The position numbers were made by a program, and so were the translations under genes. Of a stretch of 64,000 nt of DNA, positions 1 to 64,000 are shown in pieces. Every line of letters starts with the position of its first letter. The stretch's first letter is position 1. The stretch comes from Synechococcus sp. NOUM97013. GTDB taxonomy: Bacteria > Cyanobacteriota > Cyanobacteriia > PCC-6307 > Cyanobiaceae. The stretch covers positions 2,170,001 to 2,234,000 of the forward strand of contig NZ_CP047941.1 of assembly GCF_014279815.1 (NCBI RefSeq), given 5' to 3'. The notes under the pieces were generated by a model. It saw nothing but the letters and a program-made list of their open reading frames with translations. It did not search any database and was not told the origin of the DNA.

Positions 1-852
1 AGCGGCTCCACTGCTCACACCAGACAGCAACCCTTCTTCCCTGGCCAAACGACGACCGATATCCATGGCTTCGTCATCGGAAATGGCCATCACCTCATCA
101 ATCAGATCAGGATCCAACACAGGGGGAACAAATCCAGCCCCGATGCCCTGGATGCGATGAGGCCCGGCGGATCCACCCGACAAGACAGGACTGGCTGCAG
201 GCTCTACCGCCACCACCTGCAGATTTGGCCGACGCTCCCGCAGCACCCTTGCACAACCGGTGATGGTGCCACCGGTTCCCACACCGGCAACAAAGGCATC
301 CAAAGAACCATCGGTGTCGCTCCAGATCTCTTCAGCCGTGGACTGGGCATGCACGGCTGGATTCGCAGGATTGTCGAACTGCTGCAGCAGATAGGCCTCT
401 GGGATCTCGTCTACTAACTCACGGGCCAGATTGATGGCACCTTGCATGCCCTCACTGCCTGGCGTGAGCTGAAGCTCGGCGCCATAAGCGCGAAGCATCG
501 ATCGCCGCTCCGTGCTCATCGTGTCGGGCATCGTGAGGATGAGCCGATAACCACGGGCGGCAGCCACCATGGCCAAAGCAATGCCCGTGTTGCCACTGGT
601 GGGTTCCACCAACACCGTTCGGCCTGGTTCGATGGTGCCGTCACGCTCGGCAGCCTCCACCATGGCTCCGGCAATCCGATCCTTTACCGAAGCGGTGGGA
701 TTAAAGCTTTCGAGCTTCGCGAGGATCTCAGCTTTGCAACCAAAGGCCTGGGGCAAACGGTTCAGCCTCACCAGAGGGGTGCGTCCCACAAGCGCAGTGA
801 TGTCAGAAGCGATGGGCATGCGAGTCGGGCGACTTGGCTCCTTGACATCCAT
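1..852 (-). CDS. cysK: Cysteine synthase A (O-acetylserine sulfhydrylase), 3' end missing
   Basis: PLP enzyme (fold type II) making L-cysteine from O-acetylserine and sulfide in the cytosol. The first 284 codons are in the window; the reading frame stays open through base 1, so roughly the last 40 residues are beyond the left edge. Visible are VGRTPLVRL near residue 22, the PLP-lysine motif NPTASVKDR (Lys57), the substrate loop PTSGNTG near residue 84, and the phosphate-binding loop [10 protein letters not shown]. The ATG at 852 opens the frame; a second ATG at residue 12 is an alternative. It lies downstream of the porin gene on the same strand but is separated from it by a terminator, so it should have its own promoter in the 853-1008 gap. 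Confidence 0.93.
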
Positions 853-1008
853 TCAATGAGCAGGGCAGCAGCTCACTGACCTTGGAGGAGACATCAATAG
901 CAATCTGAATCGCCAGCGTAGGTAATGAAGAAGGACCTGAAGCGCGCCTCGGGCATCAAGCGAGCCGCCAAGTGATCCAGGAGGCCATGGATCAATCAGC
1001 CCGCATGC

Positions 1009-1037
1009 AAAAAAAAAGCCCCCTCGTTGAGGGGGCT
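1009..1037 (-). terminator. Rho-independent terminator of the porin gene
   Basis: A perfect 9-bp stem (1017-1025 with 1029-1037, loop of 3) is followed on the minus strand by a run of nine T (1009-1017). It lies 22 bases after the porin stop codon. The rest of the gap 853-1059 shows no gene. Confidence 0.92.
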
Positions 1038-1059
1038 CGTCAAGCTGATCAGGACGTGA

Positions 1060-2733
1060 TCAGAACTTGAAGGTGGTCTTCACGAGACCGCCGAAGTTGG
1101 AGAAGGTGTCGTCGCGGTCGCCTTCGGGGTCGCCGGAAGGACCGAAACCACCGCTAAGAGCAGCGGTACCTTGACCCAGGGGACGGCTCAGGTAGAAGAG
1201 CGCGGGAGTCACAGAGATGTTGTCGGTGACTTGGAACTTGTACCACCATTCCCAGGCGTAGTTGCCATCGCCGATCCACTCGCTGCCTTCGAAATCGTCG
1301 TCGAAGTCAACGCCGGTGATGAAGGTGGACTGGCCAACAGCCATACCAGCAGAGTTGCCTTTCAGGAAGACATCAGACCACTGCAGACCCACATACCAGG
1401 ACTGGGAGGTGGCGCTGTCAGCGAAGAGGCTGGCATCGTCGTCGATGTTGGTGGTGTTGATACCCCAACCGGTGCTGATGCTCGGGAACCAGCTAGCTGA
1501 TTCAGGAGACCAGTAGGCGCTCAGACCGAAGGAGTTGGTGACACCCAGGCCAGCGAAGCTGACAGCGGAGGGAGTGGCATTGCCGCCGTAGATGCCAACA
1601 CCGTTGTCGCCGGAAGCGTAGTTATACGCAGCAGCGATGCCCCAGTTGTCATCGGTGTAAGCGATCTGCACGGTGCCGTTGGAGGCTGCGCAGTCAGTGG
1701 CGATACCACCGCAGCTATCGATGAAGTCTTCACCGATGAACTCTTCGTCGTCTGAAGCGAAGAAGCTGTTGTCTTCAGGGTCGGAATTAAAGCCGTTAGC
1801 GCTGACGTAGTTAGCGCTGATGCTGAAGCCACCGCTTTCCCAGCTCAAGCCAGCACCTTGACCCAGGGTCAGGTTGTAAGTACCAGGAGCACCGGCGTAG
1901 GTGAAGAAGTCGAGGACGGTGTCAGCGGGGTAAGCGCTAGGCCACACAGCCAGCATGTCGTCCTGACGGACCAGACCACCCACGGTTGCAGTGAAGCTGT
2001 CGCCGATGGGGAACTGATACCAAACGCGGTTGATGGCCACGTTGTTGGGACCGTTGGGCTCTTCGAAAGCGGTCTCCATGGTGGTCATGCCGTTACCGAA
2101 AACGGACTGACCGAAGTTGCCAGCACGCAGCATGGTGCGCAGCAAGTCCTTACCCGTGAAGCTGGTGTCCAGGAACAGACGGGTGTCGTAGTTGAAGGTG
2201 GTGGCGCCGAATTCAGCTGCATATGCATCAGCTGCGTCATCAACGCTGCTGCTTGCAGTGGAAGCACCGATCACGAAGGTGGTTTGACCCTTCAGCTTGG
2301 TGGTGGTGGAGAACTGGGTTGCTTCCAGTTCGCCCACGCGGGCTTCCAGACCGTCCACACGGCCCTTGATGATGGCGAGTTCCTTTTCGAACTCCATCAT
2401 CAGGCGCTTCAGCTCGTCGGTCACTTCGGTGACGCGGTCGAGACAAGCGTTCAACAGTGCGGCCGCTTCAAAGCGGGTCATCGCACGGTTGCCGCGGTAG
2501 GTGCCGTTGGGATAGCCAGCGACGCAGCCGTAGCGCTCGATCAGATTGCTCAGAGCCTGATAAGCCCAGTCCGTCGGATAGACGTCAGAGAACTGAGTGA
2601 TGCTGGTGACCTGCTCGCCAGTCGAGGCGTAGTCGGCAACACCGGCAACGTTGACTTCAGTCGCACCGGCGGCCACAGGAGCCAGAAGGCCCAGGGCAGC
2701 GGGAGCAACCAGCAGTTGCTTGAAAAGTTTCAT
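1060..2733 (-). CDS. Outer membrane porin with SLH domain (SomA/SomB type)
   Basis: A 557-residue outer-membrane beta-barrel porin of the cyanobacterial OprB/iron-uptake porin family, the main general-diffusion pore in marine Synechococcus. In order: a signal peptide (MKLFKQLL start, cleavage probably after the Ala-rich stretch near residue 24), an S-layer homology domain (about 40-100) expected to anchor to peptidoglycan, a short coiled coil (about 105-140), then a long Asp/Gly/aromatic-rich barrel ending in Phe, as outer-membrane proteins do. The ATG at 2733 is preferred over an upstream in-frame start because it begins the signal peptide and has GAGG about 10 bases upstream. The gene is monocistronic, closed by the terminator at 1009-1037. 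Confidence 0.93.
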   Translation of the reverse strand: MKLFKQLLVAPAALGLLAPVAAGATEVNVAGVADYASTGEQVTSITQFSDVYPTDWAYQALSNLIERYGCVAGYPNGTYRGNRAMTRFEAAALLNACLDRVTEVTDELKRLMMEFEKELAIIKGRVDGLEARVGELEATQFSTTTKLKGQTTFVIGASTASSSVDDAADAYAAEFGATTFNYDTRLFLDTSFTGKDLLRTMLRAGNFGQSVFGNGMTTMETAFEEPNGPNNVAINRVWYQFPIGDSFTATVGGLVRQDDMLAVWPSAYPADTVLDFFTYAGAPGTYNLTLGQGAGLSWESGGFSISANYVSANGFNSDPEDNSFFASDDEEFIGEDFIDSCGGIATDCAASNGTVQIAYTDDNWGIAAAYNYASGDNGVGIYGGNATPSAVSFAGLGVTNSFGLSAYWSPESASWFPSISTGWGINTTNIDDDASLFADSATSQSWYVGLQWSDVFLKGNSAGMAVGQSTFITGVDFDDDFEGSEWIGDGNYAWEWWYKFQVTDNISVTPALFYLSRPLGQGTAALSGGFGPSGDPEGDRDDTFSNFGGLVKTTFKF

Positions 2734-2940
2734 AGGAAAAGGGTCCTCACACAGACCGACGCATAGCGTCATATGCACCATGCTCGTGAGCCGACTTCGA
2801 ATCCATCGGTCGTGTGACACAAGCAACCCTGGCTGGTATCAAGCGACACGCTGCAAAAAAGTTCGTGTTGATACAAAACAAACATCGGCATTGCCTGCTG
2901 TCAGCGGTTGCTGCCCACACAAAGACAGGGGTCGAGAACC
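2734..2940. other. Intergenic leader and promoter region of the porin
   Basis: About 200 bases without a convincing gene on either strand. It must carry the porin promoter and 5' leader on the minus strand. A short inverted repeat (GACGC around ATAGCGTC) lies roughly 25-40 bases before the porin start. I could not pick a reliable -10/-35 pair. Confidence 0.5.
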
Positions 2941-2982
2941 CCAAAACAAAACGATGCCCCCGACCGAATCTCGGCCGGGGGC
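2941..2982 (-). terminator. Strong Rho-independent terminator of a small minus-strand unit
   Basis: GCCCCCG-A-CCGA / TCGG-C-CGGGGGC forms an 11-bp stem with one mismatch and a 3-base loop (2956-2982), followed on the minus strand by a T-rich tract (CGTTTTGTTTT). The only thing it can terminate is the small unit starting just upstream at about 3091 or beyond, which makes it the best evidence that the unit is transcribed. Confidence 0.83.
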
Positions 2983-3037
2983 TCTCGCCGGGTCCGCTCT
3001 GGCGCGGAACCGATTGATCAGTCAGAAAATGGTGCCG

Positions 3038-3091
3038 TCAGCCGGCGTTCTCCGCGATCAGCAGACCCTGCTTCAAAGAACTGGAACTCAT
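3038..3091 (-). CDS. Possible 17-residue peptide with an ideal ribosome binding site
   Basis: A short reading frame encoding MSSSSLKQGLLIAENAG. It is listed because its start has an exceptional Shine-Dalgarno sequence, AGGAGGAGGTG, ending three bases before the ATG, in a genome where such sites are uncommon, and because a strong terminator follows 56 bases after its stop. I do not recognise the peptide. It could be a real micro-protein, a leader peptide, or a short ORF on a small RNA. The region upstream (3092-3245) is shared with the divergent GT-C gene. Confidence 0.5.
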   Translation of the reverse strand: MSSSSLKQGLLIAENAG

Positions 3092-3245
3092 GGACACCTC
3101 CTCCTGAAGGATTGTGAATGCCGGCAACGCCTTCGAAATCAACGCCACTCCGAAGAGTGAAGTCAATCTCACGTCACTGCACTCTGAACATTCCAACCCT
3201 ACCGAGATCCACCCGAACTGTGGACCCTCTGTACGCTCCGAGGCC

Positions 3246-4832
3246 ATGGCCCAAAAGCTCCCCTGGCGCCTGCTGCTGATTCTTTGGGTCACGGCAGCAC
3301 TGCTTTCCTGCATTGGCCTTGGCGACTTGCCGCTGAGAGATTTTGATGAAGCCACCGTCGCCCGCGTGGCGCTGGAATTCCATCAGGGCAGAGGCGAAGC
3401 CTTTTTGCTTCCAACCCTCTGGGATGAGCCATACCTCAACAAGGCACCAGGGCTGCACCTGATCATCGCAACACTGATTGGCCTCACCTCCCAACAGGCA
3501 CTTCCCTCGGAATGGACAATCCGCATCGCGCCTGCGTTGCTTTCAAGCCTGATCGTGCCGCTGGGGGGATTGCTGCAGTGGCAGCTGCGTCCAGGCGACC
3601 GTGACAGCTGCCTTGCCACCAGCGCCATCCTGCTCACGCTGCTGCCGATCGCCCGCCATGGACGACTGGCGATGCTGGACGGCACGCAGCTGACCGTGAT
3701 GGCTGTGCTGTGGATCGGCTTGTTGCGCCTGCATCGGGCACGCCATCCGGCAGGAATCGGCTTAATGACAGGACTTGCAGCCAGCGGCATGCTCCTGCTG
3801 AAGGCCCCACTACTGATACCGACCGCTGCCGCCGGCCTGGCCGCCATAGCACTGGGCCGGGAATGGCGGCATTGGCGATGGATCTCCGCAGCTCCAACAC
3901 TGCTGATCGGCATCCTTCCCGGCATCGCCTGGCACCTCTGGCATGGCTGGCAGCGGGGAACCTCTGCGCTTTGGCTCTGGGGAGGCGACGGCGCCGGTCG
4001 TGTGCTGCTGGACGCCGGAGAAGGCAGCGACCTTGGCTGGCGCGTGCCCCTGATCGAGCTCCTGGAAGGCGGATGGCCCTGGCTCCTGCTCTTCCCCATC
4101 GCCCTCTTTGGGGCTTGGCGCATACGCCAATCGCGCTGGGGCTATTGGAGCCTGGGCACCATGGCGGTTCTTGCAGCAGCAATCCTGCCGCTGCGCACCC
4201 AGCTTCCCTGGTACAGCCATCCCCTCTGGCTTCCGTTCGCACTGCTATGCGCACCACTGCTGGCATGGGTGGTCAACCGGATGCCCTGGCCATCAGGCAC
4301 CGTGCCGATGCGCAGGATCCTGGCTCTGATACCTGCACTCTGGGCAGGCCTTGGGGGGCTTCTGCTGATCGCCGGGATGGTCAGCCTGACGCCGGCCGCA
4401 GATGCCTTGAGTGATTACCGGTCGCCTGCTTTGACACTTGGGGCTGGCTGGTGCATCGGCGGCATCCTGCTGATGCACGACACACAGAACAGACGACGAG
4501 TGGGCGCCTTATGCCTGGTGATCGGAAATGTGGCCGCTCTTGCGCTCGTCTTCCACTCGCCGCTCTGGTTGTGGGAACTGAACGAAAGCTGGCCCGTCAG
4601 GCCCGTGGCCGAGATCACAGCAAGCGCAGACGGATCTCCGATCCGCCTCAAGGGCTTCAACGAACGCCCAAGTCTGAACTGGTATGCCGAACAACGCATT
4701 CGGCGCGAGCAATCAGACAACGGCAAGGCCCTCCGACTCAGTGATCAACCGCAACCCGACTGCCAACTCCTCGCCGAAACAGGCGACTGGACCTTGTCTG
4801 ACTGCGATAAAATGACCAAGAAGGGTGAATAA
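3246..4832 (+). CDS. GT-C glycosyltransferase, ArnT/PMT (GT39/GT83-like) family
   Basis: A 528-residue polytopic membrane protein that should transfer a sugar from a polyprenyl-phosphate carrier to a lipid, glycan or protein at the outer face of the plasma membrane. The first external loop carries RDFDEATVARVA and a WDEPYLNKAP motif, typical of the acidic catalytic loop of ArnT-like enzymes. Ten or more hydrophobic segments follow, then a short soluble C-terminus. The ATG at 3246 is preferred to one at 3114 because it directly precedes the first membrane segment; the extra 44 residues are polar and overlap the divergent small unit. It heads a run of three co-directional sugar genes and overlaps or abuts the next start by a few bases. 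Substrate unknown. Confidence 0.82.
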   Translation: MAQKLPWRLLLILWVTAALLSCIGLGDLPLRDFDEATVARVALEFHQGRGEAFLLPTLWDEPYLNKAPGLHLIIATLIGLTSQQALPSEWTIRIAPALLSSLIVPLGGLLQWQLRPGDRDSCLATSAILLTLLPIARHGRLAMLDGTQLTVMAVLWIGLLRLHRARHPAGIGLMTGLAASGMLLLKAPLLIPTAAAGLAAIALGREWRHWRWISAAPTLLIGILPGIAWHLWHGWQRGTSALWLWGGDGAGRVLLDAGEGSDLGWRVPLIELLEGGWPWLLLFPIALFGAWRIRQSRWGYWSLGTMAVLAAAILPLRTQLPWYSHPLWLPFALLCAPLLAWVVNRMPWPSGTVPMRRILALIPALWAGLGGLLLIAGMVSLTPAADALSDYRSPALTLGAGWCIGGILLMHDTQNRRRVGALCLVIGNVAALALVFHSPLWLWELNESWPVRPVAEITASADGSPIRLKGFNERPSLNWYAEQRIRREQSDNGKALRLSDQPQPDCQLLAETGDWTLSDCDKMTKKGE

Positions 4833-4833
4833 C

Positions 4834-5955
4834 GTGTCTTCCAGCGCAGCAAATATCACCAATAAGAGTCAAGGATTGTCAATCATCCTGCCCACATTCA
4901 ATGAATCCGGGTCCATCAAGCAGGTCATCACCGCTCTTCTGGATCTCACCCAATACCGTCCAATTGAAATTCTGATTGTCGACGACGACTCGATCGACGG
5001 CACCGCGGAAATTGTTCGAATCCTGGCCAGGGAGGATTCAAGAATTCGCATCATTCAACGGGTCGGACGCTCAGGCCTCGCCAGCGCCATCAAAGAGGGA
5101 TTGATTGCGGCCGTCCATCCCATCGCAATTGTCATGGACAGCGACGGACAGCACGAACCAGCATCCGTGCAGCAGGCCATCGAAGCCTTGAGCGCCAACA
5201 ATGATTTGGTCGCAGGCAGCCGTTTTCTTGACCAGTCAGAAATCCGTGGACTGAGCAACCGCCGCACCGATGGCTCAACCATGGCCAACCGCATGGCGCG
5301 ATGGAGTCTTCCAACAAACTATGCACACCTCACCGATTACATGAGCGGCTTCATCGCGCTCAACCTTGATCGTTGTCTTCCATTCATCCGCCAAGTGGAT
5401 GTCAACGGTTTCAAATTTCTCTACGAATTACTGGCTATCAGCAAAGGTCAACTTCGCGTCACTGAAATCCCCCTTCGCTTTCAACCACGACTCCATGGGA
5501 GTTCAAAACTTGACTATGCCGTGCTCTGGGACTTCGTGATCTCTTTGATCCATACGTCCACCTTTCGGATTTTGCCGAGACGCGCCATCAGCTTTGGCCT
5601 CGTCGGCGCCTCAGGAGTGGTGATTCAACTCCTCAGCACCTTCGTTCTGATGACGATCGGGTTGAGCTTTCCGCAATCGCTTCCCCTTGCCGTGATCACA
5701 GCGGCAAGCTCCAATTATCTGATCAATAACATCCTGACCTTTGGAGATCGACGGCAAAAAGGGCGTCAACTGATCAAAGGACTGTTGAAATTTTTGCTGG
5801 TTGCCTCACTTCCCTCTCTGGCCAATGTGGGCTTGGCTAATAGCTTTTACAACATGGTCCAGTCCCATGCTGTTTTGGCACAGCTTGCGGGAATCATCGT
5901 GGTTTACATCTGGAATTACGCAGCGTCATCTCGCTTTGTGTGGAACACCCCCTGA
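4834..5955 (+). CDS. GT2 polyprenyl-phosphate sugar synthase fused to a GtrA domain
   Basis: Residues about 10-235 are a DPM1/GtrB-like family 2 glycosyltransferase (SIILPTFNES, VDDDSIDGT, MDSDGQHEP), which would charge a polyprenyl phosphate with a sugar from a nucleotide donor. Residues about 255-373 form a four-helix GtrA membrane domain, thought to help flip the lipid-linked sugar. Start choice: GTG at 4834 has AAGAAGG nine bases upstream; a GTG at 4825 is directly adjacent to that site and so less likely. The end of the preceding GT-C gene is 1 base away. Placed between two GT-C transferases, it probably supplies their donor. Confidence 0.88.
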   Translation: MSSSAANITNKSQGLSIILPTFNESGSIKQVITALLDLTQYRPIEILIVDDDSIDGTAEIVRILAREDSRIRIIQRVGRSGLASAIKEGLIAAVHPIAIVMDSDGQHEPASVQQAIEALSANNDLVAGSRFLDQSEIRGLSNRRTDGSTMANRMARWSLPTNYAHLTDYMSGFIALNLDRCLPFIRQVDVNGFKFLYELLAISKGQLRVTEIPLRFQPRLHGSSKLDYAVLWDFVISLIHTSTFRILPRRAISFGLVGASGVVIQLLSTFVLMTIGLSFPQSLPLAVITAASSNYLINNILTFGDRRQKGRQLIKGLLKFLLVASLPSLANVGLANSFYNMVQSHAVLAQLAGIIVVYIWNYAASSRFVWNTP

Positions 5956-5967
5956 ATCACGGCCGGG

Positions 5968-7512
5968 ATGAACTCAAGTGATGATCAACAGACCAGGTCA
6001 TGTCAGCCACCAGCTGGCATCTGGGCACCTGTCCTGCTGGGCGTGGTTCTGCGTTTGGTGAATATCTGGATGCCCGTGGTTGGCATCCACAGCTGGCGGC
6101 AAGCAGACACGGCTGCCATGGCCAGGCATTTTGCTGAATCCAACACGGCGATCTGGTTGCCGCAGATCGATTGGGGAGGAGCTTCACCCGGATACGTGGA
6201 ATCGGAGTTTCCACTGTTCCCTTACCTGACAGGTCAGATCTATCAGCTGTTCGGGATTCACGAATGGATTGGCCGTGGCCTGTCGGTGCTATTCAGTGCG
6301 CTCACCATTTGGCTTGTCATCCGACTGGGTCGACGCTGGTTCAATCCGGCAGCCGGGTGGTGGGGTGGCATGGCTCTAGCCGTGGCACCACTCGGTGTGT
6401 ATTACGGACGCGTCTTTCAAGCGGAAGCTCTGCTGCTGCTCTGTGCAGCAGGAGCATTGGAAGGCCACAGCATCTGGGTGGAACGACGGGCCTTCTGGGC
6501 ACTCGCGTTGAGCTGGCTGTGTTTCACAGGAGCAGCCCTGATCAAGGTGATTCCCTTGCTATGGCTCGGCCTTCCCCTATTGCTGCTGCAGCTCACTCCA
6601 TCCCCCCAAGGGGCAGCAGAGCCTCCTCAGCAGATGCTGCAACGACTGCTGCGTTTGCTGCGCAATCCCTGGTTCTGGGTTTACACAGCCACCACTCTGG
6701 CGGTGACATCAGCCTGGTATCTGCATGCCTATCAATTGGGCCAGAGCAGTGGTCTGACCTTCGGCTTCTGGGGAGAGGACAGCGATCGCAGCAACATCGA
6801 ACTGGTGCTGAATGGTTCGAGCTGGGTGAACCTTGCCATCCGTGTAGGTCTCCGTGCACTGCTCGTGGTGGGGATGCCCTTCCTCGTGATCGGCGCCATT
6901 CACGGCTGGAGGGTTGGTGGTGGGCGCATCGCCCTCTCAGGCGTGATCGGACTTCTGCTCTGCACTGTGGCGACGATGCGATCCAGCACGGTGCACGAGT
7001 ACTACCAGTTTCCGTTGCTGCTGTTCAGCTCACCCCTGGTGGGACTTGGTTGGCAGACCTGGCAATCCCATCAGCGGCGCTGGCTGGTCCGGACGTTGCT
7101 GAGCCTCACCTTGATCATCAGTGTGATGGTGCTGTCGATCGACTACTGGGCGGTGGAAGCAAGGCAACGCAGGATCTGGATGCCACTCGCTGAGACCATC
7201 CGACGCGAGCTCCCCGATGACGCTCGCATTGTGAGCGTCACCGGACCGGATCCAACCCTGCTCAACCTGGCGCGTCGTCAGGGTTGGCTGATCGCCAGCC
7301 AAAAGCTCACGCCAGAGCGCATCCAGGAGTTGAGAGACGCCGGAGCCAGCCATCTGGCAGGCAGTTTCCAATGGCAGGAGACCTACAACCCACTGCACGA
7401 GAAGCAGAGATCCAAGCTGGAACGGCTGGCCATCTCCAGCTCAGCTCCTTGGGTCGACCCACAGAAGCAGACCTATCTGCTTCCGATTGACGGGTTACCG
7501 GGCAACTTCTGA
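5968..7512 (+). CDS. GT-C glycosyltransferase, PMT (GT39-like) family
   Basis: A 514-residue multi-spanning membrane protein with about ten hydrophobic helices and a soluble C-terminal part (about residues 405-514). The first external loop has HSWRQADTAAMARHF followed by an acidic YVESEFPLFPY stretch, the arrangement of PMT-type transferases that use lipid-linked sugars. It starts 12 bases after the GT2-GtrA stop, so it is probably in the same operon. The acceptor cannot be told from sequence. It converges with the DUF2079 gene, 14 bases away. Confidence 0.8.
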   Translation: MNSSDDQQTRSCQPPAGIWAPVLLGVVLRLVNIWMPVVGIHSWRQADTAAMARHFAESNTAIWLPQIDWGGASPGYVESEFPLFPYLTGQIYQLFGIHEWIGRGLSVLFSALTIWLVIRLGRRWFNPAAGWWGGMALAVAPLGVYYGRVFQAEALLLLCAAGALEGHSIWVERRAFWALALSWLCFTGAALIKVIPLLWLGLPLLLLQLTPSPQGAAEPPQQMLQRLLRLLRNPWFWVYTATTLAVTSAWYLHAYQLGQSSGLTFGFWGEDSDRSNIELVLNGSSWVNLAIRVGLRALLVVGMPFLVIGAIHGWRVGGGRIALSGVIGLLLCTVATMRSSTVHEYYQFPLLLFSSPLVGLGWQTWQSHQRRWLVRTLLSLTLIISVMVLSIDYWAVEARQRRIWMPLAETIRRELPDDARIVSVTGPDPTLLNLARRQGWLIASQKLTPERIQELRDAGASHLAGSFQWQETYNPLHEKQRSKLERLAISSSAPWVDPQKQTYLLPIDGLPGNF

Positions 7513-7526
7513 TTCCAGACAGCTTT

Positions 7527-9155
7527 TCAGTTCAACCAGGAACAGGAGCAAGGCTCGATGAACGTCTCAGCGGGAGCGCTGATCTCGGCCGACGCACGCT
7601 GCAAGACCACCGTGCCAGCACGACAGTGCACCACTCGGTAGTCACCGGATTCAACAAGGCGCGTGAGCTCACGCCGGATGGAGCGTTGCTGGTTGCGCTC
7701 CAGCTCAAACACAGGCGCCAACGGCGCGTAGTGGCCGGGGAATGCCACCACCCAGTCGACCGACTGAGGCTCACCGGAACGATCGAGATAGTGGGTGGAC
7801 TTGGGGAAACGGATCAACACCTCCCGCTGCGCAAGTGAGGGCAGAACAGGCGTATCGGCCGACACACTGGCCTGGTCAGGGATCAAGGCGACAGCTTCAC
7901 GCAGGGCGGCGCGGCGTTCGAGCATCGCGACTGGAGAGACATGAACCCAGGGCGAAAAGCTGTCGGGCACGAGCGCCGAAAGGCTGCGATGGGGATTCGC
8001 CACCAGGGTGAGCGTGAGACCGAGTGCCAGGGCACCCACCCAGCAGCGACGAATCCACCGCCTCGACCAGAGCAAGGGATGGCGCTGCCACCACAGAACG
8101 GAACCCAGGTAGAGACCGGGCACCAAGGCCAGCACATAGCGAAGGGTGACGGACAGTGCCGAGCGCCCTTGCGAGACCAGTGCAATCAGAAGAGGAGCCG
8201 CCACCAGCAAGGCTGAATCCACCGACAGCAATGGAATCAGCAGCAGCGGCAGACTGAGCGCCAACAGAAATCCCAGTGTGGCGCCAGGGGGGGACACAAT
8301 CGCCTGCAGTAGCGCCAGAGGATGGCGCAGCATGGCGAGCAGCACCGAGAGGGTCCCGCCCGACACGTCCTCCACGAGATGGCCGAACTTCTCCTGCAGA
8401 AAACGGTCAGACAAGGACGAATCAACCGCCGGTTGCATCCATCCGGTCACCAGCAGCACCCACAGGAAAGAGGCCGCCATCAGTCCGACACCGCTCCAGC
8501 GTGAACCGGGCTGACGCACCAGAGCCCAGAGCCCCAAAGAGAACAAGACAAGACCGCTGTCTTCCCGAACGAGCAGGAGCATCACAGCTGCTAGCACCAG
8601 CTGACGACGGCGCTGCTCCAAAAGCGATTCCACCACAAGAAATCCGAGCAGGGGTAGCCAGATCAGATCGTGAAAGTTTTCAAGGGCCGGGCCAATCACG
8701 GCACCACTGAGGTAGTAAGCGGCGGTGATCCGGATCGCCAGTGACGCCGGGAGTCGCCTTGCGGCGATCCTCCAAAGCACCAGGCCTGCGGCCGTCAACA
8801 CGCCCACCTGCACCAGAGGAAGCGCCCAGCTCCCCAGCAGAGCCACCAGTGGTGCGATGAGCAACGTGAGGAAATTGGCGTGCTGGCCCAGATGGAGATA
8901 GGTCACCGACGGCAATTCACCGTCCACCTTCACCGCCGCGGACAGCACTGATGAGAGGCTGCTTTCAAAGGGACGCCCCTGCGCCGTTGACCAGAGTTCT
9001 TGGAGAAAGAGTGCCTGGTCGTAGGTGGCACTGAGACTCTCCAGCCGCCAGATCTGAATCGCCAGACAGACCAGAAAGAATCCTGCCGCCAGAGCCTTCA
9101 CCACACCTGGCATCAGACCTGATGAGGGGACCGCCGGTGCGGTGGAGTCACTCAT
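7527..9155 (-). CDS. DUF2079 family polytopic membrane protein
   Basis: A 542-residue protein with 10-12 predicted membrane helices. The N-terminal part matches DUF2079: after the first helix come YDQALFLQELWSTAQG, a Ser-rich stretch and the loop HLGQHANFLTLLIAPL. DUF2079 proteins resemble GT-C glycosyltransferases and may act on cell-envelope sugars, but the reaction is unproven. Its position beside three lipid-linked-sugar genes supports an envelope role. The ATG at 9155 directly precedes a short polar leader and the first helix. The C-terminal 130 residues are soluble. Confidence 0.8.
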   Translation of the reverse strand: MSDSTAPAVPSSGLMPGVVKALAAGFFLVCLAIQIWRLESLSATYDQALFLQELWSTAQGRPFESSLSSVLSAAVKVDGELPSVTYLHLGQHANFLTLLIAPLVALLGSWALPLVQVGVLTAAGLVLWRIAARRLPASLAIRITAAYYLSGAVIGPALENFHDLIWLPLLGFLVVESLLEQRRRQLVLAAVMLLLVREDSGLVLFSLGLWALVRQPGSRWSGVGLMAASFLWVLLVTGWMQPAVDSSLSDRFLQEKFGHLVEDVSGGTLSVLLAMLRHPLALLQAIVSPPGATLGFLLALSLPLLLIPLLSVDSALLVAAPLLIALVSQGRSALSVTLRYVLALVPGLYLGSVLWWQRHPLLWSRRWIRRCWVGALALGLTLTLVANPHRSLSALVPDSFSPWVHVSPVAMLERRAALREAVALIPDQASVSADTPVLPSLAQREVLIRFPKSTHYLDRSGEPQSVDWVVAFPGHYAPLAPVFELERNQQRSIRRELTRLVESGDYRVVHCRAGTVVLQRASAEISAPAETFIEPCSCSWLN

Positions 9156-9182
9156 GCAAGCCTGGCGTCGAATGGGAGCAGA

Positions 9183-10142
9183 TTAAGGAGCCTCTGCATC
9201 GCGCTCAGGTGCTTGGCATTCAGCCGTTCCCAACAAAACGCGCATCCGCAGGAGCAGAAGCAAGGCCGATCCATAAAGCACAAGCTCGCCCCACTCCTGA
9301 TCGCGGTTATGGAGAAGTTCAGGGAAGGATCGCGTGGCAACGCAGTAAGCAATCACGGCCACGAACAAAAACAAGGGCCAGCTGTATGAGGCTGGCGTGA
9401 GAGCCCAGACAAGCGAGCGATTCTCGGAAGACTGATGGCGAAGCCATCTGCGGACGAGCCGAGGAGCCAGCACCACAGCCAGCAGCACAACCAGCATGGC
9501 CACAAACGTGAACCCATCCAGACGATCCTGAAACCAACCGATGTTGTGCAGGGTCGTTTCCTGCTGAGCGTTGATCGTTCGAATCGCTTCCGGGGTCTGC
9601 CAGCTGAAGATCACCTGCCCCCAAGCCAGTTCCTCCAGAAGCAACAACCCGAGAAGACCTGCAAAGCCCCTGGCCAGCCAACCGGGGCGCGCATCATCGA
9701 GCCGGCGAAACAGGTCATCGCCGATCAGCCAGCTCACACGGATCGCCGCGGCCAGGAGCAGCACTTGCCCCCACTCCACCAGACCGCCCTCGCCGAAGAC
9801 CAGGCGCTTGTAAGCATCAAGATCAGGTGAACTGAGCTTCAGCCCCGTAATCAACAGCACCATGGCGACAACCAGAAGCCACACCGTGACCTGACGGGCG
9901 CGATTCGCCCCTGGAGCGTCATCGGCCAGAAGCCGAACCAACAGGCCCGACGCGCGTCCCCAGCCGCCAAGAGCGAGCAGCACCAGAGCCAGTACCCACC
10001 AGCCGGAGTCAGCTGCTGTGCCGTTGACGAGCAGCAACGCCAGCTGAATCAACGCCACCAGGGCACACACACCACCAACCCCGAAAAGACCGGTCAGGAC
10101 CCAGCTCTTCAGACGGACTCCCCTGACGTAGCGACGCGACAC
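9183..10142 (-). CDS. Uncharacterised polytopic membrane protein
   Basis: About 319 residues with eight or nine hydrophobic helices; no enzyme family recognised. The most distinctive part is a segment near the middle, ELAWGQVIFSWQTPEAIRTI followed by NAQQETTLHNIG. Similar E-WGQ / TPEA / N-Q-E-LHN patterns occur in other uncharacterised bacterial membrane proteins, suggesting conserved polar residues at a membrane face. I chose the GTG at 10142 because the longer frame (to 10220) would run through the psbD terminator. It ends 27 bases before the DUF2079 start and may be co-transcribed with that gene. Confidence 0.68.
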   Translation of the reverse strand: MSRRYVRGVRLKSWVLTGLFGVGGVCALVALIQLALLLVNGTAADSGWWVLALVLLALGGWGRASGLLVRLLADDAPGANRARQVTVWLLVVAMVLLITGLKLSSPDLDAYKRLVFGEGGLVEWGQVLLLAAAIRVSWLIGDDLFRRLDDARPGWLARGFAGLLGLLLLEELAWGQVIFSWQTPEAIRTINAQQETTLHNIGWFQDRLDGFTFVAMLVVLLAVVLAPRLVRRWLRHQSSENRSLVWALTPASYSWPLFLFVAVIAYCVATRSFPELLHNRDQEWGELVLYGSALLLLLRMRVLLGTAECQAPERDAEAP

Positions 10143-10186
10143 GCAGTTAGCTCTCAAGATGAAAGGGAAGTTAAGCGTTGAAGCCA

Positions 10187-10213
10187 ATAAAAAAGGGGCC
10201 CCGTGGGACCCCC
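10187..10213 (-). terminator. Rho-independent terminator of psbD
   Basis: An 8-bp G/C stem with one G-T pair (10195-10202 with 10205-10212) is followed on the minus strand by a run of six T (10189-10194). It is 22 bases after the psbD stop and separates psbD from the membrane protein gene downstream. Confidence 0.87.
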
Positions 10214-10234
10214 AGGTCAACAGGGTGAATCCGA

Positions 10235-11290
10235 TCAGAGAGCGTTGCCGCGGGGCAGAACCTCTTCAGGGAAGACGAAGTTTTCGTGCGGCTGGTCAGC
10301 CGGTGCCATCCAGGCACGCAGACCTTCATTCAGAAGGATGTTCTTGGTGTAGAAGGTCTCGAATTCGGGATCTTCTGCAGCGCGGATTTCCTGGGACACG
10401 AAGTCATAGGCGCGCAGGTTGAGGGCCAGACCGATGATGCCGATGGAGCTGGTCCACAGGCCCATCACAGGCACGAACAGCATGAAGAAGTGCAGCCAGC
10501 GCTTGTTGGAGAACGCAATTCCGAAGATTTGGCTCCAGAAGCGGTTGGCGGTGACCATGGAATAGGTCTCTTCTTCCTGAGTGGGCTCGAACGCCTTAAA
10601 GGTGTTGGCCTGCTCGCCGTCCTCAAACAAGGTGTTTTCCACGGTGGCACCGTGAATGGCGCAAAGCAGTGCACCGCCGAGGATGCCGGCGACGCCCATC
10701 ATGTGGAAAGGATTCAGGGTCCAGTTATGGAAGCCCTGAAGGAAGAGAAGGAAGCGGAAGATCGCAGCCACACCAAAGGAGGGCGCGAAGAACCAGCTGC
10801 TCTGGCCGAGGGGGTACATCAGGAAGACGCTGACGAACACCGCGATCGGACCGGAGAAGGCGATGGCGTTGTAGGGGCGGATGCCGACCAGACGGGCGAT
10901 CTCGAACTGACGCAGCATGAAGCCGATCAGAGCGAAGGCGCCGTGCAGGGCCACGAAGGCCCAAAGGCCACCGAGCTGACACCAGCGAACGAAGTCACCC
11001 TGGGCTTCAGGGCCCCAGAGCAACAGAAGGCTGTGCCCCATCGCATCAGCGGGGGTGGACACAGCAGCTGTCAGGAAGTTGCAACCTTCCAGGTACGAAG
11101 AGGCGATGCCGTGGGTGTACCAGGAGGTAACAAAGGTGGTGCCTGTGAGCCAGCCACCAATGGCCAGGTAGGCCGTGGGGAAGAGAAGAATGCCGGACCA
11201 GCCGACAAAAACGAAGCGGTCGCGCTTGAGCCAGTCATCGAGGACGTCAAACCATCCCCGCTGAGGCGCGCGTCCTACAGCGATCGTCAT
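10235..11290 (-). CDS. psbD: Photosystem II reaction centre protein D2
   Basis: D2 pairs with D1 to hold the primary photochemistry cofactors of photosystem II in the thylakoid membrane. The 351-residue length is the usual D2 length, and the sequence follows the family from [13 protein letters not shown] through the five helices, including [13 protein letters not shown] and [19 protein letters not shown]. It is D2 rather than D1 because of the N-terminus, the overall length and the LPRGNAL end. There is no psbC overlapping its 3' end; instead a terminator follows. This should therefore be the stand-alone copy of psbD, a second copy being expected with psbC elsewhere. The start has no obvious Shine-Dalgarno sequence. 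Confidence 0.97.
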
Positions 11291-11296
11291 GAGAAG

Positions 11297-11310
11297 AGCT
11301 TCATGAAGCT
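11297..11310 (-). promoter_or_regulatory. Palindrome and 5-codon upstream ORF in the psbD leader
   Basis: AGCTTCATGAAGCT is a perfect 14-bp palindrome ending six bases before the psbD ATG. Read on the minus strand, its central ATG opens a five-codon frame (M-K-L-F-S) whose TGA stop overlaps the psbD start as ATGA. It could influence psbD translation by folding or by coupled initiation. The rest of the 11291-11448 gap must hold the psbD promoter and that of the divergent UPF0367 gene; I could not assign core elements. Confidence 0.4.
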
Positions 11311-11448
11311 TTACGTGCCGAGCCTAGTTGGCGCCAGAGATTCTGTGGGCACCAAACGTGGAATTCCTGGCAGACATGAGTAGAAATGCCCACGGCTTCA
11401 CCAACTGCTTCCATTCGCGAAGATGGCGGGAGCAATAAGGATGCCTCT

Positions 11449-11712
11449 GTGTACGTGATTGAGCTGGCTCTTCGCATGAGCCCCATGCCGGTGTCCGTGC
11501 AACGCAAGGAAAGTGAGGCTGCTGAGGCCCTTTACCAGCAGGTACGCACTGCACTGGAGCAGGGTCAACCTCGCCTACTTGAACTCACCTGCGAAAAAGT
11601 CGAAGGCAAACGCCTCAGCGTGCTCACCAGCGACCTGCTGGCTGTGCAGATCTACGAAAAGACAGCCGCTACAGGCGGCACCAAGCGCCCAGGGTTTTCC
11701 TTCGAAGCCTGA
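11449..11712 (+). CDS. UPF0367 family conserved cyanobacterial protein
   Basis: An 87-residue soluble protein of unknown function, recognised by its start [20 protein letters not shown] and the conserved [20 protein letters not shown] block. This family is restricted to cyanobacteria and some plastids as far as I know. The GTG at 11449 is preferred to an upstream ATG at 11386: AAGGA precedes it and the family begins at this residue. The stop codon is immediately followed by the ATG of the ABC ATPase, so the two are probably translated from one message. Confidence 0.84.
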
Positions 11713-12411
11713 ATGCCTGCGCAACACGGAGCAGAGCGCACGGGACTGCGGCTTGAACGGGTCAGCTACAGCTGGCCCTGCGGCACCCGTGCGCTCGATC
11801 GCTGCAGTTTCCAGATTCCCGGCCCTGGCCTATGGATGCTTGTGGGTAGCAATGGCAGCGGCAAAAGCACATTGTTTCGGATTCTGAGCGGCCTGATAAG
11901 ACCCCAATCCGGACATATCGATTGCGGGCTTCGGCCGGCTTTGGTGTTCCAGAACCCAGATCACCAGCTCTTGCTCCCCAGTTGCGGCAGCGAAGTGCTT
12001 CTGAACCTGCCCCCCGGGCTCGATCGAAGCGTGCAGCGCAGCAGAATTCATCAACTGCTGGAACAGGTGGGGCTTGCGGGCATGGCATCACGCCCCATTC
12101 ACACCCTCAGCGGGGGCCAGAAACAACGGCTGGCCATTGCTAGCGCCCTGGCCAGCGAAGCCAATCTGCTGTTGCTTGATGAGCCCACAGCACTGCTCGA
12201 CCCCACCAGCCAAACGGCAATCCTCACAGCCGTCCAACAGCTGTGCCACCGATCCAGCAATCCCCTGACAGCGCTCTGGGTGACGCATCGGCTTGGAGAG
12301 CTCGACCATGCAGACGGTGCGGCACGGATGGAACGGGGGCGCGTCGGTTACTGGCAGAACGGTCCAGCTCTACGCCGACGCCTTGAACCCCTTGCCGGAC
12401 GGCAGGGCTGA
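11713..12411 (+). CDS. ABC transporter ATPase, ECF/CbiO-like
   Basis: A 232-residue ATP-binding subunit. Walker A GSNGSGKST lies near residue 46, the Q-loop QNPDHQ near 80, the signature LSGGQKQR near 132, and Walker B LLLLDEPTALLDP near 155. The Q-loop and general layout resemble CbiO/EcfA ATPases of energy-coupling-factor importers for vitamins or metal ions. No permease or substrate-binding gene is adjacent, so the partner and substrate are unknown. It starts directly after the UPF0367 stop, with no gap, and ends 23 bases before tRNA-Asn. Confidence 0.82.
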   Translation: MPAQHGAERTGLRLERVSYSWPCGTRALDRCSFQIPGPGLWMLVGSNGSGKSTLFRILSGLIRPQSGHIDCGLRPALVFQNPDHQLLLPSCGSEVLLNLPPGLDRSVQRSRIHQLLEQVGLAGMASRPIHTLSGGQKQRLAIASALASEANLLLLDEPTALLDPTSQTAILTAVQQLCHRSSNPLTALWVTHRLGELDHADGAARMERGRVGYWQNGPALRRRLEPLAGRQG

Positions 12412-12434
12412 GGGGTAAGTTCTTTCCGTCACAT

Positions 12435-12506
12435 TCCTCGGTAGCTCAGCGGTAGAGCGGTCGACTGTTAATCGATTGGTCGCAGGTTCGAATCCCGCCC
12501 GGGGAG
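12435..12506 (+). tRNA. tRNA-Asn (GTT anticodon)
   Basis: A complete 72-base cloverleaf: acceptor TCCTCGG pairs with CCGGGGA (one G-T pair), D-arm GCTCAGCGGTAGAGC, anticodon loop CTGTTAA with anticodon GTT, T-arm with GGTTCGAATCC, and discriminator G as expected for tRNA-Asn. CCA is not encoded. Confidence 0.97.
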
Positions 12507-12521
12507 TTTCAACATCAATAG

Positions 12522-12554
12522 ACCGCGTCTGAATTGCTCAGGCGCGGTTTTTTT
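12522..12554 (+). terminator. Rho-independent terminator after tRNA-Asn
   Basis: ACCGCG-T-CTGA / TCAG-G-CGCGGT forms a 10-bp stem with one mismatch and a 5-base loop, followed by seven T (12548-12554). It starts 16 bases after the tRNA. Confidence 0.9.
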
Positions 12555-12874
12555 ATTGATGAAATCAAATCCAACGGTCGACATCTCGTCCCCGAACCAA
12601 ACGACAGCACGCGTGCGCGATGCCTCAAAAAAGCCCTGCGTAATGGATTTTCCGTCACAAAGCCGGACGGAAACCGAAGACTTTCTGTAGAGGCCAGCCC
12701 AGGCATCGATGGCCACAGAACCCCGAATCGCTTTCAGCGCAAGGGATCAGCAGCGATCTCACTCACCGCTGCTCAATCAAGGGATCAATGCAGGAGCAAA
12801 GGAACCTTGAGAGAATCTGTCAAGCAATGACGCGGCCTAACCACGTCCACCACGTTCTCTACGCCGGCAATTCG
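12555..12874. other. 320-base gap before rpaA, no gene seen
   Basis: No supportable reading frame on either strand. It holds a perfect inverted repeat, TTTCCGTC (12649-12656) and GACGGAAA (12666-12673) with a 9-base spacer, and a 10-bp palindrome GCACGCGTGC (12607-12616). The 11-mer TTTCCGTCACA at 12649 also occurs at 12423, just before the tRNA. The region should contain the rpaA promoter and leader. Confidence 0.55.
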
Positions 12875-13672
12875 ATGAAGCCCTGCATCCTGCTAATCGA
12901 AGACGACAGGGACATGCGCGAGTTGGTGAGTGGCCACCTGGAGCACAGCGGCTTTGACGTGCAAAGCGCTGACGACGGTATCAAGGGCCAGGCATTGGCT
13001 CTTCAGTACAGCCCTGACCTGATCCTGTTGGATCTGATGCTCCCCAAGGTGGACGGACTCACGCTTTGTCAGCGACTGAGACGCGACGAGCGAACGGCCG
13101 CAATTCCGATTTTGATGCTCACGGCCCTGGGCGGCACCAAAGACAAGGTGAGCGGTTTCAATTCGGGCGCCGATGACTACCTCACCAAGCCCTTCGACCT
13201 TGAAGAACTTCAAGTGCGCGTGAAAGCACTGCTGCGCCGTAGCGATCGGGCACCGGTGGGCACAAGCGGCAACCACCATGAAATCCTCAGTTACGGCCCG
13301 CTCACGCTCGTGCCGGAACGCTTCGAAGCCATCTGGTTTGACAAGCCGGTGCGTCTCACCCACCTGGAGTTTGAACTGCTGCACTGTCTCTTGCAGCGTC
13401 ACGGCCAGACCGTTGCTCCCTCACTGATTCTGAAAGAGGTCTGGGGCTACGAACCAGACGACGACATCGAGACGATCCGTGTGCACGTGCGTCACCTGCG
13501 CACCAAGCTCGAGCCTGATCCCCGCAAGCCCCGCTTCATCAAGACGGTTTACGGAGCTGGTTATTGCCTCGAACTGCCAACGGGAGCGCAGCTCGAAGGT
13601 CTTCAGGATGTACTGGCCCAGGCTCGTCAGGATCGTGAACAAAAAGACCAGGAGAGTCGCGCCAGTGCCTGA
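12875..13672 (+). CDS. rpaA: OmpR-family response regulator RpaA
   Basis: The master output regulator of the cyanobacterial clock and of night/dark adaptation, phosphorylated by SasA (and dephosphorylated by CikA where present). 265 residues: a receiver domain (about 1-120) with acidic pair Glu9/Asp10, phospho-acceptor Asp53 and Lys105, then a winged-helix DNA-binding domain (about 140-240) with [16 protein letters not shown] and [20 protein letters not shown]. The C-terminal tail is charged and Gln-rich. The ATG at 12875 begins the receiver ([11 protein letters not shown]); a longer frame to 12788 adds unrelated residues. It is assigned to RpaA rather than RpaB by the whole-domain pattern; RpaB is at 19736. 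Converges with holB. Confidence 0.9.
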
Positions 13673-13686
13673 GCCCTTCAGCGGCT

Positions 13687-14649
13687 TCAGACCTGGCTGA
13701 GATTGAGCAAGGCCACTTCCCAGGCCAGTCTGGGTTGAACGAACGACAACAGATGTTGACGGAGGCGATCAAGCCTGATCAGCAGTTCTTGCCGACCGTG
13801 AGCACGCCACAGATGCTGCTGCCACCAACCAATCAGCCACAGTTGCTGTTCGCCCTCCAGTTGATCGCTGAGGTCACGGGCTAGCGCCATCGCCTCGACC
13901 GGCGATGTCGGAATGGTTAGAAGCCGTTGCTTGAGTTCATCAGAAATGGACGTCCAGATCCGCACATGCTCCAGCAGCGCTCCCGGAGACCCCGCCGCCA
14001 GGGCCATCAATTCAGGCTGACCGGAGGCCAGAGCCAAAGCCTGCTGACCCTCCTGATTGGGAAGAGTCTCTAGGACCGAAGCCATGCAGGCTTCACTGAG
14101 CCGGGTGAAACGGATTTGCTGACAACGCGATCGAATGGTCGTGAGCAACCGTTCGGGCGCAGCGCTGAGCAGGATCAGCAGTCCATGACCCGGTTCCTCG
14201 AGCGTTTTCAACAGAGCATTGGCAGCACCTTCCGCCATTGCCTCAGGCTGCTCCAGGATCACCAGGCCCCTGGGAGATTCCAGGGGCTGCCGGGCCAGGA
14301 ACCGACTCAACGCACGGATCTGCTCCAGCCGCACTTGCGGAGGTGTGCGACGACTCACGCCAGCAGCTTCCGCCTCTGATCGTGGGATCAACCGTCCCTG
14401 GTGGCTGTAGGTGGGCTCCACCCACAACAGATCAGGGTGATTGCGATCGTCCAAGCGGCGACGCTCGCGAGCGTCCGAACCACCGCCACTGAGCAGCCCC
14501 TCCAGAAAACGCTGGGCCGCAAGGCGGCGTCCAACCCCATCCGGACCACTGAACAAGTAGGCAGGAGCAAGTCGATCCTGGTCCAAGGCAGCCTCGAGAA
14601 GCCGTTGTGCCAGTGGCTGCCCCTGCAGATCCGCGAACAAATCCTGCAT
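13687..14649 (-). CDS. holB: DNA polymerase III delta' subunit
   Basis: Clamp-loader subunit of the replicative polymerase, about 320 residues. AAA+ fold with a P-loop-like FSGPDGVGRR near residue 35, a sensor region and the conserved EQPEAMAEGAANALLKTLEEP segment near 125, where the loader contacts the ring partner. The arginine-finger-type segment TTIRSRCQQIRF follows. The gene overlaps tmk: the tmk stop and the holB ATG at 14649 share bases (TGATG), so translation is coupled; an ATG three codons upstream (14658) is an alternative. Third in a minus-strand run: P-type ATPase, tmk, holB. Confidence 0.9.
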   Translation of the reverse strand: MQDLFADLQGQPLAQRLLEAALDQDRLAPAYLFSGPDGVGRRLAAQRFLEGLLSGGGSDARERRRLDDRNHPDLLWVEPTYSHQGRLIPRSEAEAAGVSRRTPPQVRLEQIRALSRFLARQPLESPRGLVILEQPEAMAEGAANALLKTLEEPGHGLLILLSAAPERLLTTIRSRCQQIRFTRLSEACMASVLETLPNQEGQQALALASGQPELMALAAGSPGALLEHVRIWTSISDELKQRLLTIPTSPVEAMALARDLSDQLEGEQQLWLIGWWQQHLWRAHGRQELLIRLDRLRQHLLSFVQPRLAWEVALLNLSQV

Positions 14650-15290
14650 CAGATCCATCCCTGTGCCGCATTGGCCTCAACCTGCGCTCGGATGTCTTGC
14701 TGCACCTGATCTGGGGTGCGATCAGCCGCCACTGCAGCCCAACCGCGTTCGGCGGCCAGACTTCGGAATCCTTCAGCCACCCGGGCCAGGAATGCGGTTC
14801 CTTCCGCCTCAATCCGGTCAGCCGTCTGCGCCTGGCGACGACGAAGACTCACCGCGATGGGAAGATCCAGCCAAAGAGTGAGATCCGGTGATACGCCAGC
14901 CGTCGCGATCCGTTCCAGATCGCGAATGATCGACACATCCAAACCGCGGCCATGGCCCTGATACGCCAGGGTGGAACCACTGAATCGGTCGCTTAGAACC
15001 CAATCGCCCCGATCCAGAGCGGGCCGAATCAACTGCTCCACATGCTGAGCGCGGTCAGCCGCATACAACAGCAGTTCAGCGGTGGGGGAAGGTGCTGAAG
15101 CCTGGGGAGGATGGAGCAACAACTCCCGGAGGGCCTGCCCCAGGGGGGTTCCTCCTGGTTCCCGGGTGAGATGCAGGGTCGCTCCCTCGGGCATAAGGCC
15201 ACTGACGGGCAACCATTGCGCCAGCTGCTTCAGCTGCGTGGACTTTCCGCAGCCGTCAATGCCCTCAAGCACCAGAAAACGTCCGGCCAT
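14649..15290 (-). CDS. tmk: Thymidylate kinase
   Basis: Phosphorylates dTMP to dTDP for DNA synthesis; cytosolic. 213 residues, normal length. P-loop LEGIDGCGKSTQ is near residue 8, the DR motif and Tyr region TREPGGTPLG near 45, and SDRFSGSTLAYQG near 100. It begins 2 bases after the P-type ATPase stop and overlaps holB by one base. The pairing of tmk with holB is widespread among bacteria and supports both calls. Confidence 0.95.
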   Translation of the reverse strand: MAGRFLVLEGIDGCGKSTQLKQLAQWLPVSGLMPEGATLHLTREPGGTPLGQALRELLLHPPQASAPSPTAELLLYAADRAQHVEQLIRPALDRGDWVLSDRFSGSTLAYQGHGRGLDVSIIRDLERIATAGVSPDLTLWLDLPIAVSLRRRQAQTADRIEAEGTAFLARVAEGFRSLAAERGWAAVAADRTPDQVQQDIRAQVEANAAQGWI

Positions 15291-15292
15291 GG

Positions 15293-17647
15293 TTAACGCA
15301 GACGAAGGCTCAGAGCATTCAGCACCACAGTCACAGAGCTGAGGGCCATCAGCAACGCTGCCAGCGGTGGGGAGAGCAGCAGATTGAAACCCGGTAGCAG
15401 AACACCAGCCGCGACAGGGAGAGCGATCAAGTTGTAACCAAAGGCCCAGAAAAGGTTCTGACGGATCTTGGCCATGGTGCGGCGGGCCAGGGTCAGAGCC
15501 TCCGGCAGCGCTTCCAGGCGATCTCCGAGAAGCACCAGATCCGCTGTGTCTTGAGCGATCTGGGTGCCAGTTCCTACAGCGATACCGAGATCAGCAGCAG
15601 CGAGAGCCGGGGCATCGTTGATGCCATCACCGACCATGCCTACGGCTTGCTTCGTTTTCCAGCGCTCGAGACGCTCGAGCTTCTGCGCCGGAAGCAATTG
15701 CCATGCCAGTTCATCATCGGTGAACCCAAGGGCCTGGCCAACCTGCTCAACCGCACGACGACGGTCTCCACTCAACATGGCCAAGGAGAGTCCCTGGGTG
15801 CGCAGACGCTGCAAAGCAACGACGGCATCCGGACGGAGACCGTCATCAATAGCGACCAGTCCAAGCGGCTCCTGATCCAAGGCCACCGCCACCAACGTCT
15901 GACCCCGCTCAAGCGCAGCCTGCACGACCTGCTGTTGAGCAGACGACCAGGCCACGCCTTCAGCCTGCAACCATTCAGGCGAGCCGACCCTGACTTCACC
16001 CTGCAGGGTATCCAGGGTTCCCTGCATTCCAGCCCCAGGGAAGGTTCGACTGGACTTCACAGGGAGAAGAGGGATGTTGCGCCGCTGAGCCTCCTGCATC
16101 AAGGCATGGGCCAAGGGGTGACGACTGGTCTGTTCCAGACTCGCTCCAAGCTGAATGGCACGTGCCGCGTCCTCCGTAACCAAGACGTCATCCACCAGGG
16201 GACGCCCCAGGGTGAGCGTGCCGGTCTTGTCGAACACCATGCGTTCGATGGAGGCGGCCTGCTCAATCACATCACCACCCCTGAACAACCAACCCTGTCG
16301 GGCGGCCAACCCTGAGGAGACAGTGATCACCGTGGGTGTGGCCAGACCCAGAGCGCAGGGACAAGCCACCACCAGCACAGCAATGGCGAGCTGCAACCCC
16401 AGGCCGAATGGCGTCTGGGCGCCAGCCCCGAGACCACCATGCAAGGCATGGCCGGAACCGTGATCCATCATCGCCATGGGCATCTCAAGCACCTGAGGCC
16501 AGAGACGACTTCCCAGCTGCCACCAGAACAGAAACGTCACCACCGCCAAGCTGACAACGCCATAGCAAAAACGCCCCGCCACGCGGTCCGCCAGGCCCTG
16601 GATCGGGGCTCGTCTTGCCTGAGCCTGCTCCACTAGAGCAATGATGCGCGCCAAGGCGGTGTCGCTGCCCACCCGTTGCACCTCCAACTCCAAAGTGCCC
16701 TCGAGATTCAGACACCCAGAACTGAGCTCGGTGTCCGGCTCAGCATCCAGGGGGAGCGGTTCCCCAGTGAGGCTGGACAAATCAACCGCTGATCGCCCCT
16801 CACGCACCACACCGTCGACTGGGATGCGATCGCCGGCCAAGAGCTGAATGCGTTCACCTGGGCGCAACAGAGACACCGGCACCTCCCGCACAGTGGCATC
16901 CGCCATCAGCAAACGTGCCGTATCGGGCTGCAGCGCTGCAAGCTCCTGCAGCGCGCGGCCGGTGCGTCGGCGCGCCCGCTCCTCCAGGAAGCGCCCCAAC
17001 AGGACGAAACCCAGCAGCATCACGGGTTCATTAAAGAAACAGGGCCAGCCCACCTGCGGCCAAATGAGCGCCACAACGCTGGCCAGATAGGCGCTGCCGA
17101 CACCCAGGCTCACCAGGGTGTCCATGCTCGGAACACCGCTACGGACCGCCTTCCATCCGCCGGTGAGAATCGAGCGTCCAGGCCCGAACAACGCCACTGT
17201 CGCCAGCACGGCATGAAACGGAAGGCTGCCGATCAGCGGCATCACCAGCGAACCTCCCTCAGCCAGATGGCCGAGACCAGACAGCAGCAGCAGCACCAAA
17301 GCCACCATCAGCTGACGCCACTGGCGCCACCACCCCCAGGCCTGTTCCGGCGAGTCGGTCTGGCCCACGAGCCCGCTCGGGCGCAACTTTGCTGGAAAAC
17401 CTCTCTGCTGAAGTGCTTCCAGAACATCCTCAAGACGCTGAGGTGACTCCGGAGTGGTTTCACCTTCGAGGCGAAGCCAGGCGCTGCGAGTCACCAGATT
17501 GACGCTGGCATCCGCCACCCCAGGCTGATCCAGCAAGGTGCGTTCCACTGCGCGCACACATCCACCGCATTTCATCCCGTCGATATCGAGAAGCACCGCA
17601 TGGGAGGGCGCAGATGCAGCAGATGCATGGGGTGCGGAAGCAGACAC
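15293..17647 (-). CDS. Copper-transporting P1B-type ATPase (CtaA/PacS family)
   Basis: 784 residues. An N-terminal heavy-metal-associated domain carries GMKCGGC (Cys27, Cys30); the membrane CPC motif is at 429-431, the phosphorylated Asp at 473 (DKTGTLT), actuator TGEP near 294, and the hinge GDGINDAPAL further on. The CPC motif indicates monovalent copper. In cyanobacteria such pumps feed copper to plastocyanin and cytochrome oxidase across the plasma (CtaA) or thylakoid (PacS) membrane; which one this is cannot be told. A loop before the CPC helix is His/Met-rich. The start at 17647 gives a 20-residue Ala/Ser leader. The stop is 2 bases from tmk. Confidence 0.9.
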   Translation of the reverse strand: MSASAPHASAASAPSHAVLLDIDGMKCGGCVRAVERTLLDQPGVADASVNLVTRSAWLRLEGETTPESPQRLEDVLEALQQRGFPAKLRPSGLVGQTDSPEQAWGWWRQWRQLMVALVLLLLSGLGHLAEGGSLVMPLIGSLPFHAVLATVALFGPGRSILTGGWKAVRSGVPSMDTLVSLGVGSAYLASVVALIWPQVGWPCFFNEPVMLLGFVLLGRFLEERARRRTGRALQELAALQPDTARLLMADATVREVPVSLLRPGERIQLLAGDRIPVDGVVREGRSAVDLSSLTGEPLPLDAEPDTELSSGCLNLEGTLELEVQRVGSDTALARIIALVEQAQARRAPIQGLADRVAGRFCYGVVSLAVVTFLFWWQLGSRLWPQVLEMPMAMMDHGSGHALHGGLGAGAQTPFGLGLQLAIAVLVVACPCALGLATPTVITVSSGLAARQGWLFRGGDVIEQAASIERMVFDKTGTLTLGRPLVDDVLVTEDAARAIQLGASLEQTSRHPLAHALMQEAQRRNIPLLPVKSSRTFPGAGMQGTLDTLQGEVRVGSPEWLQAEGVAWSSAQQQVVQAALERGQTLVAVALDQEPLGLVAIDDGLRPDAVVALQRLRTQGLSLAMLSGDRRRAVEQVGQALGFTDDELAWQLLPAQKLERLERWKTKQAVGMVGDGINDAPALAAADLGIAVGTGTQIAQDTADLVLLGDRLEALPEALTLARRTMAKIRQNLFWAFGYNLIALPVAAGVLLPGFNLLLSPPLAALLMALSSVTVVLNALSLRLR

Positions 17648-17720
17648 ATCAACGGTTCACACCACACCACGCTAAGCAGTGCCCATTGGGTTCAGGATGG
17701 TGGCAACCGTCCGGCTCTCC

Positions 17721-18242
17721 GTGCCCCGCAGCAATCGCAACGACAACTTCATCGACAAGAGCTTCACGGTGATGGCCGATCTGATCGTGAAGCTGCTGCC
17801 GATCAACCCCAGAGCCAAGGAGGCTTACGTCTATTACCGCGACGGCTTATCCGCCCAGAACGATGGTGACTATGCAGAAGCGCTCGAGAACTACGAAGAA
17901 AGCCTGAAGCTCGAGGAGAACCCGATCGACCGTGGGGAAACCCTCAAAAACATGGCGATCATCTACATGAGTAATGGCGAGGAAGATCGAGCGATCGAGA
18001 CCTATCTGAAGGCTCTCGAGGAGAATCCCAAGCAGCCGTCATGCCTCAAAAACATGGGGCTCATCTACGAAAAACGCGGTCGTATGGCTGAAGAGGAGGG
18101 CCGACGCGATGAGGCCGACGGTTGGCTGGATAAAGCCGCGGAGGCATGGACCCAGGCCGTGCGTCTCAATCCCGGTGGCTACCTGGACATCGAAAACTGG
18201 CTCAAGTCCAGTGGCCGCAGCAATGTGGATGTGTATTTCTGA
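17721..18242 (+). CDS. ycf3: Photosystem I assembly protein Ycf3
   Basis: A peripheral thylakoid chaperone with tetratricopeptide repeats that helps assemble photosystem I. 173 residues, the normal length. After the conserved start [20 protein letters not shown] come about three TPR units: the first around residues 30-70 ([20 protein letters not shown]), the second around 75-105, the third interrupted by a charged insert. The GTG at 17721 is the start because the family begins at this residue; an upstream in-frame ATG at 17679 adds unrelated sequence. Divergent from the copper ATPase, and 5 bases from the convergent radA stop. Confidence 0.95.
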
Positions 18243-18247
18243 CGCGT

Positions 18248-19645
18248 TCAGGGTCTGTCGTCGTCAGGGTCGACCCCAAGCCCCAGCACAAGGGCTTCGG
18301 TGATCGATCCGGCCTCGAGCAGCTCCAGATCCAGCCTTGCGGCCACCGGACCAAGACCGCTTCCTTTCGGCACAACAGCACGACGAAACCCCAGCCGCAC
18401 CGCCTCTTGCAGACGCAGCTCCAGCTGCCCGACGGGTCGAAGCTGTCCGCCCAGGCCGAGTTCACCCAGGAGCACGGTGCCAGCGGGAAGCGTGAGATCG
18501 CGATAGCTGGCGACCACAGCCGCGGCCACGCCGAGATCCGCAGCAGGCTCTTCCACATCCAGCCCTCCGGCCACAGCCAAATAGCAGTCGAAACGCGACA
18601 GCGGCAGACCCATGTGCTTTTCCAGCACCGCCAGAATCTGATGAAGTCGATTCACGGCGATGCCCGTGGCCGTGCGACGCGGACTGGCGTAGCTGGTGGT
18701 GCTGACCAGCGCTTGCAGATCCACCACCAGTGGGCGCGTGCCCTCACAGGCCACGATCGTGGCCACGCCGCTGGCCCGTTCGCCGCTGAGAAACAGCTCA
18801 CTGGGGTTGCCGACCTCGGCCAGCCCCTGGCCCCGCATCTCGAACACGCCTAATTCATGGGTGGCACCAAAGCGATTCTTCACCGCCCGAAGCAGGCGAT
18901 GACTGGCGAATCGATCACCTTCGAAGGTCAGCACCGCATCCACAAGGTGTTCCAGCACCTTTGGGCCAGCCAATACCCCTTCTTTGGTGACATGGCCAAC
19001 CAAGAAGAGCGCCGTGTTCTGACGCTTGGCCAGACGCTGCAAGGACGCAGCACACTCCCGGACCTGAGCCACGGACCCTGGGGCACTGGAAAGGTCGGCA
19101 TCATGCAGCGCCTGGATGCTGTCGATCACAGCCACGTCTGGCCGCAGCGCTTCCAGTTCCTCAAGCACCAACTCCAGATCGGTTTCCGCCAGAAGCTGGA
19201 GATCACTGCGTTCAGCCGTGAGACGTTGCCAGCGCAGCTTCACCTGCTGGGCTGACTCCTCAGCACTCACATACAGAACGGACCGGTCGCGGGCGATGGA
19301 TGACGCACTCTGCAGTAGCAGCGTGCTTTTGCCGATGCCAGGGTCTCCCCCCACCAGCACCAGGGACCCAGGCACCAGCCCCCCGCCGAGCACGCGATCA
19401 AGCTCGTCGTAGCCACTAGGAAGGCGCTGCAAGGGTTGGTCACCAAGCGAGGCCATCGCCGTGGAGCGGCGAGGCTTCGGAGCGACCGCAGGATCAGCGA
19501 CGGCCCGCCGTCGACGGCCGTCATCTTTCGGTGCTGTCTGCTCGACGAGCGAATTCCAACTTCCGCAGCTATTGCATCGCCCAAAGAACTGGCGGGTCTG
19601 GGCACCGCAGCTCTGGCAGACATAGAGAGTGACAGATCGGGGCAC
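18248..19645 (-). CDS. radA: DNA repair protein RadA
   Basis: A RecA-like, DnaB-type helicase that promotes branch migration in recombination. 465 residues: an N-terminal zinc ribbon (Cys10, Cys13, Cys24, Cys27), Walker A GGDPGIGKST near residue 98, the RadA-specific KNRFG motif, and a C-terminal Lon-protease-like domain (about 300-450) without the active-site chemistry expected for proteolysis. Divergent from rpaB with 90 bases between the starts. Confidence 0.96.
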   Translation of the reverse strand: MPRSVTLYVCQSCGAQTRQFFGRCNSCGSWNSLVEQTAPKDDGRRRRAVADPAVAPKPRRSTAMASLGDQPLQRLPSGYDELDRVLGGGLVPGSLVLVGGDPGIGKSTLLLQSASSIARDRSVLYVSAEESAQQVKLRWQRLTAERSDLQLLAETDLELVLEELEALRPDVAVIDSIQALHDADLSSAPGSVAQVRECAASLQRLAKRQNTALFLVGHVTKEGVLAGPKVLEHLVDAVLTFEGDRFASHRLLRAVKNRFGATHELGVFEMRGQGLAEVGNPSELFLSGERASGVATIVACEGTRPLVVDLQALVSTTSYASPRRTATGIAVNRLHQILAVLEKHMGLPLSRFDCYLAVAGGLDVEEPAADLGVAAAVVASYRDLTLPAGTVLLGELGLGGQLRPVGQLELRLQEAVRLGFRRAVVPKGSGLGPVAARLDLELLEAGSITEALVLGLGVDPDDDRP

Positions 19646-19735
19646 GTCGAATGATGAAGAAACTTGGCTGAACGTGAACGAATGAACCCGCCAATCACCT
19701 ATTTGTGAGCACGAGTACCGCTTTTTGCCGGCGAC

Positions 19736-20482
19736 ATGACGGCCTCAGCACCTTCCAAAGAAACCATTCTCGTGGTGGATGACGAGGCCAGTATCCGCAG
19801 GATCCTCGAGACCCGCCTGTCGATGATCGGGTACAACGTGGTCACCGCCAGCGATGGGACGGAAGCTCTCGAGAAATTTCCAGACTGCAATCCCGACCTC
19901 GTCGTCCTCGACGTGATGATGCCGAAATTGGATGGCTACGGGGTCTGCCAAGAACTGCGTAAGGAATCAGACGTCCCGATCGTGATGCTCACAGCCCTGG
20001 GCGATGTGGCAGACCGCATCACAGGCCTTGAACTGGGCGCCGATGACTATGTGATCAAACCGTTCAGCCCCAAGGAGCTGGAGGCCAGGATCCGCTGCGT
20101 TCTGCGCCGCGTGGAAAAGGAGCAGGCTGCGGGCATTCCCAACTCAGGCGTCATCCAGGTGTCGGACCTGCGCATCGACACCAACAAGCGTCAGGTCTTC
20201 CGCAACGACGAGCGAATCCGTCTGACCGGCATGGAGTTCAGCCTTCTCGAGCTGCTGGTCAGCCGATCAGGAGAACCTTTCAGCCGTGGAGAAATCCTCA
20301 AGGAAGTCTGGGGATACACCCCGGAGCGTCATGTGGACACCCGCGTGGTGGATGTTCATATTTCCCGCCTTCGTTCCAAACTGGAAGATGATCCGGCAAA
20401 CCCCGAGCTGATTCTCACGGCTCGCGGCACCGGCTACCTGTTCCAGCGCATCGTCGATTCCGTTGCCTCCGAAGGATCCTGA
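19736..20482 (+). CDS. rpaB: OmpR-family response regulator RpaB
   Basis: An essential cyanobacterial and red-plastid (Ycf27) regulator that controls high-light and photosystem genes and is phosphorylated by the Hik33/NblS kinase. 248 residues: receiver with Asp59 as phospho-acceptor and Lys108, then a winged helix with GMEFSLLELLVSRSG and EVWGYTPERHVDTRVVDVHI. The whole sequence follows RpaB. It overlaps the start of plsX by 20 bases, so lipid synthesis genes lie directly downstream. Confidence 0.95.
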   Translation: MTASAPSKETILVVDDEASIRRILETRLSMIGYNVVTASDGTEALEKFPDCNPDLVVLDVMMPKLDGYGVCQELRKESDVPIVMLTALGDVADRITGLELGADDYVIKPFSPKELEARIRCVLRRVEKEQAAGIPNSGVIQVSDLRIDTNKRQVFRNDERIRLTGMEFSLLELLVSRSGEPFSRGEILKEVWGYTPERHVDTRVVDVHISRLRSKLEDDPANPELILTARGTGYLFQRIVDSVASEGS

Positions 20483-21803
20483 CCACACCCCGGACGTTGC
20501 GCCGAGGATCAAAGCCCGTCGATCGAAAGCGGTGCGACGCCTGGTGATTTGGTACCGGCGCAACGCTGCCGTGACCAGCCTGGTGGATACAGCCACGACC
20601 TCAGCGAGCGCCGCAAGCAACGTTGCCGGTTCCGTGACCTCCATGGCCGGGACGGTGGTGAACAATGCGGGGAGCGTGGCAGGATCCGTGCTGCAGCCTG
20701 TGATGGATCCTCTGCGCCGTTTGCAGGGGGGCGTTCCCGGCCTGGACGAGCCCATTAACGACAACGACCGCGTCTGGGTGGCCGTGGACGGCATGGGCGG
20801 CGACCATGCCCCAGGACCGATTCTGGAGGGATGCCTGCAGGCAATTGAGCGCCTGGCGGTGAAGATCCGTTTTGTGGGCGAGACCGATCGGGTGCTCGAA
20901 GCGGCCACGGCAGCGGGCCTGGCGGAAGCGCTCAACACCGCCATTGATGCCGGTCATCTGGAGTTGATCACCAGCGGTCCCTCCGTGCAGATGCATGAGG
21001 AGGCCACGGTGGTGCGCCGCAAACGCGACGCCAGCATCAACGTGGCCATGGACCTCGTCAAACGCGGCGAAGCCCAGGCGGTGTACTCGGCAGGAAACTC
21101 CGGCGCCGTAATGGCCTCAGCGATCTTCCGACTGGGTCGCCTGGCGGGGATTGATCGACCAGCCATCGGGGCACTGTTCCCCACCAAGGATCCCGGGCAG
21201 CCGGTGCTGGTGCTCGATGTGGGCGCCAACATGGATTGCAAACCCTCCTATCTGCACCAGTTCGCACTGCTGGGGAACATCTACAGCCGTGACGTGCTGC
21301 AGGTCAGCCAACCTCGTATCGGCCTTCTCAACATCGGCGAAGAGGAATGCAAGGGCAATGATCTTGCCGTTCGCACCCACGCGCTCCTCCTCGACGAACC
21401 ACGCTTCCACTTCGCGGGGAACTGTGAAGGCAGGGATGTGCTCTCAGGCGAATTCGACGTGGTGGTTTGCGACGGCTTCACAGGCAACGTGCTGCTCAAG
21501 TTTCTGGAATCGGTCGGCAGTGTGCTGCTGGGAGTCTTGAGAGCCGAGTTGCCGCGTGGACGCCGAGGCAAGGTGGGATCCGCGTTCCTGCGCAGCAACC
21601 TGAAGCGCATCAAGAAACGACTGGACCACGCTGAACATGGCGGTGCACTGCTGCTTGGCGTCAACGGCATCTGCGTGATCGGCCATGGCAGCAGCAAAGC
21701 TCTCTCGGTGGTCAGTGCACTTCGCCTGGCGCACTCCGCAGCCAGTCACGGCGTCATGGACGATCTCGCGCAGCTTGGAGCACAAGTGGCCTCAAAGGCC
21801 TGA
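20463..21803 (+). CDS. plsX: Phosphate acyltransferase PlsX with long N-terminal extension
   Basis: Makes acyl-phosphate from acyl-ACP as the first committed step to phosphatidic acid. The catalytic domain begins near residue 103 with WVAVDGMGGDHAP and continues with the family blocks AGNSGAVMA and LDVGANMDCKP. Residues 1-100 are extra compared with typical PlsX (about 330-350 residues): a basic stretch (about 15-35) and an Ala/Gly/Ser/Val-rich part with repeated AGSV units. The first in-frame start after the rpaB overlap is a TTG at 20463; a GTG at 20532 is an alternative that would still leave most of the extension. Confidence 0.88.
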   Translation: MPPKDPDHTPDVAPRIKARRSKAVRRLVIWYRRNAAVTSLVDTATTSASAASNVAGSVTSMAGTVVNNAGSVAGSVLQPVMDPLRRLQGGVPGLDEPINDNDRVWVAVDGMGGDHAPGPILEGCLQAIERLAVKIRFVGETDRVLEAATAAGLAEALNTAIDAGHLELITSGPSVQMHEEATVVRRKRDASINVAMDLVKRGEAQAVYSAGNSGAVMASAIFRLGRLAGIDRPAIGALFPTKDPGQPVLVLDVGANMDCKPSYLHQFALLGNIYSRDVLQVSQPRIGLLNIGEEECKGNDLAVRTHALLLDEPRFHFAGNCEGRDVLSGEFDVVVCDGFTGNVLLKFLESVGSVLLGVLRAELPRGRRGKVGSAFLRSNLKRIKKRLDHAEHGGALLLGVNGICVIGHGSSKALSVVSALRLAHSAASHGVMDDLAQLGAQVASKA

Positions 21804-21857
21804 GCGTTACCCATCCCAAGTTTGGGCTGCTGGGCTGTGATTGACTGACGCCACCGC

Positions 21858-22883
21858 TTGGATCTTCTCTTGGCTGGAGCATCACCGCACTCCCGAGGCG
21901 TCGCCCTAATCGGCTGCGGTAGCGCCCAGGCTGAACAGGTGATCAGCAACGACCAGCTGGGTCTGCGAGTTGAGACCAGTGACGAATGGATCCGGACTCG
22001 CACGGGAATCGGCAGTCGGCGGGTCAGCAGTCCCAAGGAAAGCCTCACAGACCTGGCGGCTCAGGCTGCGACTTCAGCCCTTGAGATGGCCGGCTGGTCG
22101 GCAGACACACTCGACCTGGTGCTGCTCGCCACCTCCACCCCCGACGACCTCTTCGGCTCTGCACCGCGTGTCCAAGCCGCCCTCGGTGCCCGCAATGCCG
22201 TCGCGTTTGATCTGACGGCGGCCTGCAGTGGTTTTCTGTTCGCACTGGTCACCGCATCCCAGTACCTCCGCACCGGTGCCATGCGCAGGGTGTTGGTGAT
22301 TGGAGCCGATCAGTTGAGTCGATTCGTCGACTGGGACGACCGGCGCAGCTGTGTGCTTTTCGGCGATGGCGCTGGGGCCCTGGCCATAGAAGCCAGTGAG
22401 GAGGATGGGCTCCAGGGCTTCCTGCTGCGCAGCGATGGCGCCCGGGGAGGCGTTCTCAATCTGCCGGCTCTCGATACAGGATCCCCGCTTGCTGGCCAAG
22501 CGGAACACCGCCAGGGGGGCTACCGACCGATCGCTATGAATGGCCAGGAGGTTTACAAATTCGCCGTTCGCGAAGTGCCCGCCATCCTGCAATCGCTGCT
22601 GGACCAATGCGATGTCGGCCCTGATGAGATCGACTGGATGCTGCTGCACCAGGCCAATCAGCGCATTCTGGATGCCGTGGCCGATCGCTTCTCGATTCCT
22701 CACGACAAGGTGCTCAGCAACCTGGCCCATTACGGCAACACATCAGCGGCCACCATTCCCTTGGTCCTGGATGAAGGTGTGCGCGGAGGACGCATTCGCC
22801 CGGGCCACCTGCTAGCGAGCAGTGGGTTTGGCGCAGGATTGAGCTGGGGAGCGGCGCTGTTGCGTTGGCAGGGTCCCGCTTAG
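21858..22883 (+). CDS. fabH: 3-oxoacyl-ACP synthase III
   Basis: Condenses acetyl-CoA with malonyl-ACP to start fatty acid synthesis. About 341 residues with the catalytic triad in context: Cys in DLTAACSGFLFAL, His in LLHQANQRILDA, and Asn in HYGNTSAATIPL. The first in-frame start is a TTG at 21858; another TTG at 21870 would shorten it by four residues, and no clear Shine-Dalgarno sequence decides. Second gene in the plsX-fabH-fabD-plsC order seen across bacteria. Confidence 0.94.
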   Translation: MDLLLAGASPHSRGVALIGCGSAQAEQVISNDQLGLRVETSDEWIRTRTGIGSRRVSSPKESLTDLAAQAATSALEMAGWSADTLDLVLLATSTPDDLFGSAPRVQAALGARNAVAFDLTAACSGFLFALVTASQYLRTGAMRRVLVIGADQLSRFVDWDDRRSCVLFGDGAGALAIEASEEDGLQGFLLRSDGARGGVLNLPALDTGSPLAGQAEHRQGGYRPIAMNGQEVYKFAVREVPAILQSLLDQCDVGPDEIDWMLLHQANQRILDAVADRFSIPHDKVLSNLAHYGNTSAATIPLVLDEGVRGGRIRPGHLLASSGFGAGLSWGAALLRWQGPA

Positions 22884-22910
22884 GCTCCCGGAACCATTGC
22901 GGCGGAGTGA

Positions 22911-23807
22911 ATGTCGATTGCCTGGGTGTTTCCTGGTCAGGGGTCTCAGAAAATCGGCATGGCCGATCCGATCCTGAGCCTCCCCGGAGCTGAACAGCGC
23001 TTCGATCTGGCATCCCAGCTCCTGGGGCGAGATCTGCTCGCTATCTGCAGGGGGGAAGTCGCGGACAGCGTCACACCAGCCGATCTGAACGACACCCGCA
23101 ACACCCAGCCGGCGTTGTTCGTCGTCGAATCCTTGATCGTCGATGAGCTACTTCGCCAGGGTCGTGAGCCCTCGCTGGTGGCCGGTCACAGTTTGGGCGA
23201 ATTGGTGGCGCTGTATGCCGCTGGCGTCTTCGATGCCGCCACGGGCCTGGAGCTGATGCAGCGCCGCTCGGAACTCATGGCCACTGCAGGTGGTGGTGCC
23301 ATGACGGCGGTCATCGGCTTTGACCGCGATCAACTGAATGGGCTTGTAGCCGAGACCGCTGATGTGGTGATCGCCAACGACAACAGCGAAGCCCAGGTGG
23401 TTCTCTCCGGCAGTCCTGAGGCTGTCGGCTGTGTCAGCGAGGCACTCACCTGCAAACGGGCCATCCCCCTGGCGGTGTCTGGGGCCTTCCATTCACCCTT
23501 CATGGCTGACGCGGCGGAAGCCTTCTCCGCACATCTCGACACGCTCACGTTCGCCGATGCGCGCGTTCCGGTGCTGAGCAACACCGATCCCACGCCCAGC
23601 AGCGATGGCAGCGAACTCAAACAACGGTTGCGCCAGCAGATGACCACCGGTGTGCGCTGGAGAGAAACGATGGAAGCCCTGACGGCCGCAGGGGTCGACA
23701 CCCTGGTGGAGGTCGGCCCAGGCAATGTGCTCAGTGGCCTCGCAAAGCGTGCGATGCGTGGCGTCACCAGCCACCAGCTGGCCAATGCCGGCGATCTCGG
23801 CCTTTGA
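22911..23807 (+). CDS. fabD: Malonyl-CoA:ACP transacylase
   Basis: Transfers malonyl from CoA to acyl carrier protein. 298 residues, normal length. The oxyanion segment FPGQGSQKIGM opens the protein, the nucleophile Ser is in GHSLGELVALYA, and the catalytic His in SGAFHSPFM near residue 200. It starts 27 bases after fabH and overlaps the next gene by 4 bases, consistent with one operon. Confidence 0.96.
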   Translation: MSIAWVFPGQGSQKIGMADPILSLPGAEQRFDLASQLLGRDLLAICRGEVADSVTPADLNDTRNTQPALFVVESLIVDELLRQGREPSLVAGHSLGELVALYAAGVFDAATGLELMQRRSELMATAGGGAMTAVIGFDRDQLNGLVAETADVVIANDNSEAQVVLSGSPEAVGCVSEALTCKRAIPLAVSGAFHSPFMADAAEAFSAHLDTLTFADARVPVLSNTDPTPSSDGSELKQRLRQQMTTGVRWRETMEALTAAGVDTLVEVGPGNVLSGLAKRAMRGVTSHQLANAGDLGL

Positions 23808-24493
23808 GCGTGCGCAACTCCAAGATCACAACCGCCGACGTTGCTGACGTCCGGGGGCTGCCTGCCCCGTCCCCAGGTGTTGTCTACTGGCTGGTGAGCT
23901 TCCTTCTGGTGTTCCCCCTCTTCCGATTGGTGTTCCGGGGACGCACCACGGGAAACGCGCGCGTGCCGATGCACGGTCCGCTCGTCGTGGTGGCGAACCA
24001 TGGCTCCCACCTGGATCCACCCTTGCTGGGTCATGCCCTCGGGCGACCGGTGGCCTTCATGGCCAAAGCCGAACTGTTCCGGATTCCCTTGCTGGGTCGA
24101 TTGATCCGGGCCTGTGGTGCCTACCCCGTTAACCGAGGTGCAAGCGATCGGGAGGCGATTCGCACCGCAACCGCCAAATTGCAGGAAGGCTGGGCCATCG
24201 GCGTGTTTCTTGACGGCACACGCCAACCCGATGGCCGCGTCAACACCCCCATGCCAGGCGCAGCTCTGCTGGCGGCCCGTTCCGGAGCACCGCTGCTGCC
24301 CGTGGCCATCGTCAACAGCCATCGTGCCCTGGGCAGCGGTCAAAGCGTTCCTCGGCTGGTGCCGTTGCATCTGCGCATCGGCGATCCCGTTCCGCCACCC
24401 GCGAGCCGACGGAAACCCGACCTTGAAGCCACCACACGCGAATTGCAGCGTCGCATCAACGCGATGCTCGATCAGGGTTCCGTGAACAGCTGA
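23804..24493 (+). CDS. plsC: 1-acyl-sn-glycerol-3-phosphate acyltransferase family (PlsC)
   Basis: A membrane-associated acyltransferase that adds the second acyl chain to make phosphatidic acid. 229 residues with the HX4D motif as NHGSHLDPP near residue 65, an FLDGTRQPDG-type motif in the place of the usual FPEGTRS, and one N-terminal hydrophobic segment. The catalytic Glu position reads Asp here (LDGT), a mild departure. The start is probably TTG at 23804 overlapping fabD, or GTG at 23810. Its end overlaps the convergent DUF218 gene by 22 bases. Confidence 0.86.
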   Translation: MSVRNSKITTADVADVRGLPAPSPGVVYWLVSFLLVFPLFRLVFRGRTTGNARVPMHGPLVVVANHGSHLDPPLLGHALGRPVAFMAKAELFRIPLLGRLIRACGAYPVNRGASDREAIRTATAKLQEGWAIGVFLDGTRQPDGRVNTPMPGAALLAARSGAPLLPVAIVNSHRALGSGQSVPRLVPLHLRIGDPVPPPASRRKPDLEATTRELQRRINAMLDQGSVNS

Positions 24494-25059
24494 GGCCAGT
24501 GACGGCGCGCCCAAGGTTTGAGATCTTTGCCTGTCGCAACCCAGGCCACAGCTCGCAAACCATCGCCGAGACGCTTCCCCAGGCCTTCTTGGCGACAGTG
24601 CTCTGCGCAGCTCACAGGGATCCCCGTCAAACGGATCCCACGACTCCCCGCGACAATGGCTCCAACAGTCATGGCACGGGGCAAGTGATCTTCACTGGTC
24701 ACGAGCAGAAGATGATGCACACCATCCCGGTTCAGCTCATCCACGAGTGACGTGAAATTGCCGAGGGTGTCTTGCGCGCGGTAATCAAGACGAACCCGGT
24801 CTGCCTCGAGTCCGGCATCCTGCATTAACCATTGGGCGTACTCGGGATTGGTCCCGCCACTCACCACCAGTGGGAGGTTCATGCGGCGGGCCAGATTCAA
24901 GCCAACACGCTCTCGATCGGCATCACCGCCCAACACCAGGATGCGCTGAGGCTCATGGTTGGTCAGCGCTGCCTCCATGAAAGGGCGCAAGGGACCCGCT
25001 ACGCCTGCCGCCAGCAGAACTGCCGAGCCCAACAGCAACGAGCGTCCGCCCAGAGCCAT
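24472..25059 (-). CDS. DUF218/YdcF family protein
   Basis: About 195 residues: one N-terminal membrane anchor or signal segment (LLLGSAVLLAAGVAG), then a DUF218 domain with ILVLGGDADRERVG, VVSGGTNPEYA and VTSEDHLPRAM. Relatives include SanA, ElyC and YdcF, linked to envelope polysaccharide or peptidoglycan homeostasis; no reaction is proven. The ATG at 25059 overlaps the tsaB stop as TGATG, so it is probably translated after tsaB. An upstream in-frame start at 25122 lies inside tsaB. Confidence 0.8.
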   Translation of the reverse strand: MALGGRSLLLGSAVLLAAGVAGPLRPFMEAALTNHEPQRILVLGGDADRERVGLNLARRMNLPLVVSGGTNPEYAQWLMQDAGLEADRVRLDYRAQDTLGNFTSLVDELNRDGVHHLLLVTSEDHLPRAMTVGAIVAGSRGIRLTGIPVSCAEHCRQEGLGKRLGDGLRAVAWVATGKDLKPWARRHWPQLFTEP

Positions 25060-25676
25060 CAAACAGGGCCCACTGGGGACGTGGGGTAAATGGGGAGAAC
25101 TGGATCCCAGGGCCCAGGACACTGCATGTCATGGAAGGAACGGCACCAACGCAACAGCTGCATCACATCAGCTGGAACATCCACCGTCATGGACACAGCT
25201 GGAGAGGGCTGCTCATCAGGTCCGAGCAATCGCGGCACCTCCAGTTCGTCCGCCATCCCATCCACCATTCGATAGCGCCCTGCCACCTGCCCCCGACGGG
25301 GCAACGTCTGAATGATGGAGAACGGATCGCTCTGCTGAGACGCCGGGAGCTGTTGGCAGAGACGCGGAGCCATCAACGCAAAGCTGCTGATGCCATGCAG
25401 TGGAACACTGAGCTGCTGGGCCAAAGTTCGCGCCAGAACCACGGTCAGACGAGTGCCTGTGAAACCGCCAGGTCCGGTAGCGACAGCCAACCGGGTGATT
25501 TGCGACCACTGCTGCCTCGGCAGCAGATCCTGAACCGAGCCCACCAGTTCATTGGTGAGAGCGCGCCCCAAAGAGCGGCATTGCACCTGGGCATGATTGA
25601 TGGACGAACGAGCGTCCACGAGAGCCATCCCAAGGGTGGGCGTGGAGCTGTGAAGGGCTAGCAACCACTCGCTCAT
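25059..25676 (-). CDS. tsaB: tRNA threonylcarbamoyladenosine synthesis protein TsaB
   Basis: Partner of TsaD in making t6A37 in ANN-decoding tRNAs. 205 residues, ASKHA fold: WLLALHSSTPTLGMAL at the N-terminus and the family block ATGPGGFTGTRLT near residue 70. It overlaps ycf34 by 4 bases (ATGA) at its start and the DUF218 gene by one base at its end, so ycf34, tsaB and the DUF218 gene form a tight operon. The ATG at 25676 directly starts the first beta strand. Confidence 0.9.
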   Translation of the reverse strand: MSEWLLALHSSTPTLGMALVDARSSINHAQVQCRSLGRALTNELVGSVQDLLPRQQWSQITRLAVATGPGGFTGTRLTVVLARTLAQQLSVPLHGISSFALMAPRLCQQLPASQQSDPFSIIQTLPRRGQVAGRYRMVDGMADELEVPRLLGPDEQPSPAVSMTVDVPADVMQLLRWCRSFHDMQCPGPWDPVLPIYPTSPVGPV

Positions 25677-25924
25677 CGTGGCAACTCCTGTCCAGGCCTG
25701 AGCCGAAGCCAACGGCCCGGATCGCACTCAAAGGAGCCACAGGCGCGCACATCCCATTCAACGCCAACCTGTGCATCAGGTAGATCCATCACACTGATGT
25801 GAATTCTGGGGTCAACGGGTTTCAGATCCGGAGTCTCCGCCAGGTGAGGGGCACCATGCTGCCTCTCCACAGCGTGATAGGCCTGGCATCGGTCCACCCA
25901 GCGGCAGTCCACGCAGATGCACAT
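25673..25924 (-). CDS. ycf34: Ycf34 family protein
   Basis: A small (83-residue) protein found in cyanobacteria and red-lineage plastids, reported to bind an iron-sulfur cluster and to affect photosynthetic electron transport in Synechocystis. The N-terminal MCICVDCRWVDRC supplies Cys2, Cys4, Cys7 and Cys13, followed by YHAVERQH; a further Cys sits in VRACGSFECDPG. The ATG at 25924 begins the family sequence; upstream in-frame starts only lengthen it into the cca promoter region. First gene of the ycf34-tsaB-DUF218 operon, divergent from cca. Confidence 0.88.
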   Translation of the reverse strand: MCICVDCRWVDRCQAYHAVERQHGAPHLAETPDLKPVDPRIHISVMDLPDAQVGVEWDVRACGSFECDPGRWLRLRPGQELPR

Positions 25925-25973
25925 GCCTCCCCGTTTCGGATCGACACCCATTCTGACGGGGGACCCCACCGAG

Positions 25974-27203
25974 ATGGCTGCTCAGCTCTGGCGCAGTCTC
26001 CAACCGGAACGCTGGCCGCTGAGCATTGACCAGCTCCCAGCTGGCGCGGTTCTGGTGGGTGGCGCGGTGCGTGACGGGCTGCTCGGACGACTTCCCGAGA
26101 CTCCAGATCTTGATTTCATAGTTCCTGGACAGGCTCTCGCCAGTGCGCGCCGGCTGGCTCGGAAGCATGAAGGCGCCTGTGTCGTGCTGGATGCCGAGCG
26201 AGACATGGCTCGCATCGCCCTGAAGGGGTGGACCATCGACCTGGCCAAGCAAGACGGTGCAACGCTGAACGAGGATCTGCACCGACGCGATTTCCGCCTC
26301 AACGCCATCGGTCTCAAGCTGGACGGCACGACCCCGCGTCTGCTGGATCCCACAGGCGGACTGATGGATCTGCGCGAGGGAAGGATCGCTGCAGTGCGAG
26401 AAAAAAACCTTCAAGACGACCCCCTGAGACTGCTGCGAGGGGTGCGGCTGATGGCGGAACTCGGCATGAGCATCGACGCAATGACGCTGGAAATGATTCA
26501 GCGGAACCGGGAGTTGCTCAGACGTGCAGCCCCGGAACGAATTCAGGCCGAAGTGCTCCGATTGGTGGCCGCACCCGCCGCAGCTCGCGCGATCCAAACA
26601 ACAAGGGAGATGGACCTGTTACAGCCCTGGAGCACGCAAAACAACACGGCGTTCTCCCCGTGGTCACCAGCGATTAACGAGGCTTGTGCACTGCTGACAA
26701 CTGACGAACGTGCTCAAGCCCTTCCTCTGGCTCGACTCACGGCGCTGCTGAGCGACACTGGACTCAAGCAGCTCCGATGCAGCCGTCAACAGATGCATCG
26801 TTGTGCACGGCTTCGCCATTGGTGGATGCAGACGCTTGGGGACGAGCCCTGCATCCATCCCGACCAGCTGGCGGAACAGGATCGACTCGCGCTTCATCAG
26901 GACCTTGAAAACGATCTCCCCGCCTTCATTCTCGCCTTACCCGAATCAGAGCAAACGCACTGGTTGAAGCGGTGGAGAAACCCTCAGGATCCGCTGTTCC
27001 ATCCACGACCACCCTTGGATGGCAACAGCCTCCAACAAAACCTTAAAGTGCATCCAGGCCCGACTCTGGGCGCGCTGATCAGACACCTGACTCTTGAGCG
27101 CGCGTATGGTCGTCTCACCAACCGCGAGCAGGCGCTCCAAGCAGCGCGATCCTGGCTGTCCCATCACCCGGTTTCGACCGCCCCGAATGGGTCCTGTGAT
27201 TAA
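25974..27203 (+). CDS. cca: tRNA nucleotidyltransferase / poly(A) polymerase family
   Basis: Class II nucleotidyltransferase, about 409 residues; adds or repairs the CCA end of tRNA (some bacterial relatives add only part of it). The catalytic core shows LVGGAVRDGLLG near residue 24 and the metal-binding DLDFIV near 43, followed by RRDFRLNAIG and the DDPLRLLRG flexible loop. Since tRNA-Asn above lacks an encoded CCA, such an enzyme is needed. The ATG at 25974 is preferred; ATG at 25917/25923 would overlap the ycf34 start. Confidence 0.88.
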   Translation: MAAQLWRSLQPERWPLSIDQLPAGAVLVGGAVRDGLLGRLPETPDLDFIVPGQALASARRLARKHEGACVVLDAERDMARIALKGWTIDLAKQDGATLNEDLHRRDFRLNAIGLKLDGTTPRLLDPTGGLMDLREGRIAAVREKNLQDDPLRLLRGVRLMAELGMSIDAMTLEMIQRNRELLRRAAPERIQAEVLRLVAAPAAARAIQTTREMDLLQPWSTQNNTAFSPWSPAINEACALLTTDERAQALPLARLTALLSDTGLKQLRCSRQQMHRCARLRHWWMQTLGDEPCIHPDQLAEQDRLALHQDLENDLPAFILALPESEQTHWLKRWRNPQDPLFHPRPPLDGNSLQQNLKVHPGPTLGALIRHLTLERAYGRLTNREQALQAARSWLSHHPVSTAPNGSCD

Positions 27204-27267
27204 CTGCCCTTGCAGCGACGACAACAATCGGCCTGACACGCAGTCTTTCTTTTTCCTTCCCCGTTTC

Positions 27268-27696
27268 ATGAGCGTGCGTCTTTACATCGGCAATTTGCCG
27301 CAGAATTTTTAGAGCAAAGAGCTTGAAGCTCAGCTCGCCAGCGTCGGGGAGGGAATTCGCTTCAAGGCTGTTCTCGACCGCGAAACAGGTGCCTGTCGCG
27401 GGTTCGGCTTCGCCAACATCGACGACGAGAAAGTCGCAGATGCCGTGATTGAGCAGTTCAACGGCAAAGACTTCGGAGGCAATGCTCTTCGTGTCGAGCG
27501 TTCTGAGCGACGCGACAACAATGCTGGCGGGGGTCGCCGCGGTCAGAACAATGGTCATGCACCGGGCTCCGCACGCAAAGCTGTGAACAAGGTTGTTCAC
27601 AGCGATGCCAAAGCCGAAGAAGCCCCCGATCCACGCTGGGCCGGGGAACTCTCCAAGCTCAAAGATCTCCTCGCCAACCAAAAGACTGCTGTCTGA
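27268..27696 (+). pseudogene. RRM RNA-binding protein gene with in-frame TAG at codon 15
   Basis: Read through the stop, this is a 142-residue cyanobacterial Rbp-type protein: one RRM with RNP2 as LYIGNL (residues 5-10) and RNP1 as CRGFGFANI near residue 48, then a Gly/Arg/Asn-rich tail and a C-terminal PRWAGELSKLKDLLA segment. Codon 15 (27310-27312) is TAG where relatives have an acidic residue; GAG to TAG is a single base change. Everything after it stays in frame and is well conserved, so the change is recent, an assembly error, or read through. A GTG at 27445 could restart translation but would miss most of the RRM. Followed by a strong terminator. Confidence 0.8.
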
Positions 27697-27718
27697 TCAG
27701 CCGATCAGCCAATGCATT

Positions 27719-27751
27719 AAAAAAGCAGGTCCTCACTGACCTGCTTTTTTT
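27719..27751. terminator. Bidirectional Rho-independent terminator
   Basis: GCAGGTC / GACCTGC (7 bp, loop of 6) is flanked by an A-run (27719-27724) and a run of seven T (27745-27751), so it can serve the RRM gene on the plus strand and the small membrane protein gene on the minus strand. Confidence 0.93.
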
Positions 27752-27766
27752 GTGTTGTTGTAGAGC

Positions 27767-27946
27767 TCAAGGAAGCAGAGCAGCGATACCGATCACGCCA
27801 ACAAAAATCCCAAGAAATAAAAACCCCATTTTGGTCATCTTGGATTCATGGTCATCGACACCCTCTTCGACGGCTTCTTGCAGGTCTGATCGGAACTCAT
27901 CGATCGCTTTCGCTTTTTCGGCATCGCTGGGGATCTGACGAGGCAT
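27767..27946 (-). CDS. Small membrane protein with HES juxtamembrane motif
   Basis: 59 residues: a charged, acidic helical part (about 8-38) and one C-terminal membrane segment (about 41-57). No known family recognised. Residues 21-39, containing VDDHESKMTK, resemble the segment just before the membrane helix of the neighbouring cyclic-nucleotide-domain protein (VVAHESRVVK). The two genes are 35 bases apart in the same direction. The ATG at 27946 is preferred to 28003, which would overlap the upstream gene. A short charged helix plus tail anchor suggests a role as a membrane partner or adaptor, but this is inference. Confidence 0.68.
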   Translation of the reverse strand: MPRQIPSDAEKAKAIDEFRSDLQEAVEEGVDDHESKMTKMGFLFLGIFVGVIGIAALLP

Positions 27947-27981
27947 CGGTTCGATTACGAAGGACAGGTGTTGAAGGCCAA

Positions 27982-28500
27982 TCAGGCGCGATGGAAGAAC
28001 CAATAAGACGCGCCGGCCAAAAGCACAAGCAGAATAATCGGCACAGCGATTGCAGCCATTCCGTTGTGGCTCTTCACGACACGCGATTCATGGGCCACCA
28101 CAGCGTCGCGAATACTGACGTGCATCTCCTCACGGAGTCGCTCCAGATCAGAATCCAAGGAGGCGTCGTCGTAGAGAGACCGCAGGTGCTCAAAGGTGGA
28201 TTTACCCAGCATCAGGCTTTTCTCTGGCTTGATGTAAAGGATCTCCATGAGCTCCTCTCTTGGAATCTCGACAAGCTGACAAGCCTTCGCGGCACGCGCG
28301 CTTGCGATTCGAGGACGGCTGTCGATGATTTCAACCTCGCCGAACACGTGACCGGGACCATGGGTGGAGTCGACGCCCTCGCCTGTCTCGGGGTACTGCG
28401 TGGTCATCTCGATCATGCCCGATTTCACGAGATAGATGGAACCACTGGCCTCTTCCGAGCGGTAGATGTAATCGCCTTTATCAACAGCGAACTTGCGCAT
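27982..28500 (-). CDS. Cyclic nucleotide-binding-domain protein with C-terminal membrane anchor
   Basis: 172 residues. Residues about 1-95 form a CRP-like cNMP-binding fold (KGDYIYRSEEASGSIYLVKS, then FGEVEIIDSRPRIASARA, which matches the phosphate-binding cassette region where FGE-A-R..R is expected). Residues about 105-143 are a charged helix and 147-165 one membrane helix. There is no DNA-binding domain, so it is not a CRP-type regulator; it may sense a nucleotide at the membrane or be a structural relative that no longer binds one. The ATG at 28500 begins the fold. Next gene on the strand is the 59-residue protein. Confidence 0.78.
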   Translation of the reverse strand: MRKFAVDKGDYIYRSEEASGSIYLVKSGMIEMTTQYPETGEGVDSTHGPGHVFGEVEIIDSRPRIASARAAKACQLVEIPREELMEILYIKPEKSLMLGKSTFEHLRSLYDDASLDSDLERLREEMHVSIRDAVVAHESRVVKSHNGMAAIAVPIILLVLLAGASYWFFHRA

Positions 28501-28577
28501 TTTCGGGGACCAAAGCGGCGTCCATCTTATCCAGAGATGGCTTAAAATGCTGCGCCAAACCCGAATTAGGATCGACG

Positions 28578-29480
28578 ATGGCGAGCCAGGCCAAAAATCG
28601 CCACGCACTCCGTAAGGGTCTCATCATCGCTGGAGTGGTTGCTGCTGGAGCCATTGGCTGGAGCGCGCTGAAACCAAAGCCCAGCCCTCCTCCTGTTGCC
28701 AGCCAACCCAAGCAGGTCACAGCGCTTGGCCGCCTCACGCCTGAGGGAAGCCTTGTCCCTCTGTCTATCCCCGCGGGGACCGCTGGAGGAAATGAAATCG
28801 TTGAGCGCTGGTTTGCAGGCGAAGGCGACACGATCACCAAAGGTCAAGTGCTCGTTCGACTGAGCAGCTACGACGAATTGCAATCGGCCCTTGTTCAAGC
28901 TGAATCCAAGTTGAAATCAACCGGTGCACTGCTGCCCTTTTTGAAAGTCAGCCAGAACCGTGGCAAGGAACTTTTCCAGGATGGCGCCATTTCCGAGGAA
29001 GAACTGGCAAAAACAACCGCCAGCATCCTGGAACGTCAAGCCGACGTCGCAGCAGCGAAAGCTTCTGTCGAGCAAGCACGCAGTCAACTGGCATCGGCTG
29101 AGGTTCGCTCTCCGCTCGACGGACGGCTGATCAGGATCTACAGCTGGCCCGGAATGAAGCAGACCGATGAAGGTTTGGCTGTTATCGGCCGCACTGAATC
29201 AATGCAGGTCTGGGCGCAGGTCTTTCAGACCGATGTGAATCGCCTGCGAATCGGTCAATCAGCAATTGTCAAAGCGGAAACTGGAGGCTTCGAAGGAGAA
29301 GTGCAGGCGACACTGAAATCCATTATCGGCAAGGTCTCCCAGAGAGACTTGTTTGCCGTAGCAGCCAACAACGACGTGAATGCTCGCGTCATTTTGGTGA
29401 AACTGGATATCGACCCTGAATTCCAGCAAGAGCTCTCGAAGCTGAGCGGCTTGAACGTCATCGTTCGCTTCAAACCATGA
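28578..29480 (+). CDS. devB: DevB-family membrane fusion protein of an ABC exporter
   Basis: 300 residues: an N-terminal membrane anchor (about 14-30), a beta-barrel part with VTALGRLTPEG, a split lipoyl motif, a central coiled-coil hairpin (about 95-175) and a C-terminal beta domain. This is the periplasmic adaptor of the DevBCA exporter family (HlyD-related), which in heterocyst formers passes glycolipids to the outer-membrane channel HgdD/TolC. The gene overlaps devC by 4 bases. In a unicellular cyanobacterium the substrate is unknown. Gene name is by family only. Confidence 0.85.
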   Translation: MASQAKNRHALRKGLIIAGVVAAGAIGWSALKPKPSPPPVASQPKQVTALGRLTPEGSLVPLSIPAGTAGGNEIVERWFAGEGDTITKGQVLVRLSSYDELQSALVQAESKLKSTGALLPFLKVSQNRGKELFQDGAISEEELAKTTASILERQADVAAAKASVEQARSQLASAEVRSPLDGRLIRIYSWPGMKQTDEGLAVIGRTESMQVWAQVFQTDVNRLRIGQSAIVKAETGGFEGEVQATLKSIIGKVSQRDLFAVAANNDVNARVILVKLDIDPEFQQELSKLSGLNVIVRFKP

Positions 29481-30676
29481 GCCAAATCTCATCTTGGGTC
29501 CACAGACTGAATCTCAACGACCTGCCTCTTGCCTGGTTGCAGCTCAAGCGACAACCGGTGCGCTACCTGGTTGCCGTCACCGGCATCGGATTTGCCGCTC
29601 TGTTGATGTACATGCAGTTGGGCTTTCAATCAGGCCTGCTGAAGAGCGCTACCAAGTTCTACAACGCACTTGAAACAGATCTAGTGCTGATCAGCCCTGC
29701 AACTGTGAACAGCGGCAGCTATCAGCAGTTCCCTCAATCACAGCTATTTCAAGCCCTGGGCGTGGAAGGAATTCGTGAAACAATTCCTCTTTATATCGCC
29801 AACATCAACGCACAACAACTTAACGGAATTAAACCAACATCCCTGAGGATGATTGGATACGACCCGGATCTCAAGGTTCTTGATGTTCCCGCTATCAACG
29901 AACAAAGCAATGAATTAAAAACTCCCGGCTTCGTTCTATTCGACACGCTTGGGTCAAGGATCAAAACCGGCCCGGTCGGACAAACCTTCAAAGCTGATGG
30001 TCCGCTGGACATGATCTCGTCAGACTTTGAAAAGACATTTAGAATCAAAGGGCTATTTGCACTTGGATCAACCTTCGTCGCCGACAGCAATTTGATTGGC
30101 AGCGAGGCAACAGCACTCCAGCTGGCATCAAGACAAATCAATCTGGGAGAAATTTCTCTCGGCCTGATCCGAGTCGACAAGCCTTCCAATATTCCAAGAG
30201 TTCAAAATGATCTTCGCACTCTCTATGGAGATGAAATTCAGGTTTTAACGAAACCAGAATTGATCAAACAAGAGAGAAACTATTGGAACAATGTTTCCTC
30301 TTTCGGAGTCATCTTTGGTTTTGGAACAATCATGGGATTGCTCGTGGGCGGCGTTGTGGTTTACCAGGTTCTGTACACCGACGTCAGCGATCATCTCAAA
30401 GAATACGCAACCTTGAAAGCGATGGGTTTTTCAAGCGAATTCATCCTCATCGTGGTGATCCAAGAAGCAGTTCTTTTGGGAGTTTCAGCATTTATCCCTG
30501 CAACCCTTGTCAGTGCGGTCCTTTATGCAGGCTTGAGTGCTGTGTCAGGCATTGAATTGCAAATGTCCCCTGACAAATCGCTTCTTGTCGGGGCTTTAAC
30601 CATCAGCACCTGCGCCATTGCCTCTGCGATCGCAATTCGCAAGCTCAGTGATGCCGATCCCGCATCCGTCTTCTAA
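29477..30676 (+). CDS. devC: DevC-family ABC transporter permease
   Basis: 399 residues with one N-terminal helix, a large periplasmic domain (about 50-270) and three C-terminal helices, the FtsX/MacB-type layout of DevC permeases. The start MSQISSWVHRL leads to PLAWLQLKRQPVRYLVAVTG, the typical DevC entry. ATGA overlap with devB, 6 bases before devA: a compact devBCA operon. Base composition is lower in G+C than the surrounding core genes. Confidence 0.87.
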   Translation: MSQISSWVHRLNLNDLPLAWLQLKRQPVRYLVAVTGIGFAALLMYMQLGFQSGLLKSATKFYNALETDLVLISPATVNSGSYQQFPQSQLFQALGVEGIRETIPLYIANINAQQLNGIKPTSLRMIGYDPDLKVLDVPAINEQSNELKTPGFVLFDTLGSRIKTGPVGQTFKADGPLDMISSDFEKTFRIKGLFALGSTFVADSNLIGSEATALQLASRQINLGEISLGLIRVDKPSNIPRVQNDLRTLYGDEIQVLTKPELIKQERNYWNNVSSFGVIFGFGTIMGLLVGGVVVYQVLYTDVSDHLKEYATLKAMGFSSEFILIVVIQEAVLLGVSAFIPATLVSAVLYAGLSAVSGIELQMSPDKSLLVGALTISTCAIASAIAIRKLSDADPASVF

Positions 30677-30682
30677 CGCCAT

Positions 30683-31402
30683 ATGCACGACGACATCACG
30701 ATGAAACCTGTCATCAGCACCCAAAACCTTTGCCACAGCTACGGGAAAGGGGAGCTAAGAACTGAAATTCTGCACAATCTGAATTTTGATGTGTACAGCG
30801 GCGAAATCACACTGCTTGTAGGTCCTTCGGGCAGTGGCAAGAGCACGCTTTTGACGCTCCTTGGGGCCTTGCGATCCGTCGAAGAAGGATCCATTCAGGT
30901 TCTCAACCAAGAACTCAATGGAGCCAGTGAAAACGTGCTGATGAAGACCCGACGCCGCATCGGGTTTATTTTTCAAAGCCACAACCTGGTGTCGTCGCTG
31001 ACGGTTCTGCAGAATGTGCAAATTCTGCTTCAGCTCACCGAAACCAATCCGCAGAAACGTCGCGATAAAGCCTGTGAATTACTTGAAGCTGTCGGACTCA
31101 GCCATCGACTCAATCACTACCCAGAAGAGCTTTCCGGTGGTCAGCGTCAGCGCGTCGCAATTGCCCGGGCTCTAGCTCCAGAGCCGGAGCTCATTCTCGC
31201 TGATGAGCCCACAGCATCCCTGGACAGTCGTTCAGGTCAGGACGTGGTTGAACTGCTCGGCAAGCTTGCACGCGATCGAGGCAGTGCAGTGCTTCTCGTC
31301 ACCCACGATCTGCGTCTTTTGAAAGATGCTGATCGCATCTGGGCCATTGAAGACGGCCGCATCAATCCCTGGGACGAATCCAAAAACAGCACGACCCACT
31401 AA
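30683..31402 (+). CDS. devA: DevA-family ABC transporter ATPase
   Basis: 239 residues, with Walker A GPSGSGKST near residue 46, Q-loop FQSHNLV near 95, signature LSGGQRQR near 148 and Walker B LILADEPTASLD near 170. It belongs to the MacB/LolD-like ATPases that work with DevC permeases, energising export by mechanotransmission rather than by a classical channel. A second ATG at 30701 is an alternative start and removes six residues. It is followed 11 bases later by the hydrolase gene, so the operon probably continues. Confidence 0.9.
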   Translation: MHDDITMKPVISTQNLCHSYGKGELRTEILHNLNFDVYSGEITLLVGPSGSGKSTLLTLLGALRSVEEGSIQVLNQELNGASENVLMKTRRRIGFIFQSHNLVSSLTVLQNVQILLQLTETNPQKRRDKACELLEAVGLSHRLNHYPEELSGGQRQRVAIARALAPEPELILADEPTASLDSRSGQDVVELLGKLARDRGSAVLLVTHDLRLLKDADRIWAIEDGRINPWDESKNSTTH

Positions 31403-31413
31403 TTCGCGATCTC

Positions 31414-32394
31414 ATGTCATCTCAGGTCACAACATCCCTTTCAGCATCATCCATTTACCCTCAGGAATGGCTGGGTGAGTGGAACTGGGGCGATCACAAG
31501 ATCAGCATCGCCAGAACCTCAAACACCACCAATACCCAGACCGTCGTTCTGATCCATGGCTTTGGGGCTTGCAAGGAGCACTGGCGCCACAACGTTTCGG
31601 CACTGACCGCACAGTTCAATGTGGCAGCGGTCGATCTTCTGGGATTTGGTTCAAGCGACAAGCCTCAATCAAGACTTGCATCCGAGCCTGAAGAGGAACA
31701 CAGCACGCTCTATTGCATCGACTTATGGGCGCAGCAGGTGGTGAGCTTTCTCGATGCCTACAAACTTCAACATGTGCAGCTTGTGGGCAACTCCATCGGT
31801 GGAGTCGTCGCACTGCGAGCAGCTGAAATACTTGAGACCCGATCCACACCTGCCAAAGGTGTTGTTCTGATCGACTGCGCCCAACGCGCCATCGACGACA
31901 AGCGTGTTTCAGAACAACCGCCGTTCCGTGCACTGGGCAGACCGTTACTCAAACAACTGGTCAGACAACGCTGGATCACCGGTCCCCTGTTTCGCAGCCT
32001 CGCGCGACCATCCATCATCCGCAAAGTTCTCAAACTCGCTTACCCCAGCGGAGCTGGCGTTGATGACCAACTGGTATCGGTGCTCCATCGAGCCACCACA
32101 GATCCGGGAGCGCTGGAATCATTCCGCGGCTTCATCAACCTGTTCCAGGACCACCTTGCACCAGAACTCCTGGAGCGGCTCACGACACCTGTGAGGGTCA
32201 TCTGGGGAGAAGCGGATCCCTGGGAACCGGTGGAACAGGCGCAACGATGGACGGCATTCGAGAGTGTCTGTGAACTGAGAACAGTTCCTGGCCTGGGCCA
32301 CTGCCCCCACGATGAAGCCCCAGACCAGATCAACCCGATCCTGCTCGACATGCTCTGCAACGCAATCAGCGACAGCACAGGAAAAGCCGAATGA
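31414..32394 (+). CDS. Alpha/beta hydrolase
   Basis: 326 residues with the nucleophile elbow GNSIGG (Ser127), the oxyanion HGFGACKEHW near residue 48, an acidic residue in WGEADPWEP and a catalytic-type His in GLGHCPHDEAP. Family members in photosynthetic organisms include esterases, haloperoxidase-like enzymes and chlorophyllase-related proteins; the substrate cannot be read here. It sits between devA and an MFS gene, overlapping the latter by 4 bases, so it may process an exported or imported compound. Confidence 0.84.
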   Translation: MSSQVTTSLSASSIYPQEWLGEWNWGDHKISIARTSNTTNTQTVVLIHGFGACKEHWRHNVSALTAQFNVAAVDLLGFGSSDKPQSRLASEPEEEHSTLYCIDLWAQQVVSFLDAYKLQHVQLVGNSIGGVVALRAAEILETRSTPAKGVVLIDCAQRAIDDKRVSEQPPFRALGRPLLKQLVRQRWITGPLFRSLARPSIIRKVLKLAYPSGAGVDDQLVSVLHRATTDPGALESFRGFINLFQDHLAPELLERLTTPVRVIWGEADPWEPVEQAQRWTAFESVCELRTVPGLGHCPHDEAPDQINPILLDMLCNAISDSTGKAE

Positions 32395-33593
32395 ACAAGC
32401 GCATCCTGCTCATTCTTTGCCTGGTGGTGGCCGTCGATTCCGCCAGCTTCGGCCTGCTCCTCCCAGTGGTTCCGTTCTTCGTGAATCAGCTGACGGGATC
32501 CTTCAATGCCATCGCGGTCACCAGTGTGACGGCGATCTATTCCGGCCTGCAGTTTTTAGGGGCCCCCGTAATTGGCCGGCTCTCGGACCGCTGGGGGCGT
32601 CGCGGGATCCTCACGATGGCCGTGGGCATCAGTGCCCTCGCTCTCATCGGCCAGGGGCTGTCCACTTCACTGACAATGTTGCTGCTGTTTTCAGCACTGA
32701 ATGGCGCCTCATCAGGAGTCTTTGCGATCTCACAAGCGATGGTGGCCGACGCCGTTGAAGACCGAGACCAACGAACGGTGGGGTTCGGAGCCATTGGGGC
32801 TGCACTTGGACTGGGATTCATCATTGGACCAGGGCTTGGAGGTGCTCTCGGGGCATTGAATCCGCGCTATCCATTTGTGGTGGCGGCAGCCTTCTGCGTC
32901 ATCAACGTGATCCTGATCCGCCTTCACCTTCCAGAATCACGCCAACAGAAATCTCCGTCAGATCTTGATCAGCAGCGCCAACCGAATCCATTACTGAAGG
33001 CGGGATCGGGCCGACTGCGCAAACTCATCTCCATTTATTTCCTCTTCTATCTGGGCTTCAGCGCATTCTCGGGAATCTTCGTGCTCGCAGCGAAGGATCG
33101 CTTCAACTGGGGCCCCCAACCCACGTCCCTGGTTTTGGTGTACGTCGGCGTGGTCGCTGTGATCGTTCAAGGAGCACTGCTACCGAAACTGCTGAAGCGA
33201 TTGCGACCTGATCGCCTCTCGATGATCGGCCTCACACTTGTTGCCATCGCCATGTTTGGCGTCTCAAAGATCGAACAGGGCAGCAGTCTTTACATCACCC
33301 AACTGCTCTTTGCAGGTGGTGTCGGCCTGAGCACGCCAGGCCTTCGCTCAGCGATGTCGCTGTGCGTCTCAGAAGATCAACAGGGTGTACTGGGTGGGCT
33401 CACCCAATCTGTGGTGAGCCTGACATCCCTTATCGGACCTCTACTTGCCGGACAGATGTTCGAAAGGGCTGGCTACAGCGCAACATTTCAAGTCCAGGCC
33501 TACTTGGTGATTGGAGCCATCGCACTGCTCATCTCGATGCCGAGGATGCCGGCACAAACGACGCCTCAGGATGTGAAAACACCCTCGGCGTAA
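32391..33593 (+). CDS. MFS transporter (drug:H+ antiporter-like)
   Basis: 400 residues, 12 predicted helices. The loop between helices 2 and 3 has GRLSDRWGRRGIL, the MFS signature, and the start DSASFGLLLPVVPFFV is typical of TetA-like multidrug antiporters. ATGA overlap with the hydrolase makes coupled translation likely and completes a five-gene plus-strand unit: devB, devC, devA, hydrolase, MFS. The end overlaps the VOC protein on the other strand by 28 bases. Substrate unknown. Confidence 0.85.
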   Translation: MNKRILLILCLVVAVDSASFGLLLPVVPFFVNQLTGSFNAIAVTSVTAIYSGLQFLGAPVIGRLSDRWGRRGILTMAVGISALALIGQGLSTSLTMLLLFSALNGASSGVFAISQAMVADAVEDRDQRTVGFGAIGAALGLGFIIGPGLGGALGALNPRYPFVVAAAFCVINVILIRLHLPESRQQKSPSDLDQQRQPNPLLKAGSGRLRKLISIYFLFYLGFSAFSGIFVLAAKDRFNWGPQPTSLVLVYVGVVAVIVQGALLPKLLKRLRPDRLSMIGLTLVAIAMFGVSKIEQGSSLYITQLLFAGGVGLSTPGLRSAMSLCVSEDQQGVLGGLTQSVVSLTSLIGPLLAGQMFERAGYSATFQVQAYLVIGAIALLISMPRMPAQTTPQDVKTPSA

Positions 33594-33982
33594 CCAATCA
33601 GTTCGATTTGATGCCCATCTGGATCTGAGATAAACAGGGCGCGACAGCGAGGCCCATAGTCGAATCCCGTCACCAAAAGGCCACGATCCTCCAGTGCTTG
33701 TTGAACGATGGCCATCGCTTCATAAGTGACTCGGAAGGCAACATGTCGCATGGCGACAGTGCTGTGATCTGGAACAGACTTCAGCGGAACTGAATCAGAA
33801 GGAAATAAGTTCAGATAATTCCCTTCAGCCACACGAAGGAGATAAGGAGGTCCTTGCTTGAGACCTTCCATCGATGCAGGCTTGAATCCAAGAACGTCCT
33901 GATACCACTGCATCGATCGGTCAGGATCACTGACCGTGAGAGCAACATGATCAAGAGCTTCAATCGGGAGAAGAGTTGTCAT
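33566..33982 (-). CDS. VOC family (glyoxalase/bleomycin resistance-like) protein
   Basis: 138 residues with two beta-alpha-beta-beta-beta units. The first starts with LDHVALTVSDPDRSMQWYQDVLGF; metal-ligand candidates are His12, a His in the middle (RHVAF), a His in the SDPDGHQIELIGY block and the Glu two residues later. The last block is the glyoxalase/dioxygenase type. A metal-dependent isomerase, dioxygenase or binding protein is possible. It is the most downstream gene of the minus-strand group with the Rieske oxygenase, 42 bases away. Confidence 0.82.
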   Translation of the reverse strand: MTTLLPIEALDHVALTVSDPDRSMQWYQDVLGFKPASMEGLKQGPPYLLRVAEGNYLNLFPSDSVPLKSVPDHSTVAMRHVAFRVTYEAMAIVQQALEDRGLLVTGFDYGPRCRALFISDPDGHQIELIGYAEGVFTS

Positions 33983-34024
33983 TGACTTACGTGAATTGAT
34001 AGAGAAAAACCAGCCGATTCAACC

Positions 34025-35074
34025 TCAGATCAGCAGACCGTCATTGCGCTTTTGGCGGAGCATGCGGCGAAGAGCCAAGGTCGACACATCACTGGCCACC
34101 AAGAGATTACCATGACCATCAAGATCAGGCATTGCTGGAGTCAGCGTTTCAACAGTGCGTTGATCCTCGGCCATGAATCGATCCACACGTCCTCGAGCGT
34201 TGCCATCAGCGAGTGGACTGCGCAGGAACGAACGGAAGTGACGCCATAAATTTCGAGTGGTGCCGTCATCCATGGGCACATGGGCGGTCATCAGCGAAAT
34301 CTGGAAATCACCAAAGACAACCCGCACCAACGACACATTGGCCAACCAGAGCTGGATGTGCTGTTCACCAGCATCATCGGACTCCTGATCAACGTCTTTG
34401 TCATCGGCCTGGTTGAACCAGGCACGCAGACCACGCCCTTGGTCGGCACGGTAGTGACGATCGCGAGGTGCAATCACGCGTTCGTAGACGCTGTCATCGC
34501 GACACCACTGATCCACTGGCATCAACTGATCAGGGGCCATCGCACCAAAACTACCGCTGTGAACAAATGGAGCATGGGTCAGATCCATAAATGCTTCCAG
34601 CACACGCAACCAATGGGCTTGCCAGACAACGGTTCCTTCTAGAGAGCGCCAGCCACTGTCATCCGACTCTGGAATGGGGCCAACATCAGGCAAAGCAGGC
34701 AAGTCATCGGGAGCAGATTGTCCCTTTGGATCCCACCAGATCCAGATGTATCCATACTGCTCAAGACAGGGCAGCCCACCCAATGTGGCGCGACGTGGAA
34801 TCGGATTGTTGTCGCCCTGCGCTGGAATCTTGACGCAGGCGCCGTCTGACTGGAAACACCAACCGTGGTAAGGGCATGCCAGACCCTCATCACCGACATT
34901 GCCCGCACTGAGGCTGGCTCCCTTGTGAGGACACCGATCAGGAACAACCGAAACTGTCCCGTCGAGGGATCGCCAGATCGCAAAAACCTCTCCATGGAAG
35001 TTGAGTTTCTGGACGCTGCCTTCAGAGACTGCCGAAGAGAGCTCAACGGCGTACCAGGTACGAATCAGCTGCAT
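34025..35074 (-). CDS. Rieske non-heme iron oxygenase, PaO-like
   Basis: 349 residues. The Rieske [2Fe-2S] domain has C-x-H (Cys48, His50) and C-x2-H (Cys67, His70 in ACPYHGWCF). The mononuclear iron site appears as D-x2-H-x4-H (Asp164, His167, His172 in DLTHAPFVHSG). This arrangement fits the pheophorbide a oxygenase / choline monooxygenase-like branch rather than the dioxygenase alpha subunits of aromatic degradation. Substrate unknown; a tetrapyrrole or other ring or methyl oxidation is possible. No reductase gene is adjacent, so electrons would come from ferredoxin. Lies 15 bases downstream of the 92-residue protein gene. Confidence 0.85.
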   Translation of the reverse strand: MQLIRTWYAVELSSAVSEGSVQKLNFHGEVFAIWRSLDGTVSVVPDRCPHKGASLSAGNVGDEGLACPYHGWCFQSDGACVKIPAQGDNNPIPRRATLGGLPCLEQYGYIWIWWDPKGQSAPDDLPALPDVGPIPESDDSGWRSLEGTVVWQAHWLRVLEAFMDLTHAPFVHSGSFGAMAPDQLMPVDQWCRDDSVYERVIAPRDRHYRADQGRGLRAWFNQADDKDVDQESDDAGEQHIQLWLANVSLVRVVFGDFQISLMTAHVPMDDGTTRNLWRHFRSFLRSPLADGNARGRVDRFMAEDQRTVETLTPAMPDLDGHGNLLVASDVSTLALRRMLRQKRNDGLLI

Positions 35075-35089
35075 GAAAACGTTGATGGA

Positions 35090-35368
35090 TCAGGGACCGA
35101 GATGCGTCTTCCAAAGGTCTGCGTCCTGGGACTGCATAAACCAACGCCGCTCACGCAAAGCGCAGAGAAGTTCGGAAGCGGATTCGCTCTCTAAGTCGAA
35201 GCCCCAATCACTGTCAAGACAGGTTCGCAACCCATCTGTACTGAGACCACGCCGAAGACCTTTCTTCAACAGGCGTCGGAGCGGAGCAGGCTCAAGCTCC
35301 ACCATCAGCGCCATGGTGAGAGGCGTCCGTGGGAGTGCTTCCAAATCCAGTTGATCCACAGTGATCAA
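35090..35368 (-). CDS. Hypothetical 92-residue protein paired with a MinD-like ATPase
   Basis: Soluble, acidic overall, with a basic central part (RRLLKKGLRRGLS) and mixed helices; no membrane segment and no family recognised. The 4-base ATGA overlap with the MinD-like gene and the matching strand suggest the two proteins work together, the small one perhaps as a regulator or adaptor of the ATPase. Confidence 0.6.
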   Translation of the reverse strand: MITVDQLDLEALPRTPLTMALMVELEPAPLRRLLKKGLRRGLSTDGLRTCLDSDWGFDLESESASELLCALRERRWFMQSQDADLWKTHLGP

Positions 35369-36132
35369 TCGCCGGAAGACTCGAGCAGGACAGTCGCCAG
35401 GTCACGAACCGCATCTGACCACGCATGATTAGGAAATTCAAGAACGGCCAAACCACCGCTTGCCAACGTCAAAAGATCTTCACTGAGCGGAAGTATTGCC
35501 CCAATGGAAACCTCATAACTTTCCTGCATTCGTAGACGCACCTCATCTCGACTGAATTGACTGGGAAGTTTATTCATCACAAGTTGAATATTCATCACGT
35601 CAAGACGTTGAGCCACCTCAATAGCGACTGCAGTTCCCAGATAATCCTGACTATCTGGGCGCATCACCATGATGAGATGGTCAGCGATTGCAGCAGAAAG
35701 CAACGTTTCTTCATTAATCCCTGGGTGGGTATCCACCAGAACAAAATCAAGCTTTAAATCATCAGCGATGGCGAACATCGCATCATTCAGCTTTTCAACC
35801 TGATAGCCCTCACGAAGGAGTCGAGCAATTCGATCACTATCAAGAGAAGCAGGCAACAGAAAGATGTGACCCTTGGAAGACCTGACCGGGTCAGGTGTCA
35901 CCTCATGCACACAATCGCGGATCTGCACATCCTCCTGTAAATAATCGTTCAGACACCGATCACCCTCAGAGAGAGAAAAATCAAACAGAACATGGATGCC
36001 TGGGGATGCCAGATCAGTGTCGAGAATGGCAACACGCTTACCCTGGAGCGCTAACGCTGTCGACAGGTTGGCCGTCAGGTTTGATTTACCGGTACCGCCA
36101 CGGAACGAATGAACTGCAATGATCTGCGTCAT
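35365..36132 (-). CDS. MinD/ParA-family ATPase
   Basis: 255 residues. The deviant Walker A region reads SFRGGTGKSNLT: the P-loop Lys16 is present but the intermonomer signature position (normally Lys) is Arg11. Switch I follows as DTDLASPGIHVLF and switch II as VDTHPGINEETL; the block MNKLPSQFSR is the usual base-recognition region. These ATPases dimerise with ATP and position or gate other complexes. There is no clear C-terminal amphipathic membrane helix like that of MinD. Start at 36132 (TQIIAVHSF) is preferred to 36156. It overlaps the 92-residue gene; 100 bases separate it from tolC upstream. Confidence 0.82.
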   Translation of the reverse strand: MTQIIAVHSFRGGTGKSNLTANLSTALALQGKRVAILDTDLASPGIHVLFDFSLSEGDRCLNDYLQEDVQIRDCVHEVTPDPVRSSKGHIFLLPASLDSDRIARLLREGYQVEKLNDAMFAIADDLKLDFVLVDTHPGINEETLLSAAIADHLIMVMRPDSQDYLGTAVAIEVAQRLDVMNIQLVMNKLPSQFSRDEVRLRMQESYEVSIGAILPLSEDLLTLASGGLAVLEFPNHAWSDAVRDLATVLLESSGD

Positions 36133-36232
36133 GGTCAATCCGCCCTGAGGACGCAATGGGGAAAGAATTGGGTTTTACGTTACCTCGATATCAGCCCAGG
36201 AACCGCTTTGAACCTGGGTCTTGCAATTAGAT

Positions 36233-37897
36233 TTAGTTCTCAGAATCAGACTGAGCCCTCTGGAGCACGGAACTCAAACCGACTGCAGAGAGTGGATCAC
36301 CAACCTGAGCAAGCAAGTCAGGGTCATCTTGGTAGGACAAGCCGCTGGCACGTGCCAAGTTGACCAAAGCAAGGTTGTAATCAGCCAGTTGCTCGATGTA
36401 GGAACTCACAGCTTCCGTGAGATCCTGCTGTGATTGAACAACATCAGTGATCGTGCCATAGCCAGCATTGAATCTCTGGGACTGCAACTTGAGGGCTGAC
36501 GAAGCAGCTTGCACTCGCCCCGAGGCGACAAGGACCGCTTCACGCCCATCGGTGGACTGTGCGAAATATTCGCGGACTTCCTCAATGACTGAATTGGTCG
36601 ACTGACGAGCTGCCAGCTGTGCAGCAGCAGCACGCTTTCTCGCAGCCGCAGCATCCATCCGGGCACGGCCACCATCAAACCCAGTTAATTTGATCTGCAA
36701 CACAGATTCCGAATTCCACAGATCACTACGACCAGTATCAACAATATAAGGTTCACCGCTATTTGGATAGCCTAAGTTTTTCGTCCAATAAAGTGAATTA
36801 ACGAGCTCAATCGTTGGCCTGTAAATAGCCAGATCGATTTCCGCCTGTAGCTCGTTCTGCTTCATACGAGAAAGGTTTTTGACAATAACCTGTCGATATT
36901 CAAGTGCAGAGTCGATGGTTTCCTGCAATGAAGAAGACCACGAACCCAAGGGACTCAATGCCTCACTGGGCTTGATCTCCATCGAGCGAGGGTCATTCAG
37001 CAGTTGAGCCAACTGCGCTTGCGCGACCAATGAATCACGTTTCGCGTTAACGAGATTCACTTCATCCGTACGGAGCACAGTGATCTGCTTGGCAACATCA
37101 AGCTGAGAAGCCACACCAAGACGCTTTCTCGAATCTGCCAATTGCAGAAGCAGTCGATCATTCTCCACCAACTGACGACCAGTCACAATCGAAGCCAACG
37201 TGCGCTGAAGCTTGACGTAGGCTTGACGCGTCATCAAGGAGTAATCTCGACGGGAAATGATGTAGTCACTACCCGCTTCCTTGACCTGATATTTACCCTT
37301 CCATATCTGAGGACCTCGGGCAGGATCATAAAGCTTCCAATTCACATCGAGTGTTTGCACACCTTGCAAATAACTACTTGTGTAATTGCGAGCAAACAAA
37401 TAGGAAGGCAATCCACTCACCGACGCGCCATCCGTATAGTCTTTATAAATTGACGTATCAACACCACTATTGGCGCCAGCATAGTTGTAGTAAGAATTCT
37501 GATTGTAATTACCAAAATTAAAATCTAGGCTGACCGTTGGCCACCATGTTGCGTAGTCCGAGCCGAGATCATCCTGGCTTGCACGGAATGCTTGATATTT
37601 TTCCTGAATGACGGGGTTGCGCTCTTGGGCCAGCTGGACAGCAGTGTCCATATCAAGGCGCTGTAGCGTCACGGGTGGGATCGGTGGCACAGGAGGTGCT
37701 TCGCCCACAGGCCATGACAACGAAACCGCCTCAATCTGTAGTGCATCAGGGGGTTCTGGCTCCTCCGCAACTACTGGCAATGGAGCCAGAGCCGCAAGCA
37801 ATGAAATCAGGGAAAGTGCAAAAGAAGAGCGAGAGCAGTTCAGGAAAGACAAAGCACTATTGGGATTGAGACAACAGGAAGGAAAAGGGCAAGTCAA
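36233..37897 (-). CDS. TolC-family outer membrane efflux protein
   Basis: About 554 residues: an N-terminal signal-like segment (SFALSLISLLAALAPLPVVA), a Pro-rich linker, then two homologous TolC repeats with long helices and short beta strands. It should form the outer-membrane channel of a tripartite exporter; the DevBCA system lies about 5.5 kb away on the other strand and is the obvious candidate partner. The start is uncertain: the first in-frame start is TTG at 37897, inside crtB, and a TTG at 37852 directly before the hydrophobic segment is equally possible. The gene is visibly A/T-rich relative to core genes. Confidence 0.82.
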   Translation of the reverse strand: MTCPFPSCCLNPNSALSFLNCSRSSFALSLISLLAALAPLPVVAEEPEPPDALQIEAVSLSWPVGEAPPVPPIPPVTLQRLDMDTAVQLAQERNPVIQEKYQAFRASQDDLGSDYATWWPTVSLDFNFGNYNQNSYYNYAGANSGVDTSIYKDYTDGASVSGLPSYLFARNYTSSYLQGVQTLDVNWKLYDPARGPQIWKGKYQVKEAGSDYIISRRDYSLMTRQAYVKLQRTLASIVTGRQLVENDRLLLQLADSRKRLGVASQLDVAKQITVLRTDEVNLVNAKRDSLVAQAQLAQLLNDPRSMEIKPSEALSPLGSWSSSLQETIDSALEYRQVIVKNLSRMKQNELQAEIDLAIYRPTIELVNSLYWTKNLGYPNSGEPYIVDTGRSDLWNSESVLQIKLTGFDGGRARMDAAAARKRAAAAQLAARQSTNSVIEEVREYFAQSTDGREAVLVASGRVQAASSALKLQSQRFNAGYGTITDVVQSQQDLTEAVSSYIEQLADYNLALVNLARASGLSYQDDPDLLAQVGDPLSAVGLSSVLQRAQSDSEN

Positions 37898-38804
37898 TCA
37901 ACTTCCTGTACTTGGGTACATAAGCACGATGGTTGAAGACGTCATATTGATTTTGCTCAATCCTGGACAAAATACCGCGATAGAGGCGAAGGGACGTCCA
38001 GACAGGCCAGCGTGCATCCGGAGCCAGGAAACGCACTCCCTCCTCTGATTGACGGAACCACTGACGCGCTCGATCGATCTGAAACGCCATCAATCGCTTC
38101 CACGAATCGTTGACGACACCCTCAAACAATTGCTCTTCCGTATAATCAAATCGATGGAGATCCTCTAAAGGGAGATAAATGCGGCCACGATGACGATCCT
38201 CACCGACATCCCTGAGGATATTGGTGAGTTGATTTGCGATACCCAAGGCAACCGCTGCACCTGAAGTATTGGCACCCGTACTCCATGGTGCTGAAGTGTA
38301 ACCAGGGTCAACACCCATCACACGTTCAGACATCAGTCCGACAGTGCCTGCAACGCGATAGCAGTACAACTTGAGCTCTTCAAATGTAGAATAACGTGTC
38401 CAAGTGAGGTCCATTCTCATGCCCTCAATCATGTCGAGATAAGGCTGCAGAGGCTGATCAAAACGCTGAATCGTGTCGACCATAACTTGATCTAACCAAT
38501 TCACTGCATGACCATCAAAGACAGACCGCGTATGACATTCCCACTGGTCTAAAAGGTTTAACAACACCTCCCGAGGCTTGCTCAATGCCTCAGGACTGTC
38601 CATGATTTCGTCCGTGCGACGACACCAGACGTAAATTGCCCAAATCGCCCGCCGTTTTTCGGGTGGCATGAGCATGGTGCCAAGGTAAAAGGTCTTCGCC
38701 CATTCCTCGGTTTCACAACGACAACGCTCATAGGCCTCATCCAATGGGATGAGGCCGTTTTCGGCCACCACCATCGAGACAGATGAAGCCGAGACCATGG
38801 TCAA
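37857..38804 (-). CDS. crtB: Phytoene synthase
   Basis: Joins two geranylgeranyl diphosphates to give phytoene, the first step of carotenoid synthesis. 315 residues. The two Asp-rich substrate motifs are present: RRTDEIMDS near residue 63 and DVGEDRHRGRIYLP near 188, with AYERCRCETEEWAKTFYLG at the N-terminus. The start is probably TTG at 38804 overlapping the preceding stop (TTGA), or ATG at 38798. It is the fifth gene after pds on the same strand; in the marine picocyanobacteria I recall, crtB follows pds directly, so the three signalling genes between them are unusual. Confidence 0.93.
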   Translation of the reverse strand: MTMVSASSVSMVVAENGLIPLDEAYERCRCETEEWAKTFYLGTMLMPPEKRRAIWAIYVWCRRTDEIMDSPEALSKPREVLLNLLDQWECHTRSVFDGHAVNWLDQVMVDTIQRFDQPLQPYLDMIEGMRMDLTWTRYSTFEELKLYCYRVAGTVGLMSERVMGVDPGYTSAPWSTGANTSGAAVALGIANQLTNILRDVGEDRHRGRIYLPLEDLHRFDYTEEQLFEGVVNDSWKRLMAFQIDRARQWFRQSEEGVRFLAPDARWPVWTSLRLYRGILSRIEQNQYDVFNHRAYVPKYRKLIDLPFSFLLSQSQ

Positions 38805-39835
38805 GCCCCCCTCTGATGACGCCGCTGACGCATCAGACGTGCACGCTCGGAAAGCGTCTTAAAAGCAGGATCGTTGGTGATGGCTTTGACCTGTGTCGCA
38901 ACGGTTTGGCGGCTGATTTTAACCTCTAGCTTCTTGATTGTCTCATGCAATGCGGAGTCTTTCTCCAGCAGGAGCGAAGACATCGATGCAAAATGCTGAC
39001 GCAGCCTTTCAAGTGTGACTTCGTTGTCCTCAGAGGACGAAAGCTCTGACGCGAGTTTCTGAGCCGCAATCAACTGCGCCCTGATGGTCGCCTGAGTTGC
39101 CTTCAAGTGTTCGTAGAGAGCCAGATCTTCGTCATACCTAAATTTCTTGTCAAGCGAAGTACCAACTCGCGCACGCAAAAGTGTGAGATTACAAGGCTTG
39201 GGCAAATAATCCTCAGCACCATATTCAACGCATTCCACAACAACATTGATATCTTCTAAGCCAGAAATCATGATGACTGGAATCTGAGCAGTGGCAGCGG
39301 CTCCTTTAAGCAAACGCAGCACTTCACTACCATCAATACCAGGCATTTGAATATCGAGCAAAATCAAGTCAAAGGGTTGACTTGCAGCTTTATCAAGCGC
39401 AACTTCCCCACTTTCAGCAGTGGACACAATATGACCATCTCTGGAGAGAGTTTGAACAAGTAAATCACGATTATAAGGATCATCATCCACAACAAGAATG
39501 CGACCTTTGCGAAATTGCTGCTTGGGCTTCCGCTCATCATGCAAACGACGCGATGATTCTGTTTTCAACTGAATCACTGAGCCAGAGGAATCACGCGTCG
39601 CGTGATGACGCTCGCTCTGCAGTTCAGATTCCGTCAATCGACTACGAATCATCTCAAGCAAAACACGTGCTGATGTTCCGATCTTCGCCAGATCATCTGG
39701 ATCGATTGCTTCACCAGCTTCGAGCTCTTCGGTTAAAAGCTCGCTGTAACCAACGATCTGGTTAATCGGGTTATAGAGATCATGACGGAGCAGCTTGTAC
39801 TCGAGATTCTCCTTGGAGCTTGGATCAACAGCCAT
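38801..39835 (-). CDS. H-box plus receiver signalling protein without kinase ATPase
   Basis: 344 residues. N-terminus: a HisKA-like segment with H-box RHDLYNPINQIVGYSEL (His18) and a paired helix. Residues about 112-230: a complete receiver domain with acidic DDD (117-119), phospho-acceptor Asp161 and Lys213. Residues about 235-310: a coiled coil, then a basic tail. There is no HATPase_c domain, so it cannot autophosphorylate; it could receive phosphate at either His18 or Asp161. Similar H-box/receiver modules are known in front of cyclases, but none is present here. Overlaps the CheY-like gene by 1 base and crtB by 4. Confidence 0.8.
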   Translation of the reverse strand: MAVDPSSKENLEYKLLRHDLYNPINQIVGYSELLTEELEAGEAIDPDDLAKIGTSARVLLEMIRSRLTESELQSERHHATRDSSGSVIQLKTESSRRLHDERKPKQQFRKGRILVVDDDPYNRDLLVQTLSRDGHIVSTAESGEVALDKAASQPFDLILLDIQMPGIDGSEVLRLLKGAAATAQIPVIMISGLEDINVVVECVEYGAEDYLPKPCNLTLLRARVGTSLDKKFRYDEDLALYEHLKATQATIRAQLIAAQKLASELSSSEDNEVTLERLRQHFASMSSLLLEKDSALHETIKKLEVKISRQTVATQVKAITNDPAFKTLSERARLMRQRRHQRGA

Positions 39836-40206
39836 CAGACATTACCTCCGAGCAGTGTTTGGATCTTTTCGAGAAGGCGTGACAAGTCAATCGGCTTCGT
39901 ATCGAAATCGTCACAGCCTGCATCAAGACAACGCTTGCGATCTTCAGCCATTGCATGGGCAGTCAAGGCAATGACAGGGATAGCCTTGGTTGCGTCATCT
40001 GACTTGATCGCGCGCGTGGCGTCATATCCATCGATCACGGGCAAGCCAATATCCATCAACACCAGGTCAGGCATAAGTGCTTTCGCTTTCTCGACCGCTT
40101 CCTGACCATCGAACGCGAATTGCACCTCAAAGCCCTTACGACTGAGCCTCCGCGACAACATATCGCGATTCAATTCATTATCCTCAACAAGAAGAATCGT
40201 CGTCAT
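39835..40206 (-). CDS. CheY-like single-domain response regulator
   Basis: 123 residues, a stand-alone receiver with all key residues: acidic Glu8/Asp9, phospho-acceptor Asp52 (LMDIGLP), Thr82 and Lys104. With no output domain it probably works by shuttling phosphate or by binding a partner, most simply between the hybrid kinase (5 bases upstream) and the H-box/receiver protein (1-base overlap downstream). Confidence 0.93.
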   Translation of the reverse strand: MTTILLVEDNELNRDMLSRRLSRKGFEVQFAFDGQEAVEKAKALMPDLVLMDIGLPVIDGYDATRAIKSDDATKAIPVIALTAHAMAEDRKRCLDAGCDDFDTKPIDLSRLLEKIQTLLGGNV

Positions 40207-40211
40207 AGTTC

Positions 40212-42860
40212 CTAGGTCTCCTCCAGAGAGAGTGCCATCAATTCCTCAATTGAGGCAAGCATCACATCGACATTTGCGCCACTGACGGTCAGCCAACGAG
40301 ACCCAACCGCTTCGAGTCGCTGCAAGGTGTCAGCGTCAAGTGAATTATCCGAGATTGCCACAAGAGGTAGAGCCTTGGGGTCAAATTCGACACGAATCGA
40401 TTCAATGGATTGCATCGCCTTCGTTGCATCGCCAGAGAGATCCACAATGAGTAGGTGAGGAGAATCATCAGAGATTTCAGCCAGCAAGTGTTCTCCAGAC
40501 GAATAGGAGCGAAGATTCCAGTGATGATCCTTGAGCATTCCTTCCACCAAACCCTTGAGACGAGGCGACCCATCCAGAAGTGCAACATCTGTCTGCGTGG
40601 CGTGGTCGTAATCCGAACGAATCCTTTGAAGGATGTGGTTTAAACGAGACCAATCAATGGGATGCTGCAAAGCTCCCGCTGCGCCCAACATCACGGAAAG
40701 CTCTTTGGCGTCATCACGACTCACAACAATGACGGGCAATGTCTTCAGTTTTTCATCGGCGCGAATTTTGGCAAGCATGTCCCAGCCGCTGAGCTGAGAA
40801 GAATGAATATCAACAATCAGAACATCCGGATCAGAAGATTTGGCTTGTTCAAGGCCAGCCTCACTATTTGGAGCACTCAAGACATCGAATGAAGCTTTAA
40901 GAAGGAAATGCTTGATCATCTCCAAGGAATGATCATCATCATCAACCACCAAGACACGCCCGCGCCGATCAACGACTTGCATCTCCACCCCATCATGATC
41001 AGAGGCATCAGCATTGAGCTGCGCTGATGACTCGGCGGCTGGGTAACGGGGGATTTTCATCGTGAACGTGCTTCCCTTGCCAAGAGCACTTTCAACCGTG
41101 ATATCTCCACCCATCAAGCGACTCAACCTGCGACTTAACGACAGTCCAAGTCCGGTGCCCCCATAGCGACGCGTAGTGCTGGCATCTGCTTGACTGAAGT
41201 CCTTGAAAAGCTTCTCCAACTGGTCTTCAGACATTCCGATCCCAGTGTCGGAAACTCTGAAACAGACCCAGGGAATGTCTTGCGAATCACGTTCAACCTG
41301 AGCGGAAAGCCTGACAGTACCGTTTTCAGTAAACTTACATGCATTGCCGATCAAATTAATCAGAGCTTGCCTAATTTTTGTTGTATCTGAACGAACAAGA
41401 TCGTCAGCATAGGTTGGCGTCTCGCAAATAAATTGATTGTTGTTTTTTTGCGCTAAAGGAGCAGCAGTAGCGCTGACCTCCTCAAATAAATCTCGCAAAG
41501 AAACATTTTCAACATATAGAGTCATCTTTCCAGCCTCGATCTTTGATAGATCAAGCACACCATTGATAAGACCAAGCAAATGCTTGCCAGATGAGAGTAT
41601 TTTCTCCAAATCAACGACAAAATCTTCTGGTTCTAGATCCTCAGAATCTTCAATCAGCATCTCGCTATATCCGATAATGGCATTCATCGGAGTTCTGAGC
41701 TCATGACTCATATTGGCCAAAAATTCACTTTTCGCCTGACTGGCAAGAAAAGCAGTTTTCTTAGCTTTGTGCGCACGTTCGCTCTGCTCCTCAGCCGAAA
41801 CTCGAAGCCTTTCAGCTTCGAGCAAAGAACGTTTCAATTGGCGCTCAAGCAAGAGCGTAAGAACCATGACCGAAAGCAGAACGAGCACAATCGGCAACAT
41901 GGACTCGGTCACACTTCGAGCCGTTCGAGCATTGATCTCCGAGATGCTTGCGGCAACATAAATTTTATAGTTCCAAGGCTCAAACTGAAATGAGCTGATT
42001 CTGTAATCACCAGCTTTGACACCCTGAATAGAAGACTGACCAGTATCGACTTCAATGGAATCCACGATCGCTTGAGAAGCATCAATTGATCGGCCCTCCG
42101 TGACATACAAAAGCTTGCCCCTGTTATCAGCTAGTGCAAGAAAACCGGAATCACCAACCTTCGAGGACTGGATAATTCTGCCAATTCCGCTCAGCTCGCG
42201 AACCGGATAACCGACAGCAATCGCACCAACAATACGACCGTCAAACTCTTTAACAGGAACCGCTTTAGCGATATAAAGCTCACCCAGAAAATCTCCAGCA
42301 CCAAAAAATGTTTTGCCTTGAAGCAATTGATTTGAAACCACACCTTGAGGGTCAAGCAATGACCCCTCCATCGACGCTCCGGACTCGGTTTTTAACGTTG
42401 TTGCAACACGAACGAAACCAGTATTATTCAACGCGAAAAGCGTGGCTTCCGCGCCCATATCTTTCTTCAGAATATCAAGAAAGACATCGATTTTTTTTCG
42501 ACTCTCATCATCCCAATCGCCAAAGAAACGAAGCATTGACTTTCTCTCTTCAACACTTAATCGCCTCGACGAAGCCGTGTCTCCAGAAATAGCCAAAAAG
42601 GCAAGGTTTAAATCCGCAGACGTCTGCCTTTGATAGTCACTATCGATTAAGTCCAATTGTGCATCGATAGCGCTAACCAACTGCTCAGTACGTTCGTCGA
42701 AATATTCAGCGATACGACCTCGCAAACGCACAAACGTGAAGGCAACGGATCCTGCGATTAGAGACGACACCACCAACAGCCACGCGCGGGACAGCCGGCG
42801 AACCCGATCTGAACGAGATTCAGCCGGGCCGAGCAAGCGTCGTCGTAGTTGCCTAAGCAT
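40212..42860 (-). CDS. Hybrid sensor histidine kinase with periplasmic Cache domain
   Basis: 882 residues: membrane helix 1 (about 27-46), a periplasmic Cache-like sensor domain (47-319), membrane helix 2 (320-338), linker coiled coil, HisKA with H-box SHELRTPMN (His386), HATPase_c with N-box around Asn506, DTGIG (538-542) and GGTGLGL (567-573), then two receiver-like domains (about 635-745 and 757-875). In the first, Asp684 is kept but the conserved Lys is His733; the second keeps Asp807 but has a reduced acidic pair and no Lys-Pro. The ATG at 42860, 4 bases after pds, is preferred over a start inside pds. Ligand unknown. A/T-rich compared with pds. Confidence 0.9.
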
Positions 42861-42864
42861 GGAC

Positions 42865-44292
<1,428 letters not shown>

Positions 44293-44395
44293 TCATTACA
44301 AGTTGAAAACAACCTTAAAAGGAGGACTCTCCTCTTCGCTTCCTAAAGTCGCTACCAATCCGCCTGCGCGGTGGCACCACCGCTCCATTTGATCC

Positions 44396-44743
44396 ATGGC
44401 CGAGACCCTGCTGAAAAGCACAACCCGCCACGTGCGTCTGTTCACAGCTCGCGTCGAAGCCGGAGATCTGGTGGCCGATCCCAGCCAGCTAACCCTCGAC
44501 CTGGACCCGGACAACGAATTCCTGTGGCCTGACAGCAGCGTGGAAAGCGTGCAACAACGCTTTCGGGATCTGGTGAAGAGCTACGAGGGTCAGCCCCTCA
44601 GCGACTACAACCTGCGCCGGATCGGCACGGAACTGGAGGGATACATCCGCGAACTACTTCAGGCAGGGCAGCTCAGTTACAACCCTGATTGTCGGGTTCT
44701 CAACTACTCCATGGGTCTCCCCCGCACCCCCGAACTGCTGTGA
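44396..44743 (+). CDS. ndhM: NAD(P)H dehydrogenase subunit M
   Basis: An oxygenic-photosynthesis-specific subunit of the NDH-1 complex, in the hydrophilic arm on the cytoplasmic face of the thylakoid. 115 residues, normal length. Recognised by the start [14 protein letters not shown] and the blocks [12 protein letters not shown] and [13 protein letters not shown]. Its stop overlaps the GTG start of the DUF3172 gene (GTGA). Confidence 0.93.
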
Positions 44744-45363
44744 GCCGATCCCCCTACGACCGATCTCGTCCCGGTTACGACCGACGGATGGATGACCGAC
44801 GTCGCGATGAACCCCGTCGGGATGAACGCCGCGACCGAGGTGGTTACGGGGGGCCGCCACCGCCAAAAAACGGCGGCATCAGCCTCAACACCGGCACGAT
44901 CGCTGTTCTGGCGGGTGTCTTGATCGTTGGTATCGGCATCGGCAGCGCGGTAACCAGCACCACCCAGGGCGATCAGGGCAACATCGCCAGCGCCCAACAG
45001 CTGGACATGGCCGTGCCGGATCCTGAGTTTTGCCAGCAGTGGGGAGCGAGTGCCTTCGTGATGGATATCGAGATGTACACCACGCTGAATCCCTCCACCA
45101 GCTTCGTCACCCAGCCAACCCTGCAACCAGGCTGTGTGATCCGCCGCGAGAACTGGGCAGTGCTTCGGAAAGAGGGGGCGATCACCTCCGCACAGGAGCG
45201 TGATTGCAAGCAACGGATGAACACCTTTGCCTACATCGGTTCTGTCCGCGACAAACCCGTGGTGCGCTGCGTCTACCAGACCGATATCAGCCAGAACAAG
45301 TTCCTCACCCGCGGTGTCGCTGACGACACAGTGGGCATCACACCAGAAGCCGATCAGTTCTGA
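44740..45363 (+). CDS. DUF3172 family protein
   Basis: 207 residues: an Arg/Asp-rich, repeat-like N-terminus (about 1-38), a Gly/Pro-rich link, one membrane helix (about 48-70), then a soluble domain with four Cys ([20 protein letters not shown] onwards). Conserved in cyanobacteria, function unknown. GTG start at 44740 overlaps the ndhM stop. Its end overlaps the convergent LysR gene by 10 bases. Confidence 0.82.
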
Positions 45364-46355
45364 TCCTCGATCAACTCGTCCTCAGGCTCCTCATGAGGGG
45401 TGATCGCCGAACGTCCTTGGCGGAGCGGGCTGTCGGCACTGGCAAACACGGGGAGCACATCCCTTCGGAAGGCTTCGGCAGCACGGGAGCAGTAACGGGA
45501 AGGATTGGTGATCAGCTTGAGCTGACGCCGGACCTGTAGATCCACCACATTGGGTCGATGCAGCGTTCCGGCGGTGAGCTCCCGCTCAATGGACACCACC
45601 GGCAAGAAGGCCGCACCGAGGCCGGCCTGTACTGCATTCTTGATCGCCTCAAAAGAATTGAGCTCCATCTCGATGCGGAGACGCTGCACATCCAGACCGG
45701 ATCGTCCGAGCAACTGATCCACCATCTTTCGGGTAGTGGATTGAGCATCCAAACTCACAAATCCGAGCCGATAGAGATCGTCCTTGCTGAGCTCCACTAG
45801 ACGGGCGAGGGGATGCTTGACGGGAAGCACGAGAGCCAGCTCATCGCTTGCATAGGGCAAGACCTGCAGCAGTTCATTGAGCTCAGCCGGCAATTCACCG
45901 CCGATGATCGCCAGATCAATCTGACCGTTGGCCACGCTCCAGCCGGTGCGACGGGTGCTGTGCACATGCAGTTGCACTGCCACATCCGGATATTTCTGGC
46001 GGAACAGGCCAATCATCCGGGGCATCAGATACGTGCCTGTGGTCTGACTGGCGCCAACGAGAAGTGAACCGCCTTTGAGGTCATGAAGGTCATCCAGCGC
46101 CCTGCATGCTTCATGGCACTGGCTGAGGATGCGATCGCAGTAACTCAGGAGAAGGTGACCGGCTTCAGTGAGCTGAGCCTTGCGTCCACCCCGATCGAAG
46201 AGCGCTACCTCAAGCTGCTTCTCGAGGTTCTGAATCTGCAGACTCACCGCAGGCTGCGTGACGTAAAGGCTGTCAGCAGCTTTCTTGAAACTGCCCTCAC
46301 TGACGATCGCCCGGAGGATGCGCAGCTGATCCAGGGTGAAGGGCAGATCGGCCAT
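45354..46355 (-). CDS. rbcR: LysR-family regulator RbcR
   Basis: 333 residues. Winged helix-turn-helix at the N-terminus ([20 protein letters not shown], then [19 protein letters not shown]), followed by a periplasmic-binding-protein-like effector domain. The sequence follows cyanobacterial RbcR/Ycf30 (CbbR-type), which regulates Rubisco and carbon-concentrating genes in response to photorespiratory or Calvin-cycle metabolites. NdhR/CmpR are alternative family members. The ATG at 46355 begins the DNA-binding domain; 46415 adds 20 unrelated residues. The C-terminal 35 residues are acidic. Divergent from the Z-ISO homologue. Confidence 0.87.
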
Positions 46356-46446
46356 GGAGAGCTGCCTGGCAAACAGCAGAAGCTCAAAAACTGTAGGTGG
46401 CTTCCTGCCGGTCAAACGCCAGAATCACGGCTCCCGCAGCATCTCG

Positions 46447-47190
46447 TTGGCTGACGCAACAGCAGGTCTTCACCACAGCAGCCTGGTGATGTTCATGCTT
46501 CTGCTCATCTTCGCTGTGATTCACAGCGGAGGTGCCGCGCTGCGCAGTCGCGCGGAAGCGCGCATCGGTGCCAGGGCATGGCGACTGGTGTTTGCAGCGC
46601 TGAGCATTCCATCCGCTGTTGTGGTGATCGGGTATTTCCTTGCCCACCGCTACGACGGAATCCGCCTCTGGAACCTTCAGGGACTCCCCGGCATGGTGCC
46701 CCTGATCTGGGTCGTGACGGCCATCAGCTTCCTGTTCCTGTATCCAGCCACTTACAACCTGCTGGAAATTCCGGCAGTGCTCAAGCCGCAAGTGCGCCTC
46801 TATGCCACAGGGATCATCAGAATCAGTCGTCACCCGCAAGCCGTCGGGCAGATCCTGTGGTGCCTCAGCCATGCCCTATGGATCGGCAGCAGTTTCATGC
46901 TGGTGACCTGCGCTGGTCTGATCGGACATCATCTTTTCGCGGTATGGCATGGCGATCGCCGGCTGAAGCAACGTTTCGGCGATGCCTTCGACAAGCTCAA
47001 AGACGAAACCTCCGTGGTTCCTTTCGCTGCCGTCATCGAAGGTCGGCAGCAGATCATCTGGACCGAGCTGCTGCGCCCAGCCCAGTTGGGCATCGCCATC
47101 GCCGTGGGGGTGTTCTGGTGGGCTCACCGCTACATCCCCATCGGTGGAATGGCATTTCTTCACTCCAGGCTCGGAGAGCTGTTGAACTGA
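46447..47190 (+). CDS. 15-cis-zeta-carotene isomerase homologue (Z-ISO/NnrU family)
   Basis: About 247 residues, six or seven membrane helices. The sequence shows the Z-ISO pattern: HRYDGIRLWNLQG, FLYPATYNLLEI, RISRHPQAVGQILWC and GLIGHHLFAVWHGDRR, with conserved His residues that in Z-ISO bind heme b. Z-ISO isomerises the 15-cis bond of zeta-carotene between the two desaturation steps. The nearby pds and crtB support a carotenoid role, although NnrU-type relatives in denitrifiers do otherwise. Start uncertain: TTG at 46447, GTG 46486 or ATG 46489; the first keeps the HHSSLVM residues I recall in related picocyanobacterial proteins. Confidence 0.78.
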   Translation: MADATAGLHHSSLVMFMLLLIFAVIHSGGAALRSRAEARIGARAWRLVFAALSIPSAVVVIGYFLAHRYDGIRLWNLQGLPGMVPLIWVVTAISFLFLYPATYNLLEIPAVLKPQVRLYATGIIRISRHPQAVGQILWCLSHALWIGSSFMLVTCAGLIGHHLFAVWHGDRRLKQRFGDAFDKLKDETSVVPFAAVIEGRQQIIWTELLRPAQLGIAIAVGVFWWAHRYIPIGGMAFLHSRLGELLN

Positions 47191-47224
47191 GCTGCCTACA
47201 CTCGCTACAACCTGATTTGTCTGG

Positions 47225-49237
47225 ATGCCCTCGGCTGCCGACTCCGCCTGGTTGATTCCAGTTCTGCCTCTGTTCGGGGCGTTGATCTCCGGCCTCGGCC
47301 TGATCAGCTTCAACCGAACCATCAACCGATTGCGCAAACCGGTTGCGCTGCTCCTGATCAGCTGCGTTGGAGCCGCTGCTGTGATCAGTTACGCCGTTCT
47401 GTTCGAACAGCTGGGAGGAGCCCCTCCTGTTGAGCATTTGTTCGTGTGGGCCAGTGCCGGAGACTTCACCCTGCCGATGGGGTACGTGGTTGATCCCCTC
47501 GCCGCCGTGATGCTGGCGCTGGTCACCACCGTGGCGCTGCTGGTGATGATCTATTCCCACGGCTATATGGCGCACGACAAGAGCTATGTGCGGTTTTTCA
47601 CCTATCTGGCCATCTTCAGCAGTTCGATGCTGGGCCTCGTGGTGAGCCCGAACCTGCTCGAGATCTACGTGTTCTGGGAACTGGTCGGCATGTCGTCGTA
47701 CCTGCTAGTGGGGTTCTGGTACGACCGGGATGGAGCGGCCCATGCCGCCCAGAAAGCCTTTGTGGTGAACCGTGTGGGCGATTTCGGTCTACTCCTGGGC
47801 ATTCTCGGCTTGTTCTGGGCGACCGGCAGCTTCGGATTCCAGGGCATTGCCGATGGTCTTTCAGCCGCTGTGACCAGCGGCGTGGTGCCGGGTTGGGCAG
47901 CGCTGGCGCTCTGCCTCTTCGTGTTCATGGGCCCGATGGCGAAGTCCGCTCAGTTCCCGCTGCACGTTTGGCTGCCGGACGCGATGGAGGGTCCAACACC
48001 GATTTCAGCCCTGATCCATGCGGCCACCATGGTGGCCGCGGGTGTCTTTCTCGTCGCGCGCCTCGAACCCCTTTACAGCCAGTTCCCCAGCGTCGGCGTG
48101 TTCATTGCCGTCACCGGGACGATCACTTGCTTCCTGGGAGCCTCCATCGCCCTCACCCAGATGGATCTCAAGAAGGGGCTGGCCTACAGCACCGTTTCAC
48201 AGCTGGGCTACATGATGTTGGCCATGGGCTGCGGAGCTCCCGTTGCTGGCATGTTCCACCTGGTGACCCATGCCTTCTTCAAGGCCATGCTCTTCCTTGG
48301 ATCCGGTTCCGTGATTCACGCGATGGAGGACGTGGTGGGGCATGAACCTGTGCTGGCGCAGGACATGCGCCTGATGGGCGGCTTGCGCAAGAAGATGCCG
48401 ATTACGGCGATCACCTTTCTGATCGGTTGCATTGCCATCAGTGGAATCCCTCCCCTGGCTGGCTTCTGGAGCAAGGACGAAATCCTCGGACAAGCCTTCC
48501 AAACCTTCCCTTTGCTCTGGGTTGTTGGCTTCCTGACGGCGGGCATGACGGCCTTTTACATGTTCCGGCTTTACTTCCTCACTTTCGAAGGTGAGTTCCG
48601 TGGCAACGATGAGGCCATGCAGGCCAAGCTCATGGCTGCAGCTGGCAAGAGCGTTGATGAGGAGCATGCGCATCACGCCGGAAGCCTGCATGAATCGCCC
48701 TGGTCGATGACGCTGCCTCTGGTGGTGCTCGCCGTTCCATCTGTTCTGATCGGCCTTCTGGGAACACCCTGGAATAGCCGTTTTGCCAGTTTGCTCAATC
48801 CCGAGGAAGCCATGGAGATGGCGGAACACTTCAGCTGGGGTGAATTTCTGCCCCTGGCCGGAGCCTCCGTCGCCATTTCAGCCGCTGGCATCTCGGTGGC
48901 CGTGCTGGCCTATGCCCTGCGTCGCATCGACCTAGGCGAGTTGGTGGCTGCTCGCTTCCCCAGCGTGAATGCCTTCCTGGCCAACAAGTGGTATCTCGAT
49001 GCCATCAACGAGAAGTTGTTTGTACGAGGCAGCCGCAAAATTGCTCGCGAGGTGCTGGAAGTGGACGCCAAGGTCGTCGATGGTGTGGTCAATCTCACCG
49101 GCCTGCTCACCCTTGGCAGTGGTGAAGGACTCAAGTATTTCGAGACCGGCCGCGCGCAGTTCTACGCCTTGATCGTGTTCGGCGGCGTCATCGCTTTGGT
49201 GGTGCTGTTCGGTGTCCTCGGCGGTCCGATCAGCTAG
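47225..49237 (+). CDS. ndhF: NAD(P)H-quinone oxidoreductase subunit 5 (NdhF1 type)
   Basis: Antiporter-like proton-pumping subunit at the far end of the NDH-1 membrane arm. 670 residues, about 16 helices; the blocks VFWELVGMSSYLLVGFWYDR and LHVWLPDAMEGPTPISALIH are diagnostic, and the C-terminal long lateral helix region follows a soluble loop (about 455-490). NdhF1 is the respiratory/cyclic NDH-1L subunit, NdhF3/F4 belong to CO2-uptake complexes; the adjacent ndhD supports F1. Starts 34 bases after the Z-ISO homologue. Confidence 0.93.
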   Translation: MPSAADSAWLIPVLPLFGALISGLGLISFNRTINRLRKPVALLLISCVGAAAVISYAVLFEQLGGAPPVEHLFVWASAGDFTLPMGYVVDPLAAVMLALVTTVALLVMIYSHGYMAHDKSYVRFFTYLAIFSSSMLGLVVSPNLLEIYVFWELVGMSSYLLVGFWYDRDGAAHAAQKAFVVNRVGDFGLLLGILGLFWATGSFGFQGIADGLSAAVTSGVVPGWAALALCLFVFMGPMAKSAQFPLHVWLPDAMEGPTPISALIHAATMVAAGVFLVARLEPLYSQFPSVGVFIAVTGTITCFLGASIALTQMDLKKGLAYSTVSQLGYMMLAMGCGAPVAGMFHLVTHAFFKAMLFLGSGSVIHAMEDVVGHEPVLAQDMRLMGGLRKKMPITAITFLIGCIAISGIPPLAGFWSKDEILGQAFQTFPLLWVVGFLTAGMTAFYMFRLYFLTFEGEFRGNDEAMQAKLMAAAGKSVDEEHAHHAGSLHESPWSMTLPLVVLAVPSVLIGLLGTPWNSRFASLLNPEEAMEMAEHFSWGEFLPLAGASVAISAAGISVAVLAYALRRIDLGELVAARFPSVNAFLANKWYLDAINEKLFVRGSRKIAREVLEVDAKVVDGVVNLTGLLTLGSGEGLKYFETGRAQFYALIVFGGVIALVVLFGVLGGPIS

Positions 49238-49340
49238 GCAGGGCCGCTCCGGTTTGCCGGTGTGTGTGTCAACGCCTATCGACTGGATGCCACCACAGCC
49301 AGGATTTCTACACTCCAGGCAGTGGTGAAAGGCCTGATCC

Positions 49341-51008
49341 TTGCTGGAATTTGCTGTCAGCGCACCCTTTGATCCAGCCGCTGATATTGCGGCTGGCATC
49401 ATTCCGGCCCAGTTTCCCTGGCTGAGTTTGTCCATCCTCTTCCCCATCGTGGGGGCGCTGATGGTGCCATTCATCCCAGATCAAGGTGAGGGTCGCCAGG
49501 TCCGCTGGTTCGCGCTCGGCATCGCTCTGATCACCTTTTTGATCACCGCGGGTGCTTACTTAACGGGTTACGACCCCAGCTTCAGCGGCCTGCAACTCTC
49601 CGAACGGGTGAGCTGGCTTCCCAATCTTGGATTGACATGGGCCGTCGGAGCTGACGGCCTCTCCATGCCGCTGATCCTGCTCACGAGTTTCATCACAGCC
49701 CTGGCGGTGCTGGCGGCCTGGCCGGTGACGTTCAAACCCAAGCTGTTTTTCTTTCTGATTCTGGCCATGGATGGTGGCCAGATCGCTGTGTTCGCTGTCC
49801 AGGACATGCTCCTGTTCTTCCTTGCCTGGGAGCTGGAGCTGTTACCGGTGTATCTGCTGCTGGCGATCTGGGGAGGGAAAAAACGTCAGTACGCCGCGAC
49901 CAAATTCATCCTCTACACAGCAGGCAGCTCGCTGTTCATCCTGCTTGCAGCCCTCGCCATGGGCTTTATGGGAGGCGGTACGCCCAACTTCGAATACACC
50001 GTTCTGGCCCAGAAGGGGTTCAGCTCAGGGTTCCAGCTGCTCTGTTACGCCGGATTGTTGATCGCATTCGGGGTGAAATTGCCGATTGTTCCGCTCCACA
50101 CATGGCTGCCGGATGCCCATGGTGAAGCCACCGCTCCGGTGCACATGCTGCTCGCCGGCATCCTTCTGAAGATGGGGGGCTACGCCTTGATGCGTTTCAA
50201 CGCCGAATTGCTGCCGGAGGCGCATGCGCAGTTTGCGCCTCTGCTGGTGGTGCTCGGTGTGGTGAACATCATTTATGCCGCTCTCACCTCGTTTGCCCAG
50301 CGCAATCTCAAACGCAAGATCGCGTACAGCTCGATCAGCCACATGGGCTTTGTGTTGATCGGCATCGGCAGTTTCAGCGCTCTGGGCACCAGCGGGGCGA
50401 TGCTGCAGATGATCAGCCATGGCCTGATCGGAGCCAGCCTGTTCTTCCTTGTGGGTGCCACCTACGACCGCACCCACACGCTTCAACTCGATGAAATGGG
50501 CGGAGTTGGACAGAAGATGCGCGTGATGTTCGCGCTCTGGACCGTGTGTTCGCTCGCCTCCCTCGCTCTGCCGGGGATGAGTGGATTCGTCAGCGAACTC
50601 ATGGTGTTCACAGGATTCGCCACCGATGAGGCGTACACCCTGAGCTTCCGGATCGTGATCGATGGCCTGGCCGCGATCGGAGTGATCCTCACGCCGATTT
50701 ATCTGCTCTCCATGCTTCGGGAGATCTTCTTCGGCAAAGAAAACGCCCAGCTCACCACCAACACCAACCTGGTGGATGCAGAACCCCGTGAGGTTTACAT
50801 CATTGGCTGCCTGCTGGTTCCCATTATCGGCATCGGCCTTTATCCACGCCTGATGACCGACAGCTATCGAACGGCAATCGAAGCGCTGGTGGATCGCGAC
50901 CTGGCAGCCATGGACGTGATCAGTCGCCCAACAGCGCCTTTGATCCGCAGTGGCAGCCTGGCGCCAGCCATGCTGCGCGCGCCCAGCTTGCCTAGCAGCG
51001 CAGATTGA
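49341..51008 (+). CDS. ndhD: NAD(P)H-quinone oxidoreductase subunit 4 (NdhD1 type)
   Basis: Antiporter-like subunit of NDH-1. 555 residues, about 14 helices. Diagnostic blocks: [36 protein letters not shown] with the conserved Glu pair, and [20 protein letters not shown]. Start is TTG at 49341; the 103-base gap after ndhF holds no gene. Together with ndhF it would give an NDH-1L membrane arm. The C-terminus is Ala/Pro-rich. Confidence 0.92.
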
Positions 51009-51100
51009 GCGTAACGATCTTCGTCCTTTCCCATCTCTGAACAGACGCTGCGGCAGGAACTCCGTACGTTTTATTCATTGCTCCTGCTTTACCTGCAGAC

Positions 51101-51475
51101 ATGCGCCAGATCAACTTCAGCCTGATCTTTTTCTTCGGACTGAGCACCGTGTTCTTCACCTTGGAGAACACGGAAGCCACAACCGTGCGGGTGCTGCCAG
51201 GGCTGCAATACACCCTCCCTCTAGCGGCACTTCTCCTTGTGGCATCTGGCGTGGGAGCTGCCGCTGCTTGGTTGTTCGCCACCTGGAGCGGAATGCTGAA
51301 CAACGTAGAGCGCTTCAGCAATGCCTCGGAATTTGAGGCACAGCAGGTGCGCATTCAGGAGCTGGAGGTTGATCTCAACCGCTACAGAGCCACGGTGGAG
51401 ACGCAGCTTGGGCTGCTGCCATCAGCGGAAGCCTCAGACAGCAGCCATGACAGCCCCTCGATCGAGGTGAGTTGA
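51101..51475 (+). CDS. LapA (DUF1049) domain membrane protein
   Basis: 124 residues with two membrane helices (about 4-22 and 38-62) around a short external loop, followed by a coiled coil (about 70-105) and an acidic Ser-rich tail. The pattern INFSLIFFFGLSTVFFTLEN is the LapA/DUF1049 entry. In other bacteria LapA is associated with LPS assembly control; in cyanobacteria the role is unknown. It lies between ndhD (92 bases) and scpA (about 50 bases). Confidence 0.82.
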   Translation: MRQINFSLIFFFGLSTVFFTLENTEATTVRVLPGLQYTLPLAALLLVASGVGAAAAWLFATWSGMLNNVERFSNASEFEAQQVRIQELEVDLNRYRATVETQLGLLPSAEASDSSHDSPSIEVS

Positions 51476-51525
51476 AGGGACTGGCCCAAAGCGTTCAGGA
51501 CCGGTACTTTTCCTGAAGATGGTCG

Positions 51526-52434
51526 GTGTTGGTGGCGGAAGCCGGGCTGAATCAAGGAGCTGATGCTGGTGCCAGGCTTGCCATCCGACTGCTTCAAGAT
51601 GCCGCCCAACGGGGCGACTTGGATCCCTGGGACGTGGATGTGATCGCCGTCGTCGACGGTTTTCTGGATCAGCTGAAGCAACGCATCGAAGTCCCTCGGC
51701 AGGTGGCGGAAGCACTGCAACAGCGAGGTGGCAGTTACGAGCGTGATCTGGCAGACAGCAGTGAAGCGTTTCTGGCCGCGTCCGTGCTTGTGGGACTGAA
51801 GGCAGAAGTGCTTGAAGCCAGCACCTTTCCTCCAGAACCCGAACTCGAAGAAGCGTTTGACGCGGATTACGGCGATCAAGGCTGGCTTGATCCCAGTTTT
51901 GATTTGCCCCGGCACCCCGAACGCCATCTGCAACGCCGCCCAGTGGCCCCTCCGCCCCTGCGACGCCCCGTCACCCTGGGGGAACTGATTGAGCAACTGG
52001 AGTCCATCGCCGAACAGCTGGAGTCCGACGAGCTCGAGATGCGCAGGCGGCAGCGGCAAAAGCGCTACTCCAACAAAGAAGCGATCGCTCAGGTGGCCGC
52101 GCTCGCGCACCGGGAGAAGCTGCCGGAGACCACCGCGGCCATGGGGGTGTTCCTCAATGCCTGGGAAAACGCGCTGCAGTGGGTGAATTTCGAGAGCTTG
52201 GTTCTGCGCTGGAGTGAGGTGGCTGCCGACGATCTCGACACCGACCGGGTCGGGGTTTTCTGGGCGCTCCTGTTTCTCTCCTCCCAGGGTCAGGTGGAAC
52301 TCGAGCAGAAGGGGTCACTACACGGGCCGATCCGACTGCGCCGGCTTCTTTCACCGGGATCCATGGCGCAGATGCCTCTAGCCAGCCTGGACGTGCCAGA
52401 TGCAGCGCCGGCCGCGGGCGCGATGGCTGCCTGA
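51526..52434 (+). CDS. scpA: Segregation and condensation protein A
   Basis: The kleisin that bridges SMC heads in chromosome condensation. About 302 residues. The N-terminal block GARLAIRLLQDAAQRGDLDP with DVDVIAVVDGFLDQL is the ScpA entry, and the C-terminal winged helix shows FWALLFLSSQGQVELEQ. A long charged central linker (about 95-200) is typical for cyanobacteria. Start GTG at 51526 or GTG at 51532. Confidence 0.88.
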   Translation: MLVAEAGLNQGADAGARLAIRLLQDAAQRGDLDPWDVDVIAVVDGFLDQLKQRIEVPRQVAEALQQRGGSYERDLADSSEAFLAASVLVGLKAEVLEASTFPPEPELEEAFDADYGDQGWLDPSFDLPRHPERHLQRRPVAPPPLRRPVTLGELIEQLESIAEQLESDELEMRRRQRQKRYSNKEAIAQVAALAHREKLPETTAAMGVFLNAWENALQWVNFESLVLRWSEVAADDLDTDRVGVFWALLFLSSQGQVELEQKGSLHGPIRLRRLLSPGSMAQMPLASLDVPDAAPAAGAMAA

Positions 52435-52478
52435 GCACCCCTTTATGTTGGCTTATCCGACGTAAGCCTGTAACGCCG

Positions 52479-53657
52479 ATGAAGGCGATGATCCTGGCCG
52501 CGGGCAAGGGAACAAGGGTTCAACCGATCACGCACGTGATCCCAAAACCCATGATCCCCATCCTGCAAAAACCAGTGATGGAGTTTTTGCTTGAGCTGCT
52601 CAAGGAGCACGGCTTCACCGAGGTGATGGTGAACGTGTCCCACCTTGCTGAGGAAATCGAGAACTATTTCAGAGACGGCCAGCGATTCGGCGTTGAGATT
52701 GCCTACAGCTTCGAAGGGCGCATTGAGGATGGAGAACTGATCGGTGACGCCCTCGGCTCAGCCGGTGGACTGAAGAAGATCCAGGATTTCCAGAACTTCT
52801 TCGACGACACCTTCGTGGTGCTCTGCGGAGATGCCTTGATTGATCTTGACCTCACCGAAGCCGTGAGGCGTCATCGTGAGAAGGGAGCACTTGCCAGCCT
52901 GGTCACCAAACGGGTTCCCAAGGATCAGGTCAGCAGCTACGGAGTTGTCGTCAGCGACACCGAAGGTCGCATTCAAGCCTTCCAGGAGAAACCCACCGTT
53001 GATGAGGCGCTGAGCGACACCATCAACACAGGCATTTATCTGTTCGAACCTGAAATCTTCGAGCACATTCCTTCCGGTGAGTCCTTTGACATCGGATCCG
53101 ATCTCTTCCCCAAACTGGTGGAGCTAGGAGCTCCCTTCTATGCCCTTCCCATGGAATTTGAATGGGTGGACATCGGCAAGGTTCCCGATTACTGGCAGGC
53201 CATCCGCAGCGTGCTGCAAGGCGATGTGCGCCAGGTCGGCATTCCTGGCAAGGAAGTGCGTCCAGGGGTCTACGCCGGTCTGAATGTGGCCGCGAACTGG
53301 GATCGCATCGATGTGCAGGGTCCTGTCTACGTCGGTGGCATGACCAAGATCGAAGATGGCGCCACACTGATTGGTCCAACCATGATTGGACCCAGCTGCC
53401 ACATCTGCGAAAGCGCCACGATTGATAATTCGATCATTTTTGACTACTCCCGCATCGGTGCCGGCGTACAGCTCGTTGAAAAGCTGGTGTTCGGTCGCTA
53501 CTGCGTGGACAAGAACGGAGACCACTTCGACCTCCAGGAAGCAGCTCTTGACTGGCTGATCACCGATGCCCGACGGGCGGACCTGATCGAGCCTTCGCCA
53601 CAGCAGAAAGCCATGGCTGAACTGCTGGGAACGGATCTCACACCGGCTGCGAGCTGA
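52479..53657 (+). CDS. Sugar-1-phosphate nucleotidylyltransferase with left-handed beta-helix
   Basis: 392 residues. Nucleotidyltransferase domain (about 1-235) with MKAMILAAGKGTRVQPIT and the catalytic-type LCGDALIDLDL; C-terminal left-handed beta-helix (about 250-350) with hexapeptide repeats (MTKIEDGATLIGPTMIGPSC), then an alpha-helical tail. This is the mannose-1-phosphate guanylyltransferase / glucose-1-phosphate uridylyl- or thymidylyltransferase family; the exact sugar cannot be set. It probably feeds nucleotide sugars to envelope glycans. Its end overlaps metF on the other strand by 20 bases. Confidence 0.87.
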   Translation: MKAMILAAGKGTRVQPITHVIPKPMIPILQKPVMEFLLELLKEHGFTEVMVNVSHLAEEIENYFRDGQRFGVEIAYSFEGRIEDGELIGDALGSAGGLKKIQDFQNFFDDTFVVLCGDALIDLDLTEAVRRHREKGALASLVTKRVPKDQVSSYGVVVSDTEGRIQAFQEKPTVDEALSDTINTGIYLFEPEIFEHIPSGESFDIGSDLFPKLVELGAPFYALPMEFEWVDIGKVPDYWQAIRSVLQGDVRQVGIPGKEVRPGVYAGLNVAANWDRIDVQGPVYVGGMTKIEDGATLIGPTMIGPSCHICESATIDNSIIFDYSRIGAGVQLVEKLVFGRYCVDKNGDHFDLQEAALDWLITDARRADLIEPSPQQKAMAELLGTDLTPAAS

Positions 53658-54540
53658 GTCCGGCCCTCTTCAACACCTCTGGGATCCGTTCCTCGGCCCT
53701 GACCGCCATCACGTGCACGCCCTGGGCGATCCCCAGGTATTGACGCACCTGTTCTGCTGCAATGGTGATGCCTTCCGAGGCAGGGTCCTCCGCTGCCGCC
53801 AAGCGGGCGATCAGATCCTCGGGAATGCAGGCACCCGGGACCATCCGGTTGATGAATGCTGCATTTTTTGCTGACTTGAGCAGGAACACCCCTGCCAGAA
53901 CCGGTAGCTCCATGGGCGCGGCCAGCTCCTGACAGAAGCGCTCGAGCACACGCGGATCCATCACCATTTGCGTCTGCAGAAAGCGGGCTCCCGCCTCACG
54001 CTTGCGCTCCAAGCGACGGGTCAGACCTGACCAACTGGGGCAGTGCGGATCAGCCGCTGCACCCGCGAAGAGATCGGTGGGACCATCCGGCAGGTTCTCT
54101 TTCACAGGGTCCTCACCCCGGTTAAAAGCACTGACTTGCTTCAGCAGACGGATGGATTCCAGCTCATGCACTGGCCGGGCACGGGGCTGATCTCCTGCCT
54201 GCACAGGATCACCGGTGAGGCAAAGGAGATTGCGAATGCCAAGCGCATGAGCACCGAGTAGATCCGCCTGCAGCGCGATGCGATTGCGATCCCGTCCTGC
54301 CATCTGCAGTACCGGCTCGAGACCGGCATCCAGGAGAAGACGACAGACCGCCAGGCTGTTCATCCGCATCACCGCACGGCTGCCATCGGTGACATTGATG
54401 GCTTGCACCCAACCGCGCATGAGCTCAGCCATGGCCAGTGCATGGCTGGGATCACCGCCCCGTGGCGGCATCACTTCGGCAGTGATGGTGACGGAACCAG
54501 CCTCAAGACTGCGCTGCAGCGCGGAACCCAAACCCTTCAA
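53638..54540 (-). CDS. metF: 5,10-methylenetetrahydrofolate reductase
   Basis: Reduces methylene-THF to methyl-THF for methionine synthesis; FAD-dependent TIM barrel. 300 residues. Key parts: the Glu in ITAEVMPPRGGDP, INVTDGSRAVMRMN, LLCLTGDPVQAGDQ and FLQTQMVMDP. The start is TTG at 54540. Convergent overlap with the nucleotidyltransferase gene. Divergent from the PedR-like gene, 83 bases away. Confidence 0.9.
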   Translation of the reverse strand: MKGLGSALQRSLEAGSVTITAEVMPPRGGDPSHALAMAELMRGWVQAINVTDGSRAVMRMNSLAVCRLLLDAGLEPVLQMAGRDRNRIALQADLLGAHALGIRNLLCLTGDPVQAGDQPRARPVHELESIRLLKQVSAFNRGEDPVKENLPDGPTDLFAGAAADPHCPSWSGLTRRLERKREAGARFLQTQMVMDPRVLERFCQELAAPMELPVLAGVFLLKSAKNAAFINRMVPGACIPEDLIARLAAAEDPASEGITIAAEQVRQYLGIAQGVHVMAVRAEERIPEVLKRAGLSSQPV

Positions 54541-54623
54541 ACGCTTCTTCCGGTCACTATGGAAGATCGCCTGCCAGAAGCGAGTGCCTAGGATGGAGGG
54601 ATGAACAGTGGTCGGTAGTCCGC

Positions 54624-54902
54624 ATGGCCAGTGGCGATGGGCCTGATTCCTCGAATGTTTCGCTCTCCACGCGAGAGATCGAAATCATCGAGCTGGTGGC
54701 TGAAGGTCTCACCAACCAGGAGATCGCCGAACGGCTCACCATCAGCAAACGGACTGTCGACAATCACGTCAGCAATGTCTTCACAAAGACGGGCTCCAAG
54801 AACCGCGTCGCGCTTCTGAACTGGGCCATGGACCACGGCAAGATCTGCCGTGATGGATTCAACTGCTGCTTGCTTCCGGAAACATCCGACGACGCGACCT
54901 GA
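54624..54902 (+). CDS. Small LuxR-type DNA-binding protein, PedR-like
   Basis: 92 residues consisting of little more than a LuxR helix-turn-helix (about 15-75: REIEIIELVAEGLTNQEIAE, ISKRTVDNHVSN). Cyanobacterial proteins of this size include PedR, which senses photosynthetic electron transport through thioredoxin acting on a Cys. Here three Cys lie near the C-terminus (KICRDGFNCC). Assignment to PedR is by size and pattern only. It overlaps the convergent 61-residue gene by 44 bases. Confidence 0.78.
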   Translation: MASGDGPDSSNVSLSTREIEIIELVAEGLTNQEIAERLTISKRTVDNHVSNVFTKTGSKNRVALLNWAMDHGKICRDGFNCCLLPETSDDAT

Positions 54903-55044
54903 CGGACAAGGGCAAGGGCATCGGCAAGTCCATTAGGGAACAACGTGCAAGCGACAGGTCGAACAGTTCGGCATAGGCCACACAGGCCTCACGATCGAGA
55001 CCAATGAACCTCAGGATGCCGTCATCGTCGTAAAGCCCGTGCAC
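54859..55044 (-). CDS. Small conserved-looking hypothetical protein, 61 residues
   Basis: Starts at GTG 55044 and reads MHGLYDDDGILRFIGLDREA, then CVAYAELFDL, a pattern I associate with small picocyanobacterial proteins that have no assigned function. The C-terminus is Pro/Leu- and Arg-rich and overlaps the PedR-like gene's 3' end. The N-terminal 30 residues look like a folded strand-helix unit; the remainder may be spurious. Moderate confidence only. Confidence 0.5.
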   Translation of the reverse strand: MHGLYDDDGILRFIGLDREACVAYAELFDLSLARCSLMDLPMPLPLSVRSRRRMFPEASSS

Positions 55045-55120
55045 GCGTCAATTCACCGCTCCCATACAGAAATCTAAAGGAAAGTGGAAGACTCTTGCAA
55101 GAGTGAAGATGCGGATCGCC

Positions 55121-55627
55121 CTATGCCAGATCCCACCCGTACCGCTGACGCGTCTGCGATGACCACTGACTGATCGGCTTGCGAGCCAAGGCTGCATTGC
55201 TCCAGCGACCGTCACCGGTGACCTCTTCGACACACCAGTCCGGCAGAGCCAGTGGAGCAGAAGCATTCGGCAACTCCACCTCTGCCAACACCAGGGGTGC
55301 GTTCTCGCCCTCAAAACAATCCAACACCCAGTCACCGCCAGGAAGAGCGAGGGAATAGCGGGTCTTGACTAACCGATGGGGAGCAAGGGCCCACAGGGCC
55401 TCAGCATCGGCAGACGGAAGGTCATACTCGAATTCATGGCGGGCGATCCCATCGGCCGGTGCCTTGAGCGTGAGCCATGCCCGGCCATCGGCCCGCAGAC
55501 GCATGCGCACCGTGATGCCTTGCTCGCTCGATGCCAGATAGCCCTGACGCAAGGGCTGGGGCTCACCGGCGTGTTCACGCCAGCCGGAACCCCTGACCAG
55601 AAAACGACGTTCAATCTCAAGAGGCAT
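55121..55627 (-). CDS. CYTH domain (triphosphate tunnel metalloenzyme) protein
   Basis: 168 residues. The EXEXK-like signature is at the start (MPLEIERRFLV), followed by charged strands that line the tunnel (TVRMRLRADGRAWLTLK, HEFEYDLP, KTRYSLALPGG, LDCFEGENAPLVLAEVELP). Members hydrolyse tripolyphosphate or nucleoside triphosphates, or act as adenylate cyclases in some groups; inorganic triphosphatase is the common bacterial activity. It begins 10 bases after nadK and is probably co-transcribed with it. Confidence 0.87.
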   Translation of the reverse strand: MPLEIERRFLVRGSGWREHAGEPQPLRQGYLASSEQGITVRMRLRADGRAWLTLKAPADGIARHEFEYDLPSADAEALWALAPHRLVKTRYSLALPGGDWVLDCFEGENAPLVLAEVELPNASAPLALPDWCVEEVTGDGRWSNAALARKPISQWSSQTRQRYGWDLA

Positions 55628-55637
55628 CGCAGTGTGC

Positions 55638-56579
55638 TCAGTTGGGCGAGGGCATGCTGTCCACGAGACTGCCCGCCCAGTGCAGTTTGCGCGCCAAAGT
55701 GCGGTAGTAGGAAGGCGATTGCTCCAACTGAACCATCAGCGCGTGATGGGGAGCCCGTTGAATGACACAGCATTCACCTGACGACAGCACAGGGCCGCTG
55801 GCTCCATCTTTCCAAAGCTTGACTTCGCGATACCCCTCGCCGAGAGGCCAGATCACCAGACGCGCCCTCGGGGGGAGCACCACAGGACGACTGGACAGGC
55901 TCATCGGACAGATCGGACTGACGATGATGGCATCAATGCCGGGGTGAAGAATCGGGCCACCGGCGGCAACGGCATACCCCGTGGACCCCGTCGGCGTGGC
56001 CAGGATCAGACCGTCACCGCGGACTTGATCTACCACTTCCCCATCAATTTCCAATTCCAGGGTGCAGGTGGGCGCGAGATCCTCCTGATAAGGCCGCAGG
56101 TAAAAATCATTCAGAGCCCAGTGCCGCTCTGGCCCACCCTCTGCATGGTCCGGTCGTCCGGAGACCGGACAATGCAGATCGTCACCACGATGCACAACGG
56201 CCTGGAGCATCATGCGACGCTCCATGGCGAAGTGGTCATCCAACAGTCTCTGCCAGAGGCCCTCTCGACGCAGCTGACCTGGTTCATGGGTCAGGAAGCC
56301 CAGATGGCCGCCGACGTTGAAACAAAGGATGGGCACGTCATGCACGGCCAGATGGCGGGCCGCACCGAGCACGGTGCCGTCGCCACCCAGGACAACCGCC
56401 AGGTCTGGCAAAGCAGGCTCTGATGCCAGCAGCCCCGGGTAGGGGTCAGCAGTGAGACCACTCATGGCCACGGCGACCGTCACACCGAGCTTTTCAAGCG
56501 CCGCGGCACAAGAGCGCGCTTCCTTTTGTGCCAAAGGACTTTCAGCCCTGTAAATCAGCCAGACCCGTTGCAGACGCAT
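55638..56579 (-). CDS. nadK: NAD kinase
   Basis: Phosphorylates NAD to NADP. 313 residues. The GGDG motif is in [14 protein letters not shown] (catalytic Asp), followed by the NE/D-type motif ALNDFYLR and [18 protein letters not shown]. Cyanobacteria usually have two nadK genes; this is one of them. Followed on the strand by the CYTH gene; ndhE is 15 bases upstream. Confidence 0.92.
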
Positions 56580-56594
56580 GGCATGGGCGCTGCC

Positions 56595-56927
56595 CTACCA
56601 GCGCAGAAGGTTGAAGCGTTCCATGTCCACTGTGACGCGGTTGCGGTAGAGCGACAAAAGAATGGCCAAACCAACAGCGGCCTCGGCAGCAGCAACAGTG
56701 ATCACAAACACCGAAAACACCTGTCCACGGATCAACTGACCATCCACATAGGAGGAAAACGCCATCAAATTGATGTTGACGGCATTGAGCATCAGTTCAA
56801 TGCTCATCAACACCCGCACGGCGTTACGGCTGTTGATCAAGCCCCAAACACCAGTGCAAAACAGCACCGCTGCCACCAGAAGGTAGGCCTCAAGAGGAAC
56901 AGAACCGGATAGCAGCTCAGCGAGCAT
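56595..56927 (-). CDS. ndhE: NAD(P)H-quinone oxidoreductase subunit 4L
   Basis: NuoK-like subunit, 110 residues, three membrane helices; conserved Glu residues in [16 protein letters not shown] lie in the membrane and take part in proton transfer. Last gene of the ndhA-ndhI-ndhG-ndhE cluster, 19 bases after ndhG. Confidence 0.95.
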
Positions 56928-56946
56928 GACGGAAGGCAGTGAAGGA

Positions 56947-57546
56947 TCAGGAAGGGGGTTGGTCCACCAGGAGTGGCGTGCGTGCTTTCTCGATCAAACC
57001 CTGATCAACCGATTCACCGGTGCCGGGATCAACCGATTGCACATCACGGCGGGCGAGAACGATGGCACCGATCATGGCCATCAGCAGCAGGACGGACGCA
57101 AGCTCGAAGGGAAGCAGGTAATCGGTGAAGAGATGCTCACCGATCCGAATGGTGGCGCCTTCCCCAATGGGCTCCGGACCTTGAGCCCAAGGTGTGGTGA
57201 CCACCACGCGAGTCAAGAGAGCAAACAGACCTGCACAGACACCACCGGACAGCAGGCGCCGGGTTGTCAGGCCAGGAATTGGTGCCAGGTCTTCCCGTTT
57301 GTTCACCAGCATGATGGCGAACAAAATGAGAACGTTGACGGCCCCCACATAAACCAGGACCTGAGCTGCCGCAACGAAACTGGCGTTCAGAAGCAGATAG
57401 AGCCCGGCAACGGCCAGAAACACACCACCCAGCAGGAAGGCTGAGTAAACAATGTTGCTGAGCAGCACCACCCCCAGAGCGCCCAGTACAACCACGGCAC
57501 TGAGGACCAAAAAACAGATCAGCTGCGTAGAGGCTGCGATCGTCAT
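56947..57546 (-). CDS. ndhG: NAD(P)H-quinone oxidoreductase subunit 6
   Basis: NuoJ-like membrane subunit, 199 residues, five helices. [20 protein letters not shown] in its Synechococcus form ([20 protein letters not shown]) is the family block in helix 3, which undergoes the pi-bulge movement in complex I. It overlaps ndhI by 4 bases. The C-terminus after helix 5 is hydrophilic. Confidence 0.95.
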
Positions 57547-58196
57547 TCGGCACTCTCCTTGCGAGCGGTAGATGCTGCTGATGATTCTCCTCCATCCGTG
57601 GCGGAGCCGGTGGAGGAGTTCAACGAAGCCAGCACCTGATCAGGTCGCTGGCCGGCACGCGGACGCTCAGGATCGACCCCGTGGGGATCCATTTCACCTG
57701 CCGGCAAGTAAGCGAGCTCACGCAGCGGCTGGACGGAAGGATCGGTGGTGACGCTGGTGGGAAGACGACCAAGGGCGACGTTGTCGTAATTGAGGCTGTG
57801 ACGGTCAAAGGCCGCCAATTCATATTCCTCGGTCATCGAAAGACAGTTGGTGGGGCAGTACTCCACACAGTTGCCGCAGAAAATGCAGACCCCGAAATCG
57901 ATGGAATAGTTGCGAAGCTCCTTCTTCTTCGTGGCCTTGTTCATCACCCAGTCAACGACCGGAAGGTTGATGGGACACACCCGCACGCACACCTCGCAGG
58001 CGATGCACTTGTCAAACTCGTAGTGGATCCGGCCCCGATAACGCTCGGAAGGGATGAGCTTTTCGTAGGGGTATTGCACCGTCACGGGACGGCGCTTCAT
58101 GTGATCGAACGTGACCGCAAGACCCTGGGTGAGATTGCGTGCCGCATCGACCGCATCTCGGGTGTAGTCACCGACCTGTTTGAGGAAACCGAACAT
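57543..58196 (-). CDS. ndhI: NAD(P)H-quinone oxidoreductase subunit I
   Basis: Peripheral-arm subunit carrying two [4Fe-4S] clusters. 217 residues; the two ferredoxin motifs are [12 protein letters not shown] (about residue 65) and [12 protein letters not shown] (about 104). The C-terminal 50 residues are Ser/Ala-rich and not in the conserved core. 56 bases separate it from ndhA. Confidence 0.96.
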
Positions 58197-58252
58197 GGCC
58201 TGAGGGAGAGAAGACGGAGATGCCGTTGGACACTGAGACTAAGTACTAAAAC

Positions 58253-59407
58253 CTAACCGCCGAACGCGACAGGGAAGGCCAGCTTGAGCGCTGCCGTGAC
58301 GAGCAGATTGACCAGGGCCAGAGGAAGCAGGAATTTCCAGCCAAGATCGAGAAGCTGGTCGATGCGGACACGAGGGGTGCTCCAGCGCAGGAGAATGGCC
58401 ACGAACACCAGCAGATAGGCCTTCAGCACGGTCATCACAATGCCGGTGGTACCGGTGATCACCTGCACCAGAGGGGCATCTACGGACTGTCCCAGCCAGC
58501 CGGCCAGCCATTCCACTGGAATGGGGAAGCCCCAGCCGCCCAGATACAGCACTGAAACCAACAGCGCTGAGAGCACCAGATTGATGTAGCTGCCCAGATA
58601 GAAGAGGGCAAATTTCATGCCGGCATATTCAGTCTGGTAGCCGGCAACCAATTCCTCTTCCGCCTCGGGGAGGTCGAAGGGGAGGCGTTCACACTCCGCC
58701 AGGGCACAGATCCAGAAGATCAGGAAGCCAACGGGCTGACGCCAGATGTTCCAGCTGAGGATGCCAGCGCCGGTCTGCTGACCGACGATGTCGACCGTGC
58801 TGAGGGAGTTGCTCATCATCACCACGGCCAGCACAGCCAGAGCGAGAGGGATCTCGTAGCTGATCGATTGCGCCGCGGCTCTGAGTCCACCCAGCAGGGA
58901 ATATTTGTTGTTGGAGGCATAGCCACTCATCAGCAGGCCAATCGGCTGAACGCTGCTGAGGGAGATCCAGAGGAAGATGCCCACGCCGACGTTGCTAATG
59001 AGCAAGTTCTGACCGAAGGGAACGATCAGCCAGGACAGGATCACCGGGACGACCACGAGCACCGGGCCGAGGGTGAACAACAAGCTGTCGGCTCGGGCAG
59101 GAATGATGTCTTCCTTGACCAGAAGCTTGAGGCCGTCCGCGAGGGGCTGGAGAACGCCGAGGGCACCGGCGTATTCAGGGCCGATGCGCTGCTGAACTGC
59201 CGCAGAGATCTTGCGCTCCAGCCAGACGGTGACCAGCACGCCGACCACCGCCGCCACGAGCACCAGCAGCATTGGGAGAGGCAACCAGATCAGACGAGCC
59301 GCCTGTTCAGAGAGACCAAACCCTTCCAGGGCCTGGCTGAAGCTCCGTTCAAGATCAAGGCCTGGACTGACCAGTGCCGGTGCGCTGGTGGCGAAGAGGG
59401 TCACCAT
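58253..59407 (-). CDS. ndhA: NAD(P)H-quinone oxidoreductase subunit 1
   Basis: NuoH-like subunit, about 384 residues, eight helices; it forms part of the quinone-binding site. Diagnostic blocks: [33 protein letters not shown] and [20 protein letters not shown]. First gene of the ndhAIGE cluster and 24 bases downstream of gltA. The start may be a few codons shorter than the ATG at 59407. Confidence 0.95.
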
Positions 59408-59431
59408 GTGCAGAGGTTTGATGGACGTAAC

Positions 59432-60625
59432 TTAAGGGCTGGCGGTTGAAACGCGGTCGTCTGGAGGCGTCCATTGACGCAATCCACTGCCGGTGTAGAT
59501 CTGCGAAGGCCTGAAGATTCGATTGGCCCCAAGCTGCTCCCGCCAGTGAGCCAGCCAGCCAGCCACACGGGCAATCGCGAAGACCGGCGTGAACAGATCC
59601 CTTGGGATTCCCAGCTTCCGATACACGAGTCCGGAGTAGAAATCCACATTGGGATAGATCCCCTTTGGACCAAGACGGGTCTCCGCGGCCTCCTCGAGCG
59701 CCCGGGCGACGTCGTACATCTCATCGTGGCCAAAGCGCGCAAACATCTCCTCAGCCAGAGATTGAAGAATGACGGCCCTGGGGTCCTTCACGCGGTATTC
59801 GCGATGACCGAATCCCATCACCTTGCGTTTGCTCGCCCTGGCCTCATCGAGGTAATCGGCAGCGCGATCGGAAGTACCGATCTCCTCAAGCATCGCGAGC
59901 ACATCTTCGTTGGCACCACCGTGGAGAGGACCCGCCAGGGTTCCAACGGCAGAAGCCACCACGGCATAGGGATCCGTGAGCGTGCTGGCCGTGACGCGGG
60001 CACTGAAGGTGCTGGCATTCAGGCTGTGCTCAGCGTGCAGGATCAGGCATTGGTCGAAGATCCTTGACGCCAGGGGATCCGGCTCACGTTCCGTGAGCAT
60101 GTAAAGGAAATTGGCGGAGTAGGCCAGATCATCCCGGGGCTGGATCGGGTCCTGGCCTTTGCGGATCAATTGAAAGGCCGCCACCATCGTGGGGATCTTG
60201 GCGATCAGCCGCACCACCGCGTCATAGATGTACTGCGGGTCGTCGATCGCCCGGCGCGAATAGAACAGCCCCAGGGAAGCGGCACTGGACTGCAGCGCGT
60301 CCATGGGGTGGCCACTGGCCGGGAAGCACTTCATCATGTCCCGCACCCGGAAGCTGACCCGCCGGTGCATCTGCACTTCGTGCTCGAAATCGCGCAGTTG
60401 CTGCGGTGTCGGCAGCTGCCCCCAGATCAGGAGATAGGTGGTTTCCAGAAAACTGCAGTGGGCTGCCAGGTCATCCACGGGATAACCGCGATAGGACAAA
60501 CACCCTTTCTGGCCATCGATGTCACAGATGGAGGATTGGGTGGCAGGAACCCCCTCCAGTCCAGGACGAAAGACAAGACCCGTGCGCTCATGGCGGATTT
60601 CGGCACCAGCGTTTTGACTCACCAA
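59432..60625 (-). CDS. gltA: Citrate synthase
   Basis: Condenses oxaloacetate and acetyl-CoA to citrate. 397 residues. Catalytic His/Asp context: LHGGANEDVLAMLEEIG (His) and GFGHREYRVKDPRA (His); the third residue, Asp, is in PNVDFYSGLVYRKLGIP. The N-terminus GLEGVPATQSSICDIDGQKG resembles the 2-methylcitrate/citrate synthase family that cyanobacteria use. It lies 24 bases upstream of ndhA; co-transcription with the ndh cluster is possible. Confidence 0.94.
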   Translation of the reverse strand: MVSQNAGAEIRHERTGLVFRPGLEGVPATQSSICDIDGQKGCLSYRGYPVDDLAAHCSFLETTYLLIWGQLPTPQQLRDFEHEVQMHRRVSFRVRDMMKCFPASGHPMDALQSSAASLGLFYSRRAIDDPQYIYDAVVRLIAKIPTMVAAFQLIRKGQDPIQPRDDLAYSANFLYMLTEREPDPLASRIFDQCLILHAEHSLNASTFSARVTASTLTDPYAVVASAVGTLAGPLHGGANEDVLAMLEEIGTSDRAADYLDEARASKRKVMGFGHREYRVKDPRAVILQSLAEEMFARFGHDEMYDVARALEEAAETRLGPKGIYPNVDFYSGLVYRKLGIPRDLFTPVFAIARVAGWLAHWREQLGANRIFRPSQIYTGSGLRQWTPPDDRVSTASP

Positions 60626-60649
60626 CCCCCGCTTCTGCTCAAAGTCAAC

Positions 60650-61150
60650 TTAGACGGAGCGCGGAAACAGAAGCCGTGGCCTGAGCAAGGCCTGCAGATC
60701 TGCCATCCCACGGGGATCCTTGAGATCAGCGCACCAGCGCAGATGACAGAACCCCGCCTTTCGTAGGCGCACCCCGCCGGGCCGAGCGCCCATCAGTGCT
60801 GAAGCGAGGTCACCCAGGTCTGGCTCATGACCGACCAGCAGGCAGCGGCCTTTCAGCCCCCGCAGAATCCGCCACGGATCACCACCTGGGGCCAAAGCGT
60901 CAGCCATCTGAAGCGAAGGCGCCAACCCAGCCTGAACAGCCTCCTCAGCAGTCTCCATGGCTCGCCGGTAGGGACTGCTGATCAGTCGATCAGCCTCAAC
61001 CCCCAGCCGTCGCAACTCGCGCACCACAGCACGGGTGCGCAAGCGACCTCGATCGGTCAAGGCACGATCCGGATGATCGCGGCCGTTGACACGCCGTTCA
61101 GCGATGCCATGACGCAGAAGCAGAAGATTAACCGAGCTGGAGTCGGGCAC
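60650..61150 (-). CDS. sixA: Phosphohistidine phosphatase SixA
   Basis: Histidine-phosphatase superfamily, 166 residues. RHG motif in LLLRHGIAERR (catalytic His), Arg in LISSPYRRAMETA, and the second His in LVGHEPDLGDLASAL. In E. coli SixA dephosphorylates the ArcB/PtsO-type phosphohistidine; the cyanobacterial target is unknown, though the window has an Hpt-free hybrid kinase. The 5' end overlaps the upstream DUF3352 gene by 23 bases; a start at 61150 is used. Confidence 0.88.
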   Translation of the reverse strand: MPDSSSVNLLLLRHGIAERRVNGRDHPDRALTDRGRLRTRAVVRELRRLGVEADRLISSPYRRAMETAEEAVQAGLAPSLQMADALAPGGDPWRILRGLKGRCLLVGHEPDLGDLASALMGARPGGVRLRKAGFCHLRWCADLKDPRGMADLQALLRPRLLFPRSV

Positions 61151-62765
61151 GCAGTCGCAGGCTGCTCACCCTTCCATCCTGGACAGGCTGATCCTGTTGG
61201 TCAGCTCCCCCAGCAATCGCCAGCCCTTGGACAGCCGGTAGAAGAGAGCGACCGGCCACCCCTTGCACCAGCTCCCATGGCCGCCACTCACCCAAATGAT
61301 CTCGACTGGGTGAAGCGGCCAGTGCGAGCCGCTGCTCCAACGGAATCTGACCGCCGTCCTGGAGTTGCTGCAGCTGCTGAAGCCGCTGGTTGAGGGTGCC
61401 TCCCTCAGCGCGATGACGCAGGCCGTCCAGCGTCTCGCCCCACCACGACACACCGGATTGGCGTTCCAGCGCCACGGCCAGTTCAGCCTGGAGGGTCTCC
61501 GCACCATGACGACGCTGTCGGGCCAAACGTGTCCAGACCTGCAACGGTTGTCCGTCACTGGCCAGGGTCGACGCTGAAAGTCCCAGGCCCTGCAAGCGCT
61601 CATCCACCCGATCGGACTCGGGACGATTGGGGCGCGTGCCGAGAATCCAGCCCTCACTCCCCTGCTGCCACAGAAGCGGACCGTCATCCAAACCGATCAC
61701 AGCAGCAGCAGCACCGCTGTCAGCAGAGGCCAACGCTTGCTGGATGACGGGCGCGATCCACTGCGCCATCGGTCCATCAGACTCAGTAGAGACCACGGCT
61801 GCCGGATCCGCCAGCACAGCCAGGGCATCAGCATCGCCGCCCGCGGAGCGCAGCAAGGCGTCAGCCTCGGATCCCTTGGTCGCCAGGGGGATCACCGCTT
61901 GGCGGAAACGCACCACTGCATCCATCGCCAGATCGGAACTCTGGGGAGACAGAACAGCCACCATTCCCTCCAAATCCGGCCGGGAGGTGATGGCGCTCGG
62001 CACACCGAGCCATCGATCCATGGCAGGAGGCTTGGCGGTGAGGATCGCTGCACCCCGCCCGAAGCGCTGCAAATCCGACACCAGTTCAGGATCGCCAAGC
62101 TGGTGCTGACTGTCCAGCTGGGAGACATCCAGCGCCTGTTCAAGCGCACCGCGTCCAGACGCCAACAACAACAGATCGTCGTCAATCAACGCCGTGGCGA
62201 TCGGCTGCGGATCTCGGCCGAGCAGGGCACCACGACCACTGATCAGGCCCATGCCGCGGTAACGGGAAATCTGCAGATCGGTCCCTGCAAGGCTCCGGGT
62301 TTGCCAAAAGCGCTGAAGAAAACGCTTGGCCCCGTCTTCATCACGGCTCGACAGCGCCAGCACCCAACTGTCGGAGGGTGGAGCACCGACCTGAGAGGAG
62401 GGTGCCTGGAGCACCGCCAAGCTGACCTCAGGACCAATCCAGCCCGCCAGTTCACTGCTGAAGTCAAGCCCCGCCAGAGCAAACGCTCCATCGCGCAGCT
62501 GGCGGGTGCTCTCATTGACCAAACGGCGCTGACGCACCGGCGCGACGGCCTGGGCATAAGCCGGAACCTGCCGTGGATCCACAAGCCAGTGGAGCGTCAG
62601 CGCAGCATCCCGTGGCATGAAGCGTGCGGCCCGCGGCAACGCGAGGGGTTGGTCGACGATGCGAAGCGGACTTTGACGCGCCATGGCCGACCACACCCCC
62701 AGCGCAAGGGTGAGCAGCACCATCGCCGTAGCGGCCAGGGCCAGCAGGAACGAACGTCCCTTCAT
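61128..62765 (-). CDS. DUF3352 family protein
   Basis: 545 residues: one N-terminal membrane helix (about 8-25, SFLLALAATAMVLLTLAL) and a large soluble region, probably outside the cytoplasmic membrane. DUF3352 proteins occur widely in cyanobacteria and have no known activity. The domain shows repeated alpha-beta units beginning RAARFMPRDAALTLHWLVDP. It overlaps sixA by 23 bases and is divergent from the rhodanese gene. Confidence 0.82.
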   Translation of the reverse strand: MKGRSFLLALAATAMVLLTLALGVWSAMARQSPLRIVDQPLALPRAARFMPRDAALTLHWLVDPRQVPAYAQAVAPVRQRRLVNESTRQLRDGAFALAGLDFSSELAGWIGPEVSLAVLQAPSSQVGAPPSDSWVLALSSRDEDGAKRFLQRFWQTRSLAGTDLQISRYRGMGLISGRGALLGRDPQPIATALIDDDLLLLASGRGALEQALDVSQLDSQHQLGDPELVSDLQRFGRGAAILTAKPPAMDRWLGVPSAITSRPDLEGMVAVLSPQSSDLAMDAVVRFRQAVIPLATKGSEADALLRSAGGDADALAVLADPAAVVSTESDGPMAQWIAPVIQQALASADSGAAAAVIGLDDGPLLWQQGSEGWILGTRPNRPESDRVDERLQGLGLSASTLASDGQPLQVWTRLARQRRHGAETLQAELAVALERQSGVSWWGETLDGLRHRAEGGTLNQRLQQLQQLQDGGQIPLEQRLALAASPSRDHLGEWRPWELVQGVAGRSLLPAVQGLAIAGGADQQDQPVQDGRVSSLRLRARLQLG

Positions 62766-62840
62766 GAACGGACGGTGATGCGGTTGGGTTCATCTTCATC
62801 CATCCGCGGGGGATCGCCAGTCCAACGCCAAACTGAATCC

Positions 62841-63191
62841 ATGAACGGACAAACCCCCAAGCCCCTGAAAGCGACTGAATTGAAGGCCTGGCTGACCAAC
62901 AGCCCTGACCTCACGCTGGTCGACGTGCGCGAAGACCAGGAACTGACGATCGCGCCGTTCCCCCACACCGTGGAGCACCTACCCCTCAGCCAAGCGGAGG
63001 ACTGGATGGGCAGCATCAACAAGACGCTTTCAGGAGATGGCCCCGTGGTGGTGATTTGTCACGCAGGAGTGCGCAGCTGGAATTTCGGCTGCTGGCTGCT
63101 TCAGCAGCAACCTTCAAGGGAGGTCTGGAATCTGGAGGGCGGGATTGATGCCTGGAGCGTGACGGTCGATCCGTCCGTTCCCCGGTATTGA
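62841..63191 (+). CDS. Rhodanese-like sulfurtransferase domain protein
   Basis: 116 residues, one rhodanese domain. The active-site loop is VVICHAGVRSWN with Cys near residue 74; DVREDQELTIAPFPHTVEHL is the entry block. A six-residue loop CHAGVR fits a sulfurtransferase rather than a Cdc25-like phosphatase. The ATG at 62841 is used: the longer frame reaching upstream only crosses the DUF3352 gene on the other strand. 95 bases separate it from hrcA. Confidence 0.88.
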   Translation: MNGQTPKPLKATELKAWLTNSPDLTLVDVREDQELTIAPFPHTVEHLPLSQAEDWMGSINKTLSGDGPVVVICHAGVRSWNFGCWLLQQQPSREVWNLEGGIDAWSVTVDPSVPRY

Positions 63192-63286
63192 GGCCCGTGC
63201 GAAGGTTTTGAAGACCACATCTTCATGACGAGAGGAATCCCGAACAGGGAATTCTCCTTACGATCGCTGCCAATCAGGTGACTGCT

Positions 63287-64000
63287 GTGGAGCTGCTGCC
63301 CCGACGTCAACAGGAGGTTCTGCAGGCCACGGTGCACCACTACGTCGACACCATCGAACCGGTGGGGAGTCGCACTTTGGTACAGCGCTTCGGCATCAAA
63401 GCCAGTTCGGCCACCGTGCGCTCCGCCATGGGCGCCCTGGAACAACGGGGCCTACTCACCCAGCCCCACACCTCAGCAGGACGGGTTCCCAGTCCCCAGG
63501 GTTATCGGCACTACGTCGACTGCCTGTTGCCGGAGCCGGGTGCCGGAGCCCAGCACCTCGAGCGTGAGCTCACACAGCTCAGCCTGCGTTGGGCTGCCCT
63601 CGACGATCTGCTGCTGCAACTGGCCAAGCGCCTCAGCGACTTCACAGGCCTCATGAGCCTGATCACGCCACCGCAACGCTCCCAAAGCCAGCTGCGTGCC
63701 ATCCGTCTGGTGCCCAGCGAAGACCGCCTGCTGGTGATGGTGGTGGCGGACTCCAGTCAGGCCCATCACCTCAATCTGCGCCTACCCCACGGCAGTGCCC
63801 ATCAGGTGAAGGCCCTAGAGCGATGGACTGACGACCAACTGAAGGGCAGTGGCCAGCTTGACTGGAACTGCCTGCCTCAGCAGCTGCAATCCTGCGGCCA
63901 GGCCCTCCACGATGCGCTGCAGAGCCGGGATCCCCTGCGCGGCCCCGGTGACCAAAGGGCCCTAGTGCACGGCGTGTCGCGTCTGGTGGCTGAACCGGAA
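63287..64000 (+). CDS. hrcA: Heat-inducible transcription repressor HrcA, 3' end missing
   Basis: Repressor of chaperone genes. 238 codons visible, open through the right edge; full length is about 320-340. Winged helix at the N-terminus: RRQQEVLQATVHHYVDTIEP, then SATVRSAMGALEQRGLL and AGRVPSPQGYRHYVD. The GTG at 63287 has AGGTGA five bases upstream; GTG at 63278 is an alternative. No CIRCE element was recognised in front of it. Confidence 0.9.
   Translation, partial: MELLPRRQQEVLQATVHHYVDTIEPVGSRTLVQRFGIKASSATVRSAMGALEQRGLLTQPHTSAGRVPSPQGYRHYVDCLLPEPGAGAQHLERELTQLSLRWAALDDLLLQLAKRLSDFTGLMSLITPPQRSQSQLRAIRLVPSEDRLLVMVVADSSQAHHLNLRLPHGSAHQVKALERWTDDQLKGSGQLDWNCLPQQLQSCGQALHDALQSRDPLRGPGDQRALVHGVSRLVAEPE

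Follow-up and report, generated by a model that had tools for sequence, protein, structure and literature searches.

The window analysed here is a 64,000-nucleotide stretch of Synechococcus sp. NOUM97013 (contig NZ_CP047941.1, positions 2,170,001 to 2,234,000), and near its beginning, on the minus strand, lies what appears from sequence comparison to be a structured RNA of ~242 nt, running from approximately 3190 to 2948 and carrying an open reading frame (ORF) of 17 codons. As the first-pass annotation had reported, a porin gene follows on the same strand (ATG at 2732, ~215 nt past the RNA end) and a glycosyltransferase (GT) gene is divergent. Large membrane glycosyltransferase-like and DUF2079-like genes at 3114-9155 separate the RNA from a PsbD-like (photosystem II D2) gene, psbD2, which lies upstream of it at 10238-11290 on the minus strand; the names of neighbouring genes reflect our own recognition of their sequences, not an annotation. 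A small GGGGTTCTCGACCCC palindrome is present at the 3' edge of the RNA (2925-2946, plus strand), where an Rfam look-alike scores below its threshold. The elements of the unit are, in the order of the putative transcript:

3196..3201, minus strand: -10-like box TAGGGT, TAnnnT in relatives (44 aligned upstream regions)
3116..3184, minus strand: P1, the 5' hairpin domain (3184-3173 with 3128-3116), from covariation
3095..3105, minus strand: Shine-Dalgarno (SD) sequence AGGAGGAGGTG, with GGAGG in 107/107 pattern-selected loci
3038..3091, minus strand: 17-codon ORF MSSSSLKQGLLIAENAG plus stop, exactly 17 codons in 85/87 model hits
3043..3068, minus strand: 5' strand of P2/P3, ORF codons 8-17 (3068-3061, 3055-3051, 3046-3043), from covariation
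2990..3012, minus strand: 3' strand of P2/P3 (2997-2990, 3008-3004, 3012-3009), from covariation; the same bases form P5
3011-3004 with 2997-2991, minus strand: P5, a competing local hairpin, from covariation
2948..2989, minus strand: P4, the terminator hairpin, with GGCGA/UCGUU as its lower and GCCCCC.../...GGGGGC as its upper stem, from covariation and the terminator scan

The signals first noticed at this locus are confirmed. The SD sequence, AGGAGGAGGTG at 3105-3095, is separated by three bases (TCC) from the ATG at 3091-3089 on the minus strand, the frame encodes the 17 residues MSSSSLKQGLLIAENAG before a TGA ending at 3038, and the very stable terminator is a hairpin of 12 pairs, 10 of them GC, at 2982-2956, followed by ATCGTTTT. 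This hairpin is the top candidate in a scan of 2600-3400 for terminators (6 sites on both strands, with 0.8 expected from shuffles), and a 180-nt stretch folds better than 200/200 shuffled sequences (z -3.85). The unit itself is present where it had been placed, at 2941-3091, but that extent is too short, the 5' end apparently lying ~100 nt further upstream, near the TAGGGT at 3201-3196. Among 44 aligned upstream regions, two of which (L064 and L151) come from the same genome, 41 carry TAnnnT, usually at the same alignment position with respect to the conserved 5' part, and L150, L176 and L205 lack it; the motif is short, and it is the fixed place that carries the evidential weight. A scan for sigma-70-type promoters returned no match. 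Transcription would be expected to start at ~3188-3190.

A chance origin can be dismissed because a DNA search matched ~130-185 nt of the unit in 30 further genomes, with 79-97% identity (31/60 with the window's own). Ordered by relatedness, this search found the RNA in 29/31 genomes of the same genus, the window's own included, in 2/6 other members of the family and in 0/23 genomes of other families; the two genus members missed, G015 and G029, have a completeness of 63% and 85%. A covariance model detected it in 203/400 genomes of the picocyanobacterial family, representing 39/59 genera, and of 194 genomes drawn across the class 10 gave a match, every one of them a member of the window's own family. 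The core occurs in records titled Synechococcus WH7803, RCC307 and WH 5701, Cyanobium, Vulcanococcus, Aphanothece and Prochlorococcus MIT 0701, among the 80 titles listed. No match at E<=1 was obtained in the small, 99-100% complete family genomes G033, G063, G070, G079, G084 and G091, of which G063 (1,751,080 bp) is presumably Prochlorococcus SS120. One contig titled as a Bifidobacterium breve MAG (L155, CALPNT020000072.1) holds the RNA adjoining a DUF2079-like gene, and is probably a mislabelled or contaminated assembly. The possibility of phage copies was discarded: a search of 50,697 phage records gave no match, and an exact core pattern was absent from viral contigs. The RNA is single-copy with few exceptions, two matches being found in G022, G023, G271 and G365 among the matches listed. 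The second copy in G023 (L123, 1519-1685, minus strand) lies ~5 kb from the intact one and is decayed, its 3' half partly kept and its SD and ORF both lost. When the window was searched with Rfam 15, tRNA alone reached the gathering threshold, with nothing for this RNA; at a relaxed E-value the nearest family was a ribosomal leader (26.7 bits vs 35.7 needed) on the opposite strand at the RNA's 3' edge, and the RNA of five relatives returned nothing.

Judged by its conservation, the ORF is evolutionarily real. The SD, an ATG or GTG start, exactly 17 codons and a stop are kept in 85/87 model hits, with 57 ATG and 28 GTG starts and 81 TGA, 3 TAA and 1 TAG stops, the exceptions being L078, frameshifted and from a genome only 71% complete, and L123, the decayed copy. 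These hits come from a model built on this RNA, so conservation among them is favoured. A second set of 110 loci was chosen by a pattern covering codons 8-16 only, and is free of selection bias for codons 1-7, codon 17 and the stop, but not for codons 8-16; three of its loci are cut by contig ends and uncounted, and in all 107 with room the start, the stop and GGAGG are present and premature stops are absent, with AGGAGGTG in 104 of the 107. The first-pass annotation had proposed comparing conservation of the ORF with that of the hairpin in related genomes, and both turn out to be kept; since the frame is conserved, the pattern named as evidence against it, a hairpin retained while the codons are lost, is not what the relatives display.

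Site-by-site comparison used alignment A6, made with MAFFT from 70 of the 87 model hits and not fitted to structure. It omits 12 relatives of rows that were kept (L002, L007, L012, L017, L018, L019, L022, L081, L084, L090, L117 and L121), the contig-cut L077 and L127, the frameshifted L078, the decayed L123, and L082, a weak match with its 17-codon ORF intact; its counts thus exclude both hits with a non-intact ORF, which the count of 85/87 includes. Across 54 columns and 70 sequences the ORF has no gap cell, and the segments flanking it vary in length from 58 to 86 nt on one side and from 1 to 67 nt on the other. Start-codon changes are solely A<->G, and stop-codon changes occur solely among stops. 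Changes were counted by parsimony on trees built from the RNA alignments themselves. Premature stops are seen in 0/70 sequences, vs a mean of 4.3 expected from column shuffling (P 0.0056), and nonsense changes number 0 vs 8.3-9.7 expected from the changes that occurred (P <= ~2e-5), an expectation of which a good share probably stems from codon 8 (CAG/AAG, ten first-base changes). For codons 2-7 of the pattern set, none was seen vs 2.3-3.7 expected (P 0.009-0.05, depending on transition bias). Of the other frames of the same 51 nt, one has stops in 69/70 sequences and frame 2 in only 8/70; that frame 2 is open in the remaining 62/70 tempers the argument from the absence of nonsense. A longer in-frame protein beginning upstream (105 codons from a GTG) was ruled out, as the indels of the 5' UTR are not multiples of three. 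Taken together, the comparisons argue strongly that ribosomes translate the ORF.

Purifying selection on the encoded amino acids, as would be looked for in a micro-protein, was not found. Omega is 1.02 in codons 2-8, where 43 changes are synonymous and 159 nonsynonymous, 1.32 in codons 9-17, where pairing confounds it, and 1.11 over codons 2-17; because the two other frames give 1.6 and 0.92, the in-frame value of 1.11 does not single out this frame, and an RNA constraint that depresses synonymous rates could raise omega. Changes at codon positions 1:2:3 stand at 70:109:111 for codons 2-17, without a clear third-position excess. In the pattern set, the 106 distinct loci yield 38 synonymous and 156 nonsynonymous changes in codons 2-7, an omega of 0.99-1.43 according to the transition bias assumed. 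Peptide positions 2 and 7 each take 13 different residues among 141 distinct sequences, residues 4, 9-12, 14 and 16 are nearly fixed, and the consensus is [MV]xxS[CS]xx[QK]GLLIAE[NK]Ax; in codons 13 and 17 the third base is almost fixed and the first two are variable. Codons 9-17 also pair, so that selection on amino acids there is inseparable from RNA pairing. Missense change is thus tolerated, codons 2-8 being neutral, and nonsense change is unseen; we strongly infer that selection keeps translation through to the stop, and hardly the amino acids of the first half. Columns 150-153 of A6 (codon 4 and the first base of codon 5) read AGTT in 66/70 sequences, lie outside all supported helices and have variable neighbours.

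The consensus structure of A6 comprises 45 pairs, 28 of which have both-sided changes among the 70 sequences. The helices were predicted from the same alignment on which they were tested, which biases the slid controls towards them, and the shuffles leave the relatedness of the sequences in place. In P1 both-sided changes occur in 11/11 pairs, 92.5% of cells are paired and 0/500 shuffles do as well; its distal stem is variable and its internal loop conserved. This loop (3172-3170 / 3135-3129), in which GUG (62/70) stands opposite a CGAANGC-like strand between two stems, looks like a ligand or protein binding site. P2/P3, which joins the second half of the ORF to the 3' strand, has 97.9% of cells paired and both-sided changes in 7/17 pairs, and 0/500 shuffles matched it by any of the five measures. 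Compensations can be picked out by eye, L066 having changed two P2 pairs together, L118 a third, and L068, L094 and L071 pairs of P3. The linker between the two arms ranges from 1 to 67 nt, almost none in L072 and long in L070 and L122, and the hairpin is kept. P5 has 97.1% of cells paired and both-sided changes in 3/7 pairs, a level reached by 1 to 20 of 500 shuffles depending on the measure; its support is modest and may partly echo that of P2/P3, because the segments resemble each other. P4 has 97.3% of cells paired and both-sided changes in 10/17 pairs, two of which lie in the lower stem that the UCGUU tail helps to form. A local hairpin inside the ORF, P6, is not supported, its one both-sided pair being reached by 198/500 shuffles (by other measures, 9/500 for cells paired and 34/500 for the covariation score).

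P2/P3 and P5 draw on the same 3' bases, and folding calculations indicate which would prevail. For the free RNA the probability exceeds 0.5 for P2 in 48/70 sequences, for P3 in 45/70 and for P5 in 13/70; blocking the SD and ORF, to mimic a ribosome, brings P5 above 0.5 in 55/70. The window's own free RNA is an exception, already favouring P5 (0.92) over P2/P3 (0.08 and 0.07). In the calculated free RNA the mean probability that the SD is unpaired is just 0.29, which is at odds with a permanently open start, and in the window the SD is concealed by the minimum-energy fold, so the start may not be open.

The position of the unit between psbD2 and the porin raises the question of whether it belongs to one of its neighbours, as a cis-acting leader or attenuator of the porin or as a product of the psbD2 3' UTR. 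The gene order in relatives gives this idea what appeal it has: psbD2 lies directly upstream of the RNA in many of them, and, from protein searches of the flanking DNA, the ancestral order seems to have been rpaB - ABC transporter - small gene - psbD2 - RNA - porin, glycosyltransferase-type genes having been inserted on either side. Gene order also largely refutes it, for a leader or attenuator should precede a conserved same-strand gene, and among 30 loci, some too short to judge, the RNA is followed in 12 by a porin-type ORF and in 11 by a DUF2079-like gene in convergent orientation, differing in both content and strand. No functional tie between the RNA and the porin is apparent, the downstream gene differing among genomes. 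Against a 3' UTR product stand the RNA's own -10-like box, the ~7 kb that separate it from psbD2 in the window, and a terminator-like hairpin, recognized by eye, that precedes the box in several relatives in which psbD2 is adjacent; the RNA looks like its own transcription unit. As the neighbours differ on both flanks, both versions are unlikely, and we consider the cis reading as a whole highly implausible. Glycosyltransferase-type and DUF2079-like genes are found on either flank of the RNA in relatives, in a manner resembling an insertion hotspot for surface-sugar genes, and several draft contigs break inside the psbD-like gene, presumably owing to psbD duplication.

The choice originally posed for this locus was between a micro-protein gene and a small RNA from which the peptide is perhaps made. 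Each option is right in part: the locus holds a conserved, structured RNA, bounded by promoter-like and terminator-like signals, and an ORF that is real, but a peptide conserved as such has not emerged where this can be judged. That the 17-aa peptide is the working product, with RNA structure merely tuning its expression, is unlikely: the conserved SD, start, stop and length and the nearly fixed residues would be expected of such a gene, but omega is ~1 in codons 2-8 with no clear excess of third-position change, residues 9-12, 14 and 16 fall where the codons pair with the 3' strand, and the variation in codons 13 and 17 is the opposite of what protein selection produces. Doubtful, too, is a classical dual-function RNA, a base-pairing small RNA (sRNA) with a peptide of separate activity in the manner of SgrS/SgrT, which the similar size, the SD-led ORF and the conserved 3' part would fit; the neutrality of codons 2-8 speaks against it, as does a crude duplex test ignoring internal structure, in which the mRNA starts of porin and psbD2 gave no pairing signal (z 0.46 and -0.63). 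A strong duplex result for GT572 was set aside as a trivial antisense overlap. Most of the conservation is readable at the RNA level, covariation in P1 and P4 is strong and frame 2 of the same bases is mostly open, all of which would suit a purely structural or regulatory non-coding RNA with the ORF an accident of conserved sequence. We nevertheless regard this as very unlikely, given that the SD is nearly invariant, that the start is just ATG or GTG and the stop just TGA, TAA or TAG, that neither indels nor nonsense changes interrupt the frame, and that the decayed copy L123 lost SD and ORF together.

The reading we tentatively prefer, at somewhat short of an even chance, is that of a free-standing regulatory RNA of ~242 nt in which translation of the internal 17-codon ORF determines the conformation. 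In the untranslated state P2/P3 would be shut; a ribosome in codons 8-17 would remove one P2/P3 strand, and the freed 3' strand (3012-2990) could then fold into P5 or pair elsewhere, with P5 formed in the translated state. Such an RNA would act in trans and be gated by ribosome supply, by initiation conditions or by whatever binds P1, and this seems the simplest reading because the frame is conserved, its first half is neutral, its second half pairs and no conserved cis target is present. A more specific version, in which being translated is the function itself and the ribosome flips two conserved, mutually exclusive folds of a free-standing device that signals to trans targets without any cis gene, is rather unlikely. 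On that version, the RNA would report ribosome activity, or a signal read by P1, to its targets.

This is an RNA family for which no description was found, and it is unusual for a conserved frame to encode a peptide whose first half is largely neutral. Dual-function RNAs are usually judged by conservation of the peptide; in this one conservation extends to the frame but not to the initial half of its peptide, and being translated may matter more than the peptide made. If this is true, translation itself would be the regulatory input to a trans-acting RNA. Many lineages of the marine and freshwater picocyanobacteria, phototrophs of very high abundance, have kept the RNA; its small gene, of which there is nearly always a single copy, occurs in the named strains WH7803 and RCC307. 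Literature searches on Yfr RNAs, on sRNAs and small proteins of Prochlorococcus, on cyanobacterial dual-function sRNAs and on psbD2 sRNAs yielded no description of it; an earlier listing under some name, or detection as an unnamed transcript, is possible.

Parallels with known systems are instructive. In leader-peptide attenuators, translation of a short ORF selects between mutually exclusive RNA folds, and a similar translation-dependent choice is proposed here, with the difference that the present RNA has neither a conserved downstream gene that we could find nor a conserved run of codons. Within the same group of organisms, two RNAs invite comparison by description. The present RNA is nearly always single-copy, among the matching genomes listed, and has no match at E<=1 in G063, the genome taken above as SS120. 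Yfr103, likewise a structured RNA of a few hundred nucleotides and an abundant ncRNA of marine picocyanobacteria, differs in having 7 paralogs of 290-328 nt in CC9605 and in occurring in SS120, so that, as far as its description in PMC5069720 extends, the present RNA does not belong with it. Yfr6 is 244 nt in Prochlorococcus MED4 and 239 nt in SS120, and its locus could code for a 33-aa peptide (PMC1242208), a likeness in length and in a possible short peptide; its Northern signal was restricted, in the same account, to MED4 and SS120, the latter being the strain to which the genome without the present RNA was assigned. The nearest kind are the dual-function RNAs RNAIII, SgrS and SR1 (PMC4683094), which have functional peptides. 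RNAIII of Staphylococcus aureus (514 nt) encodes the 26-aa delta-hemolysin, and deletion of its 3' end activates translation, according to the title of a paper cited there; it too is a regulatory RNA, the short ORF inside it interacting with the 3' part, but its peptide is itself active, whereas the first half of the peptide described here drifts freely. SgrS/SgrT (227 nt, 43 aa) is of similar size and, like SR1/SR1P (39 aa), carries a short ORF inside an sRNA (PMC4683094). The coding and pairing parts of SgrS are separate, whereas in the RNA of this window the second half of the ORF is itself an arm of the conserved hairpin.
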